From Kangiella sp. TOML190 (GTDB taxonomy: Bacteria > Pseudomonadota > Gammaproteobacteria > Enterobacterales > Kangiellaceae): a stretch of DNA of 64,000 nucleotides. The stretch's first letter is position 1. Each line of letters begins with the position of its first letter. Where the stretch lies: positions 1,054,001-1,118,000 of the forward strand of contig NZ_BQYL01000001.1 in assembly GCF_023706045.1 (NCBI RefSeq). The letters run 5' to 3'. Of this stretch, positions 1 to 64,000 are shown piece by piece. The position numbers were made by a program, and so were the translations under genes. The notes beneath the pieces were generated by a model. That model ran no database searches and was not told the DNA's origin. It saw only the letters and a program-made list of their open reading frames with translations.

Positions 1-156
1 GGCGGCAACATGGCTAGAGCCACAAGCAAAGGCAAAACGTCTTATGACTATCAAGGCTGGTACCGTTTAGAAATTGTATCGCCCAAAGGAGTGAAAAGCA
101 TTAAACGCAACTACACTCTGACCTGTAAAAAAGACGACATGAAATTTAAGAATTAG
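1..156 (+). CDS. 3' end of an unknown protein (partial)
   Basis: The window opens inside a reading frame that ends at TAG 154-156 and gives 51 residues, with a Trp-Tyr-Arg-Leu segment and a single Cys in a Tyr-Thr-Leu-Thr-Cys context near a lysine-rich end. A rho-independent terminator follows, which supports this being the true end of a gene. The next gene encodes a type IV pilin accessory protein, so a pilin or pilin-like protein is one possibility. The fragment is too short to recognise a family and no function is assigned. Confidence 0.55.
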   Translation, partial: GGNMARATSKGKTSYDYQGWYRLEIVSPKGVKSIKRNYTLTCKKDDMKFKN

Positions 157-172
157 TACTGAGTTTATTGCA

Positions 173-198
173 GCCTCGCAAACGCGGGGCTTTTTTTT
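173..198 (+). terminator. rho-independent terminator
   Basis: A 7-bp stem (GCCTCGC / GCGGGGC, one G-T pair) with a 4-nt loop is followed by eight T residues, directly after the partial first gene. Confidence 0.85.
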
Positions 199-254
199 GC
201 TTGATAAAAGCGGTAATATTTTTCGCAAGTTAAGTTATCACAGTATAAATCAAT

Positions 255-959
255 ATGACTCGAGTTCGTGCGGCTTTAACCCACTTTGGGATCAGCGTTA
301 TCGTCTTTGCGCTGTTTTTATCTTTGGTCTTTTTTGTTTGGTATGCATGGCCATTTAACCTTACTCAAGGGATTGCCGAGATTGTTTATATCATGGCTGG
401 GGTTGACGTAGTGCTGGGGCCTTTGTTGACTTTAATCGTCTTTAAGTCGGGCAAGAAGAGCTTGAAGTTTGATTTGTCGGTGATTGCCGCAATACAGATC
501 GCTGCGCTGGTTTATGGCGCTAGCGTTATCTATAAAGAACGTCCTGCTTATATCGTTTTTAACGTGGATCGTTTTAGTGTGGTAGAGATTAGCGATATTA
601 ATATGCAAGATAGTCCCATCCCTGAGCAGGTCGTGGGTATCTTCGAGAAGCCACGACTGATTTTTGCGGAAAGGGCTTCGGGTGATGATGCTTTTGAAAT
701 TATGCTGAATGCCGCTGCGGGTGGTAAAGATATTGATCGCCTGCCAAAGTTCTACCGCGATTATCATACCAATAAGCTCGAGGTGATTCGGGGTACTAAG
801 CCTGCCAAATCGCTGCCCGTTGATGCTGGGCCGATTGATATGATCGAGCATATTCATTATGCGCCGGTGGTGGGCAAAAAGCGAAACATCGTTGCGCTAT
901 TGGACAATCGTACTGGCGAAGTTCTGGAGTATCGTCTGGTTGATCCTTGGGGTGAATAA
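255..959 (+). CDS. TfpX/TfpZ-family type IV pilin accessory protein
   Basis: This 234-residue protein has an N-terminal membrane segment (about residues 11-32) followed by two further hydrophobic helices (about 38-62 and 74-92), then a soluble periplasmic-looking domain ending in a conserved-looking Trp-Gly-Glu. The N-terminal pattern, with Pro-Phe-x-Leu-x-x-x-x-Gly and Asp-Val-Val-Leu-Gly-Pro-Leu-Leu-Thr-Leu, is typical of the TfpX/TfpZ family that assists assembly of certain type IV pilins. No strong ribosome binding site precedes ATG 255. A terminator separates it from the preceding gene. Family assignment is from recognised sequence style; the pilin partner is not identified here. Confidence 0.75.
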   Translation: MTRVRAALTHFGISVIVFALFLSLVFFVWYAWPFNLTQGIAEIVYIMAGVDVVLGPLLTLIVFKSGKKSLKFDLSVIAAIQIAALVYGASVIYKERPAYIVFNVDRFSVVEISDINMQDSPIPEQVVGIFEKPRLIFAERASGDDAFEIMLNAAAGGKDIDRLPKFYRDYHTNKLEVIRGTKPAKSLPVDAGPIDMIEHIHYAPVVGKKRNIVALLDNRTGEVLEYRLVDPWGE

Positions 960-975
960 TCAGGTTGTTAGCTGT

Positions 976-1413
976 TTATAAGACCGCGTAAGCACCTTCA
1001 AAGGAAGCTTTAACCTGCTCATTTTCGATCACTTCGACCAGCAGCTTGAGTTTCGATCGGCCTTTGCTATTTAGCTGTTTTTCAAATAAGGTCAGCTGCT
1101 CATCACTAGGTAGCTTGGTGCGAGCGATAATGTCACCTTTGATAGGTTGTAAATAGTTGATTTGTGCTTTCCCTAACACCACTGAGCCTTTTAAACCCTC
1201 TTGTTTTAAGTGGTTTGTCAGTAGCGACCAGCCAGCCAGAGTTGCGGTGGTATAGATGCTGCCGGCAAAAGCGGTTTGGTGGATATTTTTATTCGCTTCA
1301 AAGGGCGCTTTGATTTCGATATCAGACTTACTCAACTTTTGTACCTCTATCGCCATGGCTTGGGTGATAGGAATCTCTTGATACAGCAGCTGTTGCAGTT
1401 CATGCGGCGTCAT
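976..1413 (-). CDS. YiiD C-terminal-type hotdog thioesterase domain protein
   Basis: This 145-residue single-domain protein matches the putative thioesterase domain found at the C-terminus of YiiD. It opens with an MTPHELQQLLYQEIP-type helix. The central stretch with Asn-x-His-x-Thr-Ala-Phe-Ala-Gly-Ser-Ile-Tyr corresponds to the hotdog helix region where such enzymes bind acyl-CoA. It ends with the Phe-Glu-Gly-x-Tyr-Ala-Val strand. The substrate is unknown. It is transcribed toward the pilin accessory gene, with only 16 bp between the two 3' ends. Confidence 0.75.
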   Translation of the reverse strand: MTPHELQQLLYQEIPITQAMAIEVQKLSKSDIEIKAPFEANKNIHQTAFAGSIYTTATLAGWSLLTNHLKQEGLKGSVVLGKAQINYLQPIKGDIIARTKLPSDEQLTLFEKQLNSKGRSKLKLLVEVIENEQVKASFEGAYAVL

Positions 1414-1536
1414 TATTAGTTTTTAATCTATGTTGACAAGGCTATTGCCTAAATCTTAGCAATTTAACCGCTAAAAATAACCCTTTTTGTAGGCTTTGGC
1501 GTTTATAGCATCAGATTGATAACGAATAGGATGCAG

Positions 1537-3381
1537 ATGATGAAACCCTTAATGAAGAAAACCTTAATCGCCGCTTCGGTGGCTATGGCTTTAGCCGCTT
1601 GTCAAAACCTTGAGCAAGAACCTAAGGGGGAAAAGCAAGCCAATAAATCCGATAAAGAAACAGAGTTGGTGGAACTCAATATCGCGCAAGAAGAAAAACG
1701 ACAGCTTATCGAGTTACAACAAAAGCAACGACAGATTGCAAAAAAGCCAGTGACCACCACCGGCTCACGGATTATGGCTGACAGCATTGACTATAATCAT
1801 ACTAGTCCTCTTGTCATGCCAGTGCCGCCAGTGGCTGAAAATCGTGAAAATTATAAGCACTTTGACGATAATGGTGTTTTTGTAGTCAGCGAAAATCCAG
1901 TTTCTACCTTTAGCATTGATGTGGATACTGCCTCATACACTAATGTTCGCCGTATTTTAAATGAAGGTGTTTTACCGCCTAAAGATGCGGTGCGTTTAGA
2001 AGAGTTTATTAATTATTTTGATTACGATTTCGCAGGTTCAAAGAATCTGGAAAAGCCTTTCTCCGTCAACACCAGCGTTATGGCAGCCCCTTGGAACCAA
2101 GATGCGCATCTGGTGCAGATTGGGATTAAGGGTTATGAACCAGAAGAAAAACCTTTGCCTGCTTCTAATCTAGTGTTTTTGGTGGATGTGTCCGGCTCGA
2201 TGCAAAGTCCTAAAAAATTGGGATTAGTAAAACGTTCATTAAAACTGCTGATCAAACAACTGTCTGCTAAGGATAAGGTATCTTTGGTGGTTTATGCGGG
2301 TGCTTCAGGCGTGGTGCTTGACCCCACTTCTGGTGATAACAAGATTGCAATCGAACAAGCTATTGATCGACTAACTGCTGGCGGTTCGACCAATGGTGCC
2401 GCGGGGATTGAACTGGCTTATCAAATGGCCAAACAGGGTTTTATTAAAGAAGGTATTAATCGCGTTATTTTGGCGACCGATGGCGATTTTAATGTGGGCG
2501 TTACTAATCATGAACAGTTGATGGAACTGATCGAGTCTAAGCGCAAAAGCAATATTTTCTTTAGCAGCTTGGGTTTTGGTCGCGGTAACTATAATGATCA
2601 TTTGATGGAACAGCTCGCGAACAAGGGCAATGGCAATGCCGCCTATATTGACAGCTTGCAAGAAGCGAAAAAAGTGCTGGTAGATGAGCGCGCAGGAACC
2701 TTAATGACCATAGCCAAGGATGTCAAAATTCAGGTGGAATTTAATCCACAAGTGGTTAGCGAATACCGTTTGTTAGGTTATGAAAATCGTTTGCTAAACC
2801 GTGAAGATTTTAATAATGATAAGGTGGATGCTGGTGAAATTGGCGCTGGACATACTATCACTGCCCTGTATGAAGTAGTGTTGAATGACTCTAAGGCTAA
2901 GCGAGTCGATCCTTTGCGTTATTCTCAAGAACGCCAAGCGGCAGTAGAGCAACAAGCTGCCTCGGGACAAAGACTGGCGAACGAAGCGGCAATGGTCAAA
3001 CTGCGCTATAAGATGCCGGATGGCGAGAGCAGCCGATTAATCCAGCAGCCGTTATACCGAACGGCTTTTGATAAGCCGCAGAGCGATAAGAATATTCAGT
3101 TTGCTGCTAGCGCTGCAGGCTTTGCTCAATTGCTGCGCGGCGGTAAGTTTGTTGGTGACTGGAATTGGCAAGATGCGATTACTTATGCTCGCCAAGCTAA
3201 AGGCAAGGATCACCACGGCTATCGAGCTGAAATGATTCGCCTAATGGAAATGGCACAGCTCTTATCGGATGAGGTATCTGACCAAGTTTCTGATGAAAAA
3301 GTTGATAGGGGCAAGGTCTCAACTAATGCCAGTACCGTCCAGAATAAAGTCCTAGTGAGTATGCAAAAGCGTCAGCGTTAG
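1537..3381 (+). CDS. YfbK-like VWA-domain lipoprotein
   Basis: An in-frame frame extends upstream to TTG 1516, but an AGG at 1528-1530 fits ATG 1537 or 1540 best. The N-terminus is a lipoprotein signal with a Leu-Ala-Ala-Cys lipobox (Cys about residue 22), followed by a Lys/Glu/Gln-rich linker. A TGSRIMADS motif sits at about residues 75-83. The VWA N-terminal segment with Ser-Thr-Phe-Ser-Ile-Asp-Val-Asp-Thr-Ala-Ser-Tyr follows, then a VWA domain with an intact DxSGS MIDAS motif near residue 217, then a C-terminal DUF3520-like domain. Such proteins are membrane-tethered, metal-dependent adhesion or scaffold proteins of unclear role. It is followed by ECF sigma and anti-sigma-like genes, which suggests one envelope-signalling unit. 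Confidence 0.85.
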   Translation: MMKPLMKKTLIAASVAMALAACQNLEQEPKGEKQANKSDKETELVELNIAQEEKRQLIELQQKQRQIAKKPVTTTGSRIMADSIDYNHTSPLVMPVPPVAENRENYKHFDDNGVFVVSENPVSTFSIDVDTASYTNVRRILNEGVLPPKDAVRLEEFINYFDYDFAGSKNLEKPFSVNTSVMAAPWNQDAHLVQIGIKGYEPEEKPLPASNLVFLVDVSGSMQSPKKLGLVKRSLKLLIKQLSAKDKVSLVVYAGASGVVLDPTSGDNKIAIEQAIDRLTAGGSTNGAAGIELAYQMAKQGFIKEGINRVILATDGDFNVGVTNHEQLMELIESKRKSNIFFSSLGFGRGNYNDHLMEQLANKGNGNAAYIDSLQEAKKVLVDERAGTLMTIAKDVKIQVEFNPQVVSEYRLLGYENRLLNREDFNNDKVDAGEIGAGHTITALYEVVLNDSKAKRVDPLRYSQERQAAVEQQAASGQRLANEAAMVKLRYKMPDGESSRLIQQPLYRTAFDKPQSDKNIQFAASAAGFAQLLRGGKFVGDWNWQDAITYARQAKGKDHHGYRAEMIRLMEMAQLLSDEVSDQVSDEKVDRGKVSTNASTVQNKVLVSMQKRQR

Positions 3382-3426
3382 TGGTTAGTCCACAAGCGTA
3401 AGTATTATGCAGAAACTTATTTTGCC

Positions 3427-4119
3427 ATGAGACCGGTGCTTGAAAGCTTTGGCGTTAATCGGCATCATGAGGAAACCTTAGTTAATCCTGATGATGCCTT
3501 GGACGCCAGTTTAACCAACTCTAAAGATGGTCAGTCGCCGCCAGCGGCTAAAGCTGAGTTTAGCGATGAAGCTTTGATGGCGGCTTACGCGTCGGGTAAT
3601 TTACAGGCTTTTGAAGCTTTATACCTACGCCACAAGGATCCGCTGTTACGCTATTTTATACGTCAGGTAAGTCCACGAGAAACCGCCGAAGAACTATTCC
3701 AAGAAACATGGCAGAGTTTAATTAAAAATGCCAAGTCCTATAAAAGCTCGGCAAAATTTACCACTTACCTTTACACCATTGCCCACAGTCGTTTAGTGGA
3801 TTTTTATCGAAAAAATGGTCGCTTAGGCGAATTTGCAATGGACGATCAGTATGCCGAGCTTGAGGCAACTAAGGATAGCCAACCAGAGCGTTTGTTGGAT
3901 CTATCACAACTGGGTGAGCAATTATTGGCGGCGTTGGATCAATTGGCAGCGGCCCAGAAAGAAGTTTTTATTTTAAAATTTGAGGCGGGAATGACGGTTC
4001 CCGAAATAGCAGAATCTTTAGGTGACAACGCCGAAGCAGTTAAAAGCCGTTTGCGCTATGCGATAGCCAATTTAAAGGGGTTTTTTAAGGCAGAAGAGTT
4101 AAAAGTCGAGTCGAACTGA
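3427..4119 (+). CDS. ECF-family RNA polymerase sigma factor
   Basis: The 230-residue protein has an extra N-terminal stretch of about 45 residues, then sigma region 2 (about 50-120: Leu-Arg-His-Lys-Asp-x-Leu-Leu-Arg-Tyr-Phe, Ala-Glu-Glu-Leu-Phe-Gln-Glu-Thr, Phe-Thr-Thr-Tyr-Leu-Tyr-Thr-Ile-Ala) and sigma region 4 (about 160-220, with an HTH around Met-Thr-Val-Pro-Glu-Ile-Ala-Glu-Ser-Leu). It would direct RNA polymerase to a specific promoter set. It lies 45 bp after the VWA lipoprotein gene and 19 bp before an anti-sigma-like membrane protein gene, the usual arrangement for sigma/anti-sigma pairs. Target promoters were not identified. Confidence 0.9.
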   Translation: MRPVLESFGVNRHHEETLVNPDDALDASLTNSKDGQSPPAAKAEFSDEALMAAYASGNLQAFEALYLRHKDPLLRYFIRQVSPRETAEELFQETWQSLIKNAKSYKSSAKFTTYLYTIAHSRLVDFYRKNGRLGEFAMDDQYAELEATKDSQPERLLDLSQLGEQLLAALDQLAAAQKEVFILKFEAGMTVPEIAESLGDNAEAVKSRLRYAIANLKGFFKAEELKVESN

Positions 4120-4138
4120 AGATTAGGCGGTTATATGT

Positions 4139-5122
4139 ATGAGTAATCACGAAACTAATAGCGACAAAAACACTGAGCAAAACATTGAGCAGCAGCTTGA
4201 GGCAGCCTATCAGGCTCAATCGCAAGAGAAAACTTCGCTGGAGTTGGATCAAAATATTATGAAGATGGCGCAGGAACAACTACAAGTTGATGCTACGCCA
4301 ACAAAAGGCTTCTGGGCGAGTTTATTTACCTCTAAAAAAATGAAGTATGGTTTTTCCACTGCGGCTGCACTTTTTATGACCGTTGGAATAGCCCGCTTTA
4401 TGGTTTATTTAAGCCAAACGCCACAAAGCTCTTCGCAAGTAATGTCGCAAGCGGTGTCGGAAGACCTAGCGCAAAGCTCTGATCAGTATGCGGCTAAAAT
4501 TTCTAGTGACATAGTCGCGGATTCGGTGACCTTTGAAAGTCCAGAAGTGTTAGTTGCCAAGGAGTCTGTTGCCAATGCCAGAACTCGAGAGTTAGCAGCC
4601 TTGAAAAAGCAAAAAAGGCCTGTTGCTGACTCGAGCAGCGATAAACCAACCAAACCAAGCTTCGTGGATAGTAGCAGTGATCAAGAGCCGCTAGCGATGG
4701 CAAAAACAAGCCCGCCGGTAGAGCTAGAAGCCGATGATAAAGCTATCCCTGCAGCTGCCGCGCCAGATAAAACTGAGTTAGCCGCTGCTCAAGTCGTGGC
4801 TGCTAAACAAGGTGCAGAGCATCAAACAGCAAGCGTAGCAGAAGTAGCCGTAGCAGAAGAAAATAGTCTGGTCATTACCGGAGCAAGAATTAAAGCCGAT
4901 TCCGAAGCAGTGGGCGTTTTGGATGAAGCGGTGGCGGGATATCCTCTACCGGAAGTCTGGCTAGAAGAAATCGAAGCTTATTTAGAAGAGGGTGATCAAT
5001 TAAAAGCGCTCGAAGAGTGGCAGCAATTAAAAAATACTTACCCAGAGTTTACAGCTCCTGCAAAAGTGCAAAAACAGCTCGAAGCGATCATTGAAATTGG
5101 ACACAAAAACAACAAAAAATAA
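4139..5122 (+). CDS. Single-pass anti-sigma-like membrane protein
   Basis: An AGGCGG ribosome binding site lies 8 nt before ATG 4139. The 327-residue protein has a Glu/Gln-rich cytoplasmic N-terminus of about 70 residues, one membrane helix (about 71-91), a long Ser/Ala-rich periplasmic linker, a VITGARIKADS motif (residues 245-255) and a C-terminal helical motif of Leu-Pro-Glu-x-Trp-Leu-x-x-Ile with a later Tyr-Pro-Glu-Phe. That ending is common in proteobacterial anti-sigma-type proteins. Position directly after the ECF sigma gene makes a regulatory partner the best guess. No zinc-binding HxxxCxxC motif is visible, so it is not a ZAS-type anti-sigma factor. Confidence 0.7.
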   Translation: MSNHETNSDKNTEQNIEQQLEAAYQAQSQEKTSLELDQNIMKMAQEQLQVDATPTKGFWASLFTSKKMKYGFSTAAALFMTVGIARFMVYLSQTPQSSSQVMSQAVSEDLAQSSDQYAAKISSDIVADSVTFESPEVLVAKESVANARTRELAALKKQKRPVADSSSDKPTKPSFVDSSSDQEPLAMAKTSPPVELEADDKAIPAAAAPDKTELAAAQVVAAKQGAEHQTASVAEVAVAEENSLVITGARIKADSEAVGVLDEAVAGYPLPEVWLEEIEAYLEEGDQLKALEEWQQLKNTYPEFTAPAKVQKQLEAIIEIGHKNNKK

Positions 5123-5230
5123 GAGTCAAAGGACGCTTTGCTACTGTTTTCTAAGGGATTTTTCTTTGCGTAATTGACGTTTTGGATCTAGCTTCTCACC
5201 CTCAACTCAAGTAAAATATCGCCCCTAAAA

Positions 5231-5244
5231 TTGACTTAAATCAA
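5231..5244. promoter_or_regulatory. FNR/Anr-like box upstream of coxB
   Basis: TTGAC-TTAA-ATCAA matches the FNR/Anr consensus TTGAT-N4-ATCAA at nine of ten specified positions. It lies about 120 bp before the coxB start and roughly 95 bp before the predicted transcription start. Oxygen-responsive control of the oxidase operon is an inference. Confidence 0.5.
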
Positions 5245-5319
5245 TGCGTTAAAAATTAATGGGGTACGGTTTCTCGATTGAGAAAATCTGATTTTTAGCA
5301 CTTAAGTCTTTGATATTTT

Positions 5320-5325
5320 TATAAT
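5320..5325 (+). promoter_or_regulatory. candidate -10 element of the coxBA-ctaGE operon
   Basis: A perfect TATAAT lies 40 bp before the coxB ATG. No good -35 hexamer lies 16-18 bp upstream, which would fit an activator-dependent promoter. A TTTCTC-GATT-GAGAAA dyad is present at 5270-5285. Confidence 0.4.
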
Positions 5326-5364
5326 TTCCCATTTTTGGGGTTTCTATAACTAGTGGAGAGAAGC

Positions 5365-6531
5365 ATGTCATTGTTCCGCAAAATCGCTGTGGCAGTTGCG
5401 GCCCTATCAGTCTTGGCACTGATGGGTTGTTCTGATCAAGCGTATAATATGCGTGAAGGGGTGACCGAGATCAGCAAAGAAGTTTACAGTCTGCATATGA
5501 TTGTATTCTGGGTTTGCGTGGTGATCGGTGTATTCACTTTCGGCGCTATGTTCTACTCGATGTGGGCACACCGCAAGAGTAAAAATCCAAATCCAGCCAA
5601 ATTTTCACACAGCACCACCGTTGAAATCATTTGGACCATTATTCCATTTATCATTCTTATCGCCTTGGCGGTTCCAGCCGTTGGTCTTTTGATCAAGATG
5701 GAAGATCCTTCGAATGCGGATATGGAAATTGTGGTTAAAGGCTGGCAGTGGAAATGGGAATACAAATATTTAGACGAAGATGACAATCCGCGTAATGATG
5801 TCAGTTTCTTCTCCAACCTAGATCAAGCTTCTCGCGACGCCAGTCTTAACTCTCCGAAATGGACATTCAGCGCGGAAAAAATTGAAGATCCGAACTATTT
5901 GTTAGAAGTCGATAATCCACTGGTGATCCCTGTCAATAAGAAAGTAAAATTCTTAGTGACAGCTGAAGATGTGATCCACTCTTTCTGGGTTCCTGATTTT
6001 TCGGTGAAAAAAGACGCCGTTCCTGGCATTATCAACGACGTTTGGGCCAATGTTCCTGAAACTGGCGTCTATCGCGGCGTTTGTGCTGAGCTTTGTGGTA
6101 AAGATCACGGCTATATGCCAATCGTGGTTAAAGTGGTTGAGCAAGCTGAGTTTGACGAATGGTACGCGGCTAAAGTCGCGGAAGCCGAAGCTGGCCCTGA
6201 CTTAAGCGAACGCACCACCGCGCAGCTAATGGCTGAAGGTGAAGCAGCCTACAACAAATATTGCTCAGCTTGTCACATGCCGAACGGCCAAGGCAATGGT
6301 CCTTTCCCATCGCTGGTTGGCGCCGAGTCAATTAAAGGCGACATCACAAAGCACGTGGATATCGTCTTAAACGGTATTCCTGGTACGGCGATGCAGGCTT
6401 TTGCCGCGCAGCTTACGGAAGCGGAAATTGCGGCCATCGTGACTTATGAGCGGAACGCTTGGGGTAACGATATGGGCGATCAAGTCCAGCCTCAAGAAGT
6501 ACATGACCAGAAAAATGGCGGGGGAGAATAA
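5365..6531 (+). CDS. coxB: Cytochrome c oxidase subunit II with C-terminal cytochrome c domain
   Basis: GTG 5353 is in frame, but ATG 5365 is preceded by GGAGAG and is the likely start, giving 388 residues. An N-terminal signal with Leu-Met-Gly-Cys (Cys22) predicts a lipoprotein. Two membrane helices follow (about 46-66 and 90-112). The CuA domain has the His of a [10 protein letters not shown] segment and Cys-Ala-Glu-Leu-Cys-Gly-x-x-His-Gly-Tyr-Met ligands. The C-terminus is a fused cytochrome c domain with Cys-Ser-Ala-Cys-His and a later Met ligand candidate, so this is a caa3-type subunit II. It accepts electrons from cytochrome c and passes them to subunit I. It is the first gene of the oxidase operon. 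Confidence 0.96.
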
Positions 6532-6533
6532 TC

Positions 6534-8093
6534 ATGGGTGACCATAAACCAACCGGCATTTCACGCTGGCTCTTTACAACTAACCACAAAGACATTGGTA
6601 CTATGTACCTAGTCTTCTCGTTCATCATGTTCTTAATCGGTGGTGGCATGGCGATGGTCATTCGTGCCGAGCTATTCCAACCTGGTTTGCAATTTGTTGA
6701 ACCTAATTTCTTCAACCAGATGACTACGCTGCATGGTCTTATCATGGTCTTTGGTGCCGTGATGCCTGCAACCGTTGGTCTTGCTAACTGGTTGATCCCA
6801 ATGATGATTGGTGCGCCAGATATGGCCTTGCCAAGAATGAACAACTGGAGCTTCTGGATCTTGCCATTTGCTTTCTTCTTGTTGTTATCATCATTATTCA
6901 TGGAAGGCGGCGCACCTAACTTCGGTTGGACTTTCTATGCGCCGTTATCGACCACTTACGCGCCGCCAAGCACCACCTTCTTTATTTTCGGTGTGCATAT
7001 GATGGGTATTTCTTCCATCATGGGTGCGATTAACGTGATTGTGACTGTGTTTAATATGCGCGCTCCAGGCATGACTTTAATGAAGATGCCATTGTTCGTT
7101 TGGACTTGGTTAATCACCGCCTTCTTACTGGTGATGGTTATGCCTGTTCTGGCTGGCGCTGTGACCATGATGTTGACGGATATCCACTTCGGTACTTCAT
7201 TCTTTGATACCGCAGGTGGTGGTGATCCGGTCTTGTTCCAGCACGTATTCTGGTTCTTCGGTCACCCTGAAGTGTACATCATGATCTTGCCAGCCTTTGG
7301 TATCGCCTCCGCGATTATCCCGACGTTCTCGCGCAAGAAACTGTTTGGTTATGCTTCAATGGTTTACGCTACCGGCTCGATTGCTTTCCTATCCTTTATC
7401 GTTTGGGCACACCATATGTTTACGGTGGGTATGCCAGTCAAAGCTGAGTTGTTCTTTATGATTGCGACCATGCTGATTGCAGTACCGACGGGTGTGAAAG
7501 TATTCAACTGGATAGCGACCATGTGGAGAGGCTCGATCACTTATGAAACGCCGATGTTATACGCTTTGGCCTTCGTGATCTTGTTCACCATTGGTGGTTT
7601 CTCAGGCGTAATGCTTGCGATCACGCCAGTGGATTGGCAGTATCACGATACTTACTTCGTGGTAGCCCACTTCCACTACGTGTTATTCCCGGGTGCGATT
7701 TTCGGTACTATGGCGGCAGTTTACTATTGGTTGCCAAAATGGACTGGGCGTATGTATGACGAGAAGTTGGCGAAAATCCACTTCTGGTTATCGATCATAT
7801 TCGTTAATCTAACCTTCTTCCCAATGCACTTCTCAGGTTTGGCGGGTATGCAACGCCGTGTTCCTGACTATTCGATTATGTATTCTGATTTTAATATGTG
7901 GTCGAGTATTGGTGCGTTCGGATTGGGCTTGATGCAGTTGTTGTTCGCTTGGATCCTGATCAAGGTTTGTATCTTGAAGAAAGGTGACCAAGCAACCGGT
8001 CAAGTTTGGGAAGGTGCAGAAGGCCTTGAGTTTACTCATTTGCCATCGCCAGCACCTTATCACTCTTTCTCTACCCCACCAAAAGTAGACTAA
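6534..8093 (+). CDS. coxA: Cytochrome c oxidase subunit I
   Basis: This 519-residue, twelve-helix haem-copper oxidase core begins 2 bp after coxB. Visible signatures are the haem a ligand region Thr-Thr-Leu-His-Gly, the type-A1 motif Trp-Phe-Phe-Gly-His-Pro-Glu-Val-Tyr with the CuB-ligand His and proton-channel Glu, the His-His pair in Val-Trp-Ala-His-His-Met-Phe, and Val-Val-Ala-His-Phe-His-Tyr-Val-Leu with the haem ligands. It reduces oxygen to water and pumps protons across the inner membrane. Length and motifs are complete. Confidence 0.97.
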
Positions 8094-8146
8094 GAGCAAC
8101 TTGAACTCGTGCAGTTTTAACAGATAACGAAAAGTAGGAATAAAAA

Positions 8147-8758
8147 ATGAGCCAAGAGCCAATTTCTCAGGAACAGTCGCAAGAGACTGTTTCTGCTGAG
8201 ACAAAGCAGGAAAACCGCGTCATGACCCGCAAGTTGGTCACGGTGGCGGTGATCATGTTGGCTTTTGGTTTTGCTTTAGTGCCTTTGTACGATGTGTTTT
8301 GTGAAATCACCGGTTGGAATAGCTCCTTGGATCGGGGCCTTGCGGTCTACCAAGAACAAGAAGCCGATACCAGCCGTGAGATTAAAGTGCGTTTTGTAAC
8401 CGTAACCAAGAACGACATGCCTTGGGATTTCCGGCCACTACAAACCACCATGAAAGTACATCCTGGCAAGGAATATGAAGTGGCTTTTCGAGTAAAAAAC
8501 CGCGCAAACAAAAATATTATTGGGCAGGCAATTCCAAGTTTTTCCCCAGTTAGAGTGAGTCAGTATTTCAACAAAACCGAGTGCTTTTGTTTTAATCAGC
8601 AAACTTTAATGGCGGGAGCTGCAGAAGATATGCCGATGCGTTTCTTTATTGATAAAGATTTGCCAAAAGAGTATGACTCCATTACCTTGGTTTATACTTT
8701 GCATAATGTCTCGGAAGAAAACGTTGGCCCAAAATTACAAAAAGTAGCGGCAAACTAG
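8147..8758 (+). CDS. ctaG: Cytochrome c oxidase assembly protein CtaG (Cox11)
   Basis: The 203-residue protein has a short cytoplasmic N-terminus, one membrane helix (about 27-46) and a periplasmic Cox11 domain. The copper-binding Cys-Phe-Cys-Phe motif is present in Lys-Thr-Glu-Cys-Phe-Cys-Phe-Asn-Gln-Gln. Cox11 proteins deliver copper to the CuB site of subunit I. The gene sits between coxA and ctaE, the usual order in gammaproteobacteria. Confidence 0.95.
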   Translation: MSQEPISQEQSQETVSAETKQENRVMTRKLVTVAVIMLAFGFALVPLYDVFCEITGWNSSLDRGLAVYQEQEADTSREIKVRFVTVTKNDMPWDFRPLQTTMKVHPGKEYEVAFRVKNRANKNIIGQAIPSFSPVRVSQYFNKTECFCFNQQTLMAGAAEDMPMRFFIDKDLPKEYDSITLVYTLHNVSEENVGPKLQKVAAN

Positions 8759-8780
8759 TCGTTACCATTGGAGAAACATA

Positions 8781-9701
8781 ATGAGTGAACAAACAACCAA
8801 TAGTGAATACGGAAACTATTATGTTCCAGAGCAAAGCAAGCTACCCATAATCGGCTCTGTCGGTTTATTTGTAACTGCCTTCGGCGCAGGAAGCATGATC
8901 AATGGGGATTCGTATGGCGGTGCTGTTTTAGCTTTAGGTATTCTAATATTAGTGGGAATGCTGTCGACTTGGTGGCGCAGTACCATCAAAGAATCGATGG
9001 GCGGTTTATACAGCGCGCAAATGAGCCGCTCTTTCCGTCAAGGCATGATGTGGTTTATTACCTCGGAAGTGATGTTCTTCTTCGCTTTCTTTGGCGCTTT
9101 ATTCTACATTCGAGCCTTTGTACTACCCTTGTTGGGCGGTGACTTTAATGGCGCCTCAACCCACAACCAATTGTTTCCAGACTATACGCCGCAATGGCCA
9201 ATGACCGAAACTCCGGGTACGTTCGAGCCGAATGTTGGGGTAGGGCAAGTGGAGTCAGCAGTGGGAACCTGGAAAGCGATGGGTGCTTGGGGTTTGCCTG
9301 CGATCAACACTGCAATCCTTTTGACCTCTTCGTGGACGCTAACCATTGCTCACCATGCTTTACTTGAAAAAAATCGTCCAACCTTAATCGCTTTCACTTG
9401 GTTGACAGCGGCTTTAGGCGCGATCTTCTTAGGTTTGCAGGTATTTGAGTATTATGAAGCCTACGTACATTATGGCCTAACTTTAAAGAGTGGAGTCTAT
9501 GGCTCAACCTTTTTTATGCTAACCGGTTTCCACGGTATGCACGTTTTGGTGGGTACTATCTTCTTGATTGTGCTTTCGGTACGCTGCTCTAAAGGCCACT
9601 TTACGCCCAAAGATCACTTTGCATTTGAAGCCGGTGCTTGGTACTGGCACTTTGTTGATGTGGTATGGGTGTTCTTGTTTATTTTCGTTTACATGATGTA
9701 A
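8781..9701 (+). CDS. ctaE: Cytochrome c oxidase subunit III
   Basis: GGAGAAAC precedes ATG 8781. The 306-residue protein has seven predicted helices and the family segments Phe-Ile-Thr-Ser-Glu-Val-Met-Phe-Phe-Phe-Ala-Phe-Phe and Gly-Phe-His-Gly-Met-His-Val, and ends with Ala-Trp-Tyr-Trp-His-Phe-Val-Asp-Val-Val-Trp-Val. Subunit III stabilises the oxidase core. It is the last gene of the operon and is followed by a strong terminator. Confidence 0.96.
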   Translation: MSEQTTNSEYGNYYVPEQSKLPIIGSVGLFVTAFGAGSMINGDSYGGAVLALGILILVGMLSTWWRSTIKESMGGLYSAQMSRSFRQGMMWFITSEVMFFFAFFGALFYIRAFVLPLLGGDFNGASTHNQLFPDYTPQWPMTETPGTFEPNVGVGQVESAVGTWKAMGAWGLPAINTAILLTSSWTLTIAHHALLEKNRPTLIAFTWLTAALGAIFLGLQVFEYYEAYVHYGLTLKSGVYGSTFFMLTGFHGMHVLVGTIFLIVLSVRCSKGHFTPKDHFAFEAGAWYWHFVDVVWVFLFIFVYMM

Positions 9702-9728
9702 CGCGAAAGTTAGCAAAAGACTGTGAAG

Positions 9729-9754
9729 AAACCGCCGATTGGCGGTTTTTTTTT
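9729..9754 (+). terminator. rho-independent terminator of the oxidase operon
   Basis: An 8-bp stem (AAACCGCC / GGCGGTTT) with a GATT loop runs into a T tract of nine bases, 28 bp after ctaE. Confidence 0.92.
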
Positions 9755-9801
9755 GCCTCTGGTTAACGGTATAGTAGTTATATAAACAAAAAGGGACTGT
9801 C

Positions 9802-11445
9802 TTGAGTAAAGTATATCCAGTTGGGATTTTATTGATGTTAGGCGTTGGCTTGTCGCTAGTAGCTGCAGCTATGGTAGCAACAAGTCAGGTATCTTTAGCT
9901 GAAAATAAATCGACTTTGGTTATAGACGAGCGCGCGGAAACGGCTAGTTTCACAATAGCCTCGATCGAGGTTGTGGTTAATCCAATTTTCGACTTGGAGC
10001 AAGATGATGGCTGGATTTACCGGACTGCCAATAAGTTGCATATTGATACCAAGCCAAAGATTATCCTTCGCTTATTGCCGTTTCGAGAGGGGCAAACTGT
10101 TAACCAGAAGCAGTTACAAGAAGCTGAGCGTATTTTAAGGCGGCAGAAATTCTTACGCGAAGCGAAAATTGTGGCAAAAACCGATCCCCTAAAGGGCACT
10201 GCTCAACTGCAGGTACAGACTTGGGAGAATTGGACTCTCTTTCCTACTTTTAGTTTTAAGAGTGAAGGCGGAGAGGATGATCTAAGCTACGGTATTAAGG
10301 ACGACAACTTCTTAGGTTTAGGAATTGGCGCAGATCTGATTTATTTTTCTGAGGAAGATCGCTCCGGCTATGTGCTGAGTTTATCTTCTGAGGCTATTAA
10401 CGAAGATTATTTAAGGGCGAGTATTCGGCTAGCCGATAACTCTGACGGTGAGCGAGTAGCGATTAAGTTGGATAAGCCGTTTTATCGATTAGACGAGCGC
10501 CATGCGGCGGGAGTGGCACTGGATAGCCACCGACAGGAAGTAAGGATTGACGCCAATGAGCAAGAGGTCAATCGTTTCGATAGCAACCGCCAGTTTTCAC
10601 AAGCTTTTTTTGGCTACTCAACGGGAATTACAGATAAAGGTATTTTCCGTTGGTTAGGCGGAATTACTCATGATAAGTACGACTTTGATCCTTTGACCAG
10701 CACCAGTGTCTTGCCAGAAAATCGTGACTTAACCTACCCATGGTTAGCCTTTAGTTATCAGCAAGATAAATTTACCACCACTAAAAATTTATATTTATTG
10801 GCAAAAACTGAAGACGTTCAGTTGGGTTGGCATCACTATCTGCAGTTGGGTTATAACCTTGAGACATCATATCGCGATGGTGGTTTAGTGTGGCAGCTCG
10901 ATAGCGGCTACTTCGGAGTTTGGAATCAGCAGCATTGGTATCGCTATGGCTTAAGCGGTAATGGAGTGCACAGCTCTGATGATATTTCCAATAGTTACTT
11001 TTCCATTTTCTACGAGCACTTCTACCGTACTAATGCTTTCCGAAGTTGGTACTTAAAAGCGCAATATTCTGGAGCTGATAACCCTTATGTTGATCGCCCT
11101 TTGTCTTTGGGAGGGGAAACGGGGTTACGAGGTTATCCCAATGAATACCAGCATGGAAAACGACAATGGCTCATCAACCTTGAAAAGCGATTCTACCCAG
11201 ATATTAATATCTACAAGCTCGCTGACGTGGCGTTCGTTGGTTTTATTGACGTTGGTAGAAATTTTGGTGAAACGCCGTATCCTAATCAAGAAAATTCGGC
11301 ATTGGCAAGTGCAGGGCTGGGATTACGGTTATTCCTCACTCGCTCAAGCGGCCGCAACGTGATTAATATAAACTTTTCTCAGCCGCTCAATTCAGACTTT
11401 GTAAAAGACTTCGACGTTAGTGTGATTGTACGAACGCGTTTTTAA
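9802..11445 (+). CDS. BamA/Omp85-like outer-membrane protein with POTRA-like domain
   Basis: The frame begins at TTG 9802, supported by AAGGGA 5 nt upstream. The 547-residue protein has a signal peptide (about 1-33), one POTRA-like domain (about 50-135, with Gly-Gln-x-Val-Asn-x-x-x-Leu-x-x-Ala-Glu-x-Ile-Leu) and a C-terminal barrel. A Leu-Gly-Gly-Glu-x-Gly-Leu-Arg-Gly-Tyr segment is the conserved barrel motif of surface-antigen (Omp85) proteins, and the chain ends in Arg-Thr-Arg-Phe. It is shorter than BamA and has fewer POTRA domains, so a specialised member is likely. Substrate is unknown. Confidence 0.8.
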   Translation: MSKVYPVGILLMLGVGLSLVAAAMVATSQVSLAENKSTLVIDERAETASFTIASIEVVVNPIFDLEQDDGWIYRTANKLHIDTKPKIILRLLPFREGQTVNQKQLQEAERILRRQKFLREAKIVAKTDPLKGTAQLQVQTWENWTLFPTFSFKSEGGEDDLSYGIKDDNFLGLGIGADLIYFSEEDRSGYVLSLSSEAINEDYLRASIRLADNSDGERVAIKLDKPFYRLDERHAAGVALDSHRQEVRIDANEQEVNRFDSNRQFSQAFFGYSTGITDKGIFRWLGGITHDKYDFDPLTSTSVLPENRDLTYPWLAFSYQQDKFTTTKNLYLLAKTEDVQLGWHHYLQLGYNLETSYRDGGLVWQLDSGYFGVWNQQHWYRYGLSGNGVHSSDDISNSYFSIFYEHFYRTNAFRSWYLKAQYSGADNPYVDRPLSLGGETGLRGYPNEYQHGKRQWLINLEKRFYPDINIYKLADVAFVGFIDVGRNFGETPYPNQENSALASAGLGLRLFLTRSSGRNVININFSQPLNSDFVKDFDVSVIVRTRF

Positions 11446-11653
11446 TGTAAAACTATTTTTTTATTTACATTTCTTCACACAATCCACCTAAATTCCGGGA
11501 AACTTCAAGAAGCGTCACTTTCGACACAGTTGGTAACATCCCCTGACATCAATTTCTACTGCAATAGCGTCTAATCATTATAGTAAAACAATTTTTGTGG
11601 TGTGTTTTTTCTGGTATGAACCAATAGTGGCCAAGAGGCAAAGGGGTATTAAT

Positions 11654-11815
11654 ATGGCAACCATCGATAGTGATTCGAAAGCAAGGCTAGTGAAATATGT
11701 AGATCATAATGAGCAAGAGAGTCTAGATAACGAAGATATTTTCTTAGATTTATGTCGAGTTTTGTTAGTGATGTTAGTGGTCTTTGCGTTAGTTTACGGC
11801 GTTTGGTTCGCCTAG
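11654..11815 (+). CDS. Small single-pass membrane protein, 53 residues
   Basis: ATG 11654 is preceded by AAGGGG with 7 nt spacing, so it is preferred over the upstream in-frame start at 11597. The product has a charged N-terminal half (many Asp/Glu and Lys/Arg) and one hydrophobic helix near the C-terminus (about residues 32-51). Its stop overlaps the 3' end of the convergent heptosyltransferase gene by 4 bp. No family is recognised and no function is assigned. Confidence 0.6.
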   Translation: MATIDSDSKARLVKYVDHNEQESLDNEDIFLDLCRVLLVMLVVFALVYGVWFA

Positions 11816-12873
11816 GACTCGTTGTGTAAAACCTTGTCGATTAGGGTTTTGACTTGCTGCTCGCTAATGTGCGCCATCAGTTGCTCACCTTTAAGACGCA
11901 GTCCCCACTCGAGTTGCTCTGCGGGTCGGTCAAATTGAACTTGGGCTAAAGGGCTATAGGCATCGGCCACCAGCTCAAGAGATAGATAAGGGCCTGTGCG
12001 ACGAGGGTTACTGTGGGCATATAAACCTATCACAGGGGTGGCTTGAGTGACTGCCATATGAGCAGGGCCTGAATCGGGAGCTATTACAAGCTCTGCTTGT
12101 TTAAGCGTAACTAGTAACTGTTGCAAATTAGTTTTGCCAGCCAAATTAGCAGGCTGAGTTTCACAACAAGCAAGGATCGCTTCTACTAATTGAGTTTCTC
12201 TGATTGCTGGACTGGCGGTTAATAGCACCGGAAATCCTAAGGTTTGGCAATAATCGGCAATAGCAGCATAACGTTGCGGCAACCAATCGCGTTCGGCCTT
12301 GCTGGCGGCAGGTGAAATGACTACATAGGGTTGTTTCGGGAGCTGTTTTTCCCCCCAGCCTAGGGTTGTAGTGCTAACCGGTAGCTGCCAACATGGCGCT
12401 GAATCTGGAACACCAATTGCTCTTGCGAAATCGCGAAATCCATCTAAAACATGAAAGCCTTTTTCATTTTCGATATGACGATTCACAAACAGTGAGTGTA
12501 ATTCTTTTGAGCGCTGTTTAGAGAAACCTAACTTAATTTTCGCTGGTATAAAAGCTGCGGCTAAGTTGGCACGAAAAGCTAGCTGCATTTGCAGTAAAAT
12601 GTCGAATCGTTGTCCCTTTAACGTTTTTCGTAACTCTTTTCGTAATTGTGAATAAGCTTTTAATCCTTGCGCTTTATCGAATACTACAAAGTTGATATTT
12701 GCAGCATTTTTCAAGAGTTGGTATTCAATTTTTCCGATAATCCAAGTGATTTCTGCTTGCGGATAGTGCTGTTGGATCGCTTGAACGCTGGAGAGTGCGT
12801 GACAGACATCGCCAATCGCGGATAAGCGTAAAATGCAGATCTTGGGATTGCTTGGTAATGAAATCTTGGTCAT
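11812..12873 (-). CDS. Glycosyltransferase family 9 (LPS heptosyltransferase-like)
   Basis: The start is placed at ATG 12873 (Met-Thr-Lys-Ile-Ser), giving 353 residues. An upstream in-frame start at 12936 would overlap the divergent kinase promoter. The N-terminus has Ile-Leu-Arg-Leu-Ser-Ala-Ile-Gly-Asp-Val-Cys-His, and the C-terminal half has Ala-Pro-Asp-Ser-Gly-Pro-Ala-His-Met-Ala, both signatures of ADP-heptose:LPS heptosyltransferases. It would transfer heptose to the inner core of lipopolysaccharide at the cytoplasmic face. It is divergent from kdkA and paralogous to the gene at 21819-22859. Acceptor position (I, II or other) cannot be fixed from sequence. Confidence 0.85.
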   Translation of the reverse strand: MTKISLPSNPKICILRLSAIGDVCHALSSVQAIQQHYPQAEITWIIGKIEYQLLKNAANINFVVFDKAQGLKAYSQLRKELRKTLKGQRFDILLQMQLAFRANLAAAFIPAKIKLGFSKQRSKELHSLFVNRHIENEKGFHVLDGFRDFARAIGVPDSAPCWQLPVSTTTLGWGEKQLPKQPYVVISPAASKAERDWLPQRYAAIADYCQTLGFPVLLTASPAIRETQLVEAILACCETQPANLAGKTNLQQLLVTLKQAELVIAPDSGPAHMAVTQATPVIGLYAHSNPRRTGPYLSLELVADAYSPLAQVQFDRPAEQLEWGLRLKGEQLMAHISEQQVKTLIDKVLHNES

Positions 12874-12886
12874 GGCGCCAACAGAT

Positions 12887-12916
12887 TTGAGACTTGCTTG
12901 AATTTTAAGGTATAGT
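12887..12916 (+). promoter_or_regulatory. candidate sigma-70 promoter of kdkA
   Basis: TTGAGA (12887-12892) and TATAGT (12911-12916) are spaced by 18 bp and lie 33 bp before the kdkA start. Confidence 0.5.
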
Positions 12917-12948
12917 GGCGGATAAACCAAATTCAATATCGCATTCTT

Positions 12949-13665
12949 TTGAAAGTCGTTAAATTAAATGAAAAAGAATGGTTGGTAACGGAAAAAAAAT
13001 ACCGATCAATAGTGACTAGGGACTGGTTTGATCCCAACTATTGGCAGCAACAAGATGCAATAGATGGACAATCCTTGGGTCGTGGTACCACTTACCTCTT
13101 TTCACACCTTAACAAAGGTTATGTGCTGCGGCATTATCGTCGTGGCGGTTTGGTGGGTAAAGTTATTGAGAAAAGTTATCTTTTTAATGGGATCCAAGTT
13201 ACCCGTGCTTATCGAGAACTAAAGTTATTAAAGGCACTTCGGAAAAAGAAGTTGCCTGTACCTAAACCAGTCGCCGCTTTCGTTCGGGTCGAGAATCTAC
13301 GCTATCAAGCAGCCATTGTTATTCGTCTGATTAAAAATGCGCAGGATTTATTTCACTACCTTCGACAAAAACCGCTTTCAGAAGATCAGTGGCAGCAAGT
13401 TGGCGCTATGATTAAGCAATTTCACGAGCAAGGTTTAGATCACGCCGATCTGAATATCCATAATATTATGCTTAACGCAAAAGGAAAATTTTGGTTAATT
13501 GATTTCGATAAAAGCGAATTGATACGGCCTAATCATCCGCGTTTAGGGAAAAATTTACAGCGTTTATTACGCTCTCTACGCAAAGAAAAGGAAAAGCACC
13601 CTGATTTTCAATGGCAAGAATCTGACTGGGCAGCGTTGCTGCTTGGTTATCACGAGCAGCAGTAA
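12949..13665 (+). CDS. kdkA: 3-deoxy-D-manno-octulosonic acid kinase
   Basis: The 238-residue protein carries the Kdo/WaaP kinase fold: a Gly-Arg-Gly-Thr-Thr-Tyr glycine-rich segment, an Arg-His-Tyr-Arg-Arg-Gly-Gly motif, the catalytic Asp-His-Ala-Asp-Leu-Asn-Ile-His-Asn-Ile-Met-Leu loop and the metal-binding Ile-Asp-Phe-Asp-Lys-Ser. It phosphorylates Kdo in the lipopolysaccharide inner core at the inner membrane. The start is TTG 12949 without a strong ribosome binding site, so the exact N-terminus is uncertain. It is divergent from a heptosyltransferase gene, consistent with a core-biosynthesis pair. Confidence 0.9.
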   Translation: MKVVKLNEKEWLVTEKKYRSIVTRDWFDPNYWQQQDAIDGQSLGRGTTYLFSHLNKGYVLRHYRRGGLVGKVIEKSYLFNGIQVTRAYRELKLLKALRKKKLPVPKPVAAFVRVENLRYQAAIVIRLIKNAQDLFHYLRQKPLSEDQWQQVGAMIKQFHEQGLDHADLNIHNIMLNAKGKFWLIDFDKSELIRPNHPRLGKNLQRLLRSLRKEKEKHPDFQWQESDWAALLLGYHEQQ

Positions 13666-13770
13666 CCCACCGCGATATTCATCCTAGCAAGAGTTTGTTA
13701 GCACAAGTTTTGTAACAACTCTTAGCTTTGGTTGACGGAAAAGTAGCGGTAAGCACTTTACACTGCAGTT

Positions 13771-14736
13771 ATGGAAAACACTAAAGTAACATTCAAGTCC
13801 TCAAAGCGCTCGCTAAGACTAAAGACTTTCTTGCTGATAGGGCTACTCAGTCTTTTAATACCGAATTTGATCCGTGCGGAAAGCTTGCGCGTCAAGAACA
13901 GTCGGCTGGAGGTTAGTTTTTCCGGAAGCTTCAACCAAGAACAACGTCAGATGCTGCTCGGTTGGATCAAGGAAATGGCAACTTCTGTGACTGACATTTA
14001 TGGTGAGTTTCCGCTGGATAGAGCCAAAGTCAAATTGGTGCGTAGTTATTCTTGGCGCGAGCCTGTGCCTTGGGGCGAAGTTCAGCGATGGCAACAAAGT
14101 CAGGTGGTCTTGCACGTCAATCCGGAGTTTGGTTATCAGCGAGTAAGGGGCGACTGGACTGCAGTGCACGAAATGAGCCATTTGCTATTGCCTTATGCGG
14201 GCGAGCGTGGACGCTGGTTGTCTGAGGGGCTCGCGAGTTATTATCAAAATATTGCGCGTGGTAATTCTGGGCTTTTATCGGAAAAAGAAACTTGGCAAAA
14301 ACTGTTTCATGGCTTTCGACGAGGAGAAAGGAGCAGCAAACGTTATCCGCAACCGCTATCGAAAGTGACCCGTCGCAGAGGCAGCACCATGCGCATTTAT
14401 TGGAGTGGCGCAGCTTACTTTCTAAAAGTAGATTTAGCACTGCGCCAAGCTTCTAATGGAAACCAGTCCTTACCAACGGTGCTTAAACAGTACAAAGATT
14501 GTTGTTTGCCAAACCATCGACCAACTTCGGCTCTGAGTATTGTGAGTAAGTTGGACGAATTATCCGGGACGGGTATTTTTTCAAAAGAGTATGAACAAAT
14601 AATTCATAGCAAAGTGTTTCCGGATTATCGGTCGGCGTTTGAAGATTTAGGCATAAAATTGGGCTGGGGCGGAGTATCCTTTACTGTTGATCCAACTAAA
14701 GAGCAACTCAGACGCGCGATAGTTAAATCTGACTAA
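13771..14736 (+). CDS. Exported gluzincin-type metallopeptidase-like protein
   Basis: This 321-residue protein has a hydrophobic N-terminal export signal (about 18-36, ending Arg-Ala-Glu) and a zinc-peptidase motif His-Glu-Met-Ser-His (133-137) with a candidate third ligand Glu152 in Trp-Leu-Ser-Glu-Gly-Leu-Ala-Ser-Tyr. That layout matches the peptidase MA / M1-M61 clan, although the spacing to the distal Glu is short. A Cys-Cys pair occurs near residue 248. Active-site residues are intact, so it may be catalytic in the periplasm. Substrate unknown. Its 3' end nearly abuts that of the convergent DUF3667 gene. Confidence 0.7.
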   Translation: MENTKVTFKSSKRSLRLKTFLLIGLLSLLIPNLIRAESLRVKNSRLEVSFSGSFNQEQRQMLLGWIKEMATSVTDIYGEFPLDRAKVKLVRSYSWREPVPWGEVQRWQQSQVVLHVNPEFGYQRVRGDWTAVHEMSHLLLPYAGERGRWLSEGLASYYQNIARGNSGLLSEKETWQKLFHGFRRGERSSKRYPQPLSKVTRRRGSTMRIYWSGAAYFLKVDLALRQASNGNQSLPTVLKQYKDCCLPNHRPTSALSIVSKLDELSGTGIFSKEYEQIIHSKVFPDYRSAFEDLGIKLGWGGVSFTVDPTKEQLRRAIVKSD

Positions 14737-14737
14737 G

Positions 14738-15853
14738 CTATCCTAATAAAATCCCCACTAGTGCAGTGCACAGCAGAATGATACAAATTAGGACTATGTA
14801 GATAAGCCCAAATAAGCTAAAGCGCCATAATGTCGCCCACCAGCCGCGCTGATAAAACCATTTTTGCGATAAAAACAGATAAACGATAATGCCTATGCCG
14901 AAGATTTCTTCCACCGGAATTATTTGTAGGCTTGTTACGGCTGTTGCCAATTGATACCAGCCTAAATACATCAAAATAGCCGCAAACATAAAGCTGTGGC
15001 TGTGCATTAATAAAACCAGATGTTCTACATAGAGTCGTCTTGATAAGAAGTAGAAAACACCAAGAAATAAGGCAAGTAAGGGTAAGGATAGGAAGAATGT
15101 CTGTGGGATTAGCTCGATGGCTTTTTGGGCTAAGGATAATCCCCATTGTTTCTTGGCGCTTTTTTGCTCATCTTTCGGCAGATATAAAATATTTGCGTAG
15201 GACTGACACAGCTCTTCCGCGCCTTGATCGAACTGCCGATCTAACCATCCTGGCCAGAGGTTAACAAACTCAGCGGGGTCTCTCATACAGCCATGTTGGC
15301 TGCTGAAGTCGGTATCGCCAGACACTGTAATTTGAACTCCTTGGTCATCTGGTTTTCCGTCCGTTTGTTGATTAGCTTCTGTTGGATCAGTATTTTCTGA
15401 TTTAAGATCTTCTTTGATACCTTGCGCTACTTGCTCAATAATAGCTTTGGCTTGCTCTGAATCGACTTCTTGTTTGGCTTCTTGCAATTCGGCGAGGGCT
15501 TGAGCTTTTTGCTCTTGGCTCGCTTGCGGACTAATATCCTCGATCTCGATTTCAGTAACGTTAAAGCCACCAAACTTAGTCAGCACAAAAAAGATAATTG
15601 ATAGCAGCAGATAAAGTCGAATTGGGGTTATGTAGTGATTTTTATGATGTGAATTGGCAAAATAATCCAGACTTAAAGCCGCAGGTTTACACAGTTTGGC
15701 TGCAGTTTTATAAATTTTAGAGTCATAACCAAGCCAATCTTCCACAAATTCTACGAATAGCTCTTTTAAACTGCGATTGGGACGAAAATTCTTTTGTCCG
15801 CATTGACCACAATATTTCTTGGGTTTGGTTAGCTTTGAAGATTCTTGGCTCAT
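14738..15853 (-). CDS. DUF3667-domain membrane protein
   Basis: The 371-residue protein begins with a Cys-Gly-Gln-Cys-Gly knuckle (Cys15, Cys18) followed by the DUF3667 segment (Arg-Ser-Leu-Lys-Glu-Leu-Phe-x-Glu-Phe and Thr-Pro-Ile-Arg-Leu-Tyr-Leu-Leu-Leu-Ser). One membrane helix (about 80-97) precedes a long Glu/Gln-rich soluble loop (about 105-180). Four or so further helices make up the C-terminal half. The function of DUF3667 proteins is unknown. No operon partner is evident. Confidence 0.75.
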   Translation of the reverse strand: MSQESSKLTKPKKYCGQCGQKNFRPNRSLKELFVEFVEDWLGYDSKIYKTAAKLCKPAALSLDYFANSHHKNHYITPIRLYLLLSIIFFVLTKFGGFNVTEIEIEDISPQASQEQKAQALAELQEAKQEVDSEQAKAIIEQVAQGIKEDLKSENTDPTEANQQTDGKPDDQGVQITVSGDTDFSSQHGCMRDPAEFVNLWPGWLDRQFDQGAEELCQSYANILYLPKDEQKSAKKQWGLSLAQKAIELIPQTFFLSLPLLALFLGVFYFLSRRLYVEHLVLLMHSHSFMFAAILMYLGWYQLATAVTSLQIIPVEEIFGIGIIVYLFLSQKWFYQRGWWATLWRFSLFGLIYIVLICIILLCTALVGILLG

Positions 15854-15919
15854 TTCTTATGGGGCAAGTTAGGCTGCAAGCAAAGATAAATGATTTTAGC
15901 TAATACTAGAGTAAATCAA

Positions 15920-16141
15920 TTAGTTAGGCAAAAGTTGCGTCCGCAAATCGATAATTCCAAAATAATGCAATGCTATCACTCCCAAAAACAGCAAAGTGCT
16001 TAAGCCAATACGCCATTTCAGCGATTTTAATAATTCTTTGCTGGATTCCGGATCGCCTTTGCTTAGGAAGAAAAGTCCGCGAAAAAGGCTGAATAAAATA
16101 GCCAGCATGAATATAATTACCACAAGTTTTAACCAGTCCAT
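15920..16141 (-). CDS. DUF2909-type twin-transmembrane protein
   Basis: ATG 16141 (Met-Asp-Trp-Leu-Lys) is preferred, with GGGA upstream, giving 73 residues. The protein has two membrane helices separated by a short loop with Lys-Gly-Asp-Pro-Glu-Ser-Ser. Small DUF2909 proteins commonly sit beside SURF1 in gammaproteobacterial oxidase clusters, and here the gene is divergent from the SURF1 gene. A role in oxidase assembly is suggested by context only. Confidence 0.65.
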   Translation of the reverse strand: MDWLKLVVIIFMLAILFSLFRGLFFLSKGDPESSKELLKSLKWRIGLSTLLFLGVIALHYFGIIDLRTQLLPN

Positions 16142-16246
16142 AGGGTTTCCCAATTGGTTTTTGTCAAAAGTAATGAATAGCAAAAATTATACGCTAAATA
16201 TGGCGGGAATCCGACTACTAGGCGCTAACAAGGCTAAAGGTATCCG

Positions 16247-17050
16247 TTGAGCGAATCTTTGAAGTATACAATCCTCGAAAAACCCTTATTTCGGCTTAAG
16301 CTAGGGACATTCAATTTTGCCCCAAGACTTATCCCAACGCTGATGGTGTTGCTATTGCTACCAGTATTGCTGCGGTTGGGCTGGTGGCAGCTCGACAGGG
16401 CGCAAGAAAAACGTGATTTAACCGTTAATTTGCAAGCTAAGGCGACTCAAGAGCCGATGGGTTTAGTGCAAGCTTTGGCTTCAAGCCAACCGGATCAGAC
16501 GCCAGTGGTGATCTTAGGTCAGCCTTTGAACCAATTCTTTTTGGTTATCGATAACCAGAAGCAAGGCAATCGATTAGGTTACGAAGTTTTAGCGTTATTC
16601 CAGCCTGAAAATTATCAGCAGCCAGTGCTCGTTAGTCGGGGATGGTTGCCGCGAAAGGACTTTTATCAGAAAGTGCCAGAGATACCCGAATTTAAAGATC
16701 CGATTATCAAAGGTAGCTTGTATTTTTCCAAGGGTGCTAATGCGGTGGTGGCAGCTAATGCCCAGTGGGAAAATTTTGATAGTCATTACTTGATTGGGCA
16801 GTTTGATATGCAAACAGTTAAGGAAAAAGTGGCGCAAATGGGGTATCATATCGCGCCTTTTGTGGTGCGCCAGCAGGCTGAGCCAGATTCGCCTTTTGTC
16901 CGTTATTGGCCTTTGATGGCTAGCCCGCCGCAGAAGCATACTGCTTATGCGGTGCAATGGTTTGGAATGGCGCTGGCGGTGTTGATTATTTTTATAGTAG
17001 TCAATAGTAAGCGAGTGAGGCATTCCAAAGAAGATACAGCTAAAAGTTAG
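16247..17050 (+). CDS. SURF1-family oxidase assembly protein
   Basis: The start is TTG 16247 with AAAGG 6 nt upstream. The 267-residue protein has the SURF1 layout: an N-terminal membrane helix ending in Leu-Gly-x-Trp-Gln-Leu-x-Arg-Ala-x-x-Lys (here Leu-Gly-Trp-Trp-Gln-Leu-Asp-Arg-Ala), a periplasmic domain with Val-Ser-Arg-Gly-Trp-Leu-Pro, and a C-terminal helix preceded by His-Thr-Ala-Tyr-Ala-Val-Gln-Trp-Phe. SURF1 helps insert haem a into subunit I. It heads the assembly gene run that continues to SCO. Confidence 0.92.
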   Translation: MSESLKYTILEKPLFRLKLGTFNFAPRLIPTLMVLLLLPVLLRLGWWQLDRAQEKRDLTVNLQAKATQEPMGLVQALASSQPDQTPVVILGQPLNQFFLVIDNQKQGNRLGYEVLALFQPENYQQPVLVSRGWLPRKDFYQKVPEIPEFKDPIIKGSLYFSKGANAVVAANAQWENFDSHYLIGQFDMQTVKEKVAQMGYHIAPFVVRQQAEPDSPFVRYWPLMASPPQKHTAYAVQWFGMALAVLIIFIVVNSKRVRHSKEDTAKS

Positions 17051-17100
17051 TACAGCTAAAAATATAGTGAAAAGTATAGAAATTAATAAGAGTTAACCTT

Positions 17101-17730
17101 ATGAGTGATAATTCTCAACAAGCAACCAACAGCGACCTGCTGAAAAATAGACAGCAGAATCGTCGCGTTATCTCCGCCTTGGTTTTATTGTTTGTGGTGC
17201 CCGTAATTTTAGCCTATGTGGCTTTTTATCAAGGCTGGTTTAATCAGGCCACGCGCAATCACGGCAAGCTTCTGGAGTCGCCTTATCCGCGCTTTGAGCA
17301 ATTCCAGTGGTTTGCTGCAAATGCAAAGCCGCTACACTTTAAAGACTTTGAAACTCAGTGGTGGTGGATTTATTTTCCAAAATCCAACCAATGTGATGCC
17401 GAATGTGAAGTCAATATGGAGTTTTTATCGCGCACCCATCAGGGTTTAGGTAAGCGGATTGAAAAGCTAACACGGCTAGTGGTTTTCCCAAGTGAAAATC
17501 GGTATGCCGACAAAATCGAAAAGCCTGAGCAGTTGCAAATTGCTTACGGCAACGGGCAGGCTCATCTGGGTGAGCAAGCCGCTTTAGAGTTAGGGAAAAT
17601 TTACGCGATGGACGTGCATGGCAATATTTTTATGCAGTATGAGCCAGTCAAGGATCTAGAACAGGCGCGGATTAAAGCGAAAGATTTGCGTGATGATATT
17701 GTGCGCGCTATGCGCAACACAGGTTTATAG
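17101..17730 (+). CDS. Membrane-anchored Sco-like CxxxC protein
   Basis: The 209-residue protein has one membrane helix (about 22-43) and a periplasmic domain with a Cys98-Asp-Ala-Glu-Cys102 pair after a Trp-Trp-Trp-Ile-Tyr-Phe strand. That arrangement recalls the CxxxC copper site of Sco thioredoxin-fold proteins. A later Met-Asp-x-x-Gly-Asn-Ile-Phe-Met-Gln-Tyr strand corresponds to the Sco/thioredoxin core. Uncharacterised proteins of this kind are often found between SURF1 and ctaA. A copper-handling or disulfide role in oxidase assembly is inferred. Confidence 0.65.
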   Translation: MSDNSQQATNSDLLKNRQQNRRVISALVLLFVVPVILAYVAFYQGWFNQATRNHGKLLESPYPRFEQFQWFAANAKPLHFKDFETQWWWIYFPKSNQCDAECEVNMEFLSRTHQGLGKRIEKLTRLVVFPSENRYADKIEKPEQLQIAYGNGQAHLGEQAALELGKIYAMDVHGNIFMQYEPVKDLEQARIKAKDLRDDIVRAMRNTGL

Positions 17731-17741
17731 GGGCGCTGTTG

Positions 17742-18836
17742 ATGAGCAAAAAAGCTTTAAGAAACCTCACTTTTATCGCAATTCTATTGGCTTTAACGGT
17801 GATTTTATTAGGTGCTTGGACTCGCCTTGAAGATGCCGGTTTAGGTTGTCCGGATTGGCCAGGATGCTATGGCCATTTCACGGTTCCGCAAGATGCAGAA
17901 TACATTGCCAAAGCTGAGATCGAGTACGGTAAGAAGTTTGAAGCGGAAAAAGCTTGGCCAGAAATGATCCACCGCCATTTTGCTAAAGGCATTGGTTTGG
18001 TCATTGTGATCATGTTTATCGGTGCTTGGCTGGGGCGCAAAAAAGATCCAACTGTGCCAGTGGTGTTGCCAACAACTTTATTGCCGTTGGTTATACTGCA
18101 AGGTCTGCTTGGGATGTGGACGGTAACCTTAAAAGTACATCCGTTTATCGTGATGTTGCACTTACTTGGCGGTTTTACAACCTTATCTTTGTTATTTCTA
18201 TATTACTTACAGTTGCGTCCTAAAATAGTTTCTTTGTCGCAGGTAGTGGCAAAAAAGTTTAAAGCCTTGGCCTTTGCGGGTTTGATTTTAGTGATTGGGC
18301 AGATTGCCTTAGGTGGCTGGACTGCATCGAATTATGCCGCGACAGTTTGTGCTGAACTGCCGTTTTGTAACAGCGGTTGGACGCAAAATGTGGATTTTAA
18401 AGGCGGTTTTGACCTATGGCAAAAAGGTTTCGAGTTTGATGAATTTCAAACTCTGGAAGAAGAAAAACAGCAGGCCGATCTGAATAAAGCCCAAGGTAAG
18501 CCTTTCAAAGATTACGAAGGCGGGATCTTGTCTCATCAGGCCAAAGTGGCGATTCATGTGACTCACCGCTTTGGAGCTTACTTAGTTTTTGTGGTTATTG
18601 GTTTGCTGGCAGTGTGGTTGATGCGGGAAAAAGACAGTATTTTGTTGCGCCGCTTTGGGCGAGCCTTGGGTGTCATTTTACTGGCGCAGATGATGCTGGG
18701 GGTCAGTAATGTGATATTCGGCTTACCGCTGTATGTAGCGGTGGCGCATAATGGTGGTGGCGCAATTTTACTGTTGGCCATGATTGCAACTAACTATTTG
18801 GTCAATTGGCAGTTTAAAGGTAAGGGGCAGGTCTAA
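17742..18836 (+). CDS. ctaA: Haem A synthase
   Basis: ATG 17742 is used rather than the in-frame TTG 17739; TAGGGG lies just upstream. The 364-residue multi-pass protein has the Cox15/CtaA signatures: Gly-Ala-Trp-Thr-Arg-Leu-x-x-Ala-Gly-Leu-Gly-Cys-Pro-Asp-Trp-Pro-Gly-Cys with a Cys pair, Met-Ile-His-Arg and His-Val-Thr-His-Arg haem ligands, and a second Cys pair in Cys-Ala-Glu-Leu-Pro-Phe-Cys. It oxidises haem O to haem A. Its stop codon overlaps the start of ctaB by one base, indicating translational coupling. Confidence 0.95.
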   Translation: MSKKALRNLTFIAILLALTVILLGAWTRLEDAGLGCPDWPGCYGHFTVPQDAEYIAKAEIEYGKKFEAEKAWPEMIHRHFAKGIGLVIVIMFIGAWLGRKKDPTVPVVLPTTLLPLVILQGLLGMWTVTLKVHPFIVMLHLLGGFTTLSLLFLYYLQLRPKIVSLSQVVAKKFKALAFAGLILVIGQIALGGWTASNYAATVCAELPFCNSGWTQNVDFKGGFDLWQKGFEFDEFQTLEEEKQQADLNKAQGKPFKDYEGGILSHQAKVAIHVTHRFGAYLVFVVIGLLAVWLMREKDSILLRRFGRALGVILLAQMMLGVSNVIFGLPLYVAVAHNGGGAILLLAMIATNYLVNWQFKGKGQV

Positions 18837-19762
18837 TGGCGCAGCAAGTCGAGAAGCAATATAAAATTGACCGCCCTGTGACTTGGCGTGATTACTATGA
18901 AATGACCAAACCGAAGGTGGTTTACCTACTGGTATTCACCGCCGTGGTTGGAATGTTTTTAGCGAATGACGTTAGTGTTAGTTGGCTACCGCCAATCAAT
19001 GCCTTGGTATGGGGCACTCTCGGGATAGCTTTTGCTGCTGGCGCCGCGGCAGTAGTTAATCATGTGGTGGATGCGCGGATTGACACTATCATGGCGCGAA
19101 CCATGCAAAGGCCAGTCGCGCAAGGGCGGGTTGAACCGAAAAAGGCGATTCTATTTGCGACCTTTTTAGGCGTGATTGCCATGGCGATGCTGTGGTATTT
19201 GGTGAATCCTTTAACGGCAGTACTCACCCTTGGCGGTTTGGTAGGTTATGCTTTTATTTACACCATGTTCCTGAAGCGCGCTACCCCGCAAAATATTGTG
19301 ATTGGCGGTTTGTCCGGCGCAATTCCGCCGTTGTTGGGTTGGACCTCAGTCACGGGTTCGGCCGATCCCTATGCATGGTTATTAGTCTTGATTATCTTTA
19401 CTTGGACGCCGCCACATTTTTGGGCGCTATCGATTCATCGTATCGAAGATTATGCTAAGGCTGAGATCCCGATGTTGCCCGTTACGCATGGCGAAGAGTT
19501 TACTAAAACTTCGATTTTGCTCTATTGTATTTTATTAATCTTATCCACTTTATTACCTTATTTAACGGGTATGAGTGGCCTGATATACCTAGTTGGCGCA
19601 GTGATTCTTGGTGCTTGGTTTTTGTATTACTGTGTGGTGTTGAAGTATCGTGAGACCGATGGCGTAGCGATGAAAACCTTTGGCGTCTCCATTGGCTACC
19701 TAACCTTCCTATTCGCGGTTTTATTGATTGATCATTATTTAAAACCGGTGATTGGATTTTAA
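18836..19762 (+). CDS. ctaB: Protohaem IX farnesyltransferase (haem O synthase)
   Basis: The 308-residue UbiA-family prenyltransferase starts with Thr-Lys-Pro-Lys-Val-Val. It contains the Asn-x-x-x-Asp-x-x-x-Asp metal-binding motif in Asn-His-Val-Val-Asp-Ala-Arg-Ile-Asp and the Met-Gln-Arg-Pro segment. A second loop with Trp-Thr-Pro-Pro-His-Phe-Trp-Ala-Leu is also present. It makes haem O from haem B and farnesyl diphosphate for CtaA. It lies between ctaA and SCO in one operon. Confidence 0.95.
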   Translation: MAQQVEKQYKIDRPVTWRDYYEMTKPKVVYLLVFTAVVGMFLANDVSVSWLPPINALVWGTLGIAFAAGAAAVVNHVVDARIDTIMARTMQRPVAQGRVEPKKAILFATFLGVIAMAMLWYLVNPLTAVLTLGGLVGYAFIYTMFLKRATPQNIVIGGLSGAIPPLLGWTSVTGSADPYAWLLVLIIFTWTPPHFWALSIHRIEDYAKAEIPMLPVTHGEEFTKTSILLYCILLILSTLLPYLTGMSGLIYLVGAVILGAWFLYYCVVLKYRETDGVAMKTFGVSIGYLTFLFAVLLIDHYLKPVIGF

Positions 19763-19778
19763 CGATTGGAAATTAGTG

Positions 19779-20432
19779 ATGTTTAAAAAAACTCAGGCTC
19801 ATGTATTAGTGTATCTTTTGGTAGCTCTAGTCGCTTTAGGTTTAGGCTTTGCTGGCTATAAAGCTTTTATGGCACCAAAACCATTACAACTGATTAATAC
19901 CTTTCCAAAGCTTAATCCATTGGCACCTTTTAATGCACAAAATCATCGTGCCGAAAGTGTTACAGAAAAAGATTTTATTGGTCACTGGTCGATCGTGTTC
20001 TTTGGCTTTACCACCTGTCCTGATATTTGTCCGACTACCATGATGGATATGAATCAGGTCCAGAAAGGGTTGGATCAAAAATTTCAGCAAGACACTCAGT
20101 TTGTTTTTATTAGTGTTGATCCGGAGCGTGATACGGTTGAAAAACTGGCGAGCTATGTCCCTGCTTTTAACCCAGAATTTATCGGTTTAACCATGGATCT
20201 GAAACAAACCCGTGCAGTAACTAAAAATCTTGGTGTGGCTTTTATGAAAACGCCAAGTCATGACGGCAATCCTGACAACTATTTAGTGGATCACACTGCG
20301 CGCTGGTTTATTGTTGATCCGCTAGGACGTCGTTTTGCCTTAATCAATCCTGCTGACGCGTTAGGTAAAGATTTAGTCCAGTTGGTGATTGATGACTATC
20401 AAAATTTACGCCAGCAAGCACGACTCAATTAG
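19779..20432 (+). CDS. SCO1/SenC-family copper chaperone
   Basis: ATG 19779 is chosen; the longer in-frame start at 19752 would overlap ctaB. The 217-residue protein has one N-terminal membrane helix and a Sco domain with the copper motif Cys80-Pro-Asp-Ile-Cys84 and a distal His in Leu-Val-Asp-His-Thr. Sco proteins load or reduce the CuA site of subunit II, which is encoded at 5365. It is the last gene of the oxidase assembly run. Confidence 0.93.
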   Translation: MFKKTQAHVLVYLLVALVALGLGFAGYKAFMAPKPLQLINTFPKLNPLAPFNAQNHRAESVTEKDFIGHWSIVFFGFTTCPDICPTTMMDMNQVQKGLDQKFQQDTQFVFISVDPERDTVEKLASYVPAFNPEFIGLTMDLKQTRAVTKNLGVAFMKTPSHDGNPDNYLVDHTARWFIVDPLGRRFALINPADALGKDLVQLVIDDYQNLRQQARLN

Positions 20433-20457
20433 TAGCCAACGAAGCTAGCTTTTACTC

Positions 20458-21822
20458 ATGAAGATCTGGTCATCGCAAGCGATAAAAACCGACCTTCAAC
20501 AACAAGACACTCATCGACAAATTTGGCGTATTGCAGCGCCAATGGTGCTATCCAACCTGACCATTCCACTCGTTGGTTTAGTCGATTCGGCGGTAATGGG
20601 GCATCTTGATGAGGTGCATTACCTTGCTGCAGTCGGCCTTGGCTCGGCACTATTTACCTTTATTATTTGGACCATGGGCTTTTTGCGTATGATCACCACT
20701 GGTTTGGTGGCGCAAGCTTATGGCCAGCAAGATCACCAGCTGATCCGGCAATGGCTCTATTTGCCTGCGGCTTTGGGTTTGATCATCAGTTTATTGGTGG
20801 TGCTACTCAATCCGTGGCTTATTGATCTAATTCTATGGTGGATAAAAGGTTCGCCAGATGTCGAGACTAAAGTCATCGAATATTGGAACATTCGAATTTT
20901 GGGCTTACCGATTTCGTTATTAAATGCGGTCTTTATTGGCTGGTATTTGGGAATGCAAAATGCCCGGATCCCATTCTTGATGTTACTTACGACCAATCTC
21001 AGTAATGTTGTTTTGGATATTGTGTTGGTGCAACAGGGAATGGACGTGGATGGTGTGGCCATAGCTAGCGTGATTGCAGAAAGTCTAGGGTTGATGATTG
21101 CTTTAAGCGGCTTAATGCCTGTGTTACGACGCTATCCGTTAGCCGAAAAATTATCCTTAGCGTGGCATAAACTCGGTTTTTTATTAAACCTAAATAAAGA
21201 TTTGTTGATCCGAACTTTGGCTTTGGAAACGGTCTTATTTACCATCCACGCCCGCGGCTCAGAGTTGGGAGATGAGGCGATGGCGGTTAATGCAATTTTA
21301 TTGAATTTCTTACTGCTGGTGTCCAACGGCTTAGACGGCATTGCCAATGCGGTGGAAGCCTTGGTTGGTAAAGCCATTGGTCGTCAGAAGTGGCTCGAGT
21401 TTCGAGCATCGGTCGTTGTTGGCGGCTTCTGGTCGCTACTAACCAGTTTAGTAATGGCTTTGGGTTTTTTACTGTTTGGTAGCTTTTTTATCGGACTATT
21501 AACGGATATTTCGAGCCTCCAAGATGCGCTCGATCCTTTTCTGATTTATAGCGTGTTAGTTCCTTTAGTGGCAGTCGCCAGTTTTTGGCTAGACGGTGTT
21601 TTTATTGGTGCTTCAGCCATTAAAACCATGCGAAACTCCATGTTGGCTGCATTAATCTTAGGTTTTATTCCCCTATATTATTTATCGAAACCACTCGGTA
21701 ATCACGGTATCTGGCTGGCCTTTATGGGCTTTATGCTAGCGCGTGCGGTGGCTTCTTGGTATTTATTCAATAAAGGCCTTAGAATGGGGCGCTATATTAA
21801 ATTCGAAACTATTAAGCCATGA
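20458..21822 (+). CDS. MATE-family efflux transporter (DinF-like)
   Basis: The 454-residue protein has about twelve membrane helices in two repeats. The N-terminal half has Ala-Ala-Pro-Met-Val-Leu-Ser-Asn-Leu-Thr-x-Pro-Leu-Val-Gly-Leu-Val-Asp and Gly-His-Leu, and the second half has Ser-Asn-Gly-Leu-Asp-Gly-Ile-Ala-Asn-Ala-Val-Glu-Ala, both typical of DinF-type MATE proteins. These export organic cations or toxic compounds using ion gradients. Its stop overlaps the next heptosyltransferase gene by 4 bp, so the two are probably co-translated. Substrate is unknown. Confidence 0.88.
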   Translation: MKIWSSQAIKTDLQQQDTHRQIWRIAAPMVLSNLTIPLVGLVDSAVMGHLDEVHYLAAVGLGSALFTFIIWTMGFLRMITTGLVAQAYGQQDHQLIRQWLYLPAALGLIISLLVVLLNPWLIDLILWWIKGSPDVETKVIEYWNIRILGLPISLLNAVFIGWYLGMQNARIPFLMLLTTNLSNVVLDIVLVQQGMDVDGVAIASVIAESLGLMIALSGLMPVLRRYPLAEKLSLAWHKLGFLLNLNKDLLIRTLALETVLFTIHARGSELGDEAMAVNAILLNFLLLVSNGLDGIANAVEALVGKAIGRQKWLEFRASVVVGGFWSLLTSLVMALGFLLFGSFFIGLLTDISSLQDALDPFLIYSVLVPLVAVASFWLDGVFIGASAIKTMRNSMLAALILGFIPLYYLSKPLGNHGIWLAFMGFMLARAVASWYLFNKGLRMGRYIKFETIKP

Positions 21823-22859
21823 ATATTGTGGTTGTGCGCTTGTCTGCGATTGGCGATTGCTGCTTAGTGTTGCCGCTAGTGCGAGCCATTTTACAGCAAA
21901 ATCCCTATATCAAAATTGATTGGTTGATTGGTAAGGCTGCCTATCAATTACTGCAATACTCCACTCACCCTCGTTTGAATTATCGAGTGATAGATAAGCC
22001 TAACTCCGTTTCTGATTATCGCTCCATCTACAAATTGTTTAAAGGCAAAAATATTGATGCCGTGTTGGCAATGCAGGCTTCGACTCGAGCTAATTTGATT
22101 TGCCCTTGCATAAAAGCGCCAAAAAAAATTGGTTTTGATAAATCTCGTGCCCGAGAACTGCAATGGTTATGGACTAACCAGCGAATTGATTTTAAGCAGC
22201 AACATTTGCACGACAGCTTTTGCCAATTTGCGGATGCTTTAGGGCTAGCTGCTTCGGTAAACAATCAAGACTGGCAAATAAAACTGGCGCCAGACCATGC
22301 GGAACTTTTAAAAAAATTCTCGCTGCCTAAAAACTATCTGGTGATAAATCCCGCGGCTAGTAAATTAGAGCGCTGCTGGCGAGCCGAATCTTATGCCGAA
22401 CTGATCGATTGGCTCTACCAAGAATACCAAATTAACGTAGTGTTAACCGGTGCCGCTCAAGACTTTGAGCTTGCGCTAGTCGAGGAGATTATGCAGCGAG
22501 TTCAGTCTAAGCCAATTAATTTATTGGCCAAAACCAATCTGCCGGAGCTTGCGGTTATCCTCAAACATGCACAATTATTGATAGCTCCTGACACTGGACC
22601 AGTGCATATTGCCAATGGCGTTGGCACCCATGTGATAGGTTTGTATGCGGTGGTTTCGAGTCGCTTATCCGGGCCTTATTTGCATCAAGAGTTAGTGCTC
22701 GATAAGTTCGAACAAGCAGTGGCCGAAATTTTAAATGAAGATCCGCAAAGGATTCCTTGGCGTACTCGAGTGCACGATAGAGCCGCTATGGATCTGATTC
22801 AAGTTGAAGAAGTACAACAGAAAGTTGCTAGTGTTTTGGCTAGCAATAAGTCTAATTAA
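21819..22859 (+). CDS. Glycosyltransferase family 9 (LPS heptosyltransferase-like)
   Basis: The 346-residue protein begins Met-Asn-Ile-Val-Val-Val-Arg-Leu-Ser-Ala-Ile-Gly-Asp-Cys-Cys and carries Ala-Pro-Asp-Thr-Gly-Pro-Val-His-Ile-Ala in the C-terminal domain, the two hallmark regions of heptosyltransferases. It is clearly paralogous to the protein encoded at 11812-12873, sharing the N-terminal motif, an Ala-x-x-Arg-Ala-Asn-Leu segment and Asn/Ser-Pro-Ala-Ala-Ser-Lys. It probably adds a sugar to the lipopolysaccharide core. Its 3' end overlaps that of the convergent acyltransferase gene by 4 bp. Confidence 0.85.
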   Translation: MNIVVVRLSAIGDCCLVLPLVRAILQQNPYIKIDWLIGKAAYQLLQYSTHPRLNYRVIDKPNSVSDYRSIYKLFKGKNIDAVLAMQASTRANLICPCIKAPKKIGFDKSRARELQWLWTNQRIDFKQQHLHDSFCQFADALGLAASVNNQDWQIKLAPDHAELLKKFSLPKNYLVINPAASKLERCWRAESYAELIDWLYQEYQINVVLTGAAQDFELALVEEIMQRVQSKPINLLAKTNLPELAVILKHAQLLIAPDTGPVHIANGVGTHVIGLYAVVSSRLSGPYLHQELVLDKFEQAVAEILNEDPQRIPWRTRVHDRAAMDLIQVEEVQQKVASVLASNKSN

Positions 22860-23764
22860 TAAATGGAAGCTTCGCCTTCAGGGCGAGTCTTAAAGCGACG
22901 ATGGACCCAGTAATATTGCTCGGGAGCCTTGTTAATACAGCTTTCTAAGACTTGATTCATTAAGCTGCAGTCAGCCAGATCATCCCCGCTAAATTCAATC
23001 GGAGGCATCACCTCAAGAATCATTTTGCCATGTTCTTTATGGTAACTGATCGGTAATACCTGCGCATTGCCCAGCTTGGCGATGCGCATTGGCGAGTTTA
23101 AAGTTGCTGCGGGTTTGCCGTAAAAAGGCGCGAAGACGGTGCTTTTACGGCCCATATCCTGATCCGGCATAAACCATAAATTATGACCACTCTTAAGCCA
23201 TTTACCAATGGTGCGGATATCATTGCGGCCTAAGGTTTGTGAACGATTATTACGGCCTTTTTGAATATGATAATTTAGGGATGCATTTTTATTGGGTCGA
23301 TAAAAAGCGGCAAAGTCGAGATGGCGCGACATAACAGCGCCAGCGAGTTCTAGGCTAGTAATGTGATAACCTAAAAATAAGATCCCTTGACCGCTGGCTT
23401 GCGCTTTTTGGTAATGCTCTAGACCTCGAACTTCTTGGTACTTTTCCAGATCCTTGAAGGGTTTATACCAAGCGACTGCTAGCTCAATAAACCCAATACC
23501 AAGGCTACGAAAGTGCGCTTTACACAAGGTTAATCGTTGGTCATTGGTAAGTTCGGGAAAGCAATACTTAAGGTTGGCTAAAACGATATTGCGGCGGCTT
23601 TTCACCAGATAAAGTAATTTGCCAATCATCCCACCAAGGCCGTTGACGACGGGGTAGGGCAGTCGACCAATTAACTTTAAAAAACCAAACAGGATCCCGT
23701 AAAGATGAACCGCAATTCCCTTTGGTTTTTCGGTAATGGTTGCTTGGGGCTGGCCGTTTGCCAT
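22856..23764 (-). CDS. LpxL/HtrB-family lipid A acyltransferase
   Basis: The 302-residue protein has an N-terminal membrane segment, the Arg-Arg-Asn-Ile-x-x-x-Asn-Leu motif, and the catalytic His134-x4-Glu139 in Gly-Tyr-His-Ile-Thr-Ser-Leu-Glu. It also has Tyr-Arg-Pro-Asn and Met-Pro-Asp-Gln-Asp-Met-Gly-Arg-Lys segments, as in lauroyl and myristoyl acyltransferases of lipid A. It would add a secondary acyl chain to Kdo2-lipid IVA at the inner membrane. Chain specificity (LpxL, LpxM or LpxP) is not decided by sequence. Confidence 0.88.
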   Translation of the reverse strand: MANGQPQATITEKPKGIAVHLYGILFGFLKLIGRLPYPVVNGLGGMIGKLLYLVKSRRNIVLANLKYCFPELTNDQRLTLCKAHFRSLGIGFIELAVAWYKPFKDLEKYQEVRGLEHYQKAQASGQGILFLGYHITSLELAGAVMSRHLDFAAFYRPNKNASLNYHIQKGRNNRSQTLGRNDIRTIGKWLKSGHNLWFMPDQDMGRKSTVFAPFYGKPAATLNSPMRIAKLGNAQVLPISYHKEHGKMILEVMPPIEFSGDDLADCSLMNQVLESCINKAPEQYYWVHRRFKTRPEGEASIY

Positions 23765-23894
23765 TGAATCAGTTGCCTCAATTAAGGTTAATTGTGCTGC
23801 ACAATTTGCAGGGGTTCATTGTAACGAGAAATCAACTAATTACAAAGCTTGAGCTTTTTGTCATAATGATTTTAAAGCCTAGTAATTTCTTTTT

Positions 23895-24275
23895 ATGAAT
23901 AAACATTTTGTACTGCACGGCGCCATGTTTATGGCTTTGGCCGTCGCTTTAGGGGCCATGTCTTCTCACGGCCTTGCTGCTTTGTCGGAGCATTCGCGCT
24001 ATTTGTTTCAATTGGGTGTTCAGTATCAGATCTACCACGCGATTGGTTTGTTGGCGATCGGCATTATGGCAGCGCAATTAGCCAATAAGCCTTTGTTGAT
24101 TGCGGGTCGCTTGATGTTTTTTGGCATCATCCTTTTTAGTGGCGGTCTTTATTTTCTAGCAGTAACCGAACTGAGCTTTTTAAAGTTTGTGATACCCATT
24201 GGTGGAATTTGTCTAATCGCTAGCTGGTTATGCATTGTCTGGTCAATTTTTTCTAAATCGGGATCGAGCGAATGA
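23895..24275 (+). CDS. DUF423 membrane protein (YgdD-like)
   Basis: The 126-residue protein has four membrane helices. The first loop has Ala-Leu-Gly-Ala-x-x-x-His-Gly-Leu and Gln-Tyr-Gln-Ile-Tyr-His-Ala-Ile-Gly-Leu-Leu, and a later segment has Gly-Ile-Ile-Leu-Phe-Ser-Gly-Gly-Leu-Tyr, all typical of the DUF423 family. Function is unknown. It overlaps the next gene by 4 bp (ATGA) and so is likely co-translated with it. Confidence 0.85.
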   Translation: MNKHFVLHGAMFMALAVALGAMSSHGLAALSEHSRYLFQLGVQYQIYHAIGLLAIGIMAAQLANKPLLIAGRLMFFGIILFSGGLYFLAVTELSFLKFVIPIGGICLIASWLCIVWSIFSKSGSSE

Positions 24276-24796
24276 GTTCAGCCACTTTTAATTCTGACAA
24301 AACCGCTAACAATAACGAAATAAAGCAAAGCTATATTGATCAGTTTTGGCAATGGTCATGTGCTGTTTATCAACAAAAAGAGGTCGCTGAGCTTTGTTTA
24401 GCGGTGCAAAATACCCTCGATCTTAATGTGAATTATTTGCTCTTGGCAATTTGGAGTCAGCATAAGCAATTGCCCATCACGGAAGCTCATTGGGAGCTTA
24501 TCCATGCTAATGCCCAAGAAGCTGAAGATGCGGTTCGCTACATTCGGCAAAAGCGTATGGCTTTAAAAGGTGAGAATGAACAAGCTTATAAACAGGCGCT
24601 GTTAATTGAGCTTCGAGCCGAGCAGCAGCACCAAAAGCAAGCAATCCAAGCCATGTTTAAGGAAAATCAATGGCTTAGCACTAAAAATACTTCCAATAAC
24701 AACCTTGTGCATTACTTAAACTACCGCCAAGTTAGTGATCGCGATCAGGATACTATTTTACAGCTCGGTCAACTGGTTCAAAACATTAGCCTCTAG
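24272..24796 (+). CDS. TIGR02444-family protein (DUF2390)
   Basis: The 174-residue soluble, mostly helical protein matches the TIGR02444 family: Phe-Trp-x-Trp-Ser-x-x-Val-Tyr near the start, Leu-Asp-x-Asn-Val-Asn-Tyr-Leu-Leu, and Ile-Arg-x-x-Arg near residue 92. The family is common in gammaproteobacteria but has no established function. It is co-oriented with and overlaps the DUF423 gene. Confidence 0.8.
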   Translation: MSSATFNSDKTANNNEIKQSYIDQFWQWSCAVYQQKEVAELCLAVQNTLDLNVNYLLLAIWSQHKQLPITEAHWELIHANAQEAEDAVRYIRQKRMALKGENEQAYKQALLIELRAEQQHQKQAIQAMFKENQWLSTKNTSNNNLVHYLNYRQVSDRDQDTILQLGQLVQNISL

Positions 24797-24872
24797 TCCT
24801 TGATTTTGTCGCTGAAACTACTGCACAATGCGCTTTTGTTTTTAATTTAGTGTTATCAAAATAAGGTTTAGT

Positions 24873-25676
24873 ATGAAAAAAATATCATTAGTGCTTGCGA
24901 TGGGCTTGGCTTTGGCCGCCTGTAAAGACGATAAAAAAGTAGAAGTTAACAAGGAAGAATCTAAAGCGGCAGAACAAACGGTTGCCCAGAAGAACCTTGA
25001 ATTAACGGATCTGAATCAAAAAGCGGCTTATTCCATTGGCCAGAATTTTTCTAAACAAATGACCAGTAACTTTGGTTCTTTAAAAGAATACGGGATCGAA
25101 ATCGATACTGCCTTGGTGGTGCAAGGGATTAAAGATGGCTTTGAGGGCAAAGGCCAATTCGACGAGAAGCAGCTTGCGGCCAATATGCAAGAGTTCCAAG
25201 CCAACCTACAAACCAAGATGAAAGCGCAGCAAGATAAACTGGCAGCCGAAGCGAAAGTTAAAGCGGAAGAAGCTAAAGCGGCTGGCGATGCCTATCGCGC
25301 AGAGTATGCGAAAAAAGACGGGGTTAAGACCACCGAGTCTGGCTTGATGTATAAAGTTGTGACTAAGGGTAACGGCGGCGCTAAGCCAAAGGTTGAGGAT
25401 ACGGTTCAGGTACATTACAAAGGCACTTTTATTGATGGCGAAGAATTCGATAGCTCCTATTCGCGTAACCAACCGACTACTTTTCCGTTGGGCGGTGTGA
25501 TCAAAGGGTGGACTGAGGGTCTGCAATTAATGGAAGTGGGTGACAAGTTTGAATTTGTTATTCCAGCCGACATTGCTTATGGCGAACATGGCAGCTCGCG
25601 TATTCCTGGCAATTCTACGTTGGTATTTGAAGTAGAATTATTGAACATCAATCCAAAAGCCGAAGAGCAAATGTAA
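24873..25676 (+). CDS. FKBP-type peptidyl-prolyl isomerase lipoprotein (FkpA/Mip-like)
   Basis: The 267-residue protein has a lipoprotein signal (Leu-Ala-Ala-Cys), an N-terminal FKBP dimerisation domain (about 45-130: Lys-Ala-Ala-Tyr-Ser-Ile-Gly, Gly-Ile-Lys-Asp-Gly-Phe), a Lys/Ala/Glu-rich long helix, and a C-terminal FKBP domain (about 150-262). The latter has Val-His-Tyr-Lys-Gly-Thr, Phe-Asp-Ser-Ser and Gly-Val-Ile-Lys-Gly-Trp-Thr-Glu-Gly-Leu. It assists proline isomerisation and folding in the periplasm. It is a single transcription unit or is loosely linked to the next gene, 27 bp away. Confidence 0.93.
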   Translation: MKKISLVLAMGLALAACKDDKKVEVNKEESKAAEQTVAQKNLELTDLNQKAAYSIGQNFSKQMTSNFGSLKEYGIEIDTALVVQGIKDGFEGKGQFDEKQLAANMQEFQANLQTKMKAQQDKLAAEAKVKAEEAKAAGDAYRAEYAKKDGVKTTESGLMYKVVTKGNGGAKPKVEDTVQVHYKGTFIDGEEFDSSYSRNQPTTFPLGGVIKGWTEGLQLMEVGDKFEFVIPADIAYGEHGSSRIPGNSTLVFEVELLNINPKAEEQM

Positions 25677-25703
25677 GGCTCGGTTATTTAGAGCAAACTC
25701 TTA

Positions 25704-26030
25704 ATGCCGCAGCAAACGATTCAGAGCTTTAAGGAATTTTGGCCTTATTATTTGGGCGAACACCGCTTGCCCAAGAATCGTTTGTTGCATTATATTGGCT
25801 CTTTTTTATCGCTATCCTTGTTGATTTATAGCATCGCCAGTCAGAGCTGGTGGCTCCTTATCGTATGTTTCCTGATCGGCTACGGCTTTGCTTGGATCGG
25901 ACATTTTTTTGTCGAAAAAAATAAGCCTGCTACTTTTCAATATCCACTTTGGTCATTTATTGCCGATTATAAGATGTTTGCCATGGCCATTAGCGGCAAG
26001 CTAAAACACGAATGGCCTAAGTATTTCTAG
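25704..26030 (+). CDS. Mpo1-like / DUF962 membrane protein
   Basis: The 108-residue protein begins with Phe-x-x-Phe-Trp-Pro-Tyr-Tyr-Leu-x-Glu-His and Asn-Arg-x-Leu-His-Tyr-Ile-Gly. It has two or three hydrophobic helices, then Trp-Ile-Gly-His-Phe-Phe-Val-Glu-x-Asn-Lys-Pro-Ala-Thr-Phe-Gln-Tyr-Pro. These His-containing motifs define the DUF962 family. The yeast member Mpo1 is an iron-dependent dioxygenase acting on 2-hydroxy fatty acids; whether this bacterial form does the same is not known. Confidence 0.85.
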   Translation: MPQQTIQSFKEFWPYYLGEHRLPKNRLLHYIGSFLSLSLLIYSIASQSWWLLIVCFLIGYGFAWIGHFFVEKNKPATFQYPLWSFIADYKMFAMAISGKLKHEWPKYF

Positions 26031-26045
26031 TTATTTTACGACACT

Positions 26046-26273
26046 CTATTTTTCCAACTGATACTGGAACACTTCTTCAAGCGGCTTATTAAATAGTTGT
26101 GCGATCTTAAAAGCCACTTCTAGCGAAGGCGAATACTTATTCTTCTCAATCGCCACGACCGTTTGTCGAGTAACCCCTATCGCTTCGGCTAGAGCTTGTT
26201 GGGTCATTTCATCGTGCAGAAAGCGCAAAGTGCGTACATTATTGGTAATTTTGCCTTTCGCTAAAGCCACCAT
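26046..26273 (-). CDS. Small XRE-type helix-turn-helix regulator
   Basis: This 75-residue protein is essentially one HTH domain: an N-terminal Asn-Asn-Val-Arg-x-Leu-Arg, then Thr-Gln-Gln-Ala-Leu-Ala-Glu-Ala-Ile-Gly-Val-Thr-Arg-Gln-Thr-Val, then Ile-Glu-x-Asn-Lys-Tyr-x-Pro-Ser-Leu. Regulators of this size are often encoded next to small membrane proteins, as here. Its start overlaps the upstream gene's stop by one base, so the two are coupled. The perfect palindrome at 26738-26763 upstream of the pair is a likely binding site. Confidence 0.88.
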   Translation of the reverse strand: MVALAKGKITNNVRTLRFLHDEMTQQALAEAIGVTRQTVVAIEKNKYSPSLEVAFKIAQLFNKPLEEVFQYQLEK

Positions 26274-26689
26274 TAAAGCCCTCGACGATAGAAGAGTAAC
26301 TGCAAGCTGTAATGCAGTATCTCGGCGATCACCAGTATCGAGAGTACATTGGCGAGACTAAGCACTGGGATTCCCAGCAGTAGGCTACCGCAGATGTAGA
26401 AAATAATCAGGCCTGACAATAATAATCCGGAAAAGTGTGAGGACTTGTATTCCACCAACTTATCCCGCTCGTCCAAGGATTGGTTGGCTTCGCGCTTGTT
26501 GAACGCGGCTAATAGGCCATGGCCTATCGCTTCAATGGCAATAAACAGGATAATCGCAATCCAAAGATGTTTCACTGGGATAGAGGCCGGATCTAATGCT
26601 GGCCAACGGGCAGAGCTGCTAATCATGTAGGTCAGTAAAAATACAAAAGCTACAATGTGCAAGACGGCACTTTTTTCTCGAAAAGACAT
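26273..26689 (-). CDS. Four-helix membrane protein paired with the HTH regulator
   Basis: The 138-residue protein has four predicted membrane helices and an Arg-Asp-Lys motif in the central loop (Ser-Leu-Asp-Glu-Arg-Asp-Lys-Leu-Val-Glu-Tyr-Lys-Ser). That pattern is similar to DUF2178-like proteins that travel with small XRE regulators. The function of such pairs is not established. It is the first gene of a two-gene unit and is preceded by a 26-bp palindrome. Confidence 0.7.
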   Translation of the reverse strand: MSFREKSAVLHIVAFVFLLTYMISSSARWPALDPASIPVKHLWIAIILFIAIEAIGHGLLAAFNKREANQSLDERDKLVEYKSSHFSGLLLSGLIIFYICGSLLLGIPVLSLANVLSILVIAEILHYSLQLLFYRRGL

Positions 26690-26737
26690 AAAATTAACTC
26701 CAAATATCAGGTCGAACTAAAGTAATAAATATTTAAC

Positions 26738-26763
26738 TTAATGTCAAATATATTTGACATTAA
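26738..26763. promoter_or_regulatory. perfect 26-bp palindrome, candidate HTH operator
   Basis: The core TGTCAAATATATTTGACA extends to a 13-bp perfect inverted repeat on each side with no spacer. It lies about 50 bp before the start of the membrane protein gene that precedes the HTH regulator, a typical place for autoregulation. The AT-rich centre could also include promoter elements. Confidence 0.7.
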
Positions 26764-26770
26764 TGGAAAT

Positions 26771-26799
26771 AAAAAAAGCAGAATAAGCTCTGCTTTCTT
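26771..26799 (-). terminator. rho-independent terminator after the ABM-domain gene
   Basis: Read on the minus strand, an AAAGCAGA / TCTGCTTT-type stem is followed by a run of T residues. It lies about 50 bp after the stop of the gene at 26850-27143 and separates that unit from the HTH pair. Confidence 0.75.
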
Positions 26800-26849
26800 T
26801 GAATTGGACTGAGTTGTTGGTGATGTAGAGCTTAAGAAGCTTACGGCAG

Positions 26850-27143
26850 CTACTTTAAATTGGTGGACTCCATGACCAACACTCGCTCATCAGCTTCGAG
26901 CAAAGGGCGCATGGCATCAAGCAAATCAACTCTTTGCTCAGATTCAGCCCAAGTTTCCCACGCTTCCAGCGTATCCCAGCAAGACATTACCACCACATGG
27001 TTAGGATCGCTAACTAGGCTAAACAATTCGCCGGATAAAAAGCCCGGAACATTGCTCGCTTTATTTTTTGCTTTACGGATAAGTGCATGATAATCATCAA
27101 CTTTTTCTGCACTAATTTGGCGTTCGATTACTACACGGATCAT
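26850..27143 (-). CDS. Antibiotic biosynthesis monooxygenase-domain protein
   Basis: The 97-residue protein has the ABM ferredoxin-like fold: an N-terminal strand Ile-Arg-Val-Val-Ile-Glu-Arg, the Pro-Gly-Phe-Leu-Ser-Gly-Glu-Leu segment, a His-Val-Val-Val-Met-Ser-Cys-Trp-Asp-Thr strand and a Trp-Glu-x-Trp helix. Members include quinol-type monooxygenases and haem-degrading enzymes, but many are uncharacterised. It lies 15 bp downstream of dsbB and may be in the same transcript. Substrate is unknown. Confidence 0.8.
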   Translation of the reverse strand: MIRVVIERQISAEKVDDYHALIRKAKNKASNVPGFLSGELFSLVSDPNHVVVMSCWDTLEAWETWAESEQRVDLLDAMRPLLEADERVLVMESTNLK

Positions 27144-27158
27144 AATTTTAACCTGTTA

Positions 27159-27671
27159 TTACACATAAGCTGGGGCTTTAAAAGCCTTGATCAAGCGGTA
27201 TAGCATGACCATAAAAGCCACGCTAAAGATAAGCAGCATCCAAGTCGGCATGGACAATCCTAGCCACTGCCAGCTGATGTCGGCGCATTTGCCATCGCCA
27301 GCGAGTACTTGCTTAATGACATCAAATAAGGGTAACACGTCCATCAGCACATCCAAAGGCGCGCCGCAGTCCATTACCTGATCTTTTGGTAAGTTTTGAA
27401 TGTAGACATGTTTGGCGGAGATCCAGATCCCCATCGCAGCACACAATACCCCAAAAATTTGAAAGAGTTTATTCCAAATCGATTCATGGCGTGGATTGAA
27501 AATGGCGTTAAGCAATAAAGTTATGCCCAAACCAAGCACGGCAACCCTTGAGAAAATACACAAAGGGCAGGGATCCATAAATTGAACGTATTGGAAGTAA
27601 TAGGCGGTCACCAATAACTGGTAACAAATGAAGGCGCCTAAAAAATTTAGTGGGCGAGTATTTAAGGTCAT
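27159..27671 (-). CDS. dsbB: Disulfide bond formation protein B
   Basis: ATG 27671 (Met-Thr-Leu-Asn-Thr) is chosen over a longer in-frame start, giving 170 residues, which matches the family. Four membrane helices are visible. The first periplasmic pair is Cys-Pro-Leu-Cys after a Tyr-Tyr-Phe-Gln-Tyr segment. The second pair is the Cys of Asp-Cys-Gly-Ala-Pro and the Cys of Gly-Asp-Gly-Lys-Cys. DsbB reoxidises DsbA and passes electrons to quinones in the inner membrane. Confidence 0.92.
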   Translation of the reverse strand: MTLNTRPLNFLGAFICYQLLVTAYYFQYVQFMDPCPLCIFSRVAVLGLGITLLLNAIFNPRHESIWNKLFQIFGVLCAAMGIWISAKHVYIQNLPKDQVMDCGAPLDVLMDVLPLFDVIKQVLAGDGKCADISWQWLGLSMPTWMLLIFSVAFMVMLYRLIKAFKAPAYV

Positions 27672-27817
27672 ATTGTTTGAAATTGTGCTTAAAACTGCTG
27701 CTGACAACTTAGATTTAGCGCACACTACTCCTAACTTCAGCAAAGTTCAAGTGATGGTGCTTAAAATCTAAACAAATTGCAACTAATCAGACCAATGGCA
27801 TTTTGCCTATTGTGGTT

Positions 27818-30127
27818 TTAGTTCTTTTTTAAAGCATCGGCCAGCGCGTTAGCAAAAGCCCCTTGCGGCGGGTGTTGGCGCTTAGGACGAGCTTTATGCT
27901 GGTGCTTTTTACCATTGTTAGCATTGGGCTTTTTGTTGTTAGGGTTGCCCGCTTGACGGGTGCCGGTCATTGACAAGCCAATACGCTTGCGCTGCAAATC
28001 TACATCGAGTACCCAGACGCGGACAATATCGCCTGCTTTAACCACTTGCGCCGGATCCTTGATAAATTCATTGGCCATATTGGAAAGATGCACTAAACCA
28101 TCTTGATGCACTCCAATATCCACAAAGGCGCCGAAAGCTGTGACATTGGTGATCACGCCTTCCAGCTCCATATTGGGCTTGAGATCATGCATGGTTTCAA
28201 CGCCCTCTTTATAGCGCACCATTTTAAACTCGGGACGCGGATCGCGACCGGGCTTATCCAGTTCGCTAAGAATATCTTGGACTGTGTGCTGGCCATGCTC
28301 ATCATCAATATAGCGATCGGCGTTGATCGCTTTTAGCTTCTCGCCATTACCGATTAATTGACTCACTTCTTTTATCGCCAAGTCCTGCATCATCTGTTGC
28401 ACTAGCGGATAGGACTCAGGGTGTACTGCCGAGCTATCCAAAGCATTATCGCCATTGGCAATGCGCAAGAAACCCGCCGCTTGCTCAAAGGTTTTGGGGC
28501 CCATTCGCTCCACTTCCAGAAGTTGTTGGCGATTTTTAAAGCGGCCATTATGATCGCGCCAATTGACAATGTTTTGGGCGATGGTTTTGCTTAGTCCCGA
28601 TACCCTCGTTAACAAGGGCACCGATGCCATGTTCAGGTCCACGCCCACCGCGTTTACACAATCTTCTACCACTCCATCAAGGCTTTTAGCCAATTGGCTT
28701 TGGCTGACGTCATGCTGATATTGGCCAACGCCAATGGATTTTGGTTCGATTTTCACCAACTCAGGTAGGGGATCCTGTAGTCGGCGGGCGATCGACACTG
28801 AGCCACGATAACTAACATCCAAATCGGGAAATTCTTGCGAGGCCAGCGCTGAAGCGGAATAGACCGAAGCACCAGCCTCGCTCACCATAATCTTCTGTGG
28901 TTTGCTATCCAGTTGTTTGATCAATTCGGCAACCAGTTTATCGGTTTCCCGCGACGCTGTGCCGTTACCGATACTAATCAGTTCAACCTTATGCATCTCG
29001 CACAGGGTTTTCAATTTACGCAAGGATTGATCCCACTGGTTTTGCGGAGCGTGTGGAAAAATGGTGGTGTGTGTCATCAATTTTCCAGTTTGGTCAACCA
29101 CCACGGCCTTACAGCCAGTGCGTAAACCCGGATCAATTCCCATAGTGATTTTAGCACCAGCTGGAGCGGCCATTAGCAAGTCCTGCAAGTTTTTGGCAAA
29201 AATACGGATAGCTTCGGCTTCGGCTTGTTCGCGCACTTTACTCAACAGTTCGGTTTCCAAATAAAGATGCAGCTTTATTTTCCAAGTCCATAGCACCACT
29301 TGCTGCAACCAGCTGTCGGCAGGGCGTTTTTGATCGCGAATGTTAAAATGTTCAGCAATAAAACCAAGGCACGGATCGACCGAGTTTTCATCCTGAATTA
29401 AGCGCAGATTTGAAACCATTTGCAGACTTAGAATCGATTCGTTGCGGCCACGCAACAAAGCCAAAGTGCGGTGCGATGGGATCTGGTTAAATAGCTCGTG
29501 ATGATCGAAATAATCGGAGAACTTGATACCTTCTTTTTCTTTAGCTGGCATCACGCTACTCTTAAGATAAGCATTTTTCCACAAATAATCGCGCAGGGTT
29601 TTTAGTAGCTCAGCATTTTCCGCAAACTGCTCCATGAGGATCTGCTTAGCGCCATCAAGCGCGTCTTTGCTCGTGGCAATCTTATGTTCTTGATTGATAA
29701 AGTTAGCCGCTTCGGTTTCTGGCTCTAGGCTGGGGTTTTGCCATAAGGCTAGGGCTAGCGGTTGTAAACCGGCTTCGCGAGCGATTTGTGCTTTAGTGCG
29801 TCTTTTGGGCTTGAAAGGCAAATAAAGATCTTCCAGCTCGCTTTTGGTTTCAGCGCTTTGAATTGCTTTGCTCAGCTCGGGGGTCAGCTTTTCCTGTTCC
29901 TCGATAGACTTTAAGATAGCGTTACGTCGTTCTTCTAATTCCCGCAAATAACCTAAACGTTGCTCAATATCGCGAAGCTGCGCATCATCCAGCGCGCCAG
30001 TAACTTCTTTACGGTAGCGAGCGATAAAGGGCACGGTAGAGCCTTCATCTAACATTCTAACGGCGGCATCGACTTGTTGCGGACGAACTTTAAGCTCGGC
30101 GGCAATTTGTTGGTTAATTTGTAACAT
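27818..30127 (-). CDS. tex: Tex RNA-binding transcription accessory protein
   Basis: The 769-residue protein has the full Tex layout: an N-terminal helical domain with [13 protein letters not shown], a YqgF/RNase H-like domain with [12 protein letters not shown], helix-hairpin-helix segments, and a C-terminal S1 domain (about 650-720). It ends in a Lys/Asn/His-rich tail of about 45 residues. Tex binds nucleic acids and influences transcription and RNA turnover. It is transcribed alone. Confidence 0.95.
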
Positions 30128-30374
30128 CTTGTGATAGTTTATTGGGAAAAATAAAGCGGCATAGTATAGTAGCCTTAGCTTTTTGAAAAGAGCCGCAGAT
30201 AAAAAGTGCTGAAAGTTTCAAAAAGTGTTTCCTAATAACAAATACTTAGCCAATTAATGGGAATTGGCCTAGCACAAAGAATAGATTCAGGTAGGGTTTT
30301 GGCCAGATTAGCTAATCTAAATTAATCATAAAAATGTCATAGCATAAAAGCCAAAGTGAAGAAGGGTAACGAAA

Positions 30375-31097
30375 ATGACTGAAGAAACACCAAAAATTTT
30401 AGTAGTGGATGACGATGTTCGATTGCGTAGTTTGCTTGAACGTTATCTTAAGGAGCAAGATTTTATCGTTAGAACGGTGGAAAACGCCGAGCAGATGGAC
30501 CGCTTTTTGGAGCGCGAGAATTATCATTTGATGGTGCTTGATTTAATGCTGCCTGGCGAAGATGGTCTATCCATTTGCCGTCGCTTGCGCGCCGACAATA
30601 ATCCAATCCCGATTATTATGTTGACCGCTAAAGGTGATGAGGTGGATCGAATCGTTGGCTTGGAAGTTGGAGCGGATGATTATCTGGCTAAGCCTTTTAA
30701 CCCGCGTGAGTTGTTGGCGCGCATTCGAGCCGTGTTGCGCCGTCAGGCTAAACATATTCCGGGCGCCCCCAGCAATTCTGAGGCGGTGGTTTCTTTTGGA
30801 CGCTTTACTTTGAATCTGGCTACTCGTGAGATGACTGAAGATGGCAATTCGATTTCTCTGACCAGTGGTGAATTTGCAGTTCTAAAGTCTTTGGTGGAGC
30901 ATTCGCGCCAGCCGTTATCGCGCGATAAGTTGATGAATTTGGCGCGCGGTCGTGATTATTCGGCTCTGGAGCGCAGTATTGACGTGCAAGTATCGCGTTT
31001 GCGGCGCTTGATCGAGGAAGATCCTGCCAATCCACGCTATATCCAGACCGTATGGGGTGTTGGTTATGTGTTTGTACCCGATGGCGGTGAAGCCTAG
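30375..31097 (+). CDS. ompR: Two-component response regulator OmpR
   Basis: The 240-residue protein has a receiver with an acidic Asp-Asp-Asp cluster near residue 13, phospho-acceptor Asp56 and Lys in Asp-Asp-Tyr-Leu-Ala-Lys-Pro-Phe. A winged-helix domain follows with Leu-Thr-Ser-Gly-Glu-Phe-Ala-Val-Leu and a Trp-Gly-Val-Gly-Tyr-Val-Phe ending, both typical of OmpR. It is followed at 10 bp by envZ, and the hslO-hslR genes lie on the other side, a linkage common in gammaproteobacteria. It regulates envelope genes in response to osmolarity or acid in related bacteria. Confidence 0.95.
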   Translation: MTEETPKILVVDDDVRLRSLLERYLKEQDFIVRTVENAEQMDRFLERENYHLMVLDLMLPGEDGLSICRRLRADNNPIPIIMLTAKGDEVDRIVGLEVGADDYLAKPFNPRELLARIRAVLRRQAKHIPGAPSNSEAVVSFGRFTLNLATREMTEDGNSISLTSGEFAVLKSLVEHSRQPLSRDKLMNLARGRDYSALERSIDVQVSRLRRLIEEDPANPRYIQTVWGVGYVFVPDGGEA

Positions 31098-31107
31098 CCA
31101 ATAACTG

Positions 31108-32397
31108 ATGCGGATCTTACCTAAAACCGCCTTTGGACGAATTGCCTTATTAGTAGGGTTCCTGCTGGTGATCAATCAGTTGGTTTCCTATTTTACTATT
31201 TCTTGGTACGTCACTCAGCCGTCCGTAAAGCAATTGGTGCAACTATTGGCGGCGGATGTGAATACCGCTATCTATGTGCAGCATAAAGAATTCCCGCCAG
31301 CGGTGCGCCAAGAAATTATGCAAACTCAAAGTATGGAGCTGGTCTCGACCCGTAATGGTGAGCCGAAAGCTTTGCGTGAAGCCCAACCTTATGCAGTGCT
31401 AACTCAAGAGCTGGCTGATTATTTGCAAATTCCGGTAGAGCGCACCGAAATGCGGGTCGAAGAATCGGACAAAATTTACTATTGGATTAAATCGCCACGG
31501 CATACCAATGTCTGGCTGCGAGTGGCGATGGAGCCATTTCAGGGCTTTAACATTCATCCACCAGTAGTATATTTTACCGCGATTTTACTGTTGAGTTTGC
31601 TTGGTGGTTGGATCTTTACCCGCCAAATTTCTAAGCCGTTACGCCGCCTTGAATTTGCCGCGCGAGAAATTGGTCGTGGCGATAACCCTGGACAGCTGCA
31701 AGAAAAAGGCTTAGAAGAAATGGTTACCGTAACCCGCGCTTTTAACCAGATGGCGCGCAACGTACAGCAGCTAGAAGAAGATCGAACCTTACTGTTGGCT
31801 GGTGTTTCTCATGATCTGCGCACGCCCTTGACTCGAATTCGTCTGGCTACCGAGTTTATGAGCGATGCTGAAGCAGAAACCCGCGACGGGATTGTGCGTG
31901 ATACTGAAGATATGGATCAGATCATAAGCCAGTTTATTTCATTTGTGCGTGATGGTCGTGATGAGCGGGCAAGACCTGGCGATTTGAATGCGCTGGTGGA
32001 AGATTGTGTTTTGACCAATCGAATTAAAGAGGAAGACATTAGTTTTGAGCTGGGCAAGTTGCCGCAAGCCGCTTTTAAACCCTTGGCGATGAAACGTTTG
32101 GTGACTAACTTGATTCAAAATGGTCTGAAATATGCAGGCCCGCCCTTAACGGTGGTAACTGGCTTATACGGTAGCAAAATACGAATTTCGGTTTTTGATC
32201 AAGGTGATGGCATTGACGAAGAAGAAATTGAGCGACTATTTCAACCGTTTTCCCGCGGCAACACTGCTCGTTCCGGCGGTGGCTCTGGCTTGGGTTTAGC
32301 CATCGTGCGCCGAATTGCTGAAATGCATCAGGGCCAAGTGAAGTTAATTAACCGTCCTGAAGGTGGGCTTGAAGCTCGATTTGAAATGCCGCGATGA
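31108..32397 (+). CDS. envZ: Osmolarity sensor histidine kinase EnvZ
   Basis: The 429-residue protein has two membrane helices (about 9-30 and 152-170) flanking a periplasmic domain, a HAMP segment with [11 protein letters not shown], the phospho-acceptor motif [12 protein letters not shown], and an ATPase domain with Asn-Leu-Ile-Gln-Asn and Gly-Ser-Gly-Leu-Gly-Leu-Ala-Ile. It phosphorylates and dephosphorylates OmpR. It is convergent with hslO. Confidence 0.94.
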
Positions 32398-32473
32398 GTA
32401 TAGAGCTTTTCTCAAGTTAAACCCTTAGAGTTTACCCTAGTATTAGCAGAAATTCGCTGAGCTTAGTGCGCTA

Positions 32474-33367
32474 CTAATTCACCGTTCCCTGATCCGCTTC
32501 AGCCGTTAGTAGCGCCATAATTTCCTGACGGTTGAAGACTTCTTTGTTGCTGCAAAAATCACAAATCATTTCTATCTCGCCCTGTTCTTCGACGATCCCC
32601 ATTAACTCGGAAGGATCTAAGGTGGTCAGTGCCGCCATATTTCTTTCGCGCGAACAACTGCATTGGAACTCAATTGCTTTGGCTGGATAAATACTCACTT
32701 CGTCCTGATGGAATAGACGGTAGAGCAGATCTTCATGGCTGAGCGCAAATGCTTCTTCGGCGCCAAGGGTTTGGGTTAGGGCAGTAACGTGGTCAAAGGC
32801 TTGTTGAGTTTCCTCATTACCAACACTGGAAGCGGCTTCTTGTGGCAGGCTTTGTAAAAAGATACCAAAAGCTTGTTGTTGGTTGGCAATAATTTTGATG
32901 TGGGTCGGTAACTGCTCAGAAAGATTAAAATAATCTTCTAAACATTCGGCCAGACTAGTTTTATCCAGTGGTACTATGCCTTGATAGCGTTGTCCCTTGT
33001 CAGGATCGATCGTGATCGCCATTTGACCGCCGTGGGTCCAGCGTGAAAAATCGAACGATTGATCGCTAATAAGATGGGCGGACTCTTCATTCACTTGCAA
33101 TAGCCCGCGGATATGACCATGGTGATCCACTTCTAACAACATCAATTTCACCAAAGAAGGGCTTTGCAGTTGCAAAGAAACTCGTCCTTCGATTTTGATA
33201 ATATCGGCTAGTAAGGCGCAAGCGGCTAGGCATTCGGCCAATAAATGGCGGACTTCTTGCGGGTATTGGTGTTGATCGCAAATGGTTTGAATCGAGTCTT
33301 GTAAACTAACAATTTCGCCACGGATCGGCAGTTGAGCAAAACTAAATCGCTGGATTTGGTCGGCCAT
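32474..33367 (-). CDS. hslO: Redox-regulated chaperone Hsp33
   Basis: ATG 33367 (Met-Ala-Asp-Gln-Ile-Gln-Arg-Phe) fits the family N-terminus; an upstream in-frame TTG at 33385 is less likely. The 297-residue protein has the Hsp33 fold and a C-terminal zinc switch with Cys-Ser-Cys-Ser-Arg-Glu-Arg and Cys-Asp-Phe-Cys. Oxidation of these cysteines releases zinc and activates the holdase in the cytoplasm. It is downstream of hslR. Confidence 0.94.
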   Translation of the reverse strand: MADQIQRFSFAQLPIRGEIVSLQDSIQTICDQHQYPQEVRHLLAECLAACALLADIIKIEGRVSLQLQSPSLVKLMLLEVDHHGHIRGLLQVNEESAHLISDQSFDFSRWTHGGQMAITIDPDKGQRYQGIVPLDKTSLAECLEDYFNLSEQLPTHIKIIANQQQAFGIFLQSLPQEAASSVGNEETQQAFDHVTALTQTLGAEEAFALSHEDLLYRLFHQDEVSIYPAKAIEFQCSCSRERNMAALTTLDPSELMGIVEEQGEIEMICDFCSNKEVFNRQEIMALLTAEADQGTVN

Positions 33368-33434
33368 GATGATAAAAGCTACCAATAATGATTAAATTAT
33401 AGTTAATGATTATACCGTTAAAAGGCCTAAGAGA

Positions 33435-33815
33435 TCAGTCTTGCTCGCGAAGAAATTTATGGATCTGGCGTCTTTGTTTCTTGTCGGGGCGTTTGTCCGA
33501 TGTCGGCATTGACTGGCGTTGCACACGAATTTCTTCCCTTTTGGCGATACTCTCTTCGGTTTCATGGTAAAGGCTTTGGGCGACGCTAGCAGGGCCTCTT
33601 TGTTCGGATAGAGCGGTCACCACAATGGTTTTTTGGACAAAACCTTGCATCAGCCGAATTTCCATACCGGGCTGCACTGTGCGATTGGCCTTGCCACGAA
33701 CGCCGTCACAATGCACTTTGCCGCCTTCGATAGCCTTTTTGGCGAGACTGCGAGTCTTGTAGAAGCGTGCCGCCCATAACCATTTGTCTAATCGAGTATT
33801 TTTGTCAGTGGACAC
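33435..33815 (-). CDS. hslR: Heat shock protein 15 (Hsp15)
   Basis: The 126-residue protein has an S4 RNA-binding domain at the N-terminus (Arg-Leu-Asp-Lys-Trp-Leu-Trp-Ala-Ala-Arg-Phe-Tyr-Lys-Thr-Arg) and a basic C-terminal tail. Hsp15 binds 50S subunits carrying stalled nascent chains and helps recycle them. It lies upstream of hslO with 67 bp between, as in many relatives. Confidence 0.93.
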   Translation of the reverse strand: MSTDKNTRLDKWLWAARFYKTRSLAKKAIEGGKVHCDGVRGKANRTVQPGMEIRLMQGFVQKTIVVTALSEQRGPASVAQSLYHETEESIAKREEIRVQRQSMPTSDKRPDKKQRRQIHKFLREQD

Positions 33816-34042
33816 CTTGAACCTTACCTATCTTTACAGTATTGTGGCTTGCCATCTTTAAATTAGCGTGGGAAACTTTATCCGTAATCTAGCTAGTTCT
33901 ATATAGTAACTCTTAGTGCAGTTAAGCGGTATCAAAAGTTATTATTAGCACGGAATTTGGAAGCCTTTAAGGTTGATAATTTATAGTTATGGAAGAGACT
34001 TTCGACAATAACAATCATAACGAATTTAGATAAGATTTATTA

Positions 34043-35032
34043 ATGAACACTTCGAGTCAGAAAATTTCAGCAATGTGGCAAAAACACATGGGGTTAATCG
34101 GTAAGTTAATCGCTCTAGTGTTTATTCTGCTTGCTCTGTATTGGCTAGCCAAAATGGTCTGGTTATGGGTCGATTATGCTCAGCCCAAACCAGTGGCCAG
34201 CAACGTCATCGAAGCCCCTAAAGTTCGTAAGTCGACTCCGGTCAATGCCAATAATTTGGTGAAAAAACACTTGTTTGGGATCGCTAATCAAAAACCGGTG
34301 GAAGTTGAAGAGGTGGTGGGTGAGACGCGCCTCAATCTAAAATTATTAGGCGTCTATGTCGGCGCCGATGATAAGGCCGGTAGCGCCATCATCCGCGCTG
34401 GTGGCGGTAAAGAGAAGGTTTACTGGATAGATGACAAGTTGGAGGTTTCTGGTCGCGGCAACGTTACCTTAAAGCGCGTAGAGCCGCTAAAAGTCATAAT
34501 TAATAATAATGGCAAAAATGAAACCCTAACTTTGTTGGAGCAATTAAATAAGCAAGTGATGGCTACTGCTAATAAAAAGCAGGCGAGTGCAGATGATAAG
34601 GATGCGGATGCTAAAACCATTGATAAAAGACGTGATAGCCGTATTAGTAAACAACTGGCTGACATGAAAGAAAAGCTGGTTTCGAGTCCGCAATCTTATG
34701 CCGATTTGGCGCGTTTTGAGCCAGTAGTAGATGCTAATGGACAGGTTTCTGGCTTTAAATTAGCGCCAGGTAAAGATCCCAGAATGTTTACTCGGTTGGG
34801 ATTACGTCGCAACGATGTGGTTAAATCGATTAATGGGGTGGGGTTAGATAATCAAGCCTACTGGGCAGCGTTAGAGCAATTACAAACCTCAGATACCTTG
34901 GAGATCAACCTTGAGCGCAATGGACAGGCGATCACTTTGTTATTAAATGTGGGCGCAAATTCGGCAGAGACGACGCCAGAAAACCGGCAGCAAGAACCGC
35001 GCAGAACTTCAAATAGCTTGGAAATACAATAA
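34043..35032 (+). CDS. gspC: Type II secretion protein GspC
   Basis: The 329-residue inner-membrane protein has one N-terminal helix (about 19-40), a homology-region domain (about 70-170: His-Leu-Phe-Gly-Ile, Leu-Leu-Gly-Val-Tyr, Val-Tyr-Trp-Ile-Asp-Asp), and a C-terminal PDZ domain (about 205-310: Gly-x-Lys-Leu-Ala-Pro-Gly-Lys and Leu-Gly-Leu-Arg-Arg-Asn-Asp-Val-Val). It links the inner-membrane platform to the GspD secretin. It opens a run of twelve gsp genes in the standard order C to N. Confidence 0.93.
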   Translation: MNTSSQKISAMWQKHMGLIGKLIALVFILLALYWLAKMVWLWVDYAQPKPVASNVIEAPKVRKSTPVNANNLVKKHLFGIANQKPVEVEEVVGETRLNLKLLGVYVGADDKAGSAIIRAGGGKEKVYWIDDKLEVSGRGNVTLKRVEPLKVIINNNGKNETLTLLEQLNKQVMATANKKQASADDKDADAKTIDKRRDSRISKQLADMKEKLVSSPQSYADLARFEPVVDANGQVSGFKLAPGKDPRMFTRLGLRRNDVVKSINGVGLDNQAYWAALEQLQTSDTLEINLERNGQAITLLLNVGANSAETTPENRQQEPRRTSNSLEIQ

Positions 35033-35062
35033 ATATTGGCAGGATTTAGAGACAAAAATGGT

Positions 35063-37159
35063 ATGAAAAAAACAACCAAACTAATCACAACCGCGGCGAG
35101 TCTAAGCTTGTTGCTGACTTCTTTTAATGCCGATGCGGAGCGGCTGAATGTTCGAGATGCGGACATTCGCGAAGTGGTGGAAACGATTGCTCGAATAACG
35201 GGCAAAAACATGATCGTCGATCCGCGAGTATCGAATAAAAAGATCACCATTATCTCCAACCAAGATATGAGCAAAGACGATATTTATCGGATGTTTATAT
35301 CGGCCTTAAAAATTCACGGATTCCAAGCCATCAGTGTTGATAAAAATACCGTAAAAATCATCCAAGAAGCTAAAGCGCGAGCCGAACCGGGGCCGGTTAA
35401 TGCAAAAAATTACAGCCAGTTAGGCGATACCTATGTAACTCAAGTCATTCCAGTGCAGAACGTCAATGCGCAACAGTTAGTAAATGTGTTGCGGCCTATG
35501 GTCTCCGCCGCTTCGGGTCAAATGTTGGCAGTGCAAGGGACCAACACCATTATCGTGCACGACTCGGCGGTGAACGTGAAGCGCTTACAAGAAATTATCG
35601 CGCGTACCGATAAAGCCAATGATGAAGAAATTGAAGTGATTCCACTGCAACACGCCTCGGCTTCGGAGATAGTGCGGATCCTTGATTCAATTATGAAAAC
35701 TCAAGGCGGTCAACAACAGGTTAATCAAATTCAGGCTCCGAAATTTGTTGCCGATGAGCGTATGAACTCGATCTTATTAAGTGCTACCGATAAGGCGCGA
35801 ATTCGATTGCGCGCTTTGATCGCCAGTTTAGATCGTCCGCTGGATTCGATTGGTAATACCAAAACGATTTTCTTGAAATATGCCAAAGCGGAAGAAGTCA
35901 AAGAAGTGCTTTCCGGAATTGGCGAGTACAAACAAAAAGAAGAGTCAGGCGGTGCTGCCGGCGGCCAAACCAGAAGTGGGCCACAACAAAAATCACTTTA
36001 TAGCATTCAATCGCACGAAGAAACTAACGCCTTAGTTTTAACCGCGCCACCGGATATTATGCGCGAGTTTGAAGCGGTAGTAAGAAGCTTAGATATTCGC
36101 CGCAAGCAGGTGCATGTCGAAGCGATTATTGTGGAAATTTCCGATCGCAAAGCGCGTGAATTAGGTATCCAGTGGCTGTTTTATCCGGCGGGTGATGGCA
36201 CCCAACCGGCAGGTATTATCAACTTTGGTAATTCCGGAGTGAGTATCGGTCAGGTTGCCGGCGGGGCGATTTTAAACCGAGGCACTACTAATGAAACGGC
36301 TGTATTGGATCCGGATACCGGACTGCCTACGGGTGACACGGTGAGCACGACATCAGGTGGCGATAATGGCGCTGCGCTAGCGCAAATCCTCAGTGGCTTA
36401 TCTGGAGCTGGAGTTGGCATTGCACGAACTTCGAGTTCTGGTTTAAGTTGGGCAGCCTTTATCAATGCTTTGGAAGGTGTTACCGATTCGAATACTTTAG
36501 CGCGTCCAAGTATTACCACTCTAGATAATACCGAAGCTGAATTTAGTGCGGGTCAAGAAATTCCGATCATTACGGGTTCGACTCTTGGCAACAATAACTC
36601 CAATCCATTCCAGAATGTGGATCGAAAAGATATTGGGGTTTCTTTAAAAATTAAGCCGCAAATAAATGAAGGTAATCACGTTCGGTTGGATATTGAGCAA
36701 GAAGTTTCCTCGTTAGCCGGCGCGACCCAAGTCGACGTAGTTACCAATAAACGTAAGGTTAAAACCTCAGTGCTGGTGCCCGATGGCGGCATGGTGGTGC
36801 TGGGTGGTTTGATTGATGACACCATTAACGAAAGCGAACAGAAGGTTCCTTTATTGGGTGATATTCCTTTGCTAGGTAATTTGTTTAAATCGCGCGCAAC
36901 GACCAAAGAAAAGCGTAACTTAATGGTCTTTATTCACCCAATGGTACTAAAGAGTGATTTGGAATTACGTCAAATCAGCTCCAGTAAATACAGCTATATG
37001 CGGGCGCAACAAATCGAGCAAGCGAATCGTGGGATCAGTTTGATGCCAGGTGAAGAAGCACACGTTATGCCTACTTATGATGAAGCTTTGATCTTGCCGC
37101 CAAGTTTCGAGGAGTACTTGGAGCAAGAGCAAAAAGAAGAGTCTAAAGGTGATCGCTAG
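35063..37159 (+). CDS. gspD: Type II secretion outer-membrane secretin GspD
   Basis: ATG 35063 is chosen, since the residues after it form a good signal peptide (Lys-Lys-Thr-Thr-Lys then a hydrophobic core ending Ala-Asp-Ala). A longer in-frame TTG at 35036 is less likely. The 698-residue protein has N0 (about 30-100), N1-N3 repeats and a C-terminal secretin domain with [14 protein letters not shown]. It forms the outer-membrane channel. Gly/Ser-rich inserts separate the N3 and secretin parts. Confidence 0.95.
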
Positions 37160-37164
37160 TTACC

Positions 37165-38691
37165 ATGAGTGAGCAATTATTATCTGAACCTGTAGAGACA
37201 GTGGAAGTGGAACTGGCTAGTGATAGTTTTCGTCCTTTGCCGTTTAGTTTTGCCAAAAGGCACGGTGTTTTTCTAACCCATACCGATGCCGGTTTGCAGT
37301 GTTTCTTGCGCGAAGGTACTTCGCCTCAAGCTTTATTGGAAGTGAAGCGTTATTACGATGGCAGCTTTCAGATCCAAAAGTTAAACGCCGAGGATTTTGA
37401 GTCACAACTCAGTGCCTTTTACCAATCAGGCACTGGCGGCGCGCAGCAGGCGATGGATGATTTGGGCGATGAAATGGATCTGTTTAAACTGGCAGAAGAA
37501 TTGCCAGAAACAGAAGATCTGTTAGAAGCGGAAGACGATGCGCCAATTATCAAGCTTATCAATGCCTTGCTAACCGAAGCCATCAAAGAAAATGCTTCCG
37601 ATATTCATATCGAAACCTTTGAAAAAACTTTATCGGTGCGCTTTCGAGTGGATGGAGTGTTGCGAGAAGTATTACAACCTAGCCGGAAATTAGCGCCACT
37701 ATTGGTGTCTCGGATCAAGGTTATGGCAAAACTGGACATTGCTGAAAAACGTATTCCACAAGATGGACGTATTGCTTTGCGCATTGCCAGTCGCGCAGTG
37801 GACGTGCGGGTTTCGACTATGCCTTCAAGCCATGGTGAGCGAGTGGTGTTGCGTCTATTGGATAAAGAAGCTGGGCGTTTGGAGTTTTCCCACCTTGGCA
37901 TGCAACAAGACACTATGGATCTGATGAGCGGCTTGCTGCATAAACCGCATGGCATTATTTTGGTTACGGGGCCAACGGGTTCCGGTAAAACCACTACTTT
38001 ATATGCTGGTCTTTCACTTTTAAATAATGCCAGCCGAAATATTTTAACGGTCGAAGATCCGATCGAGTATTTGATTGATGGTATCGGCCAGACCCAGGTT
38101 AATCCGAAAGTGGATATGACTTTTGCGCGGGGTTTACGGGCGATTTTACGGCAAGATCCTGACGTGGTGATGGTCGGTGAGATCCGCGATCTGGAGACGG
38201 CGCAAATTGCGGTACAAGCCAGTTTGACTGGTCACTTGGTACTTTCTACTTTGCATACCAATACCGCGGTAGGCGCGGTCACTCGGATGCAAGATATGGG
38301 CGTTGAGCCTTTCTTGTTATCTTCAAGTGTACTGGGAGTCTTAGCTCAGCGTTTGGTGCGTCGCCTTTGTGGCGAGTGTAAAACTGCCGCTCCGGCGAAT
38401 GCCAAAGAGTGTGAGCTGATGGGGTTTGAGCCGCAGCAAGCGCCTATTATTCATCATCCTAAAGGTTGCGAGGCTTGTAACTATCGTGGTTACAATGGCC
38501 GTCAAGGTATTTATGAGCTGGTGGTGATTGATGAACAGATGCGAACCATGATTCACAATAATGCTAGCGAACAAGAAATGGAACGCCATGCTCGAAAATC
38601 CACCCCGAGTATTCGAGCTGATGGTCGTGATCGAATTTTACAAGGCATTACCACGGTCGAAGAAGTGTTGCGGGTTACCCGCGAAGATTAG
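37165..38691 (+). CDS. gspE: Type II secretion ATPase GspE
   Basis: The 508-residue protein has an N-terminal GspL-binding domain, Walker A Gly-Pro-Thr-Gly-Ser-Gly-Lys-Thr-Thr, Asp box, Walker B Val-Met-Val-Gly-Glu-Ile-Arg-Asp, His box, and a tetra-Cys zinc motif (Cys-Gly-Glu-Cys and Cys-Glu-Ala-Cys). It powers pseudopilus assembly from the cytoplasm. It starts 5 bp after gspD. Confidence 0.96.
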
Positions 38692-38717
38692 GTAGAGAAC
38701 TAGGGTAACGACAGATC

Positions 38718-39941
38718 ATGGCTGCTTTTGAATATGTTGCACTAAATAATAAAGGACGTGAAAAAAAAGGCGTGCTTGAGGGCGATACGGCGCGTCAAAT
38801 TCGCCAGCAACTACGAGAAAAAGGATTTACCCCACTCGAAGTCTTGCACATTGGCGAAGCCACGAAAAGCTCCGACAAGTCCAAAGGTCGTTTTGGTGGC
38901 ACTTCCATTAAAGTTGCCGATTTAGCCTTGATCACGCGCCAATTGGCAACCTTGGTCAAAGCCGCCTTACCGATTGAAGAAGCGCTCAAAGCGGTAGCCG
39001 AGCAAACTGACAAAGCTAAGATTAAAAGTGTCATTTTAGGGGTGCGAGCTAAGGTGATGGAAGGCCATACTCTAGCCGATGGTATGGCAGAGTTTCCTCG
39101 AATATTCAACGAGTTGTACCGCTCGATGGTCGCCGCAGGGGAAAGAGCTGGACACTTGGATACGGTACTGAATCGTTTGGCTGATTACACCGAAAGGCGG
39201 CACGCCATTCAAAGTAAAATCTCTGCAGCTATGGTCTATCCTATCGTCTTGATCCTAGTGGCGATAGGGGTGGTTTCTGGTTTGATGGTCTATGCAGTAC
39301 CCAAAGTGGTAGGGCAATTTCAAACTTCAGGTCAGGAACTTCCGGTACTGACACAGATTCTAATCAGTATCAGTGGTTTTATTAGTAGCTATGGTTTGCT
39401 GGTGTTGGTGGTGCTGATTTTGTTGATTATTGGCGTTCGTTTATGGCTTAGAAACCCTGCCAATAAAGAGCGTTGGCATAACCAAATTTTGAAACTACCG
39501 ATTTTTGGACGCTTATCGCGCAACTTGAATACTTCGCAGTTTGCTAGCACTTTGAGCATTTTGCATTCGAGTGGAGTACCTTTGTTAGAGGCGATGAATA
39601 TTGGCGGTAAGGTGTTAACCAATTTAAAAATGCGCAGCGCAGTTTCCAATGCTGCGGTTAAGGTACGTGAAGGCGCTAGTTTAAAAAATGCTTTGCAGCA
39701 AACCAAATTGTTTCCACCAATGATGATCCACATGATCGGTAGTGGTGAAGCTAGTGGCGAATTAGAAGATATGCTCAAACAAATTTCTGATAATCAGGAA
39801 TCGCAGTTTGAAAACAGTGTCGACGTGGCGCTGAATATTATGGGGCCGTTAATTATTTTATTTTTAGGGGGCGTGGTCTTCTTTATTGTACTGGCTATGA
39901 TGTCGCCTATTTATGAGCTAACCAAATCGATAACCGGTTAG
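38718..39941 (+). CDS. gspF: Type II secretion inner-membrane protein GspF
   Basis: The 407-residue polytopic protein has two repeated cytoplasmic four-helix domains (with Leu-Ile-Thr-Arg-Gln-Leu-Ala-Thr-Leu and Phe-Ala-Ser-Thr-Leu-Ser-Ile-Leu) and three membrane helices. Pro-Pro-Met-Met-Ile-His-Met-Ile-Gly-Ser-Gly-Glu-Ala-Ser-Gly marks the second domain. GspF is the central platform protein around the GspE hexamer. The gene is intact and in standard position. Confidence 0.95.
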   Translation: MAAFEYVALNNKGREKKGVLEGDTARQIRQQLREKGFTPLEVLHIGEATKSSDKSKGRFGGTSIKVADLALITRQLATLVKAALPIEEALKAVAEQTDKAKIKSVILGVRAKVMEGHTLADGMAEFPRIFNELYRSMVAAGERAGHLDTVLNRLADYTERRHAIQSKISAAMVYPIVLILVAIGVVSGLMVYAVPKVVGQFQTSGQELPVLTQILISISGFISSYGLLVLVVLILLIIGVRLWLRNPANKERWHNQILKLPIFGRLSRNLNTSQFASTLSILHSSGVPLLEAMNIGGKVLTNLKMRSAVSNAAVKVREGASLKNALQQTKLFPPMMIHMIGSGEASGELEDMLKQISDNQESQFENSVDVALNIMGPLIILFLGGVVFFIVLAMMSPIYELTKSITG

Positions 39942-40006
39942 TGGGCAGCTGATTATTAACCAAACATAAATACGATTTTTAAGTTTAATTATTAAGTGAG
40001 TTTTGT

Positions 40007-40498
40007 ATGAAAATTATTCGAACAAAGAACATGAATTTAGTTGCTAAAAAGCAACAAGGTTTTACCTTGACCGAGATTCTGATTGCGATAGCCATTGTGG
40101 CGATTATGTCCACCGTGGTAGCGCTTAACTTTTTGGGTGAAACCGACAAGGCGCGTTTAACCCGAGTTAAGGGCGACTTAACTACTTTGGAAAGTGCGCT
40201 ACAAGGTTTTTACAACGATAATGGGTTTTTCCCAACCACCGATCAAGGCTTAGAAGCTTTGGTTTCAAAACCAACCAATGAGCCGGTACCGCGTAATTAT
40301 CGTAAAGGTGGCTATCTTGGCTCAGGGGGCTTGATAAAAGATCCTTGGCAATCGCCTTATCAATACATTTCGCCAGGTCAAAATGGTGAGTTTGATCTGT
40401 TCTCGATGGGCGCCGATGGTCGTCCAGGTGGTGAAGGCAAGTTCCAAGATATCGGCACTTGGAATATGAATCAAGTTAGCTTTAATGAGGAAAACTAA
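40007..40498 (+). CDS. gspG: Type II secretion major pseudopilin GspG
   Basis: ATG 40007 has an AAGTGAG site upstream; ATG 40031 would give a more typical short leader. The prepilin peptidase site is Gln-Gln-Gly / Phe-Thr-Leu-Thr-Glu with Glu at position 5 of the mature protein. The mature domain has the Asp-Asn-Gly-Phe-Phe-Pro-Thr-Thr-Asp-Gln-Gly-Leu-Glu-Ala-Leu motif and calcium-site loops near Gly-Glu-Phe-Asp-Leu-Phe-Ser-Met-Gly-Ala-Asp-Gly. It forms the pseudopilus shaft. Confidence 0.96.
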   Translation: MKIIRTKNMNLVAKKQQGFTLTEILIAIAIVAIMSTVVALNFLGETDKARLTRVKGDLTTLESALQGFYNDNGFFPTTDQGLEALVSKPTNEPVPRNYRKGGYLGSGGLIKDPWQSPYQYISPGQNGEFDLFSMGADGRPGGEGKFQDIGTWNMNQVSFNEEN

Positions 40499-41141
40499 GC
40501 TCTTTTCTTTAGCTAACCCTCAGGCGGCTTTTACTCTGCTTGAGGTTTTGATCGCGATTGCAATTGTTAGTATCGTTGCTACCGGAGCTTATTTAGCATT
40601 TGGTGATAGCCGTTCTGGTGACTTAAAAAATCATGCCTACAAGTTGCTTGGGCAAATGCAAATTGCGCAAGAAGAATCTATTATTCGCGGTGTTGAGTTA
40701 GGACTTAGGGTTGATGACGACGGCTATTTTTTTATGGTGTACAACGATGAAAAATGGCAACCGCTCGAAGACCATCAAATTTTAAAAGAGCAAAAGTTTG
40801 AAGAACCTTTCCGTTTATACGTGCATTTGGAAGGGCAAGAAGCACTATTAAAAAATGCTGAAGATGAAGAAGAAAAGGATAGCAACGAGTCCGATTCCAG
40901 TAATTCTGAAATTGAAGCTAGCCAAAAAAAGCGATTAAAAACGCCACAAATTTTTATGCTTTCCAGTGGTGAGATGAATGAGTTTTTATTAACCATTGGC
41001 TTAGATAATGATGATGAAAAATTCTATCGAATATTAGGTAACTATTTAGGGCGCTTACAAATTTCTTCGGTGCCAATCGAAGGTCACTATGAAAGTGATT
41101 GGGATAAAGACTTTGATGAAGACTGGGATAAACTCGACTAA
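40485..41141 (+). CDS. gspH: Type II secretion minor pseudopilin GspH
   Basis: The start overlaps gspG by 14 bp. The N-terminus has a Phe-Thr-Leu-Leu-Glu pseudopilin helix, but the residue before the predicted cleavage site is Ala (Gln-Ala-Ala / Phe) rather than Gly. The 218-residue protein is somewhat longer than usual because of an acidic Asp/Glu/Ser-rich insert (about residues 125-147) and an acidic C-terminal tail with Asp-Trp-Asp-Lys repeats. It belongs to the pseudopilus, probably within the shaft. Confidence 0.88.
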   Translation: MRKTKLFSLANPQAAFTLLEVLIAIAIVSIVATGAYLAFGDSRSGDLKNHAYKLLGQMQIAQEESIIRGVELGLRVDDDGYFFMVYNDEKWQPLEDHQILKEQKFEEPFRLYVHLEGQEALLKNAEDEEEKDSNESDSSNSEIEASQKKRLKTPQIFMLSSGEMNEFLLTIGLDNDDEKFYRILGNYLGRLQISSVPIEGHYESDWDKDFDEDWDKLD

Positions 41142-41511
41142 GCAACAGGGCTTAAGCCTGTTGGAGTTGCTGATTGCAATGGCGATTATCGGCATTCTTA
41201 TTGCGCCGATGGTATTTAATGTCTTTAATTCCAGTAGTAAAAACTTAGCCGCCAATCGTGAAATGACGTTGGCCAGTTACATTGCGCAAAATCATATTGC
41301 TGAATTACAACTCGCCGAAAAGTGGCCATCGACTGGCACAAAAGAGGGTGAAGTAGAGTTTGCCGAGCGTAGTTGGAAGTGGCGCCAAGAAGTGGTGGAT
41401 ACTGGCGATCCCAATATGCGCCGAGTGTTAGTGACCATCTTGTTTGGTAAAGACGGTTCTTTTTCGATGACTGGTTTTGTTGGCAAGCCTAAAGATAAGC
41501 AAGCAGGTTAG
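41116..41511 (+). CDS. gspI: Type II secretion minor pseudopilin GspI
   Basis: The start is ambiguous: ATG 41089 has GAAGG 5 nt upstream but gives a 21-residue leader. ATG 41116 gives a 12-residue leader and is used here. The cleavage site is Gln-Gln-Gly / Leu-Ser-Leu-Leu-Glu, with Glu at mature position 5. The mature domain has Ala-Ser-Tyr-Ile-Ala-Gln-Asn-His and Trp-Lys-Trp-Arg, as in GspI. With GspJ and GspK it forms the pseudopilus tip. It overlaps gspH. Confidence 0.9.
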   Translation: MKTGINSTKQQGLSLLELLIAMAIIGILIAPMVFNVFNSSSKNLAANREMTLASYIAQNHIAELQLAEKWPSTGTKEGEVEFAERSWKWRQEVVDTGDPNMRRVLVTILFGKDGSFSMTGFVGKPKDKQAG

Positions 41512-41513
41512 TC

Positions 41514-42203
41514 ATGAGATTGCCCATAAAATATGCTGCTTTTACCTTAACCGAAATTTTGATTGCTTTAGCGATCATGGGAATAGTATTGCTTTCGGCG
41601 ATGCAGCTGTTTAATGCGGTTCAGATCAATATGGAAGTGAATGAAAAGCAGGCCAATCGACTGCGCGAGATACAATTAGCCGTGCGCCAAATAGAAGATG
41701 ACATTCAGCATTTTGTGTTTCGAGAGCGACGTAATGAATACGGTGATCGAGTGGCTTTGTTACGCGGTAAAACCTCGAGTGTTGACAGTTTTCTAGAGTT
41801 TACTCGTACCAATTGGCGCAATCCGGCTAAGCTTGCTCGCAGTAACTTGCAGCATATAGTCTATAAAATTGAGGATACGCAGCTTATTCGTAACCATTGG
41901 CTCTACGTGGATAATGCCAGTGAAGGACAAGAGCTAAAACGGCCCTTATTGACGGGACTTGAGTCGGTGGAGTTTGAATTCTTGAAAGAAGATGATTGGC
42001 AAAAACAATGGGAAGCCGAAGAAGATAGGCTCAGCGATTTGCCGAAAGCGATTAAAGTCACCTTAACTTTAGAGGATCTAGGAGAGGTTTATCGAATATT
42101 TCCGCTGGCCTCGTTTGACGGCGTTAAGGTTCCGACTAATCAAGCTCCAGCCAATACCTTAGGCAGCAATCCGGCTAGCGGCGGAGGTAAGCCTAATGGG
42201 TAA
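41514..42203 (+). CDS. gspJ: Type II secretion minor pseudopilin GspJ
   Basis: The 229-residue protein has a very short leader ending Lys-Tyr-Ala-Ala before Phe-Thr-Leu-Thr-Glu, so, as in GspH, the residue before the predicted cleavage is Ala. The mature part has Arg-Gln-Ile-Glu-Asp-Asp-Ile, Tyr-Gly-Asp-Arg and Phe-Pro-Leu-Ala, as in GspJ. It is part of the tip complex with GspI and GspK. It overlaps gspK by 8 bp. Confidence 0.9.
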   Translation: MRLPIKYAAFTLTEILIALAIMGIVLLSAMQLFNAVQINMEVNEKQANRLREIQLAVRQIEDDIQHFVFRERRNEYGDRVALLRGKTSSVDSFLEFTRTNWRNPAKLARSNLQHIVYKIEDTQLIRNHWLYVDNASEGQELKRPLLTGLESVEFEFLKEDDWQKQWEAEEDRLSDLPKAIKVTLTLEDLGEVYRIFPLASFDGVKVPTNQAPANTLGSNPASGGGKPNG

Positions 42204-43296
42204 ATCGATTCCGAATCAAAATCAGCAAGCGGGCGTGGCGTTAATTACGGTATTGGTGATCAGTGCGATTTTGATCGTTTATGCCACTTTTATTTTAAAT
42301 GATCGTCAGATTAGCGATCGTAGAACCTTTAATATTTTAAACGCTTCCAGAGCACAGCAGTATATGGCCGGTGCGGAAACCTTCGGTATCAGTTTGCTAG
42401 AGCAATTTTTGCAGCAAAGCAAAGCTAAGCGGTTAGTAAGGACTCAGCAATGGGCGACCACACCGATGCAGTTTCCAATAGAAGATAACCAAGGCACTTT
42501 AGAGGGCAGCGTTAGAGATATGCACAGTTGCTTTAACCTAAACTCGATAGTGTTAGAGCAGCAAACACCAGCAAGTGGCGCTGGGCAAACTGGTTCTGGG
42601 CAAGCCGGCGGAACCGATACTGAGCTGACTGATCCCAATGCTAGTTCGAATGCCACCAGCAGTATTGGCACTAGCGCAGGTTTTGGTTCGCAGCTCGCCG
42701 GCGAGAAAATATTTATTAAAATTATTGAGCCTTTGTTACCATCGGAAACAGAAGCCACGCCAACCGCTTTAGCGGCTAGTTTGCGCGATTGGGTTGATGA
42801 AGACCAAGAGGTTGCGGGCGCTGATGGTGCCGAGGACTATACTTATACTGGCTATGAGATCCCCTATCGTACTGGTGATACCTTATTAGCACATAGTAGC
42901 GAGTTGTTGGTTATTAAGGGCTTTACTCCTGCAATTTACGATGCAATTAAAGATTACATTTGTGTTTTACCCACCAAAGAAGGCAGCATTAACGTCAATA
43001 CGGTCAAACCCGAGCAAGCGGAATTAGTGTGGGCGCTATTAGACGGAGTGGATTTGGCAACGGTAAGACAGGTATTAGAAGACATGCCGGACGATGGTTA
43101 CGAGCAAGGCGATTTTTTTACCGCCTTGGGTTCGGGTAAACTATCCAAAGAAGGTGCGGGTCGCTTGGTGTTTGATAGCCAATATTTACTGTTAACGGCG
43201 ACTGCCAATATAAAAACTGGACGAGCTCAGACTAAGTCCCTATTACTAAAAAATAACGATCAATTTCAAGTGGTTTCGCGCCACATTGGAGATTAA
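42196..43296 (+). CDS. gspK: Type II secretion minor pseudopilin GspK
   Basis: The 366-residue protein has the GspK leader (Gln-Ala-Gly / Val-Ala-Leu-Ile-Thr-Val) without Glu5, which is normal for this subunit. A helical domain with Asp-Trp-Val-Asp-Glu-Asp-Gln-Glu and a segment Gly-Ser-Ile-Asn-Val-Asn-Thr are family features. A low-complexity Gly/Ser/Thr/Ala-rich stretch (about residues 122-162) interrupts the first domain. GspK caps the pseudopilus. It is coupled to gspL by a one-base overlap. Confidence 0.92.
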   Translation: MGKSIPNQNQQAGVALITVLVISAILIVYATFILNDRQISDRRTFNILNASRAQQYMAGAETFGISLLEQFLQQSKAKRLVRTQQWATTPMQFPIEDNQGTLEGSVRDMHSCFNLNSIVLEQQTPASGAGQTGSGQAGGTDTELTDPNASSNATSSIGTSAGFGSQLAGEKIFIKIIEPLLPSETEATPTALAASLRDWVDEDQEVAGADGAEDYTYTGYEIPYRTGDTLLAHSSELLVIKGFTPAIYDAIKDYICVLPTKEGSINVNTVKPEQAELVWALLDGVDLATVRQVLEDMPDDGYEQGDFFTALGSGKLSKEGAGRLVFDSQYLLLTATANIKTGRAQTKSLLLKNNDQFQVVSRHIGD

Positions 43297-44531
43297 TGAT
43301 GAAAGATAGCCTGTTAATACGCCTAGCGGCCGATCAAGAATCGGTGGAATGGGGGTTAATCAATCAACAAGAAGCGACGCCAAAGTTTTTAGAACGAGGA
43401 AATTTGTTATTGGATGATTTGGTGGCGCTGGCGGAAGTGGCTGCCGATAACCCAGTGGTAGTTTTAGTGCCCGCAGAAAAAGTGCGGAATTTTGAAGTTG
43501 AAGCGCCAACGAAAAACCGTAAACACCTAGAAAAGGCCATTCCTTATGTATTGGAAGAGCAGATTATTGAAAATGTTGAGAGTCAGCATTTTGCCATTGG
43601 CGCGGTTCAAACTAATTCAAAAGTAACCGTTAACGTCATCAGTAAACAGTATTTACAAAACTTACTCGAGAAGTTTGCGCAAGCTGAGATTGAGCCGGAT
43701 CGAATGATGGCCGATGCTGCTGCGTTACCAGTATTTGATGATGCTTGGAGTTTGTTAGATGGTGAGCCAGTCTTGGTTAGGCAAGATATGAGCACTTTTT
43801 GGTCAGCAGACAAATCCATGGTAGCAGATTTATTGCAATGGAACTTAAACGAAAAAATTGAACAAGAGCAGGTGATTAGTCAGGCGATAAGGGTCTTTTC
43901 TGCTAGCGAGCAAGCTATCAGTTTAGAAACGCTTTCAGGTATTGCGGTACAACCGATGCCGCTAGACGATGAGCTCTTATGGTTGGCGGGACAAAATTTA
44001 ACTGACAGCATTAATTTGTTGCAACAAGAGTTCACCCCGAATAAAAAAAGCTCAGCTGGTTTAGGCGTTTGGAAGCTGCCCTTAATCGCTGCCTCGGTGG
44101 CATTAATTGTTGGCGCTGTGTATTTTTTCAGTCAAGTGTTCACCTTGAATTCTGAAAAGCAATATTATACGGAAATGGCGATGGCTGAAGTAAAAAAGAT
44201 TAGCCCTAATATTAATGAAGATCGTTTAAATTCAAAAATTATCGAAATTAATGGTTTATATAGAAACTTAGGTTCTGCGGGGCAATCGGCAGGTTTTGTT
44301 AACTTGTTGGATAAAGTGTATAAAAAACTCGATCCAACAAAAGTGAAGTTAGAGCAGTTAGAATATAACGCTAAACTTGGTACTTTAAACTTAGACGTTC
44401 GAGCTAAGGATTATCAAGTCTTGACTGCGTCGCAGCAAGAATTGGAGCAATCGGGGTTGCAAGTGGATATGAAAAATGCACGAGAAAACGGCGCTAACTG
44501 GAATACCCGTTTAGTCATCAAACTTAATTAA
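43296..44531 (+). CDS. gspL: Type II secretion platform protein GspL
   Basis: The 411-residue protein has a large actin-like cytoplasmic domain (about 1-240, with Lys-Ala-Ile-Pro-Tyr-Val-Leu-Glu-Glu-Gln), one membrane helix (about 265-285) and a periplasmic ferredoxin-like domain. The cytoplasmic domain binds GspE and the periplasmic part pairs with GspM. Overlap with gspK at TAATG indicates coupled translation. Confidence 0.92.
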   Translation: MMKDSLLIRLAADQESVEWGLINQQEATPKFLERGNLLLDDLVALAEVAADNPVVVLVPAEKVRNFEVEAPTKNRKHLEKAIPYVLEEQIIENVESQHFAIGAVQTNSKVTVNVISKQYLQNLLEKFAQAEIEPDRMMADAAALPVFDDAWSLLDGEPVLVRQDMSTFWSADKSMVADLLQWNLNEKIEQEQVISQAIRVFSASEQAISLETLSGIAVQPMPLDDELLWLAGQNLTDSINLLQQEFTPNKKSSAGLGVWKLPLIAASVALIVGAVYFFSQVFTLNSEKQYYTEMAMAEVKKISPNINEDRLNSKIIEINGLYRNLGSAGQSAGFVNLLDKVYKKLDPTKVKLEQLEYNAKLGTLNLDVRAKDYQVLTASQQELEQSGLQVDMKNARENGANWNTRLVIKLN

Positions 44532-44548
44532 GGCGAGGCATAAGAATC

Positions 44549-45025
44549 ATGAGTGGATTAAAAACTTGGTATGTTGGCCTTAATCAGCGCGAACGGATCA
44601 TGGTTAATCTATTAGCTACGTCTTTTGCAATTCTGCTATTAACGCTATTGGTGATCATGCCGTTAAAAAAATATAAGGCTGGGTTAGAAGCTGATCGAAA
44701 TGCTTTAGCTGCGCAAGTGGTTAATTTAAAGCAGCAAGTTGCGGCTATTAAAGGTGGTTCAAACATTAAGCCAAGTCAGAAAGCTTTAAACCAGTTGGTG
44801 ACGCAAACGGCGCAAAATTACAATATCAGTTTTTCCAGTATCCAAGAGCGTAAGCGTGATAAGGAGATCCAGTTGCGTATGGATGAAGTCGAGTTTGATA
44901 ATTTTATTCGCTGGATCACTTTGTTAGAGCAGAAAAATGGCTTGATAATTGATAACTTGCGTGTCTCGGACACTGACGAAGTTGGCAAGGTAGACGTTTC
45001 GCTGAAGGTGTTAAAAGCAGGTTAA
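44549..45025 (+). CDS. gspM: Type II secretion platform protein GspM
   Basis: The 158-residue protein has a short cytoplasmic start with Trp-Tyr-x-x-Leu-Asn-Gln-Arg-Glu-Arg, one membrane helix (about 19-39), a coiled segment and a small ferredoxin-like periplasmic domain. It forms the assembly platform with GspL. Length and position are typical. Confidence 0.9.
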   Translation: MSGLKTWYVGLNQRERIMVNLLATSFAILLLTLLVIMPLKKYKAGLEADRNALAAQVVNLKQQVAAIKGGSNIKPSQKALNQLVTQTAQNYNISFSSIQERKRDKEIQLRMDEVEFDNFIRWITLLEQKNGLIIDNLRVSDTDEVGKVDVSLKVLKAG

Positions 45026-45027
45026 AC

Positions 45028-45804
45028 ATGAAGAAAATAATTCTCGGCAGCTTGCTGGGAATGGTAGTTTTGCTGGTCTTTATCGCCGTATTAGCCCCTG
45101 CCAAAACTATTGTTCCAATGCTCACCAAGCAGCTTCCAGCTTCAATAAAACCCATCCACATCAGCGGAATCGAAGGTTCTATCTGGAGTCCTAAATTTGC
45201 CAGTCTGGCAGTCAAAGGCTATCAGCTGGAGCGAGTATCTTTAGCTTTAAATCCTTTCTCGTTACTGTCGGGCAGTTTAAATACCCAGCTTCAAGTGCAA
45301 GATCCAAGCTTGCAGCTAACGGCTCAACTAAATGCTAACCAGCAAAGTTTATTAATCACGGATAGTGATTTTTCGTTGGATGCTTCTCGATTGGACCCTT
45401 TGATGCGCTTTCCAGTTAAAGGGCTTGCAGGAGAAATCGAAGGGCAAATTGAAGTATTTCAGCTAGCCGCTAATCAATTGATCGAGCAAGCTCAGGGTAA
45501 AGGTGTATGGCGAGATGCTATGCTGTATTATCTAGAACAATCTTTGCAACTAGGCGATATTCGATTCGAGCTTAGTAGCGATCAAGATCCTCAAAATCCG
45601 ACGCTAATCTTAACCATTGTTGATAACCAAGGGATGTTAGATTTAAAAGGGGATTTCAAGCTTTCCAGTCAGGGAGCTTATAAATTGGATTTAAGTATGT
45701 CAGAAGAGCTCCCCGAGCAAATCAAATCAGGGGTTCAAAATTTTGCCAAATTGGTTGATGGACGTTACCGCATCCAGTGGCAAGGTCAACTCACTAGAAA
45801 CTGA
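45028..45804 (+). CDS. gspN: Type II secretion protein GspN
   Basis: The 258-residue protein has an N-terminal membrane helix and an AsmA-like periplasmic domain with Gly-Ile-Glu-Gly-Ser-Ile-Trp-Ser and a Tyr-Arg-Ile-Gln-Trp-Gln-Gly-Gln ending. GspN is present only in some type II systems and its role is unclear. The gene is last in the gsp run, 2 bp before yrfG. Confidence 0.88.
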   Translation: MKKIILGSLLGMVVLLVFIAVLAPAKTIVPMLTKQLPASIKPIHISGIEGSIWSPKFASLAVKGYQLERVSLALNPFSLLSGSLNTQLQVQDPSLQLTAQLNANQQSLLITDSDFSLDASRLDPLMRFPVKGLAGEIEGQIEVFQLAANQLIEQAQGKGVWRDAMLYYLEQSLQLGDIRFELSSDQDPQNPTLILTIVDNQGMLDLKGDFKLSSQGAYKLDLSMSEELPEQIKSGVQNFAKLVDGRYRIQWQGQLTRN

Positions 45805-45806
45805 AT

Positions 45807-46472
45807 ATGAAATCTTATGATTGGTCAAAACTCGAAACGGTGCTACTTGATATGGATGGCACCTTGCTAGATTTGGCATTTGATAATTATTTTTGGTTGG
45901 AACTTATACCGCGAGAATATGCCAAAAAGCATCAATTAACGCAGCCGCAGGCAACAAGGTTTTTAAAAGATCTTTATCACAATCATTACGGTACCTTGAA
46001 TTGGTATTGCACTGATTTTTGGAGTGAGCAAATGCAATTGGATGTGGTTGCAATTAAAAGTCAGGTTGCGGAAAAGGTCGAATATCGAACGGGGACGCTA
46101 GAGTTTTTGAAGCAAGCCAAAGCCGATAATAAAAAGCTATACTTGGTAACTAATGCCCATCCAGATACCTTAAGAATTAAACTTGAGCGCAAAGATTTCT
46201 CGCCTTATTTTGATGAGTTGCTGTCTAGTCATGACACTGGCTATCCCAAAGAAAATATGAAATTTTGGAATTTTATTAAAAAACGCTGGTGCTTTAATTC
46301 GGCTTCTACATTATTTGTCGATGATAGCCCAACCATTTTACAAACCGCAAAATCATTCGGGATTGGCGCAGTTTATGGAGTCAGTCATCCCGATTCTAGT
46401 AAAGCACCAATCGAACACAGAGATTTTCCATTAGTGAATCGATTAACTGAGCTGCTAGAATACAGTAGATGA
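45807..46472 (+). CDS. yrfG: GMP/IMP nucleotidase (HAD family)
   Basis: The 221-residue protein has HAD motif I Leu-Leu-Asp-Met-Asp-Gly-Thr-Leu-Leu-Asp, the cap insert with Asn-Tyr-Phe-Trp, motif II Val-Thr-Asn-Ala-His-Pro and motif IV Phe-Val-Asp-Asp-Ser. YrfG hydrolyses purine nucleoside monophosphates. It is 2 bp after gspN and overlaps nudE by 4 bp, as in several relatives. Confidence 0.88.
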   Translation: MKSYDWSKLETVLLDMDGTLLDLAFDNYFWLELIPREYAKKHQLTQPQATRFLKDLYHNHYGTLNWYCTDFWSEQMQLDVVAIKSQVAEKVEYRTGTLEFLKQAKADNKKLYLVTNAHPDTLRIKLERKDFSPYFDELLSSHDTGYPKENMKFWNFIKKRWCFNSASTLFVDDSPTILQTAKSFGIGAVYGVSHPDSSKAPIEHRDFPLVNRLTELLEYSR

Positions 46473-47014
46473 AGAAAAGGCCTCTAATTAAAAGTAAAAA
46501 GACCATTGCTCAGACGCGAATTTTTGCGGTAGAAGAGTTGCAGATGCAATTCTCCAATGGCGAAGAGCGGATCTATGAACGCTTGAAGGCGGGAACTCAT
46601 GGCGCAGTAATGATTATTCCGGTTCTGGATGACGAACATTTTCTGCTGATTAAGGAGTATGCCGCTGGGGTTGAAAATTACGAGTTGGCATTTCCTAAAG
46701 GCTTGATCGAAACAGCTGAAGCGCCGGAGTTAGCGGCCAATCGTGAACTGCAAGAGGAGACTGGCTATGCCGCCAAGCAGTTAGATTTGCTCAAGCAGAT
46801 CAGCTTAGCTCCAGGCTATTTAAGTCATAAAATGTTTCTGGTGCTAGCACGAGATTTGTATGAATCGAGTCTTAAGGGCGACGAGCCGGAGCCAATCGAG
46901 GTAGTCAAATGGCGCTTTGACCAAATTGATCAGCTATTAGCGCATGAGGATTTTACCGAGGCTCGCTCGATCGCTGCTTTATATCTGTTGCAACGTTATC
47001 TGCAAATGGTATGA
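46469..47014 (+). CDS. nudE: ADP-compounds hydrolase NudE
   Basis: The 181-residue protein has a complete Nudix box: Gly, five residues, Glu, seven residues, Arg-Glu-Leu-Gln-Glu-Glu-Thr-Gly. The N-terminus has Phe-Ala-Val-Glu-Glu-Leu, and Gly-Tyr-Leu-Ser-His-Lys-Met matches the NudE group. It hydrolyses ADP-ribose, NADH and diadenosine compounds. It is the last gene of the gsp strand run. Confidence 0.9.
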   Translation: MKKRPLIKSKKTIAQTRIFAVEELQMQFSNGEERIYERLKAGTHGAVMIIPVLDDEHFLLIKEYAAGVENYELAFPKGLIETAEAPELAANRELQEETGYAAKQLDLLKQISLAPGYLSHKMFLVLARDLYESSLKGDEPEPIEVVKWRFDQIDQLLAHEDFTEARSIAALYLLQRYLQMV

Positions 47015-47043
47015 CAATCGTAAGCAAACTGTGAGCCTAAAGA

Positions 47044-48264
47044 CTATTGTTGCTTTTGATTTCCTTGCGGCTTTTCTGTGAGAAACTCCACCGCGGCAAC
47101 AACCTGATTATCAACTTTATAAGTTCTTTCGTCTTCTGCTAATGTACCTTCAAAAACTTCAAGCTCAACCTCTTGATCGGGGCTGATCCCTAGATCTTGG
47201 ATCGAACGATCGCTAGGCGTATAGTAAAGAGCGGTGGTAATTTTGACCCCGCCGCCGCCATGGATCGGATAGATAGTTTGCACCGAGCCTTTGCCATAAG
47301 ACTGAGTGCCCATAATGGTCGCTCTGTTATGATCTTGCAGTGCGCCAGCGACAATTTCCGAAGCAGAAGCCGAGACATTATTAATCAAAATAATCATGGG
47401 CCGGTTACGCAAAATATCGCCAGAAGTGGCATGGTACTCTTGATTAGAATCTTTTAAGCGGCCTTTAGTTGCGACAATTAAGCCCTTTTGCAAAAACAAA
47501 TCACTGACCGCTACCGCTGAATCTAAAATCCCGCCAGGATTATTGCGTAAGTCGAGAATAAACCCTTTGAGTGGCTTTTTGTTTTGTTTTTCCATTTTAG
47601 TAATGGCTTGGGTTAAATCCTTGGCTGAGCGAGTCTGGAACTCACCAATGCGGGCATAACCAATATCATTTTCAATAAGCTCGTAATTAACACTGGTGAA
47701 TTGAATGACCTTGCGCACCACAGTGAGATCTTTAGCTTGCGGCTCTTTATCCGATACCACGGTTAGAATCACTTTAGTATTCGGCAGGCCACGTAGCATA
47801 TTGCTGCCTTCTTCCACCGATAAACCTTCGGTAGTTTTGCCATCAATAGCGATGATTTTGTCATTAAGCTGCAAGCCAGCTTTTAACGCAGGCGAACTCT
47901 CGAACAAATAGCGCACATAGATAGCGTCTTCGGAATGTTCCGCGCGAATGCCAATACCAGCATATTCACCACGAGCAGACTCTTCTAGCTGTTCGAAGTT
48001 GCTGGAGTCCATGAAACGCGAATGTGGATCAAGGTTGCTTAGCATGCCCTTGATAGCATTGTCTAAGATTTCCTTGTCGCTGAGTTCTTTAACGTATACT
48101 TTTTTAATTTGCGCATACACATCCGTTAGGGTTACTAACTCGTCGAGCGGTAACTCTTCGATTCGCTCATCGGCGGTTTCGATTGTGTTTTGTTTGTGCT
48201 CGGCTTGCAACCCCATGCCCAATGAAGCTAACAAGAGTAACCAAGTCAATTGACGCTGTATCAT
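47044..48264 (-). CDS. S41-family C-terminal processing peptidase
   Basis: The 406-residue protein has a signal peptide, a PDZ domain (about 90-175: Gly-Ile-Gly-Ile-Arg, Ile-Ala-Ile-Asp-Gly-Lys) and an S41 catalytic domain with Leu-Asp-Leu-Arg-Asn-Asn-Pro-Gly-Gly, the nucleophile in Ser-Ala-Ser-Ala-Ser-Glu-Ile and the Lys in Tyr-Gly-Lys-Gly-Ser-Val-Gln. It cleaves periplasmic proteins at the C-terminus. It follows envC, a common pairing in cell-wall gene sets. Confidence 0.93.
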   Translation of the reverse strand: MIQRQLTWLLLLASLGMGLQAEHKQNTIETADERIEELPLDELVTLTDVYAQIKKVYVKELSDKEILDNAIKGMLSNLDPHSRFMDSSNFEQLEESARGEYAGIGIRAEHSEDAIYVRYLFESSPALKAGLQLNDKIIAIDGKTTEGLSVEEGSNMLRGLPNTKVILTVVSDKEPQAKDLTVVRKVIQFTSVNYELIENDIGYARIGEFQTRSAKDLTQAITKMEKQNKKPLKGFILDLRNNPGGILDSAVAVSDLFLQKGLIVATKGRLKDSNQEYHATSGDILRNRPMIILINNVSASASEIVAGALQDHNRATIMGTQSYGKGSVQTIYPIHGGGGVKITTALYYTPSDRSIQDLGISPDQEVELEVFEGTLAEDERTYKVDNQVVAAVEFLTEKPQGNQKQQ

Positions 48265-48292
48265 CTTTGCATTCCCATCCTAAACAATCGTC

Positions 48293-49435
48293 CTAGCGTT
48301 TGATCCAGTGTAACGGATTTTGCGGTTTTCCGTTATGACGAATTTCAAAATAAAGTCCTGAGCGCTGGAAGTTTGCGCTTTGACCAATGGTCGCTAAAGG
48401 CTCGCCAGCTTCAACAAAGTCGCCAACATTCTTTAGCAAGGCTTGGTTGTGCCCGTAGAGCGACAAATAGCCTTTGCCATGATCGATAATAGTGAGCAGT
48501 CCAAAGCCGCGTAACCAATCGGAAAATACTACTCGACCATGTTGTATCGCTTTGACTTGACTACCTTCTTGACTAGCAATAATGATACCATTCCAGCGCA
48601 AGCTAGAATCCAATTTGGCACTACCAAAGCGGTGCAAGATAGCGCCTTTTACGGGCCAAGAGAGCTTGCGTTTAAACTTGGCTAGACCACTGAGAGATTG
48701 CGGTGGACTGAAGTTTTTTAAGGTCTGCTCCAACTGTGTTAACAGTTGTTGTAACTCTTGCTCATTGCGCTTGAGCTTGCTTAATCGTTGGCTATTGCTG
48801 GAGTAATCTGCCTTAAGCGCGGTTAAAGCTTTTTGTTGAGCGACTTTTAATTGTCGCTGTTGTGCTTGTTGCGATTTTTGTTGAGCGCTTAGGGATTGCA
48901 GCTCTAGAATGCTTTGGTTAATTTCTGTTTCAATAGTTTCCAGTCGTTGCAGAGTTGTTTGTAGTGACCGAATATCCTCAACGCGAGCTTTATTCAAATA
49001 GTCATAATATTTCAGCATTCGGGAAATTTTTGCAGGATCTTCTTGGTTTAGCAGAAATTTAATATATTCCTGACTGCCAGAGCGGCGAGCGCTTCGGAGC
49101 TGATTTGCCAGTAATCTTTTTTGCGCTTGGCTGGCTTGTTGTTTTCGCAGTTGTTCCTTTTTAAGCTGAGTGAGCTTTTGTTGTCGTGTTTTGATCTCGC
49201 GATTAGTTTGGGTTAAAGCCTTGGTTGCTGCTGATAAGGCTTTGTCGGCTTTGGCTAGCGATTTTTCAGTGGTGGATTGCTGTTGACGATTTTTATTCAG
49301 CTCGTTTTGTACCGATTGGATCGCTTGCTTGAGTTCTTTGAGTTCTTGCTCGGCCTTTTTTTTATCGAAAGCATGACTGCTGCTGGTAAAAACCAGCAGC
49401 ATAAAAAAAACGCAAGTAAGAAGTTTTTGTGTCAA
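48293..49435 (-). CDS. envC: EnvC-like murein hydrolase activator
   Basis: The 380-residue protein has a signal peptide, a long coiled-coil (about 24-245, rich in Gln, Lys and Leu) and a C-terminal M23/LytM domain. In the LytM domain the usual first metal-ligand His is replaced (Leu-Arg-Trp-Asn-Gly), as in EnvC, so it is probably not an enzyme but an activator of amidases at the division site. Other residues are kept (Tyr-Gly-His-Asn and Phe-Glu-Ile-Arg-His). It lies between gpmI and the ctp-type protease on the same strand. Confidence 0.88.
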   Translation of the reverse strand: MTQKLLTCVFFMLLVFTSSSHAFDKKKAEQELKELKQAIQSVQNELNKNRQQQSTTEKSLAKADKALSAATKALTQTNREIKTRQQKLTQLKKEQLRKQQASQAQKRLLANQLRSARRSGSQEYIKFLLNQEDPAKISRMLKYYDYLNKARVEDIRSLQTTLQRLETIETEINQSILELQSLSAQQKSQQAQQRQLKVAQQKALTALKADYSSNSQRLSKLKRNEQELQQLLTQLEQTLKNFSPPQSLSGLAKFKRKLSWPVKGAILHRFGSAKLDSSLRWNGIIIASQEGSQVKAIQHGRVVFSDWLRGFGLLTIIDHGKGYLSLYGHNQALLKNVGDFVEAGEPLATIGQSANFQRSGLYFEIRHNGKPQNPLHWIKR

Positions 49436-49448
49436 GTTTGAATCAAGC

Positions 49449-50984
49449 TTATTGTAATTTAAAGATAGGTCGCCCAGTCATTTCAGCAGGAATCGGCAGC
49501 CCCATCAAGTCCAACATAGTCGGCGCTAGATCGGAAAGAACACCATCACTGACCTGTACTTGCGCTTTGCGTCCGATATACAGCAACGGCACTGGCTCGC
49601 TGGTGTGGGCGGTATGCGCTTGTCCAGTGGAAGCATCCGCCATCTTTTCCGCATTGCCATGATCGGCGGTTAATAAAGCTTCACCACCAACTTTTTCTAA
49701 AGCACTGACGATACGGCCAATACAATCGTCCAAAGCCTCAATGGCCTTGACAGTAGCGGCAAAATTACCGGTGTGGCCCACCATATCGGGATTCGCAAAA
49801 TTACAAATAATCACATCGTGGCTTTGGTTCTCTATGACCTCAACCAACTTATCGGTGACTACCGCAGCATTCATTTCGGGCTGCAAATCATAGGTTGCCA
49901 CATTCGGCGAGGGGATCAGTTCCCGCTCTTCACCTTCGAACGGCTGCTCCACGCCGCCATTAAAGAAGAAGGTAACATGAGCATATTTTTCCGTTTCGGC
50001 AATCCGCAATTGAGTTTTGCCCAGTTTTTGCAAATGTTCGCCAAGTACATTGCTCATGCTGATCGGCGCAAAGGCCACGCTGCTTTCAATATCGGCAGCA
50101 TATTGGGTTAGCATGACAAAGTCACTTAGCACAGGGCGAGCTTTGCGCTCAAAAGCTTGAAAGTCGCTATCGACAAAGGCGCGGGTTAATTGGCGCGCTC
50201 GGTCAGCGCGGTAATTCATAAAAATTACGCTATCGTCATTGGAAATAGGTGCGGCTTCACCAATGATAGTGGTTTTTACAAACTCGTCATTTTCGCCACG
50301 CTCATAAGCGGCGTCGAGCGCTTCTAATGCAGAATCATATTGATAGTCTGCTTGGCCTTGAGTGAGCATATTGTAGACACTTTCAACTCGATCCCAGCGA
50401 TTATCGCGATCCATGGCGTAATAGCGCCCTGTCAAAGCGACAATTCGACCGACTCCTATGTCTTTGCAAACGGCTTCTAGACGCTCAATACTCGGCTGGG
50501 CTGAGCGTGGCGGCATATCGCGGCCGTCCAAACAGGCGTGGATATAAACTTGATTGGCACCTCTTTGCTTGGCGAGCTTAATTGCGGCATGGAAATGTTC
50601 TTCATGGCTATGAACGCCGCCGGGGGAAAGCAAACCCATCAGGTGAACGGCGCTATTGTTAGCAACTGCTTTATCGATGGCGTTGATCAAAACCTCATTC
50701 TCAAAAAAATCTCCGTCTTGAATCGCTTTGCTGATCCGAGTGTAATCTTGATAAACCACGCGGCCAGCACCAAGGTTTAGATGACCTACTTCGGAGTTGC
50801 CCATTTGCCCATCGGGTAAACCAACATCGACGCCGGAACCGGAAATGAGGGTTTTAGAGTATTGCGACCAGTACTTATCCCAGTTTGGAGTTTTAGCCGC
50901 CATAATGGCGTTGTCTTGCGGATCTTCTGAGTAGCCCCAACCGTCAAGAATGATCAGAGCCATGGGTTTTACCGATTGTGTCAT
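49449..50984 (-). CDS. gpmI: 2,3-bisphosphoglycerate-independent phosphoglycerate mutase
   Basis: ATG 50984 (Met-Thr-Gln-Ser-Val) gives 511 residues, the family length. Visible motifs are Leu-Ile-Ile-Leu-Asp-Gly-Trp-Gly, the catalytic Ser in [14 protein letters not shown], His-Ala-Cys-Leu-Asp-Gly-Arg-Asp and Thr-Ala-Asp-His-Gly-Asn-Ala-Glu. It interconverts 2- and 3-phosphoglycerate in glycolysis and needs manganese. It is first in a gpmI-envC-ctp run. Confidence 0.96.
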
Positions 50985-51112
50985 GGGTATGCTTGCTTGA
51001 TTAAAAGTGCGCCTATTGTACCTTTTGTGCAAAAACTAGGCTAGAGCTCGATTTGTCGTTAAGTTGCGAGCAGAGTTTGAACCCAGTTAAATAATTGGTA
51101 ACACAAAACTTA

Positions 51113-51142
51113 TTGAAATTGTTAATGAAATCCCCATATTAT
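51113..51142 (+). promoter_or_regulatory. candidate sigma-70 promoter of qmcA-nfeD
   Basis: TTGAAA (51113-51118) and TATTAT (51137-51142) are spaced by 18 bp and lie about 40 bp before the qmcA start. Confidence 0.5.
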
Positions 51143-51183
51143 ATTAAGATAATTCGTGTTGAATAACTATAAAGGGGAAACTG

Positions 51184-52092
51184 ATGGAAGTTATTATTGG
51201 TATTGTTGCGCTGGTCATTGTTGGGATTTTCTTAGGTGTCAAAACCGTTTCTCAGGGGTATGAATATACGGTCGAGCGATTCGGCAAATTGAAAAAAGTA
51301 TTGCCGCCTGGCTTACACATCATTGTTCCTATCATCGACAAAATTGGTGCTAAAGTGAATATGATGGAGCAGGTTTTGGATATTCCTGCCCAGCAAGTCA
51401 TTTCACAAGATAACGCTACCGTGACCATTGATGCGGTCTGCTTCTATCAAGTGGTGGATTCGGTTAAAGCAACCTATGAGGTTAATCAGCTGCACCGCGC
51501 GATGCAAAATCTGGTCATGACCAACATTCGTACCGTTTTGGGTTCGATGGATCTGGATTGGATGTTATCCAAGCGTGATGAAATTAATGCGCGTATTTTG
51601 ACCATTGTTGACGAAGCAACTAATCCTTGGGGCGTTAAAGTTACGCGTATCGAGATTAAAGATATTTTGCCGCCACGCGATCTGGTAGATGCGATGGCGC
51701 GTCAGATGAAGGCCGAGCGTGTTAAGCGGGCGCAAATCCTCGAAGCGGAAGGTCAAAAGCAATCGGAAGTATTAGAAGCGGAAGGTCAAAAGCAGTCGCA
51801 AATTCTAAAAGCCGAAGGTGAGCGTGAAGCGGCTTTCCGTGAAGCTGAGGCACGTGAGCGGTTAGCAGAAGCTGAAGCTAACGCAACGCAAATGGTCTCA
51901 AAAGCTATTGCCGAAGGTAATATACAGGCGATTAACTACTTCGTAGCACAAAAGTACGTAGATGCGTTGGGCCAGATTGCCACTTCGGATAATCAAAAAG
52001 TCTTGATGATGCCGTTGGAAGCTTCCTCGGTGATTGGTTCAGTAGCGGGCATTGCCGAATTGGCGAAAGAAGCTTTTGATAAAAAAGCCTAG
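51184..52092 (+). CDS. qmcA: SPFH/Band 7 membrane protein QmcA
   Basis: The ATG is preceded by AAAGGGGAAACTG. The 302-residue protein has one N-terminal membrane helix, an SPFH domain (about 22-180: [10 protein letters not shown], Leu-Pro-Pro-Gly-Leu-His) and a coiled C-terminal part with two near-identical Leu-Glu-Ala-Glu-Gly-Gln-Lys-Gln-Ser repeats. Such proteins form oligomeric membrane scaffolds that interact with FtsH-type proteases in relatives. It pairs with nfeD 34 bp downstream. Confidence 0.92.
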
Positions 52093-52126
52093 TGATCGAA
52101 ACGATCGTAATTAAAGAGGAGTCACT

Positions 52127-52579
52127 ATGGAATTTTTAATGCAGATGGAATATTGGCATTGGCTGGTTTTAGGCTTGGTGCTGTTAATTCTGGAAATGTT
52201 TGCCCCGGGCGCTATTTTGTTGTGGTTTGGTGTTGCCGGTTTGATAGTGGGTATTCTACAGCTGGTTTTTGGTGAGTTGATTTCACCGCAAATTCAGTGG
52301 CTGATATTCTCAGTCTTGTCAGTGGCGAGTATTATCCTTTGGAAATCCTATGCTAAGAAGCACAAAATTGATGTTCGCGACGAAAACGATACGCTAAACC
52401 AGCGGGGTAAAGCCTTGATTGGTAAGGAGTTTATTTTAAGCAAAGCGATTATTAATGGCGTTGGAAAGGCCAAAGTTGGCGATACTCACTGGCGGGTGTT
52501 AGGCCCTGATACGGCGGTGCAAGCGCGAGTCAAGGTGGTGGGCTTTGAGGGCGCTAGCCTAAAGGTTGAACCTGTTTAG
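52127..52579 (+). CDS. NfeD-family membrane protein
   Basis: The 150-residue protein has three membrane helices (about 11-75) and a C-terminal OB-fold (about 90-150, with Leu-Ile-Gly-Lys-Glu, Gly-Lys-Ala-Lys-Val-Gly-Asp-Thr-x-Trp and Val-Lys-Val-Val-Gly-Phe-Glu-Gly). This is the short NfeD type that is regularly encoded with an SPFH protein. It probably supports QmcA function at the membrane. Confidence 0.9.
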   Translation: MEFLMQMEYWHWLVLGLVLLILEMFAPGAILLWFGVAGLIVGILQLVFGELISPQIQWLIFSVLSVASIILWKSYAKKHKIDVRDENDTLNQRGKALIGKEFILSKAIINGVGKAKVGDTHWRVLGPDTAVQARVKVVGFEGASLKVEPV

Positions 52580-52652
52580 CTTGTTGCTTGAAGCTAGTCT
52601 TAGCTTAATTGAAGGATAGGCTTCTAGCCAGAGTCATTCAAAAGTAAGCTCT

Positions 52653-52684
52653 AAAAAGGCAAATCGAAAGGTTTGCCTTTTTTA
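52653..52684 (+). terminator. rho-independent terminator after nfeD
   Basis: An 11-bp stem (AAAAAGGCAAA / TTTGCCTTTTT) with an 8-nt loop is followed by a T-rich tract, about 75 bp after nfeD. Confidence 0.85.
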
Positions 52685-52865
52685 TTTATCAAGTGCTTAC
52701 CATCAGGTCTGGGTTGAAAGCTTTTATTGAGCTGTCTTTTAGGGCTTTTAACGCTTGAAACACTAGGTTTAGGGACGCATTTATGTATAATGCTCTATCT
52801 TATTTACGCATTCCCAGATGACCTTTGTGGTAGCGACTAATCCATAAACCACTACCCAATTTATT

Positions 52866-53291
52866 ATGGAACAATTAACAGAGTTTTTTACCAATCATTT
52901 TCTTTTAGGCGGCGCTTGGCTACTGGTGGCGATTTTATTGATCATCAGCTATATTCAAACTGCCATGAGCGGCTCGCAAGCCTTAACTCCTTTGATGGCG
53001 AGCGAAGTGGTCAATCGCCAAGACGGTAAGCTGGTAGATCTGCGCGCCATTGCCGACTATAACAAGGGGCATATTCCCGGCTCGATCAATATTCCTTTTA
53101 CCAAGCTAAAAGATAGCGTCAAAGAGCTTGAAAAGTACCAAGACAACCCCATGATTATGGTCTGTAACACCGGAATGCAGGCAGGCTCAGCTTCGACTTT
53201 GTTGCGCGGTCAAGGCTTTAAGCAGGTGCATAAGCTTAAAGGCGGGATCCAGTCTTGGGTTGCAGATAATTTGCCTTTAAATAAAGGTTAG
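52866..53291 (+). CDS. Membrane-anchored rhodanese-like protein
   Basis: The 141-residue protein has an N-terminal membrane helix (about 13-31) and a rhodanese domain with Leu-Val-Asp-Leu-Arg, Gly-His-Ile-Pro-Gly-Ser-Ile-Asn-Ile-Pro and the catalytic loop Cys-Asn-Thr-Gly-Met-Gln-Ala-Gly-Ser. It resembles YibN, which is encoded upstream of grxC and secB in other gammaproteobacteria. It may transfer sulfur or act as a membrane adaptor. Confidence 0.9.
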   Translation: MEQLTEFFTNHFLLGGAWLLVAILLIISYIQTAMSGSQALTPLMASEVVNRQDGKLVDLRAIADYNKGHIPGSINIPFTKLKDSVKELEKYQDNPMIMVCNTGMQAGSASTLLRGQGFKQVHKLKGGIQSWVADNLPLNKG

Positions 53292-53316
53292 TTTTAGCAA
53301 CTAGCGTTGGAAGTCC

Positions 53317-53604
53317 ATGAGTCAACAAGAGAACCGCAAGCCGCAAGCAGACATCGTGATTTATACTAAAAGTTATTGCCCTTTTTGTATTCGCGCTAAA
53401 CACTTGCTGGATTCATTAGCGCTTAGCTATCAAGAAATTTCGGTTGATGGTAAGCCTGAATTGCAAAACGAAATGGCGCAAATGGCCGGCGCGCGGACGG
53501 TACCGCAAATTTTTGTGGATCAGAAACCGATTGGTGGTAATGATGATTTGCAGGCGCTATATCGTGCCAATAAATTAGACGCGCTGGTTTATCCGACGTC
53601 ATAA
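53317..53604 (+). CDS. grxC: Glutaredoxin 3
   Basis: The 95-residue protein has the active site Cys-Pro-Phe-Cys (Cys21 and Cys24), the cis-Pro segment Thr-Val-Pro-Gln-Ile-Phe-Val and the glutathione-binding Gly-Gly-Asn-Asp-Asp-Leu. It reduces disulfides with glutathione in the cytoplasm. It lies between the rhodanese gene and secB. Confidence 0.95.
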   Translation: MSQQENRKPQADIVIYTKSYCPFCIRAKHLLDSLALSYQEISVDGKPELQNEMAQMAGARTVPQIFVDQKPIGGNDDLQALYRANKLDALVYPTS

Positions 53605-53659
53605 CCCAGCTTCCGAATCCAATAGTCAATTTTAAATTTTAAAGATAAGAGAGAGAACA

Positions 53660-54175
53660 ATGGCAGAGAATGATCAAATCCAAAATAATCAGGAACAAGC
53701 GGTAGAAACTCCTGACGGTGTGCAGCTTAATATCCAAACGATTTACGCTAAAGACATTTCGTTTGAGACGCCTAATTCACCACAAATCTTCTTGGAAGAA
53801 TATAAGCCTGACATCAACATCAACTTGGGCAACAACGCCAAAGATTTGGAAAACGATGCCTTTGAAGTGGATTTACAAGTTACCGTAACGTCTAAAGTTG
53901 GCGAGAAAACGGCTTATATTGCTGAAGTAAAATACGGCGGCGTATTTACCGTTAAAGGTTTAGACGAAGCGACTCGCAATCGTGTATTGCGCACTTTCTG
54001 CCCTGAACAATTATTCCCGTATGTACGTGAAGCGGTTTCGGAAACCATTGCTCGCGGCGGTTTCCCACGTTTTGTATTACAACCGATTAACTTTAATGCT
54101 TTGTATGAGCAAGCGATGCAGCAAGCTCAGCAACAGCAAGCACAAGCTGGCCAGCCAGCCGAAGGTCAAGCTTAA
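53660..54175 (+). CDS. secB: Protein-export chaperone SecB
   Basis: An AGAGAGAAC site precedes the ATG. The 171-residue protein has the SecB core (Ile-Tyr-Ala-Lys-Asp-Ile-Ser-Phe-Glu-Thr-Pro-Asn, Cys-Pro-Glu-Gln-Leu-Phe-Pro-Tyr-Val-Arg-Glu, Gly-Gly-Phe-Pro) and a Gln/Ala-rich tail. It keeps precursors unfolded and delivers them to SecA. The secB-gpsA order is classical. Confidence 0.96.
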   Translation: MAENDQIQNNQEQAVETPDGVQLNIQTIYAKDISFETPNSPQIFLEEYKPDININLGNNAKDLENDAFEVDLQVTVTSKVGEKTAYIAEVKYGGVFTVKGLDEATRNRVLRTFCPEQLFPYVREAVSETIARGGFPRFVLQPINFNALYEQAMQQAQQQQAQAGQPAEGQA

Positions 54176-54192
54176 TCGTTGCTCGAGACTCC

Positions 54193-55197
54193 ATGTCAGC
54201 AATAAAATCCATCGCGGTTCTAGGGGCAGGCTCCTACGGAACCGCTTTGGCTGTTTTGCTAGCCAAGAATGGTAACCAAACTAGGCTCTGGGCTAGGGAT
54301 GCGCAACAAGTAGCCCAAATGCAACAAGATAGAGCCAACCAGCACTACCTTCCCGATATTCCTTTTCCAGATAATTTAGAGCTTACTGATTCTATTGAAA
54401 CAGCACTTGATGCTGTCGATGCGGTTTTGATCTCGGTGCCAAGTCATGCTTTTGGCGCTTGTTTGGAATTGGCTAAGCCATACCTGAACGAGCAATCGCG
54501 GCTGATTTGGGCGAGCAAAGGGCTTGATCCTGAAACCGGTGATCTTTTAGGAAGCGTGTTGCAAGCTAACTTAGGCTTCGAGCTGCCGCATGCGATTCTT
54601 TCGGGGCCTACTTTTGCCAAAGAAATGGCTAAAGGAATGCCTACGGCGATTACCCTTGCTTCGAAAAACAAAAAGCTGCGCAAACAATTTGCCAAAGCCT
54701 TACATAACGATCGTTTCCGCGTTTATTTGAGCAAAGACATTGTCGGAGTGCAAATTGGTGGTGCGGTGAAAAACGTGATTGCGATTGGCGCTGGAATTGC
54801 CGATGGCTTAGGTTTTGGCGCTAATGCCAGAACTGCTTTAATCACCCGCGGTTTGGCGGAGATGATGCGACTGGGCAAAGCGATGGGCGGCAAACGTAAC
54901 ACTTTTACCGGTATGGCCGGCATGGGCGATTTAGTTTTGACTTGTACCGACAATCAATCGCGTAACCGCCGTTTTGGTATGGCCTTGGGTCAAGGCAAAG
55001 CGCGCGCCGATATTGAAGCCCAGATTGGGCAGGTGGTCGAAGGAGTGCGTAACGCCAAGGAAGTGAAAATGCTGTCTGAGCGAGTGGGGGTGGAAATGCC
55101 CATTTGTGATGTGGTGTACAAAATTATTTATCAAAACCTTGATGCCAAACAGGCTGCGCATGAGCTGTTAACTAGGGATTTAAAGAGGGAAAGTTAA
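54193..55197 (+). CDS. gpsA: Glycerol-3-phosphate dehydrogenase [NAD(P)+]
   Basis: The 334-residue protein has the nucleotide-binding loop Gly-Ala-Gly-Ser-Tyr-Gly-Thr-Ala, Leu-Ser-Gly-Pro-Thr-Phe-Ala-Lys-Glu, the catalytic Lys in Gly-Ala-Val-Lys-Asn-Val-Ile-Ala-Ile and Gly-Met-Gly-Asp-Leu-Val-Leu-Thr-Cys. It makes sn-glycerol 3-phosphate for phospholipids. It is the last gene of the rhodanese-grxC-secB-gpsA run. Confidence 0.96.
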   Translation: MSAIKSIAVLGAGSYGTALAVLLAKNGNQTRLWARDAQQVAQMQQDRANQHYLPDIPFPDNLELTDSIETALDAVDAVLISVPSHAFGACLELAKPYLNEQSRLIWASKGLDPETGDLLGSVLQANLGFELPHAILSGPTFAKEMAKGMPTAITLASKNKKLRKQFAKALHNDRFRVYLSKDIVGVQIGGAVKNVIAIGAGIADGLGFGANARTALITRGLAEMMRLGKAMGGKRNTFTGMAGMGDLVLTCTDNQSRNRRFGMALGQGKARADIEAQIGQVVEGVRNAKEVKMLSERVGVEMPICDVVYKIIYQNLDAKQAAHELLTRDLKRES

Positions 55198-55895
55198 TTT
55201 CCGTCTTTTTTAATGCGCTCGTCATTCCGTACTTGTGACCAAAGAAATCTCTCTAGGGAGTGCGGATTTTAGTTTTTCTTGTCATTGCGAGGAAGCGAAG
55301 CTGACGCGGCAATCTCGCTGAGTCTTAGTATTGCGTCATTCTGATGAAAGTCAGAATATGGCTTTTATTGAGAGCTTTAGATTGGTGCCTGAGTTAATCC
55401 TCACGCTGTACTATTAAATCATGAACCTACTGTGTTTTCTTGTTCATTTCTTTGCACCTAAAGGTATTCCTTATAGTCATCCGCACAAAGAAAGGCGCCC
55501 TCATCACTGCGGCCTACGGCTTCCCTCAAACCTAAAGTTCATTAACGCGTCGTTTCAATGGGACTTCCCTGTCCCTTGAAACTCAATTTGTATCCACCTA
55601 ATTGTCGCTATTCATCTAACCTTCTCGGCTTGTGATAAGGGGGGAGTGGTGTGTTCTTAATCCCCTTTATATTTAGCTGAAGTAAAGGCCATTCATAGTA
55701 ATTCAAATCAGGACATGGATGTGCTGTTTTTCACGGTGCGTTAAGTGAATGGGCTTTGGTGAGGGAAGTCATTCGCAGAATGACCTGAATATTCGGGGAA
55801 ACTTCTTTTGGTTACTTTTCCAAGTTTGGAAAAGTAACTCGCTGAAAAGCGAAAAGCACTTTCTGTTAAATTTCCGATAAGTTAAACGCGCTATC
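55198..55895. repeat. gene-free island of short palindromic repeats
   Basis: No convincing gene lies in these 698 bases. Three units beginning GTCATT occur at 55221, 55281 and 55335, spaced by 60 and 54 bases, and a fourth at 55768 forms a perfect GTCATTC-GCA-GAATGAC hairpin. The unit at 55281-55320 (GTCATTGCGAGGAAGCGAAG, then CGCGGCAATCTC) resembles a repeat type widespread in bacterial intergenic DNA. Hairpins also occur at 55552-55582 (GTTTCAA-t-GGGAC / GTCCCTTGAAAC) and 55811-55838 (13-bp perfect arms), followed by a small one at 55839-55852. The region separates the gpsA run from the convergent trmL gene. Confidence 0.65.
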
Positions 55896-56357
55896 CTACT
55901 CAAAACTATTGAATTCAAATTGTCTCAAGGCTTCATACGCCAATATGGCAACCGTATTAGACAAATTTAAGCTGCGGCTATCTTTTTTCATGGGGATCCG
56001 TAGTAGGTTCGCGGCCATATCGTCTAAAATCCAGTCGGGCAGGCCGCGGGTTTCAGGGCCGAAGATAAAAAAATCGCCATCTTGATAATTGATTTCATGA
56101 TAATAGGCTTTGCCTTTGGTGCTCAGGCCAAATAGGCGCTTGGGTTGCTCGGCTGTTTTGAAGTGGTCATAAGATTTATGAATTTTGAGATTGGCCCATT
56201 CATGATAATCCAAGCCGGCGCGGCGCATGCGTTTGTCGTCAATTTCAAACCCCAGCGGCTCTATTAAATGTAGTTGAAAGCCAGTGTTGGCACAAAGACG
56301 GATAATATTGCCGGTGTTGGGTGGAATTTCTGGTTCAAATAAAACGATATGAAACAT
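55896..56357 (-). CDS. trmL: tRNA (cytidine/uridine-2'-O)-methyltransferase TrmL
   Basis: The 153-residue SPOUT protein has motif 1 [15 protein letters not shown], motif 2 Phe-Gly-Pro-Glu-Thr-Arg-Gly-Leu-Pro and motif 3 Arg-Ser-Leu-Asn-Leu-Ser-Asn-Thr-Val. It methylates the wobble nucleotide of leucine tRNAs. Its start overlaps the ntrC-like stop by one base, so it is likely co-translated with the regulator. Confidence 0.94.
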
Positions 56358-56977
56358 TAGTGGTTATCTTCATCAGGCGTGGTTTGCTCAAGCTGCCACG
56401 ATTGTAGTTTACGGGTGAGGGTATTGCGACCCCATCCGAGTAATTTTGCAGCTTTTTGTTTATGTCCTTGGCACAACTCGAGCGCTTGCTGCACCATAAA
56501 TTGCTCAAATTCGGTTTGCAGGCTCTGCAAGATTTGAGTATTACCTTGGTGGTATTCGGCTTGCAAGGTTTTATTGAGCTGCTGTTGCCATGGCGATAGT
56601 GGTTGTGGCTTATCGAGCGCCAAAGCTTTTTGGCAAATAGACACTGCTTGATTGAGATCAAAGGGTTTGGGCAAATAATCGAAAGCACCGATTTGATGCG
56701 ACTCGACCGCCATTTGCGTGTCGGTATTGGCCGTAATGATCACCACAGGCAACTGAGGGTAACGATTTTTGACCGTTTCCATCAATTCTAGACCGCTGAT
56801 CCCGGGCATTTGGACATCGGTGATCAAGACTTTAGGTGGTTCTTTTGCCACCAGCTTGAGCGCCTCTTGACCGTTGTCTGCGGCGACCACTTTAAAGCCT
56901 GCGTTGCTCAGCGCTTTGCTGAGCACCCAGCGAATGGAGCTGTCATCATCTACCAATAAAATCAATGGCTTATCCAT
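56357..56977 (-). CDS. ntrC: NtrC-type response regulator lacking the AAA+ sigma-54 activation domain
   Basis: This 206-residue intact frame has an NtrC-like receiver (about 1-118) with Asp10-12, phospho-acceptor Asp54, Thr82 and Lys104 in Phe-Asp-Tyr-Leu-Pro-Lys-Pro-Phe. A linker (about 119-155) follows, then a C-terminal Fis-type HTH with [22 protein letters not shown], a hallmark of NtrC. The roughly 250-residue AAA+ domain, with Walker motifs and GAFTGA, is absent; typical NtrC has about 470 residues. It overlaps ntrB by 8 bp. Without AAA+ it cannot activate sigma-54 polymerase in the known way. A sigma-70-type activator or repressor role is inferred. Confidence 0.9.
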
Positions 56978-58031
56978 ATACTCTTGCCTTCAGCGGTAAA
57001 TAACAATTAAACAGAGTTTTGCCTGGATTGGAGCTAAATTCGATTAAACCTTGGTGCTGTTGGATCAAACTTTGGGCAATGCCAAGCCCTAAACCAGAGC
57101 TGTTTTTGCCGCTGATCATGGGAAAAAATATATTTGGCTGAAGCTCTTCTGAGATCCCTGGGCCATTATCGATAATTTCAATTTTCAGCACCTGTTGGGA
57201 TTGATAGTTGACCAGCGGGTGATCTTTGCTGACCCGCGTTTTAAATTGGATCTCACCATCGACAGTTTTGGCATGACTTAAGGCTTCAATGGCGTTCTGG
57301 GCAAGATTCAACAAGACTTGATAGATTTGCTCGGGGGCTGCCTGAATTTCAGGCAAGCTGGGGTCGTAATCACGTTTAATACTAATCGATTTTGACAAGT
57401 TGAGGCTGATAAAGCTAATCACCTGTTCGATGATTTCGTGGATATTCGTATCGATTCGGCTGGCAACCTTTTGCCCCAGCAACATTCTGTCCACCAAATC
57501 CGAAAGGCGTTTCACTTCTTTGCTGACGATTTGGCTAATGGTTGATTTGGGGCTATTAGGATCATGAGATTCCATTTCCAACAGCTGGGCTGCACCTGCA
57601 ATTCCGCTCAGCGGGGTTTTAATCTCATGCGCTAGGTTTTGCAATAGTTGCCGCTGAATCGCTTGGTTTCGTTGCCATTCATGATCTTGCTTATGGCGTT
57701 GTAATAATTGGCTATTTTGCCACTCGATGAGTAAATGAGATTGGTTTTGGTAGTCAACTTTTTGCAATGATAAATCGGCAGCAAAGCGCTGACCGTTTTT
57801 GAGCTCAATCAGTCTGTGATCAAACAGCTTTGATTCTGCTTTAACCAGCTCCTGTAACCACTCCCGTACTGGCAGGCTGTTGGCGTCGACAAAATAGGAA
57901 TAGCGCTTGCCAAGCAAGTTTCTCGCGGTGATATTCAGACATTGCTCAGCCGCCTGGTTGAGGTAGCTAAAACGCCCCTTCATATCCAGTAAGATAATGG
58001 CGGTAGACATTTGATCGAGCAGGTTTTGCAT
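56970..58031 (-). CDS. ntrB: Nitrogen regulation sensor kinase NtrB (GlnL)
   Basis: The 353-residue cytoplasmic protein has a PAS domain (about 1-100), a HisKA domain with His135 in Asn-Leu-Ala-His-Glu-Ile-Lys-Thr-Pro-Leu-Ser-Gly-Ile-Ala-Gly-Ala-Ala-Gln-Leu-Leu, and an ATPase domain with Asn-Leu-Ala-Gln-Asn-Ala-Ile-Glu-Ala, Asp-Asn-Gly-Pro-Gly-Ile and Gly-Leu-Gly-Leu-Gly-Ile-Ala. It should phosphorylate and dephosphorylate the NtrC-type regulator in response to the PII protein. Catalytic residues are intact. An NtrC-box-like palindrome overlaps its predicted promoter. Confidence 0.93.
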   Translation of the reverse strand: MQNLLDQMSTAIILLDMKGRFSYLNQAAEQCLNITARNLLGKRYSYFVDANSLPVREWLQELVKAESKLFDHRLIELKNGQRFAADLSLQKVDYQNQSHLLIEWQNSQLLQRHKQDHEWQRNQAIQRQLLQNLAHEIKTPLSGIAGAAQLLEMESHDPNSPKSTISQIVSKEVKRLSDLVDRMLLGQKVASRIDTNIHEIIEQVISFISLNLSKSISIKRDYDPSLPEIQAAPEQIYQVLLNLAQNAIEALSHAKTVDGEIQFKTRVSKDHPLVNYQSQQVLKIEIIDNGPGISEELQPNIFFPMISGKNSSGLGLGIAQSLIQQHQGLIEFSSNPGKTLFNCYLPLKARVYG

Positions 58032-58061
58032 TGCTGGTCGCTTGTATGCTGAGTAGCTGCT

Positions 58062-58067
58062 ATTGTA
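58062..58067 (-). promoter_or_regulatory. candidate -10 element of ntrB
   Basis: On the minus strand this reads TACAAT. A 17-bp spacer places the -35 hexamer exactly on the GGTGCA half of the NtrC box at 58085-58101, about 30 bp from the ntrB start. Confidence 0.45.
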
Positions 58068-58084
58068 ACAAATGCAGTAACAAA

Positions 58085-58101
58085 TGCACCATATTGGTGC
58101 G
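58085..58101. promoter_or_regulatory. NtrC-box-like palindrome upstream of ntrB
   Basis: TGCACC-ATATT-GGTGCG matches the NtrC consensus palindrome TGCACC-N5-GGTGCA with one mismatch at the end. Its overlap with the predicted -35 region suggests repression of ntrBC by the regulator, as known for the glnL promoter in enteric bacteria. Confidence 0.75.
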
Positions 58102-58128
58102 AAAAGAAGGAAATATTAAGATTAACGC

Positions 58129-58653
58129 TTATCTAAGCTGGAAATCGATGCTGGGGCTGGATTGAACTAAGGCTTTAGTCTCGTCGTCGAAGACTTCTGC
58201 TATCAACTGATGTTTGCCTTTTTTAAGTTCGGTTAGAGTGAAGTAGGGCACTTTTTGGTCATCGCCAACCATTTCACCATTGAGAATAAGGCGAATGCTA
58301 TGGTTTGCACTCAAATTCGGGGTCATAGCAACAATCACATAGAGGCTACCATTTTGCATCTTAACCCTATCGTCATTGGCCGGTTGTTCGATGGCTAACA
58401 CCTCATAAGGGGCTTCTGTGTTGGATTCGGCGACTTGCTCTTTAGTTTTGGGTTTAATTTTGGGGATGCTCATAAGGTTCTTACTGGTATCAACAGTTAC
58501 TTTTTTCGAGCCAGCGATGGGTTTGTCGGTGAAAATAATGCGTCCATTTTTATCAACTTTCTTATACATGACCTTGTCTTGTGCTTGAGCATGGTTATGC
58601 ACCCAGGTAAGTGGTAGAGCAAAAATTAGAAACAGTTTAAATTTCAACGACAT
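58129..58653 (-). CDS. DUF4124-domain periplasmic protein
   Basis: A perfect AAGGAGG lies before ATG 58653. The 174-residue protein has a signal peptide (ending near Ala-Gln-Ala) and an N-terminal DUF4124 segment (Met-Tyr-Lys-Lys-Val-Asp-Lys-Asn-Gly-Arg-Ile-Ile-Phe-Thr-Asp-Lys-Pro). A C-terminal beta domain with Asn-His-Ser-Ile-Arg-Leu-Ile-Leu-Asn-Gly follows. DUF4124 proteins occur between glnA and ntrB in other proteobacteria too. Their function is unknown. It has its own position between the glnA terminator and ntrB. Confidence 0.8.
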   Translation of the reverse strand: MSLKFKLFLIFALPLTWVHNHAQAQDKVMYKKVDKNGRIIFTDKPIAGSKKVTVDTSKNLMSIPKIKPKTKEQVAESNTEAPYEVLAIEQPANDDRVKMQNGSLYVIVAMTPNLSANHSIRLILNGEMVGDDQKVPYFTLTELKKGKHQLIAEVFDDETKALVQSSPSIDFQLR

Positions 58654-58702
58654 AAGACCCTCCTTATCAGCCTATTTTCTAGCAGTTGGCGCTTTTTATG
58701 TC

Positions 58703-58733
58703 AAAATAAAAAAGCCCAGCGGTTGCTGGGCTT
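58703..58733 (-). terminator. rho-independent terminator of glnA
   Basis: On the minus strand, AAGCCCAGC and GCTGGGCTT form a 9-bp stem with an AACC loop, followed by TTTTTATTT, 24 bp after the glnA stop. Confidence 0.93.
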
Positions 58734-58756
58734 GGATAAATGGTACTGCAGAGCGA

Positions 58757-60166
58757 TTAAAGGCTGTAGTACATTTCAAACTCAATCGGGTGAGTGGTCA
58801 TGTTCAATAGCGCGACTTCGCCACGTTTTAATTCGATGTAAGCATCCAACATTTCGTCCGAGAAGACGCCGCCACGAGTCAGGAACTCGCGATCAGCATC
58901 GAGCGCGTCTAAGGCTTGTTCTAGTGAAGATGCCACGGTTGGGATACTCAAGGCTTCTTCAGCGGGTAAGTCGTACAAGTCCTTATCCATAGCGTCACCT
59001 GGGTGGATCTTGTTCTGGATCCCGTCAAGACCAGCCATCATCATCGCAGCGAAAGCCAAATAGGGATTAGCCATCGGATCAGGGAAGCGCGCTTCGATGC
59101 GGCGAGCTTTGGCGCTTGGCACGTGCGGGATACGAATGGAAGCTGAGCGGTTTCGCGCCGAATAGGCGAGCATTACTGGCGCTTCGAAACCTGGAACCAA
59201 ACGCTTATAAGAGTTGGTTGAAGGGTTGGTAATGGCATTTAAAGCGCGAGCATGCTTGATCACACCGCCAATGTAGTAAAGTGCGTCTTCGGAAAGGCCG
59301 CCATACTTGTCGCCAGCAAAAATGTTAGTGCCGTCTTTGGCTAGAGACATGTGAATGTGCATGCCGGTACCGTTATCGCCAACGATGGGTTTGGGCATGA
59401 AAGTCGCGGTTTTACCATAAGCGTGTGCTACGTTGTGAGTCACGTATTTTAAGATCTGAACTTCGTCGGCTTTTTTCACTAAGGTATTGAATTGGGTAGC
59501 AATTTCGTTCTGACCGGCGGTCGCGACTTCGTGGTGGTGAGCTTCGATAACTAAGCCCATCTCTTCCATCACCAAGCACATTTGCGAGCGAATATCTTGC
59601 GAAGAATCCACTGGTGGAACGGGAAAATAACCGCCTTTGACGCCTGGACGGTGACCTGTGTTACCGTCTTCATAGCTTTTATCTGAGTTCCAAGCCGCTT
59701 CTGGATCGTCGATTTTAACCATTGAGCCGCTCATGTCGGTTTTGAACTTAACGTCTTCAAACATAAAGAACTCTGGCTCTGGGCCAAAGTAAGCGGTGTC
59801 GGCGATGCCGGTAGATTTTAAGTATTCCTCAGCACGTTTAGCGACTGAGCGAGGATCGCGGTCATAACCGGTCATGGTTGCCGGTTCAAGAATGTCGCAG
59901 CGTAAGTTTAAGGTCGGATCTTCAAAGAAGGGGTCCATCACCGCGGTTTCAGTATCTGGCATCAATACCATGTCCGATTCGTTAATGCCTTTCCAGCCAG
60001 CAATGGAAGAACCGTCAAACATCTTGCCATCGGTAAGGAAATCTTCGTCAACCTGGTGGGCAGGAATGGTCACGTGCTGCTCTTTACCCTTGGTATCGGT
60101 GAAGCGTAAATCGACGAATTTTACTTCGTATTCTTTAATCATTTCTAAAACGTTGCTGATTGACAT
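58757..60166 (-). CDS. glnA: Type I glutamine synthetase
   Basis: ATG 60166 has a GGAG site upstream and gives 469 residues, the family length. Visible are the Asp-Gly-Ser-Ser-Ile-x-Gly-Trp loop, Gly-Pro-Glu-x-Glu-Phe-Phe, the Asn-Gly-Thr-Gly-Met-His-like metal region (here Asp-Asn-Gly-Thr-Gly-Met-His-Ile-His), Asn-Arg-Ser-Ala-Ser-Ile-Arg-Ile-Pro, and Leu-Tyr-Asp-Leu-Pro with the adenylylation Tyr. It makes glutamine from glutamate and ammonia. It is probably adenylylated by GlnE and is controlled by the NtrB/NtrC pair downstream. Confidence 0.97.
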
Positions 60167-60210
60167 CTTGATCTCCAAAAATGGCGGCAATTGATAATTG
60201 GTTGGCGGCT

Positions 60211-60216
60211 ATTATA
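60211..60216 (-). promoter_or_regulatory. candidate -10 element of glnA
   Basis: The minus strand reads TATAAT, a perfect sigma-70 -10. The -35 position (TACACC at 17 bp spacing) is poor, as in activator-dependent promoters. The centre of the NtrC box lies about 60 bp upstream of this element. Confidence 0.6.
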
Positions 60217-60268
60217 AAGAGCAAAGGGCTTAAGGTGTAGCAAGTTAGTCAAAATTTGAAGAATAAAA

Positions 60269-60285
60269 TGCACCAAAGTGGTGCA
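60269..60285. promoter_or_regulatory. NtrC box upstream of glnA
   Basis: TGCACC-AAAGT-GGTGCA is a perfect 17-bp palindrome identical to the NtrC consensus. It lies about 105 bp before the glnA start and about 72 bp before the predicted transcription start. Confidence 0.88.
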
Positions 60286-60440
60286 AAGCGCGGTGGTTAA
60301 AATGAGACAAATTTGAACTTTAGAGGTTAGATTTAGAAGTGATTCTAACTAATTGATTTTTGGAAAAAATTTTATGATTTTGTGAAGCTGATTAATAATT
60401 GTTCGAAAAGTTCCATTAATTTATGGCAAAAAGGTAAAAT

Positions 60441-60468
60441 TTGTTGACCAAATTGTAACAAATATGAT
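60441..60468 (+). promoter_or_regulatory. candidate promoter of the TonB-dependent receptor gene
   Basis: TTGTTG (60441-60446) and TATGAT (60463-60468) are spaced by 16 bp. A 7-bp inverted repeat ATTTGTT / AACAAAT (60439-60445 and 60457-60463) overlaps the promoter and could be an operator. Confidence 0.4.
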
Positions 60469-60583
60469 ACTTATTACGGTCACCAAGGCTTATTTTGTTC
60501 TTGTGCATGCCTATGCTGGATAAAATAAGCTCAAATGGTGTAAAAAAGTAAATTTACTAACTACATACTATAGGTAGGATTTT

Positions 60584-63187
60584 ATGACTAACAAGACAAT
60601 GATAGCTAAAGCTGTTAAAGCAGCTTTATACAGCGGCTTTGCTGCTTCTATCGCTATCTCCTCTCCAGCAACTTTCGCTGCTGAAGAAGAAGGCGCTGAA
60701 GAACAGAACGTTGTTGTAACAACGGGTTCTCGACTAAAGCGAAGTGACGTAGAAGGCGCTCTTCCTGTAACAATTATTGACCGTGAACAAATTGAATTAA
60801 GCGGTGAGTCAAACGCTGCTGATTTTTTGCGTAATTTGACTTTTAACAGTGGTGGTTCTTTCCGCCCACAATCTGGTAGTTCTGCTCAAGGTACTGCTTC
60901 AATCAGTTTACGTGGTATTGGCGCTAGCCGTACTTTGGTCTTGATTGATGGCCGTCGTCTACCTAAATCTGGTTCGACGGGTTCTACTCAAGATTTGAAT
61001 ACTATTCCAATGGGTGCTATTGAGCGTATTGAGGTACTAGTTGATGGTGCTTCAGCGGTATACGGTTCTGACGCAATTGGTGGTGTTGTAAACGTAATTT
61101 TGCGTTCCGATTATGAAGGCGCTGAAATTATGTTAGGTCGTGCAGGCGTTAGTATTCCTCGTGACGGTGGTGACAGAGAAGAAGGTTCTATCGTATTTGG
61201 TGCAGCAGGCGATCGTTCTAACATCATCGCTGGTATTTCTTGGAATGATCGTGACATCATATTTGCGCGTGATTTCCCTTGGAACACTCCTGGCGGTTCT
61301 ATTTATGGTAACAGCTTCACTACTATTGATGGACAAGGTTTCGATAACTTTGACTGGACTTCTATTCCGGATGGTCAAGGCGGTACAGCTTGTGACTTCC
61401 CGGGTACAGGTTTCTACACCATTGGCAACGTCAATGCAGTTAACCCTGATCAAACACGTTGTGCCTACGACTTTACATTAGTAAGTGCTGATGAAGCGTC
61501 GATTAAAAACAAAGGTTTGTTCATTAAAGCTGAGCACGAAGTCAACGATGACTGGATGATTTACATGAATGCTCGTGTAACTCGTACAGAATCTTTTGGT
61601 CGTTATGCTCCAGTACCTGATTCGAGCTTCTTCTCGACTCCGTTAACAGCCGATAGCCCAAATAACCCAACCAATCCTAATGGTAACGTTTACGATGCAA
61701 GCTTAGGTCTAGCACCACAAGCTGTAAACTGGTGGCACCGTTTTGATGCACTAGGTAATCGTGATTCTACCGTAACTAACAACATGAATGATGTGTTGAT
61801 TGGTACAACCGGTAACTGGATGAATGTGGACTGGGATATAGGTTATCGTCGTACAGATAATAAAACTGACGATGTAGGACGTAACTATTTACTACGTTCA
61901 GCAGCTTCAACTTTGATTGAGTCAGGTGCTTATGACTTAGCAAATCCATATGCTTCAGACGAAGATGTTCTAAATGCAATGAGAATCACGGTTTACCGTG
62001 AGTCAAACTTCGATTTTGAAGAAGCGTTTGCTCAAGGTCAATTTGATTTATTCGATATGGGCGGCGGTACTTCATCTATGTTAGTAGGTGCTGAGTGGCG
62101 TAAAGAAATCTACTCTGATCAGTACGATCCACAATCTGAAGCAGGTCAAGTAGGTGGTTCAGCGGGTAACTCTGCAGCAGGTACACGTCAAGTTCGCGTT
62201 CTTGCATTCGAGGCTCTATTCCCATTCACCGATAACTTTGAAATGAATGTTGCGGCTCGTTACGATGATTACTCTGATTTTGGTGATAACACTTCTCCAA
62301 AAGTATCATTCCGTTACCAGCCATGGGATGAGTTGACTCTTCGTGCATCTTGGGGTCAAGGTTTCCGTGCACCGTCACTACCTGAGTTAAACGCTAAAAC
62401 TACTTTTAGTGCGACTTCAGTAAATGATCCTCAAAGTTGTGTTGCTCAAGGCCAGCCTGCTGACTGTTCATTGCAAATCAATGAATTCAGACAAGCTAAT
62501 CCTGCGTTGCAAGCAGAAGAATCAGATCAATACTCTATTGGTGCAGCTTGGCAGCCACTGGAATGGTTAAACTTAACTGTTGATTACAGTAATATTGAAA
62601 TCACCGATCAAATTACTCTAATTGGTCCTCAAGATATTATTGATTCTCAAATCACCGGTGTTCCAGTTCCAGCTGGTTTGACTTGTACACGTGCGCCAAG
62701 TGGTTCGATCGTTGAGTGTTTAACTGGCTTTGGTAACCAAGGTGAGTTAGAAGTTGAAAATATGGATGTTAACTTACGCATGAACTTTGATCTTTGGGGC
62801 GGTCAATTGACCTCAAACACTCAATGGTCTCGTGTCATAAGCTACAGCTTCGATGGTGGAGACAGTATTGTTAGAAATGCTGGTTTGCCAAAAGATCGTT
62901 TAACGCTTTGGAACACTTACGCTATCAACGACTTCACTTTCGGTTATAACCTAAACCTAATCGGTCACAATGGTCAAGATACTAACCGTGCTGGTACTTG
63001 GGTTACACATGACTTACAAGTGAACTACAGTGCTCCTTGGGATGGTCGTTTCACTGTTGGTGTACGTAACATTGGTGAGAAATTCCCTCCAATCGGTAAG
63101 GGCTCAACTGGCGGTCGTGACTATGACTTCGGTCTTTACGACGGTTTTGGTCGAGTAACTTACATGCGTTACACTCAATCTTTCTAA
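60584..63187 (+). CDS. TonB-dependent outer-membrane receptor
   Basis: The 867-residue protein has a signal peptide (about 1-33), a Val-Val-Thr-Thr-Gly-Ser-Arg-Leu pre-plug motif, a plug domain (about 52-170: Arg-Gly-Ile-Gly, Leu-Ile-Asp-Gly-Arg-Arg-Leu, Val-Leu-Val-Asp-Gly-Ala-Ser-Ala-Val-Tyr-Gly-Ser-Asp-Ala-Ile-Gly-Gly) and a C-terminal barrel with Phe-Arg-Ala-Pro-Ser-Leu-Pro-Glu-Leu and a terminal Phe. It resembles the large-substrate receptors of marine gammaproteobacteria that take up peptides or carbohydrates. The substrate is unknown. Codons are biased to GGT, CGT and GCT, unlike many neighbours, suggesting high expression. It is divergent from glnA. Confidence 0.93.
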   Translation: MTNKTMIAKAVKAALYSGFAASIAISSPATFAAEEEGAEEQNVVVTTGSRLKRSDVEGALPVTIIDREQIELSGESNAADFLRNLTFNSGGSFRPQSGSSAQGTASISLRGIGASRTLVLIDGRRLPKSGSTGSTQDLNTIPMGAIERIEVLVDGASAVYGSDAIGGVVNVILRSDYEGAEIMLGRAGVSIPRDGGDREEGSIVFGAAGDRSNIIAGISWNDRDIIFARDFPWNTPGGSIYGNSFTTIDGQGFDNFDWTSIPDGQGGTACDFPGTGFYTIGNVNAVNPDQTRCAYDFTLVSADEASIKNKGLFIKAEHEVNDDWMIYMNARVTRTESFGRYAPVPDSSFFSTPLTADSPNNPTNPNGNVYDASLGLAPQAVNWWHRFDALGNRDSTVTNNMNDVLIGTTGNWMNVDWDIGYRRTDNKTDDVGRNYLLRSAASTLIESGAYDLANPYASDEDVLNAMRITVYRESNFDFEEAFAQGQFDLFDMGGGTSSMLVGAEWRKEIYSDQYDPQSEAGQVGGSAGNSAAGTRQVRVLAFEALFPFTDNFEMNVAARYDDYSDFGDNTSPKVSFRYQPWDELTLRASWGQGFRAPSLPELNAKTTFSATSVNDPQSCVAQGQPADCSLQINEFRQANPALQAEESDQYSIGAAWQPLEWLNLTVDYSNIEITDQITLIGPQDIIDSQITGVPVPAGLTCTRAPSGSIVECLTGFGNQGELEVENMDVNLRMNFDLWGGQLTSNTQWSRVISYSFDGGDSIVRNAGLPKDRLTLWNTYAINDFTFGYNLNLIGHNGQDTNRAGTWVTHDLQVNYSAPWDGRFTVGVRNIGEKFPPIGKGSTGGRDYDFGLYDGFGRVTYMRYTQSF

Positions 63188-63208
63188 AACTTAGTTTTAA
63201 AAAGATAA

Positions 63209-63239
63209 AAAAGGGCGAGATTTTCGCCCTTTTTTTTTA
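63209..63239 (+). terminator. rho-independent terminator after the receptor gene
   Basis: AAGGGCGA and TCGCCCTT form an 8-bp stem with a 5-nt loop, followed by a T run of about nine bases. Confidence 0.93.
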
Positions 63240-63252
63240 TGAGAGCTGTTAT

Positions 63253-64000
63253 ATGAGAAAAGATAAAAAGTATAGAAAAGACGTTTGGTCGAGCTATTGG
63301 CAAAAGAGTGTTATTGAATCTTGTGCGGGCTTTATTCAGTCAGATGAGTCTGATATCGAACGATTTTGGGAAGTTTGCTCGCAAGAGATATCAAGTTCTG
63401 ATCAAGTTCTCGATCTTTGTATGGGCAAAGGTGCTGTTATTAAAAGCATCCTGAACCAAAAAACATTAGCTAAAGAAGATTTCCCACTTTGCTATGGAGT
63501 TGACTTAGCGAGCTATTCAGAGCAACTCGCTTGGTTAGAGCCGTATCGTGCAAATGTTAGACTATTACTTAATACTTCAATTGAGGATATCCCTTTAAAA
63601 GATAACTCTATTGATCACTGTGTAAGTCAGTTTGGAATAGAGTATGCGTTGTCAGAGGCTACTTATAGTGAGTTATTGAGGTTGTTGAAGCCGAAAGCGA
63701 AACTCAGCTTGGTTATTCACCATAGTGACTCCATTCTAATTAACGTCGCAAGGCAAGAAATTGAACAAATAGATTTTCTAGTGGATGAGATAGGAGTATT
63801 TGAAAAAGTTGAAAAAATGATTCCTTTCTTTGTGCTACTAAGAAATCCGGCCAATATTAGTAAGCTTAATAAGAGCGCTGAAGCACAACACGCAAGGCAG
63901 GAATATAATCAAAATTTAACTGCAATCAAGGCTAATGTTGAAAAATTTATTAATCCAGATATTCTACAGGAATCATTAAATATTTTTTCTAACTGCTTAC
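63253..64000 (+). CDS. SAM-dependent class I methyltransferase (3' truncated by the window)
   Basis: A frame opens at ATG 63253 and stays open to the window end (249 codons). Motif I reads Val-Leu-Asp-Leu-Cys-Met-Gly-Lys-Gly-Ala, followed by a Tyr-Gly-Val-Asp-Leu-Ala acidic loop and a Ile-Glu-Asp-Ile-Pro-Leu-Lys-Asp-Asn-Ser-Ile-Asp-His segment, as in the Methyltransf_11 group. Substrate is unknown. It follows the TonB receptor terminator by 13 bp, so a separate promoter or read-through would be needed. Confidence 0.75.
   Translation, partial: MRKDKKYRKDVWSSYWQKSVIESCAGFIQSDESDIERFWEVCSQEISSSDQVLDLCMGKGAVIKSILNQKTLAKEDFPLCYGVDLASYSEQLAWLEPYRANVRLLLNTSIEDIPLKDNSIDHCVSQFGIEYALSEATYSELLRLLKPKAKLSLVIHHSDSILINVARQEIEQIDFLVDEIGVFEKVEKMIPFFVLLRNPANISKLNKSAEAQHARQEYNQNLTAIKANVEKFINPDILQESLNIFSNCL

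Follow-up and report, generated by a model that had tools for sequence, protein, structure and literature searches.

An NtrC without AAA+ domain in Kangiella, most probably a class-I two-domain regulator of glnA

The stretch of DNA analysed here, which has a length of 64,000 nucleotides and is called the window in the following, harbors an ntrC gene whose product, judged from its sequence, is a genuine NtrC ortholog of Kangiella that lacks the AAA+ domain. NtrC is the textbook regulator acting via ATP hydrolysis on sigma-54 polymerase, and the Kangiella ortholog fails the AAA+ test that defines enhancer-binding proteins; most probably it works as a class-I two-domain response regulator. As the best explanation, to which as a whole we assign a probability of roughly three in four, the AAA+ domain was excised in the ancestor of the marine genus Kangiella; once phosphorylated, the short NtrC would turn on glnA by acting on the main RNA polymerase from a class-I site, and would act as a repressor at ntrBC.

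Domain architecture and gene neighbourhood

The genome of the window consists of one contig of 2,454,686 bases. On the minus strand the genes follow in the order glnA, an ORF of 174 aa, ntrB, the short ntrC and trmL, and the features of this region apart from the promoters are:

55896..56357, minus strand: trmL, downstream neighbour outside the switch (TIGR00185, 218.8 bits, cut-off 190.6)
56357..56977, minus strand: short ntrC, 206 aa with ATG start, composed of receiver, NtrC linker and Fis-type DNA-binding domain, without AAA+ (ORF, Pfam, NCBIfam, alignment)
56402..56512, minus strand: Fis-type HTH, residues 156-192, including a conserved 11-residue stretch (PF02954 HTH_8, 51.2 bits; invariant positions)
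56591..56617, minus strand: junction, residues 121-129, where about 260 AAA+ residues are absent compared to full-length NtrC (alignment of 19 short and 11 full-length NtrC)
56642..56962, minus strand: receiver domain, residues 6-112, with the phospho-acceptor D54 as well as T82 and K104 (PF00072 Response_reg, 108.9 bits)
56970..58031, minus strand: ntrB, cognate histidine kinase, 353 aa (NF008293, nitrogen regulation protein NR(II), 270.2 bits, cut-off 240)
58757..60166, minus strand: glnA, glutamine synthetase, 469 aa, predicted target (NF007006, 962 bits, cut-off 845)

In the Pfam search the short NtrC matched only Response_reg and HTH_8, and Sigma54_activat (PF00158) was unmatched. The best NCBIfam models are two NtrC models, each matching in two stretches: TIGR01818 with 193.5 bits against a whole-protein cut-off of 558.6, the receiver part covering residues 6-124, and NF008176 with 190.5 bits against a cut-off of 620. 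Both scores stay below these equivalog cut-offs because the middle of the model is absent from the protein. Aligned with 11 full-length NtrC proteins, four of the same family and seven of the same order, the short NtrC shows essentially one gap, which begins where the receiver ends, at about residue 121, and closes shortly ahead of the conserved linker Trp, and C-terminal of which the linker, the pre-HTH helices and the 11-residue HTH stretch are all kept. Since the AAA+ domain with its approximately 260 residues is absent, the protein has neither Walker A nor GAFTGA. Within the receiver, D54, T82 and K104 are invariant in 12 aligned Kangiella sequences, while two other positions set the genus apart from its full-length relatives: position 87 is Thr in 19/19 Kangiella proteins versus Leu in 11/11 relatives, and position 94 is His in 19/19 versus Tyr in 11/11. 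Both lie in receiver helix 4, through whose face NtrC signals to AAA+, and the drift of this helix in Kangiella fits the loss of the AAA+ partner.

An AlphaFold model of the short NtrC, based on a 12-sequence alignment (mean pLDDT 78.7, pTM 0.56), consists of the receiver, a low-confidence coil at residues 123-127, and helices at 129-144, 147-168, 173-180, and 184-198. The fold comparison of this model, to be read with its low pTM of 0.56, contributed little, returning receiver-only matches and two-domain regulators like StyR and FixJ with a large rmsd of about 15.

The gene overlaps with ntrB by 8 bases and with trmL by 1 base. The H-box and the nucleotide-binding motifs of NtrB are found in the window copy; across the genus, H-box, N-box and G2 motifs are matched in all 19 Kangiella, and the G1 pattern in 17 of them (it is unmatched in G001 and G009; genomes and loci are designated by our own handles). 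Furthermore, ntrB and glnA lie near ntrC in the window as well as in relatives, glnA of G008 being located on a separate contig, and a PII gene is kept in 19 of the 20 Kangiella genomes. By eye, the long gap between gpsA and trmL (window 55198-55895) contains a stretch that resembles a repeat (gtcattgcgaggaagcgaagc...) and may represent a dispersed element.

A preliminary description of this locus had claimed that AAA+ domain and GAFTGA loop are missing, that the receiver has the landmarks Asp54, Thr82 and Lys104, that the join is clean with a preserved linker, that the overlaps with ntrB and trmL are intact, and that the gene is derived from NtrC. The unmatched PF00158 search, the 12 Kangiella sequences, the single gap in the alignment, the ORF coordinates, and, for the origin, the leading NCBIfam models together with the tree described below bear this out.

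Conservation across Kangiella and short NtrC in other lineages

The short ntrC is present in 19 of 20 Kangiella genomes, the exception being G002, which is 55% complete. The encoded proteins comprise 202-220 aa when the start nearest to the receiver is chosen, whereas the 11 aligned relatives of family and order all have full-length NtrC. The preliminary description had named full-length ntrC in close relatives, combined with an assembly deletion in the window, as the finding that would speak against it; instead, the gene is short in every Kangiella genome that has it.

As domain loss is often a first step of decay, the gene could be regarded as a decaying remnant, or else as an assembly artefact. 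An assembly or sequencing artefact is ruled out, since the genome is a single contig and the same architecture recurs in 18 other Kangiella genomes. A pseudogene is ruled out by the pairwise dN/dS of 0.017-0.057. These values stem from the four of the 11 compared pairs whose dS was finite, in one case close to saturation; dS was saturated in the other seven, which gave no value. Moreover, the boxes and the partner kinase are retained, and the probability that we leave to decay or artefact is negligible.

In the NtrC tree the short Kangiella proteins form one clade with a support of 100/99, which is placed beside four full-length NtrC of their own family with a support of 99/97, at a point where long branches meet. 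Short forms also occur outside the genus. Among the matches listed for a class sample of 369 genomes, frames below 300 aa were found in G000, G419, G323, and G066, and among those listed for a phylum sample of 398 genomes G000 alone had the short form; beyond the listed matches, further short forms may exist in both samples. G419 and G323, which belong to one genus, have a short NtrC of 217 and 214 aa, respectively, beside ntrB and glnA, and rpoN is present. G066 has a short NtrC of 198 aa, also beside ntrB and glnA, and no rpoN match was obtained in this 96% complete genome. At glnA one NtrC-like box is found in G419, one in G323 and two in G066, with no -24/-12 element (0-1 mismatch) on the glnA strand in the stretches read of these three genomes; the box spacing of both lineages is unlike that of Kangiella. 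The two boxes of G066 (L250 3026-3072) lie 30 bases apart just upstream of glnA and one of them contains TATAAT, a layout which looks more like repression than activation.

The NtrC tree needs three changes to the short form. A test for one clade of all short NtrC gave p = 0.155, or 0.054 without the long-branch G066, with a long-branch warning in both runs. Independent excision in separate lineages appears likely, although the tree tests fall short of proof, and with a comparable short NtrC in two further lineages of gammaproteobacteria, excision may be recurrent.

The glnA and ntrBC promoters

For the scans we used the NtrC box consensus, TGCACCA-N3-TGGTGCA. The promoter features of the window are:

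58062..58067, minus strand: -10-like hexamer TACAAT at ntrBC, separated from the box by 17 bases
58085..58101, minus strand: NtrC box of the ntrBC promoter (CGCACCAATATGGTGCA), 1 mismatch to TGCACCA-N3-TGGTGCA, overlapping the -35 position
60211..60216, minus strand: -10 element TATAAT at glnA, separated from the box by 52 bases, with the box centre at about -72
60269..60285, minus strand: NtrC box of the glnA promoter (TGCACCACTTTGGTGCA), 0 mismatches, no other box with 3 or fewer mismatches being present in the scanned upstream stretch

Upstream of glnA, one NtrC box with 0-2 mismatches is present in all 19 Kangiella. A -24/-12 element (0-1 mismatch) was found in none of the 19, the best candidates having 2-5 mismatches, whereas it is present in all 8 readable relatives with full-length NtrC (of the 14 stretches read in relatives, glnA lies within 8 and is absent from 6). 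The -10 was sought as an exact TATAAT following the box, and where the tested range contained more than one, the most distant was chosen. In 18 of 19 Kangiella it begins 51-53 bases after the box, which puts the box centre at -71 to -73, and in G016 41 bases after it with a centre at -61, approximately one helical turn closer; in G003, G014, and G016 the box is followed more closely by another exact TATAAT. As a control, random positions drawn from these loci carry TATAAT at a rate of about 2 in 10,000. At spacings of 16-18, no -35 exceeds 3/6 matches in any of the 19 genomes. Since these promoters share ancestry, they are not 19 independent observations. The DNA before glnA appears rebuilt for the ordinary transcription machinery, and TATAAT is probably the -10 element in use. 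In the window, TTGACT is located about 30 bases upstream of TATAAT, which seems too distant for a normal -35, and the start of transcription may be more complex.

Class-I activators such as CRP sit at -61.5/-71.5. The Kangiella box resembles these in its position at about -72 or -61, on one helical face and before a poor -35, and the spacing fits class-I geometry in 18 of 19 genomes as well as, one turn closer, in the remaining one. In contrast to CRP, NtrC belongs to an unrelated protein family, and the contact to the alpha subunit is putative in Kangiella. It is because of this box position, the strong -10 and the poor -35 that we favor class-I recruitment of sigma-70 polymerase at glnA. Under nitrogen limitation NtrB would phosphorylate D54, and a dimer of the short NtrC would bind to the unchanged NtrC box, binding being predicted from the kept DNA-binding stretch and from near-consensus boxes at glnA and ntrBC in 19/19 genomes. 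The bound protein would then most likely recruit sigma-70 polymerase from the class-I position, probably via the C-terminal domain of the alpha subunit, so that neither ATP hydrolysis nor sigma-54 would be needed at glnA.

At ntrBC the arrangement is different. A box with 0-3 mismatches overlaps the -35 position in 19/19 Kangiella, followed after 16-18 bases by a hexamer with 5 or 6/6 matches to TATAAT in 18 genomes and with 4/6 in G008, the spacing range having been set after the layout was seen in a first pass. A box over the -35 would most likely lead to autorepression. The overlap is a classic repressor position and repression needs no AAA+ domain, and the short NtrC could therefore be conceived solely as a repressor or DNA-bound brake at both promoters, with glnA otherwise constitutive and relieved when NtrC is dephosphorylated. 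At glnA, however, the box stands clear of the core promoter, about 52 bases before the -10 and near a poor -35, which is the geometry of an activator, and the spacing is held at 51-53 with the one exception a helical turn off. Also the retained NtrB motifs (19/19, with the G1 pattern in 17/19) and the PII gene in 19/20 genomes argue against a mere brake, as does the fact that phospho-NtrC arises under nitrogen scarcity, i.e., when glnA is needed. We therefore regard pure repression as unlikely, and the role of the short NtrC at glnA as activation rather than repression is inferred from this geometry.

In the whole genome of the window the exact core GCACC-N5-GGTGC occurs at three places, two of which are the glnA and ntrBC boxes, and the reversed control at none. 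Across the genus the core is found in 2-5 copies in 19 of 20 genomes and in none in G002, compared to 0-5 copies of the reversed control, and there is thus little sign of a regulon beyond glnA and ntrBC. In G010, G018, and G011, the locus of a second PII gene is flanked on one side by an NtrC box or a pair of them (L099 3162-3218, L100 3161-3217, and L101 3146-3162), the pairs lying 40 bases apart; due to these boxes, the regulon may be larger in these three species.

Sigma-54 in Kangiella and comparison with known regulators

Of the 20 Kangiella genomes, 12 have a match to the DNA-binding domain of RpoN (PF04552). The genome of the window is one of them; the preliminary description had left the presence of rpoN there to be checked. 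The domain is unmatched in seven Kangiella genomes of 99-100% completeness and in the 55% complete G002. The seven rpoN-negative genomes, which form one clade with one change in the NtrC tree, keep the short NtrC, NtrB and both boxes, and the protein must therefore work without sigma-54 there. At the locus where rpoN lies in G006 and in the window genome, between lptB and hpf, all seven have lptB followed by hpf, ptsN, and rapZ with no rpoN in between (presumptive gene names). In all seven, a short ORF of 88-99 aa, alike by eye, lies between lptB and hpf (L251 1840-2136, L252 1852-2133, L253 1875-2174, L254 2784-3074, L255 1669-1935, L256 3148-3435, L257 2974-3264), which may be a small gene, a leader or due to chance.

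As the window genome has kept rpoN, a residual role of sigma-54 is formally possible there. It contains eight PF00158 matches, of which three were read, the other five being weak. Two of those read have an intact loop, GAFTGA or GAFTGS, and are either above the cut-off of TIGR02915 (PEP-CTERM-type) or below that of every listed family, and the third is decayed; no second full-length NtrC is among the three proteins read. With rpoN and two loop-bearing regulators at hand, the short NtrC could still serve sigma-54 by entering a mixed complex with another enhancer-binding protein whose AAA+ domain it would borrow, but the near-complete genomes without an rpoN match have kept short NtrC and boxes, and glnA is without a -24/-12 element (0-1 mismatch) in 19/19 genomes. 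Compared to class-I activation by the short NtrC itself, such a complex is thus very improbable.

Other regulators share the trend, and sigma-54 is, by all signs in these genomes, being retired in Kangiella. A published survey (PMC13063649) places its Kangiellales, four marine genomes of 2.4-2.8 Mb, among the free-living bacteria without flagellar genes, and absence of flagellar genes would remove a common need for sigma-54. The PEP-CTERM-type regulator has lost GAFTGA and kept Walker A in 7/7 rpoN-negative Kangiella (L107-L113), and has kept GAFTGA in the two rpoN-positive species read (L119, L123). In addition, an NtrC-type regulator with a decayed AAA+ domain (G000:C1:1764891-1765361, L125; likely orthologs L116 and L117) is devoid of Walker A and GAFTGA in each of the three species read, with a DNA-binding end that looks intact; where the neighbour was read (L125, L116), it adjoins a sensor kinase, the pair being presumably PilS/PilR-like.

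Like canonical NtrC, or NR(I), of the E. coli type (TIGR01818), the Kangiella protein has the receiver, the linker, the Fis-type DNA-binding domain, the partner NtrB, a nearby glnA and the DNA box, and it differs by the missing AAA+ domain of about 260 residues with Walker A and GAFTGA. The glnA promoter of Kangiella has one box and is sigma-70-like, whereas one or two boxes and a -24/-12 promoter are found in the relatives read, and sigma-54 enhancer-binding proteins in general differ by the PF00158 match that the short NtrC lacks and by the -24/-12 element missing at glnA. With the redox regulators RegA/PrrA/ActR it shares the layout of receiver and Fis-type HTH that characterizes the RegA family. 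The likeness to RegA/PrrA asserted in the preliminary description therefore holds for the layout, but not for family membership: the model NF033791 gave 71.9 bits against a cut-off of 250 and covered the receiver only (residues 6-115), and the NtrC models score far higher. The description's idea of a rewired nitrogen switch is supported, as the switch looks rewired at the level of both protein and promoter.

In one article (PMC10274813), the NtrC of R. capsulatus, which lacks GAFTGA, is reported to activate through sigma-70, and Caulobacter NtrC is described as likewise lacking the GAFTGA loop and acting at sigma-70 promoters; both keep AAA+ and need ATP binding, and for Caulobacter hydrolysis is argued as well. 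The Kangiella protein would resemble these two in being freed from sigma-54 and acting on housekeeping-type promoters, and it goes further because the whole ATPase domain is gone. Among the titles and abstract openings of the literature matches listed, a scope outside of which most subscription journals fall, no published NtrC without AAA+ was found.

With not quite even odds, and hence tentatively, we propose that AAA+ excision is a recurrent exit from sigma-54 control, which no fewer than three lineages of gammaproteobacteria (Kangiella, the genus of G419 and G323, and the genus of G066) would have taken at nearly the same boundary, with ntrC remaining beside ntrB and glnA. The switch would thereby have turned into a sigma-70 regulator of class I, which would have opened the way to the loss of rpoN seen in seven Kangiella and perhaps in G066, and the same route could explain the origin of two-domain RegA/PrrA-like regulators. 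Throughout Kangiella, sensor, DNA site and target persist, and the motor has been dropped, as has, in one clade, the sigma factor. Since the family preserves the stages, namely full-length NtrC in the relatives, short NtrC together with rpoN, and short NtrC without rpoN, the stepwise replacement of a sigma factor's control logic is directly testable here.
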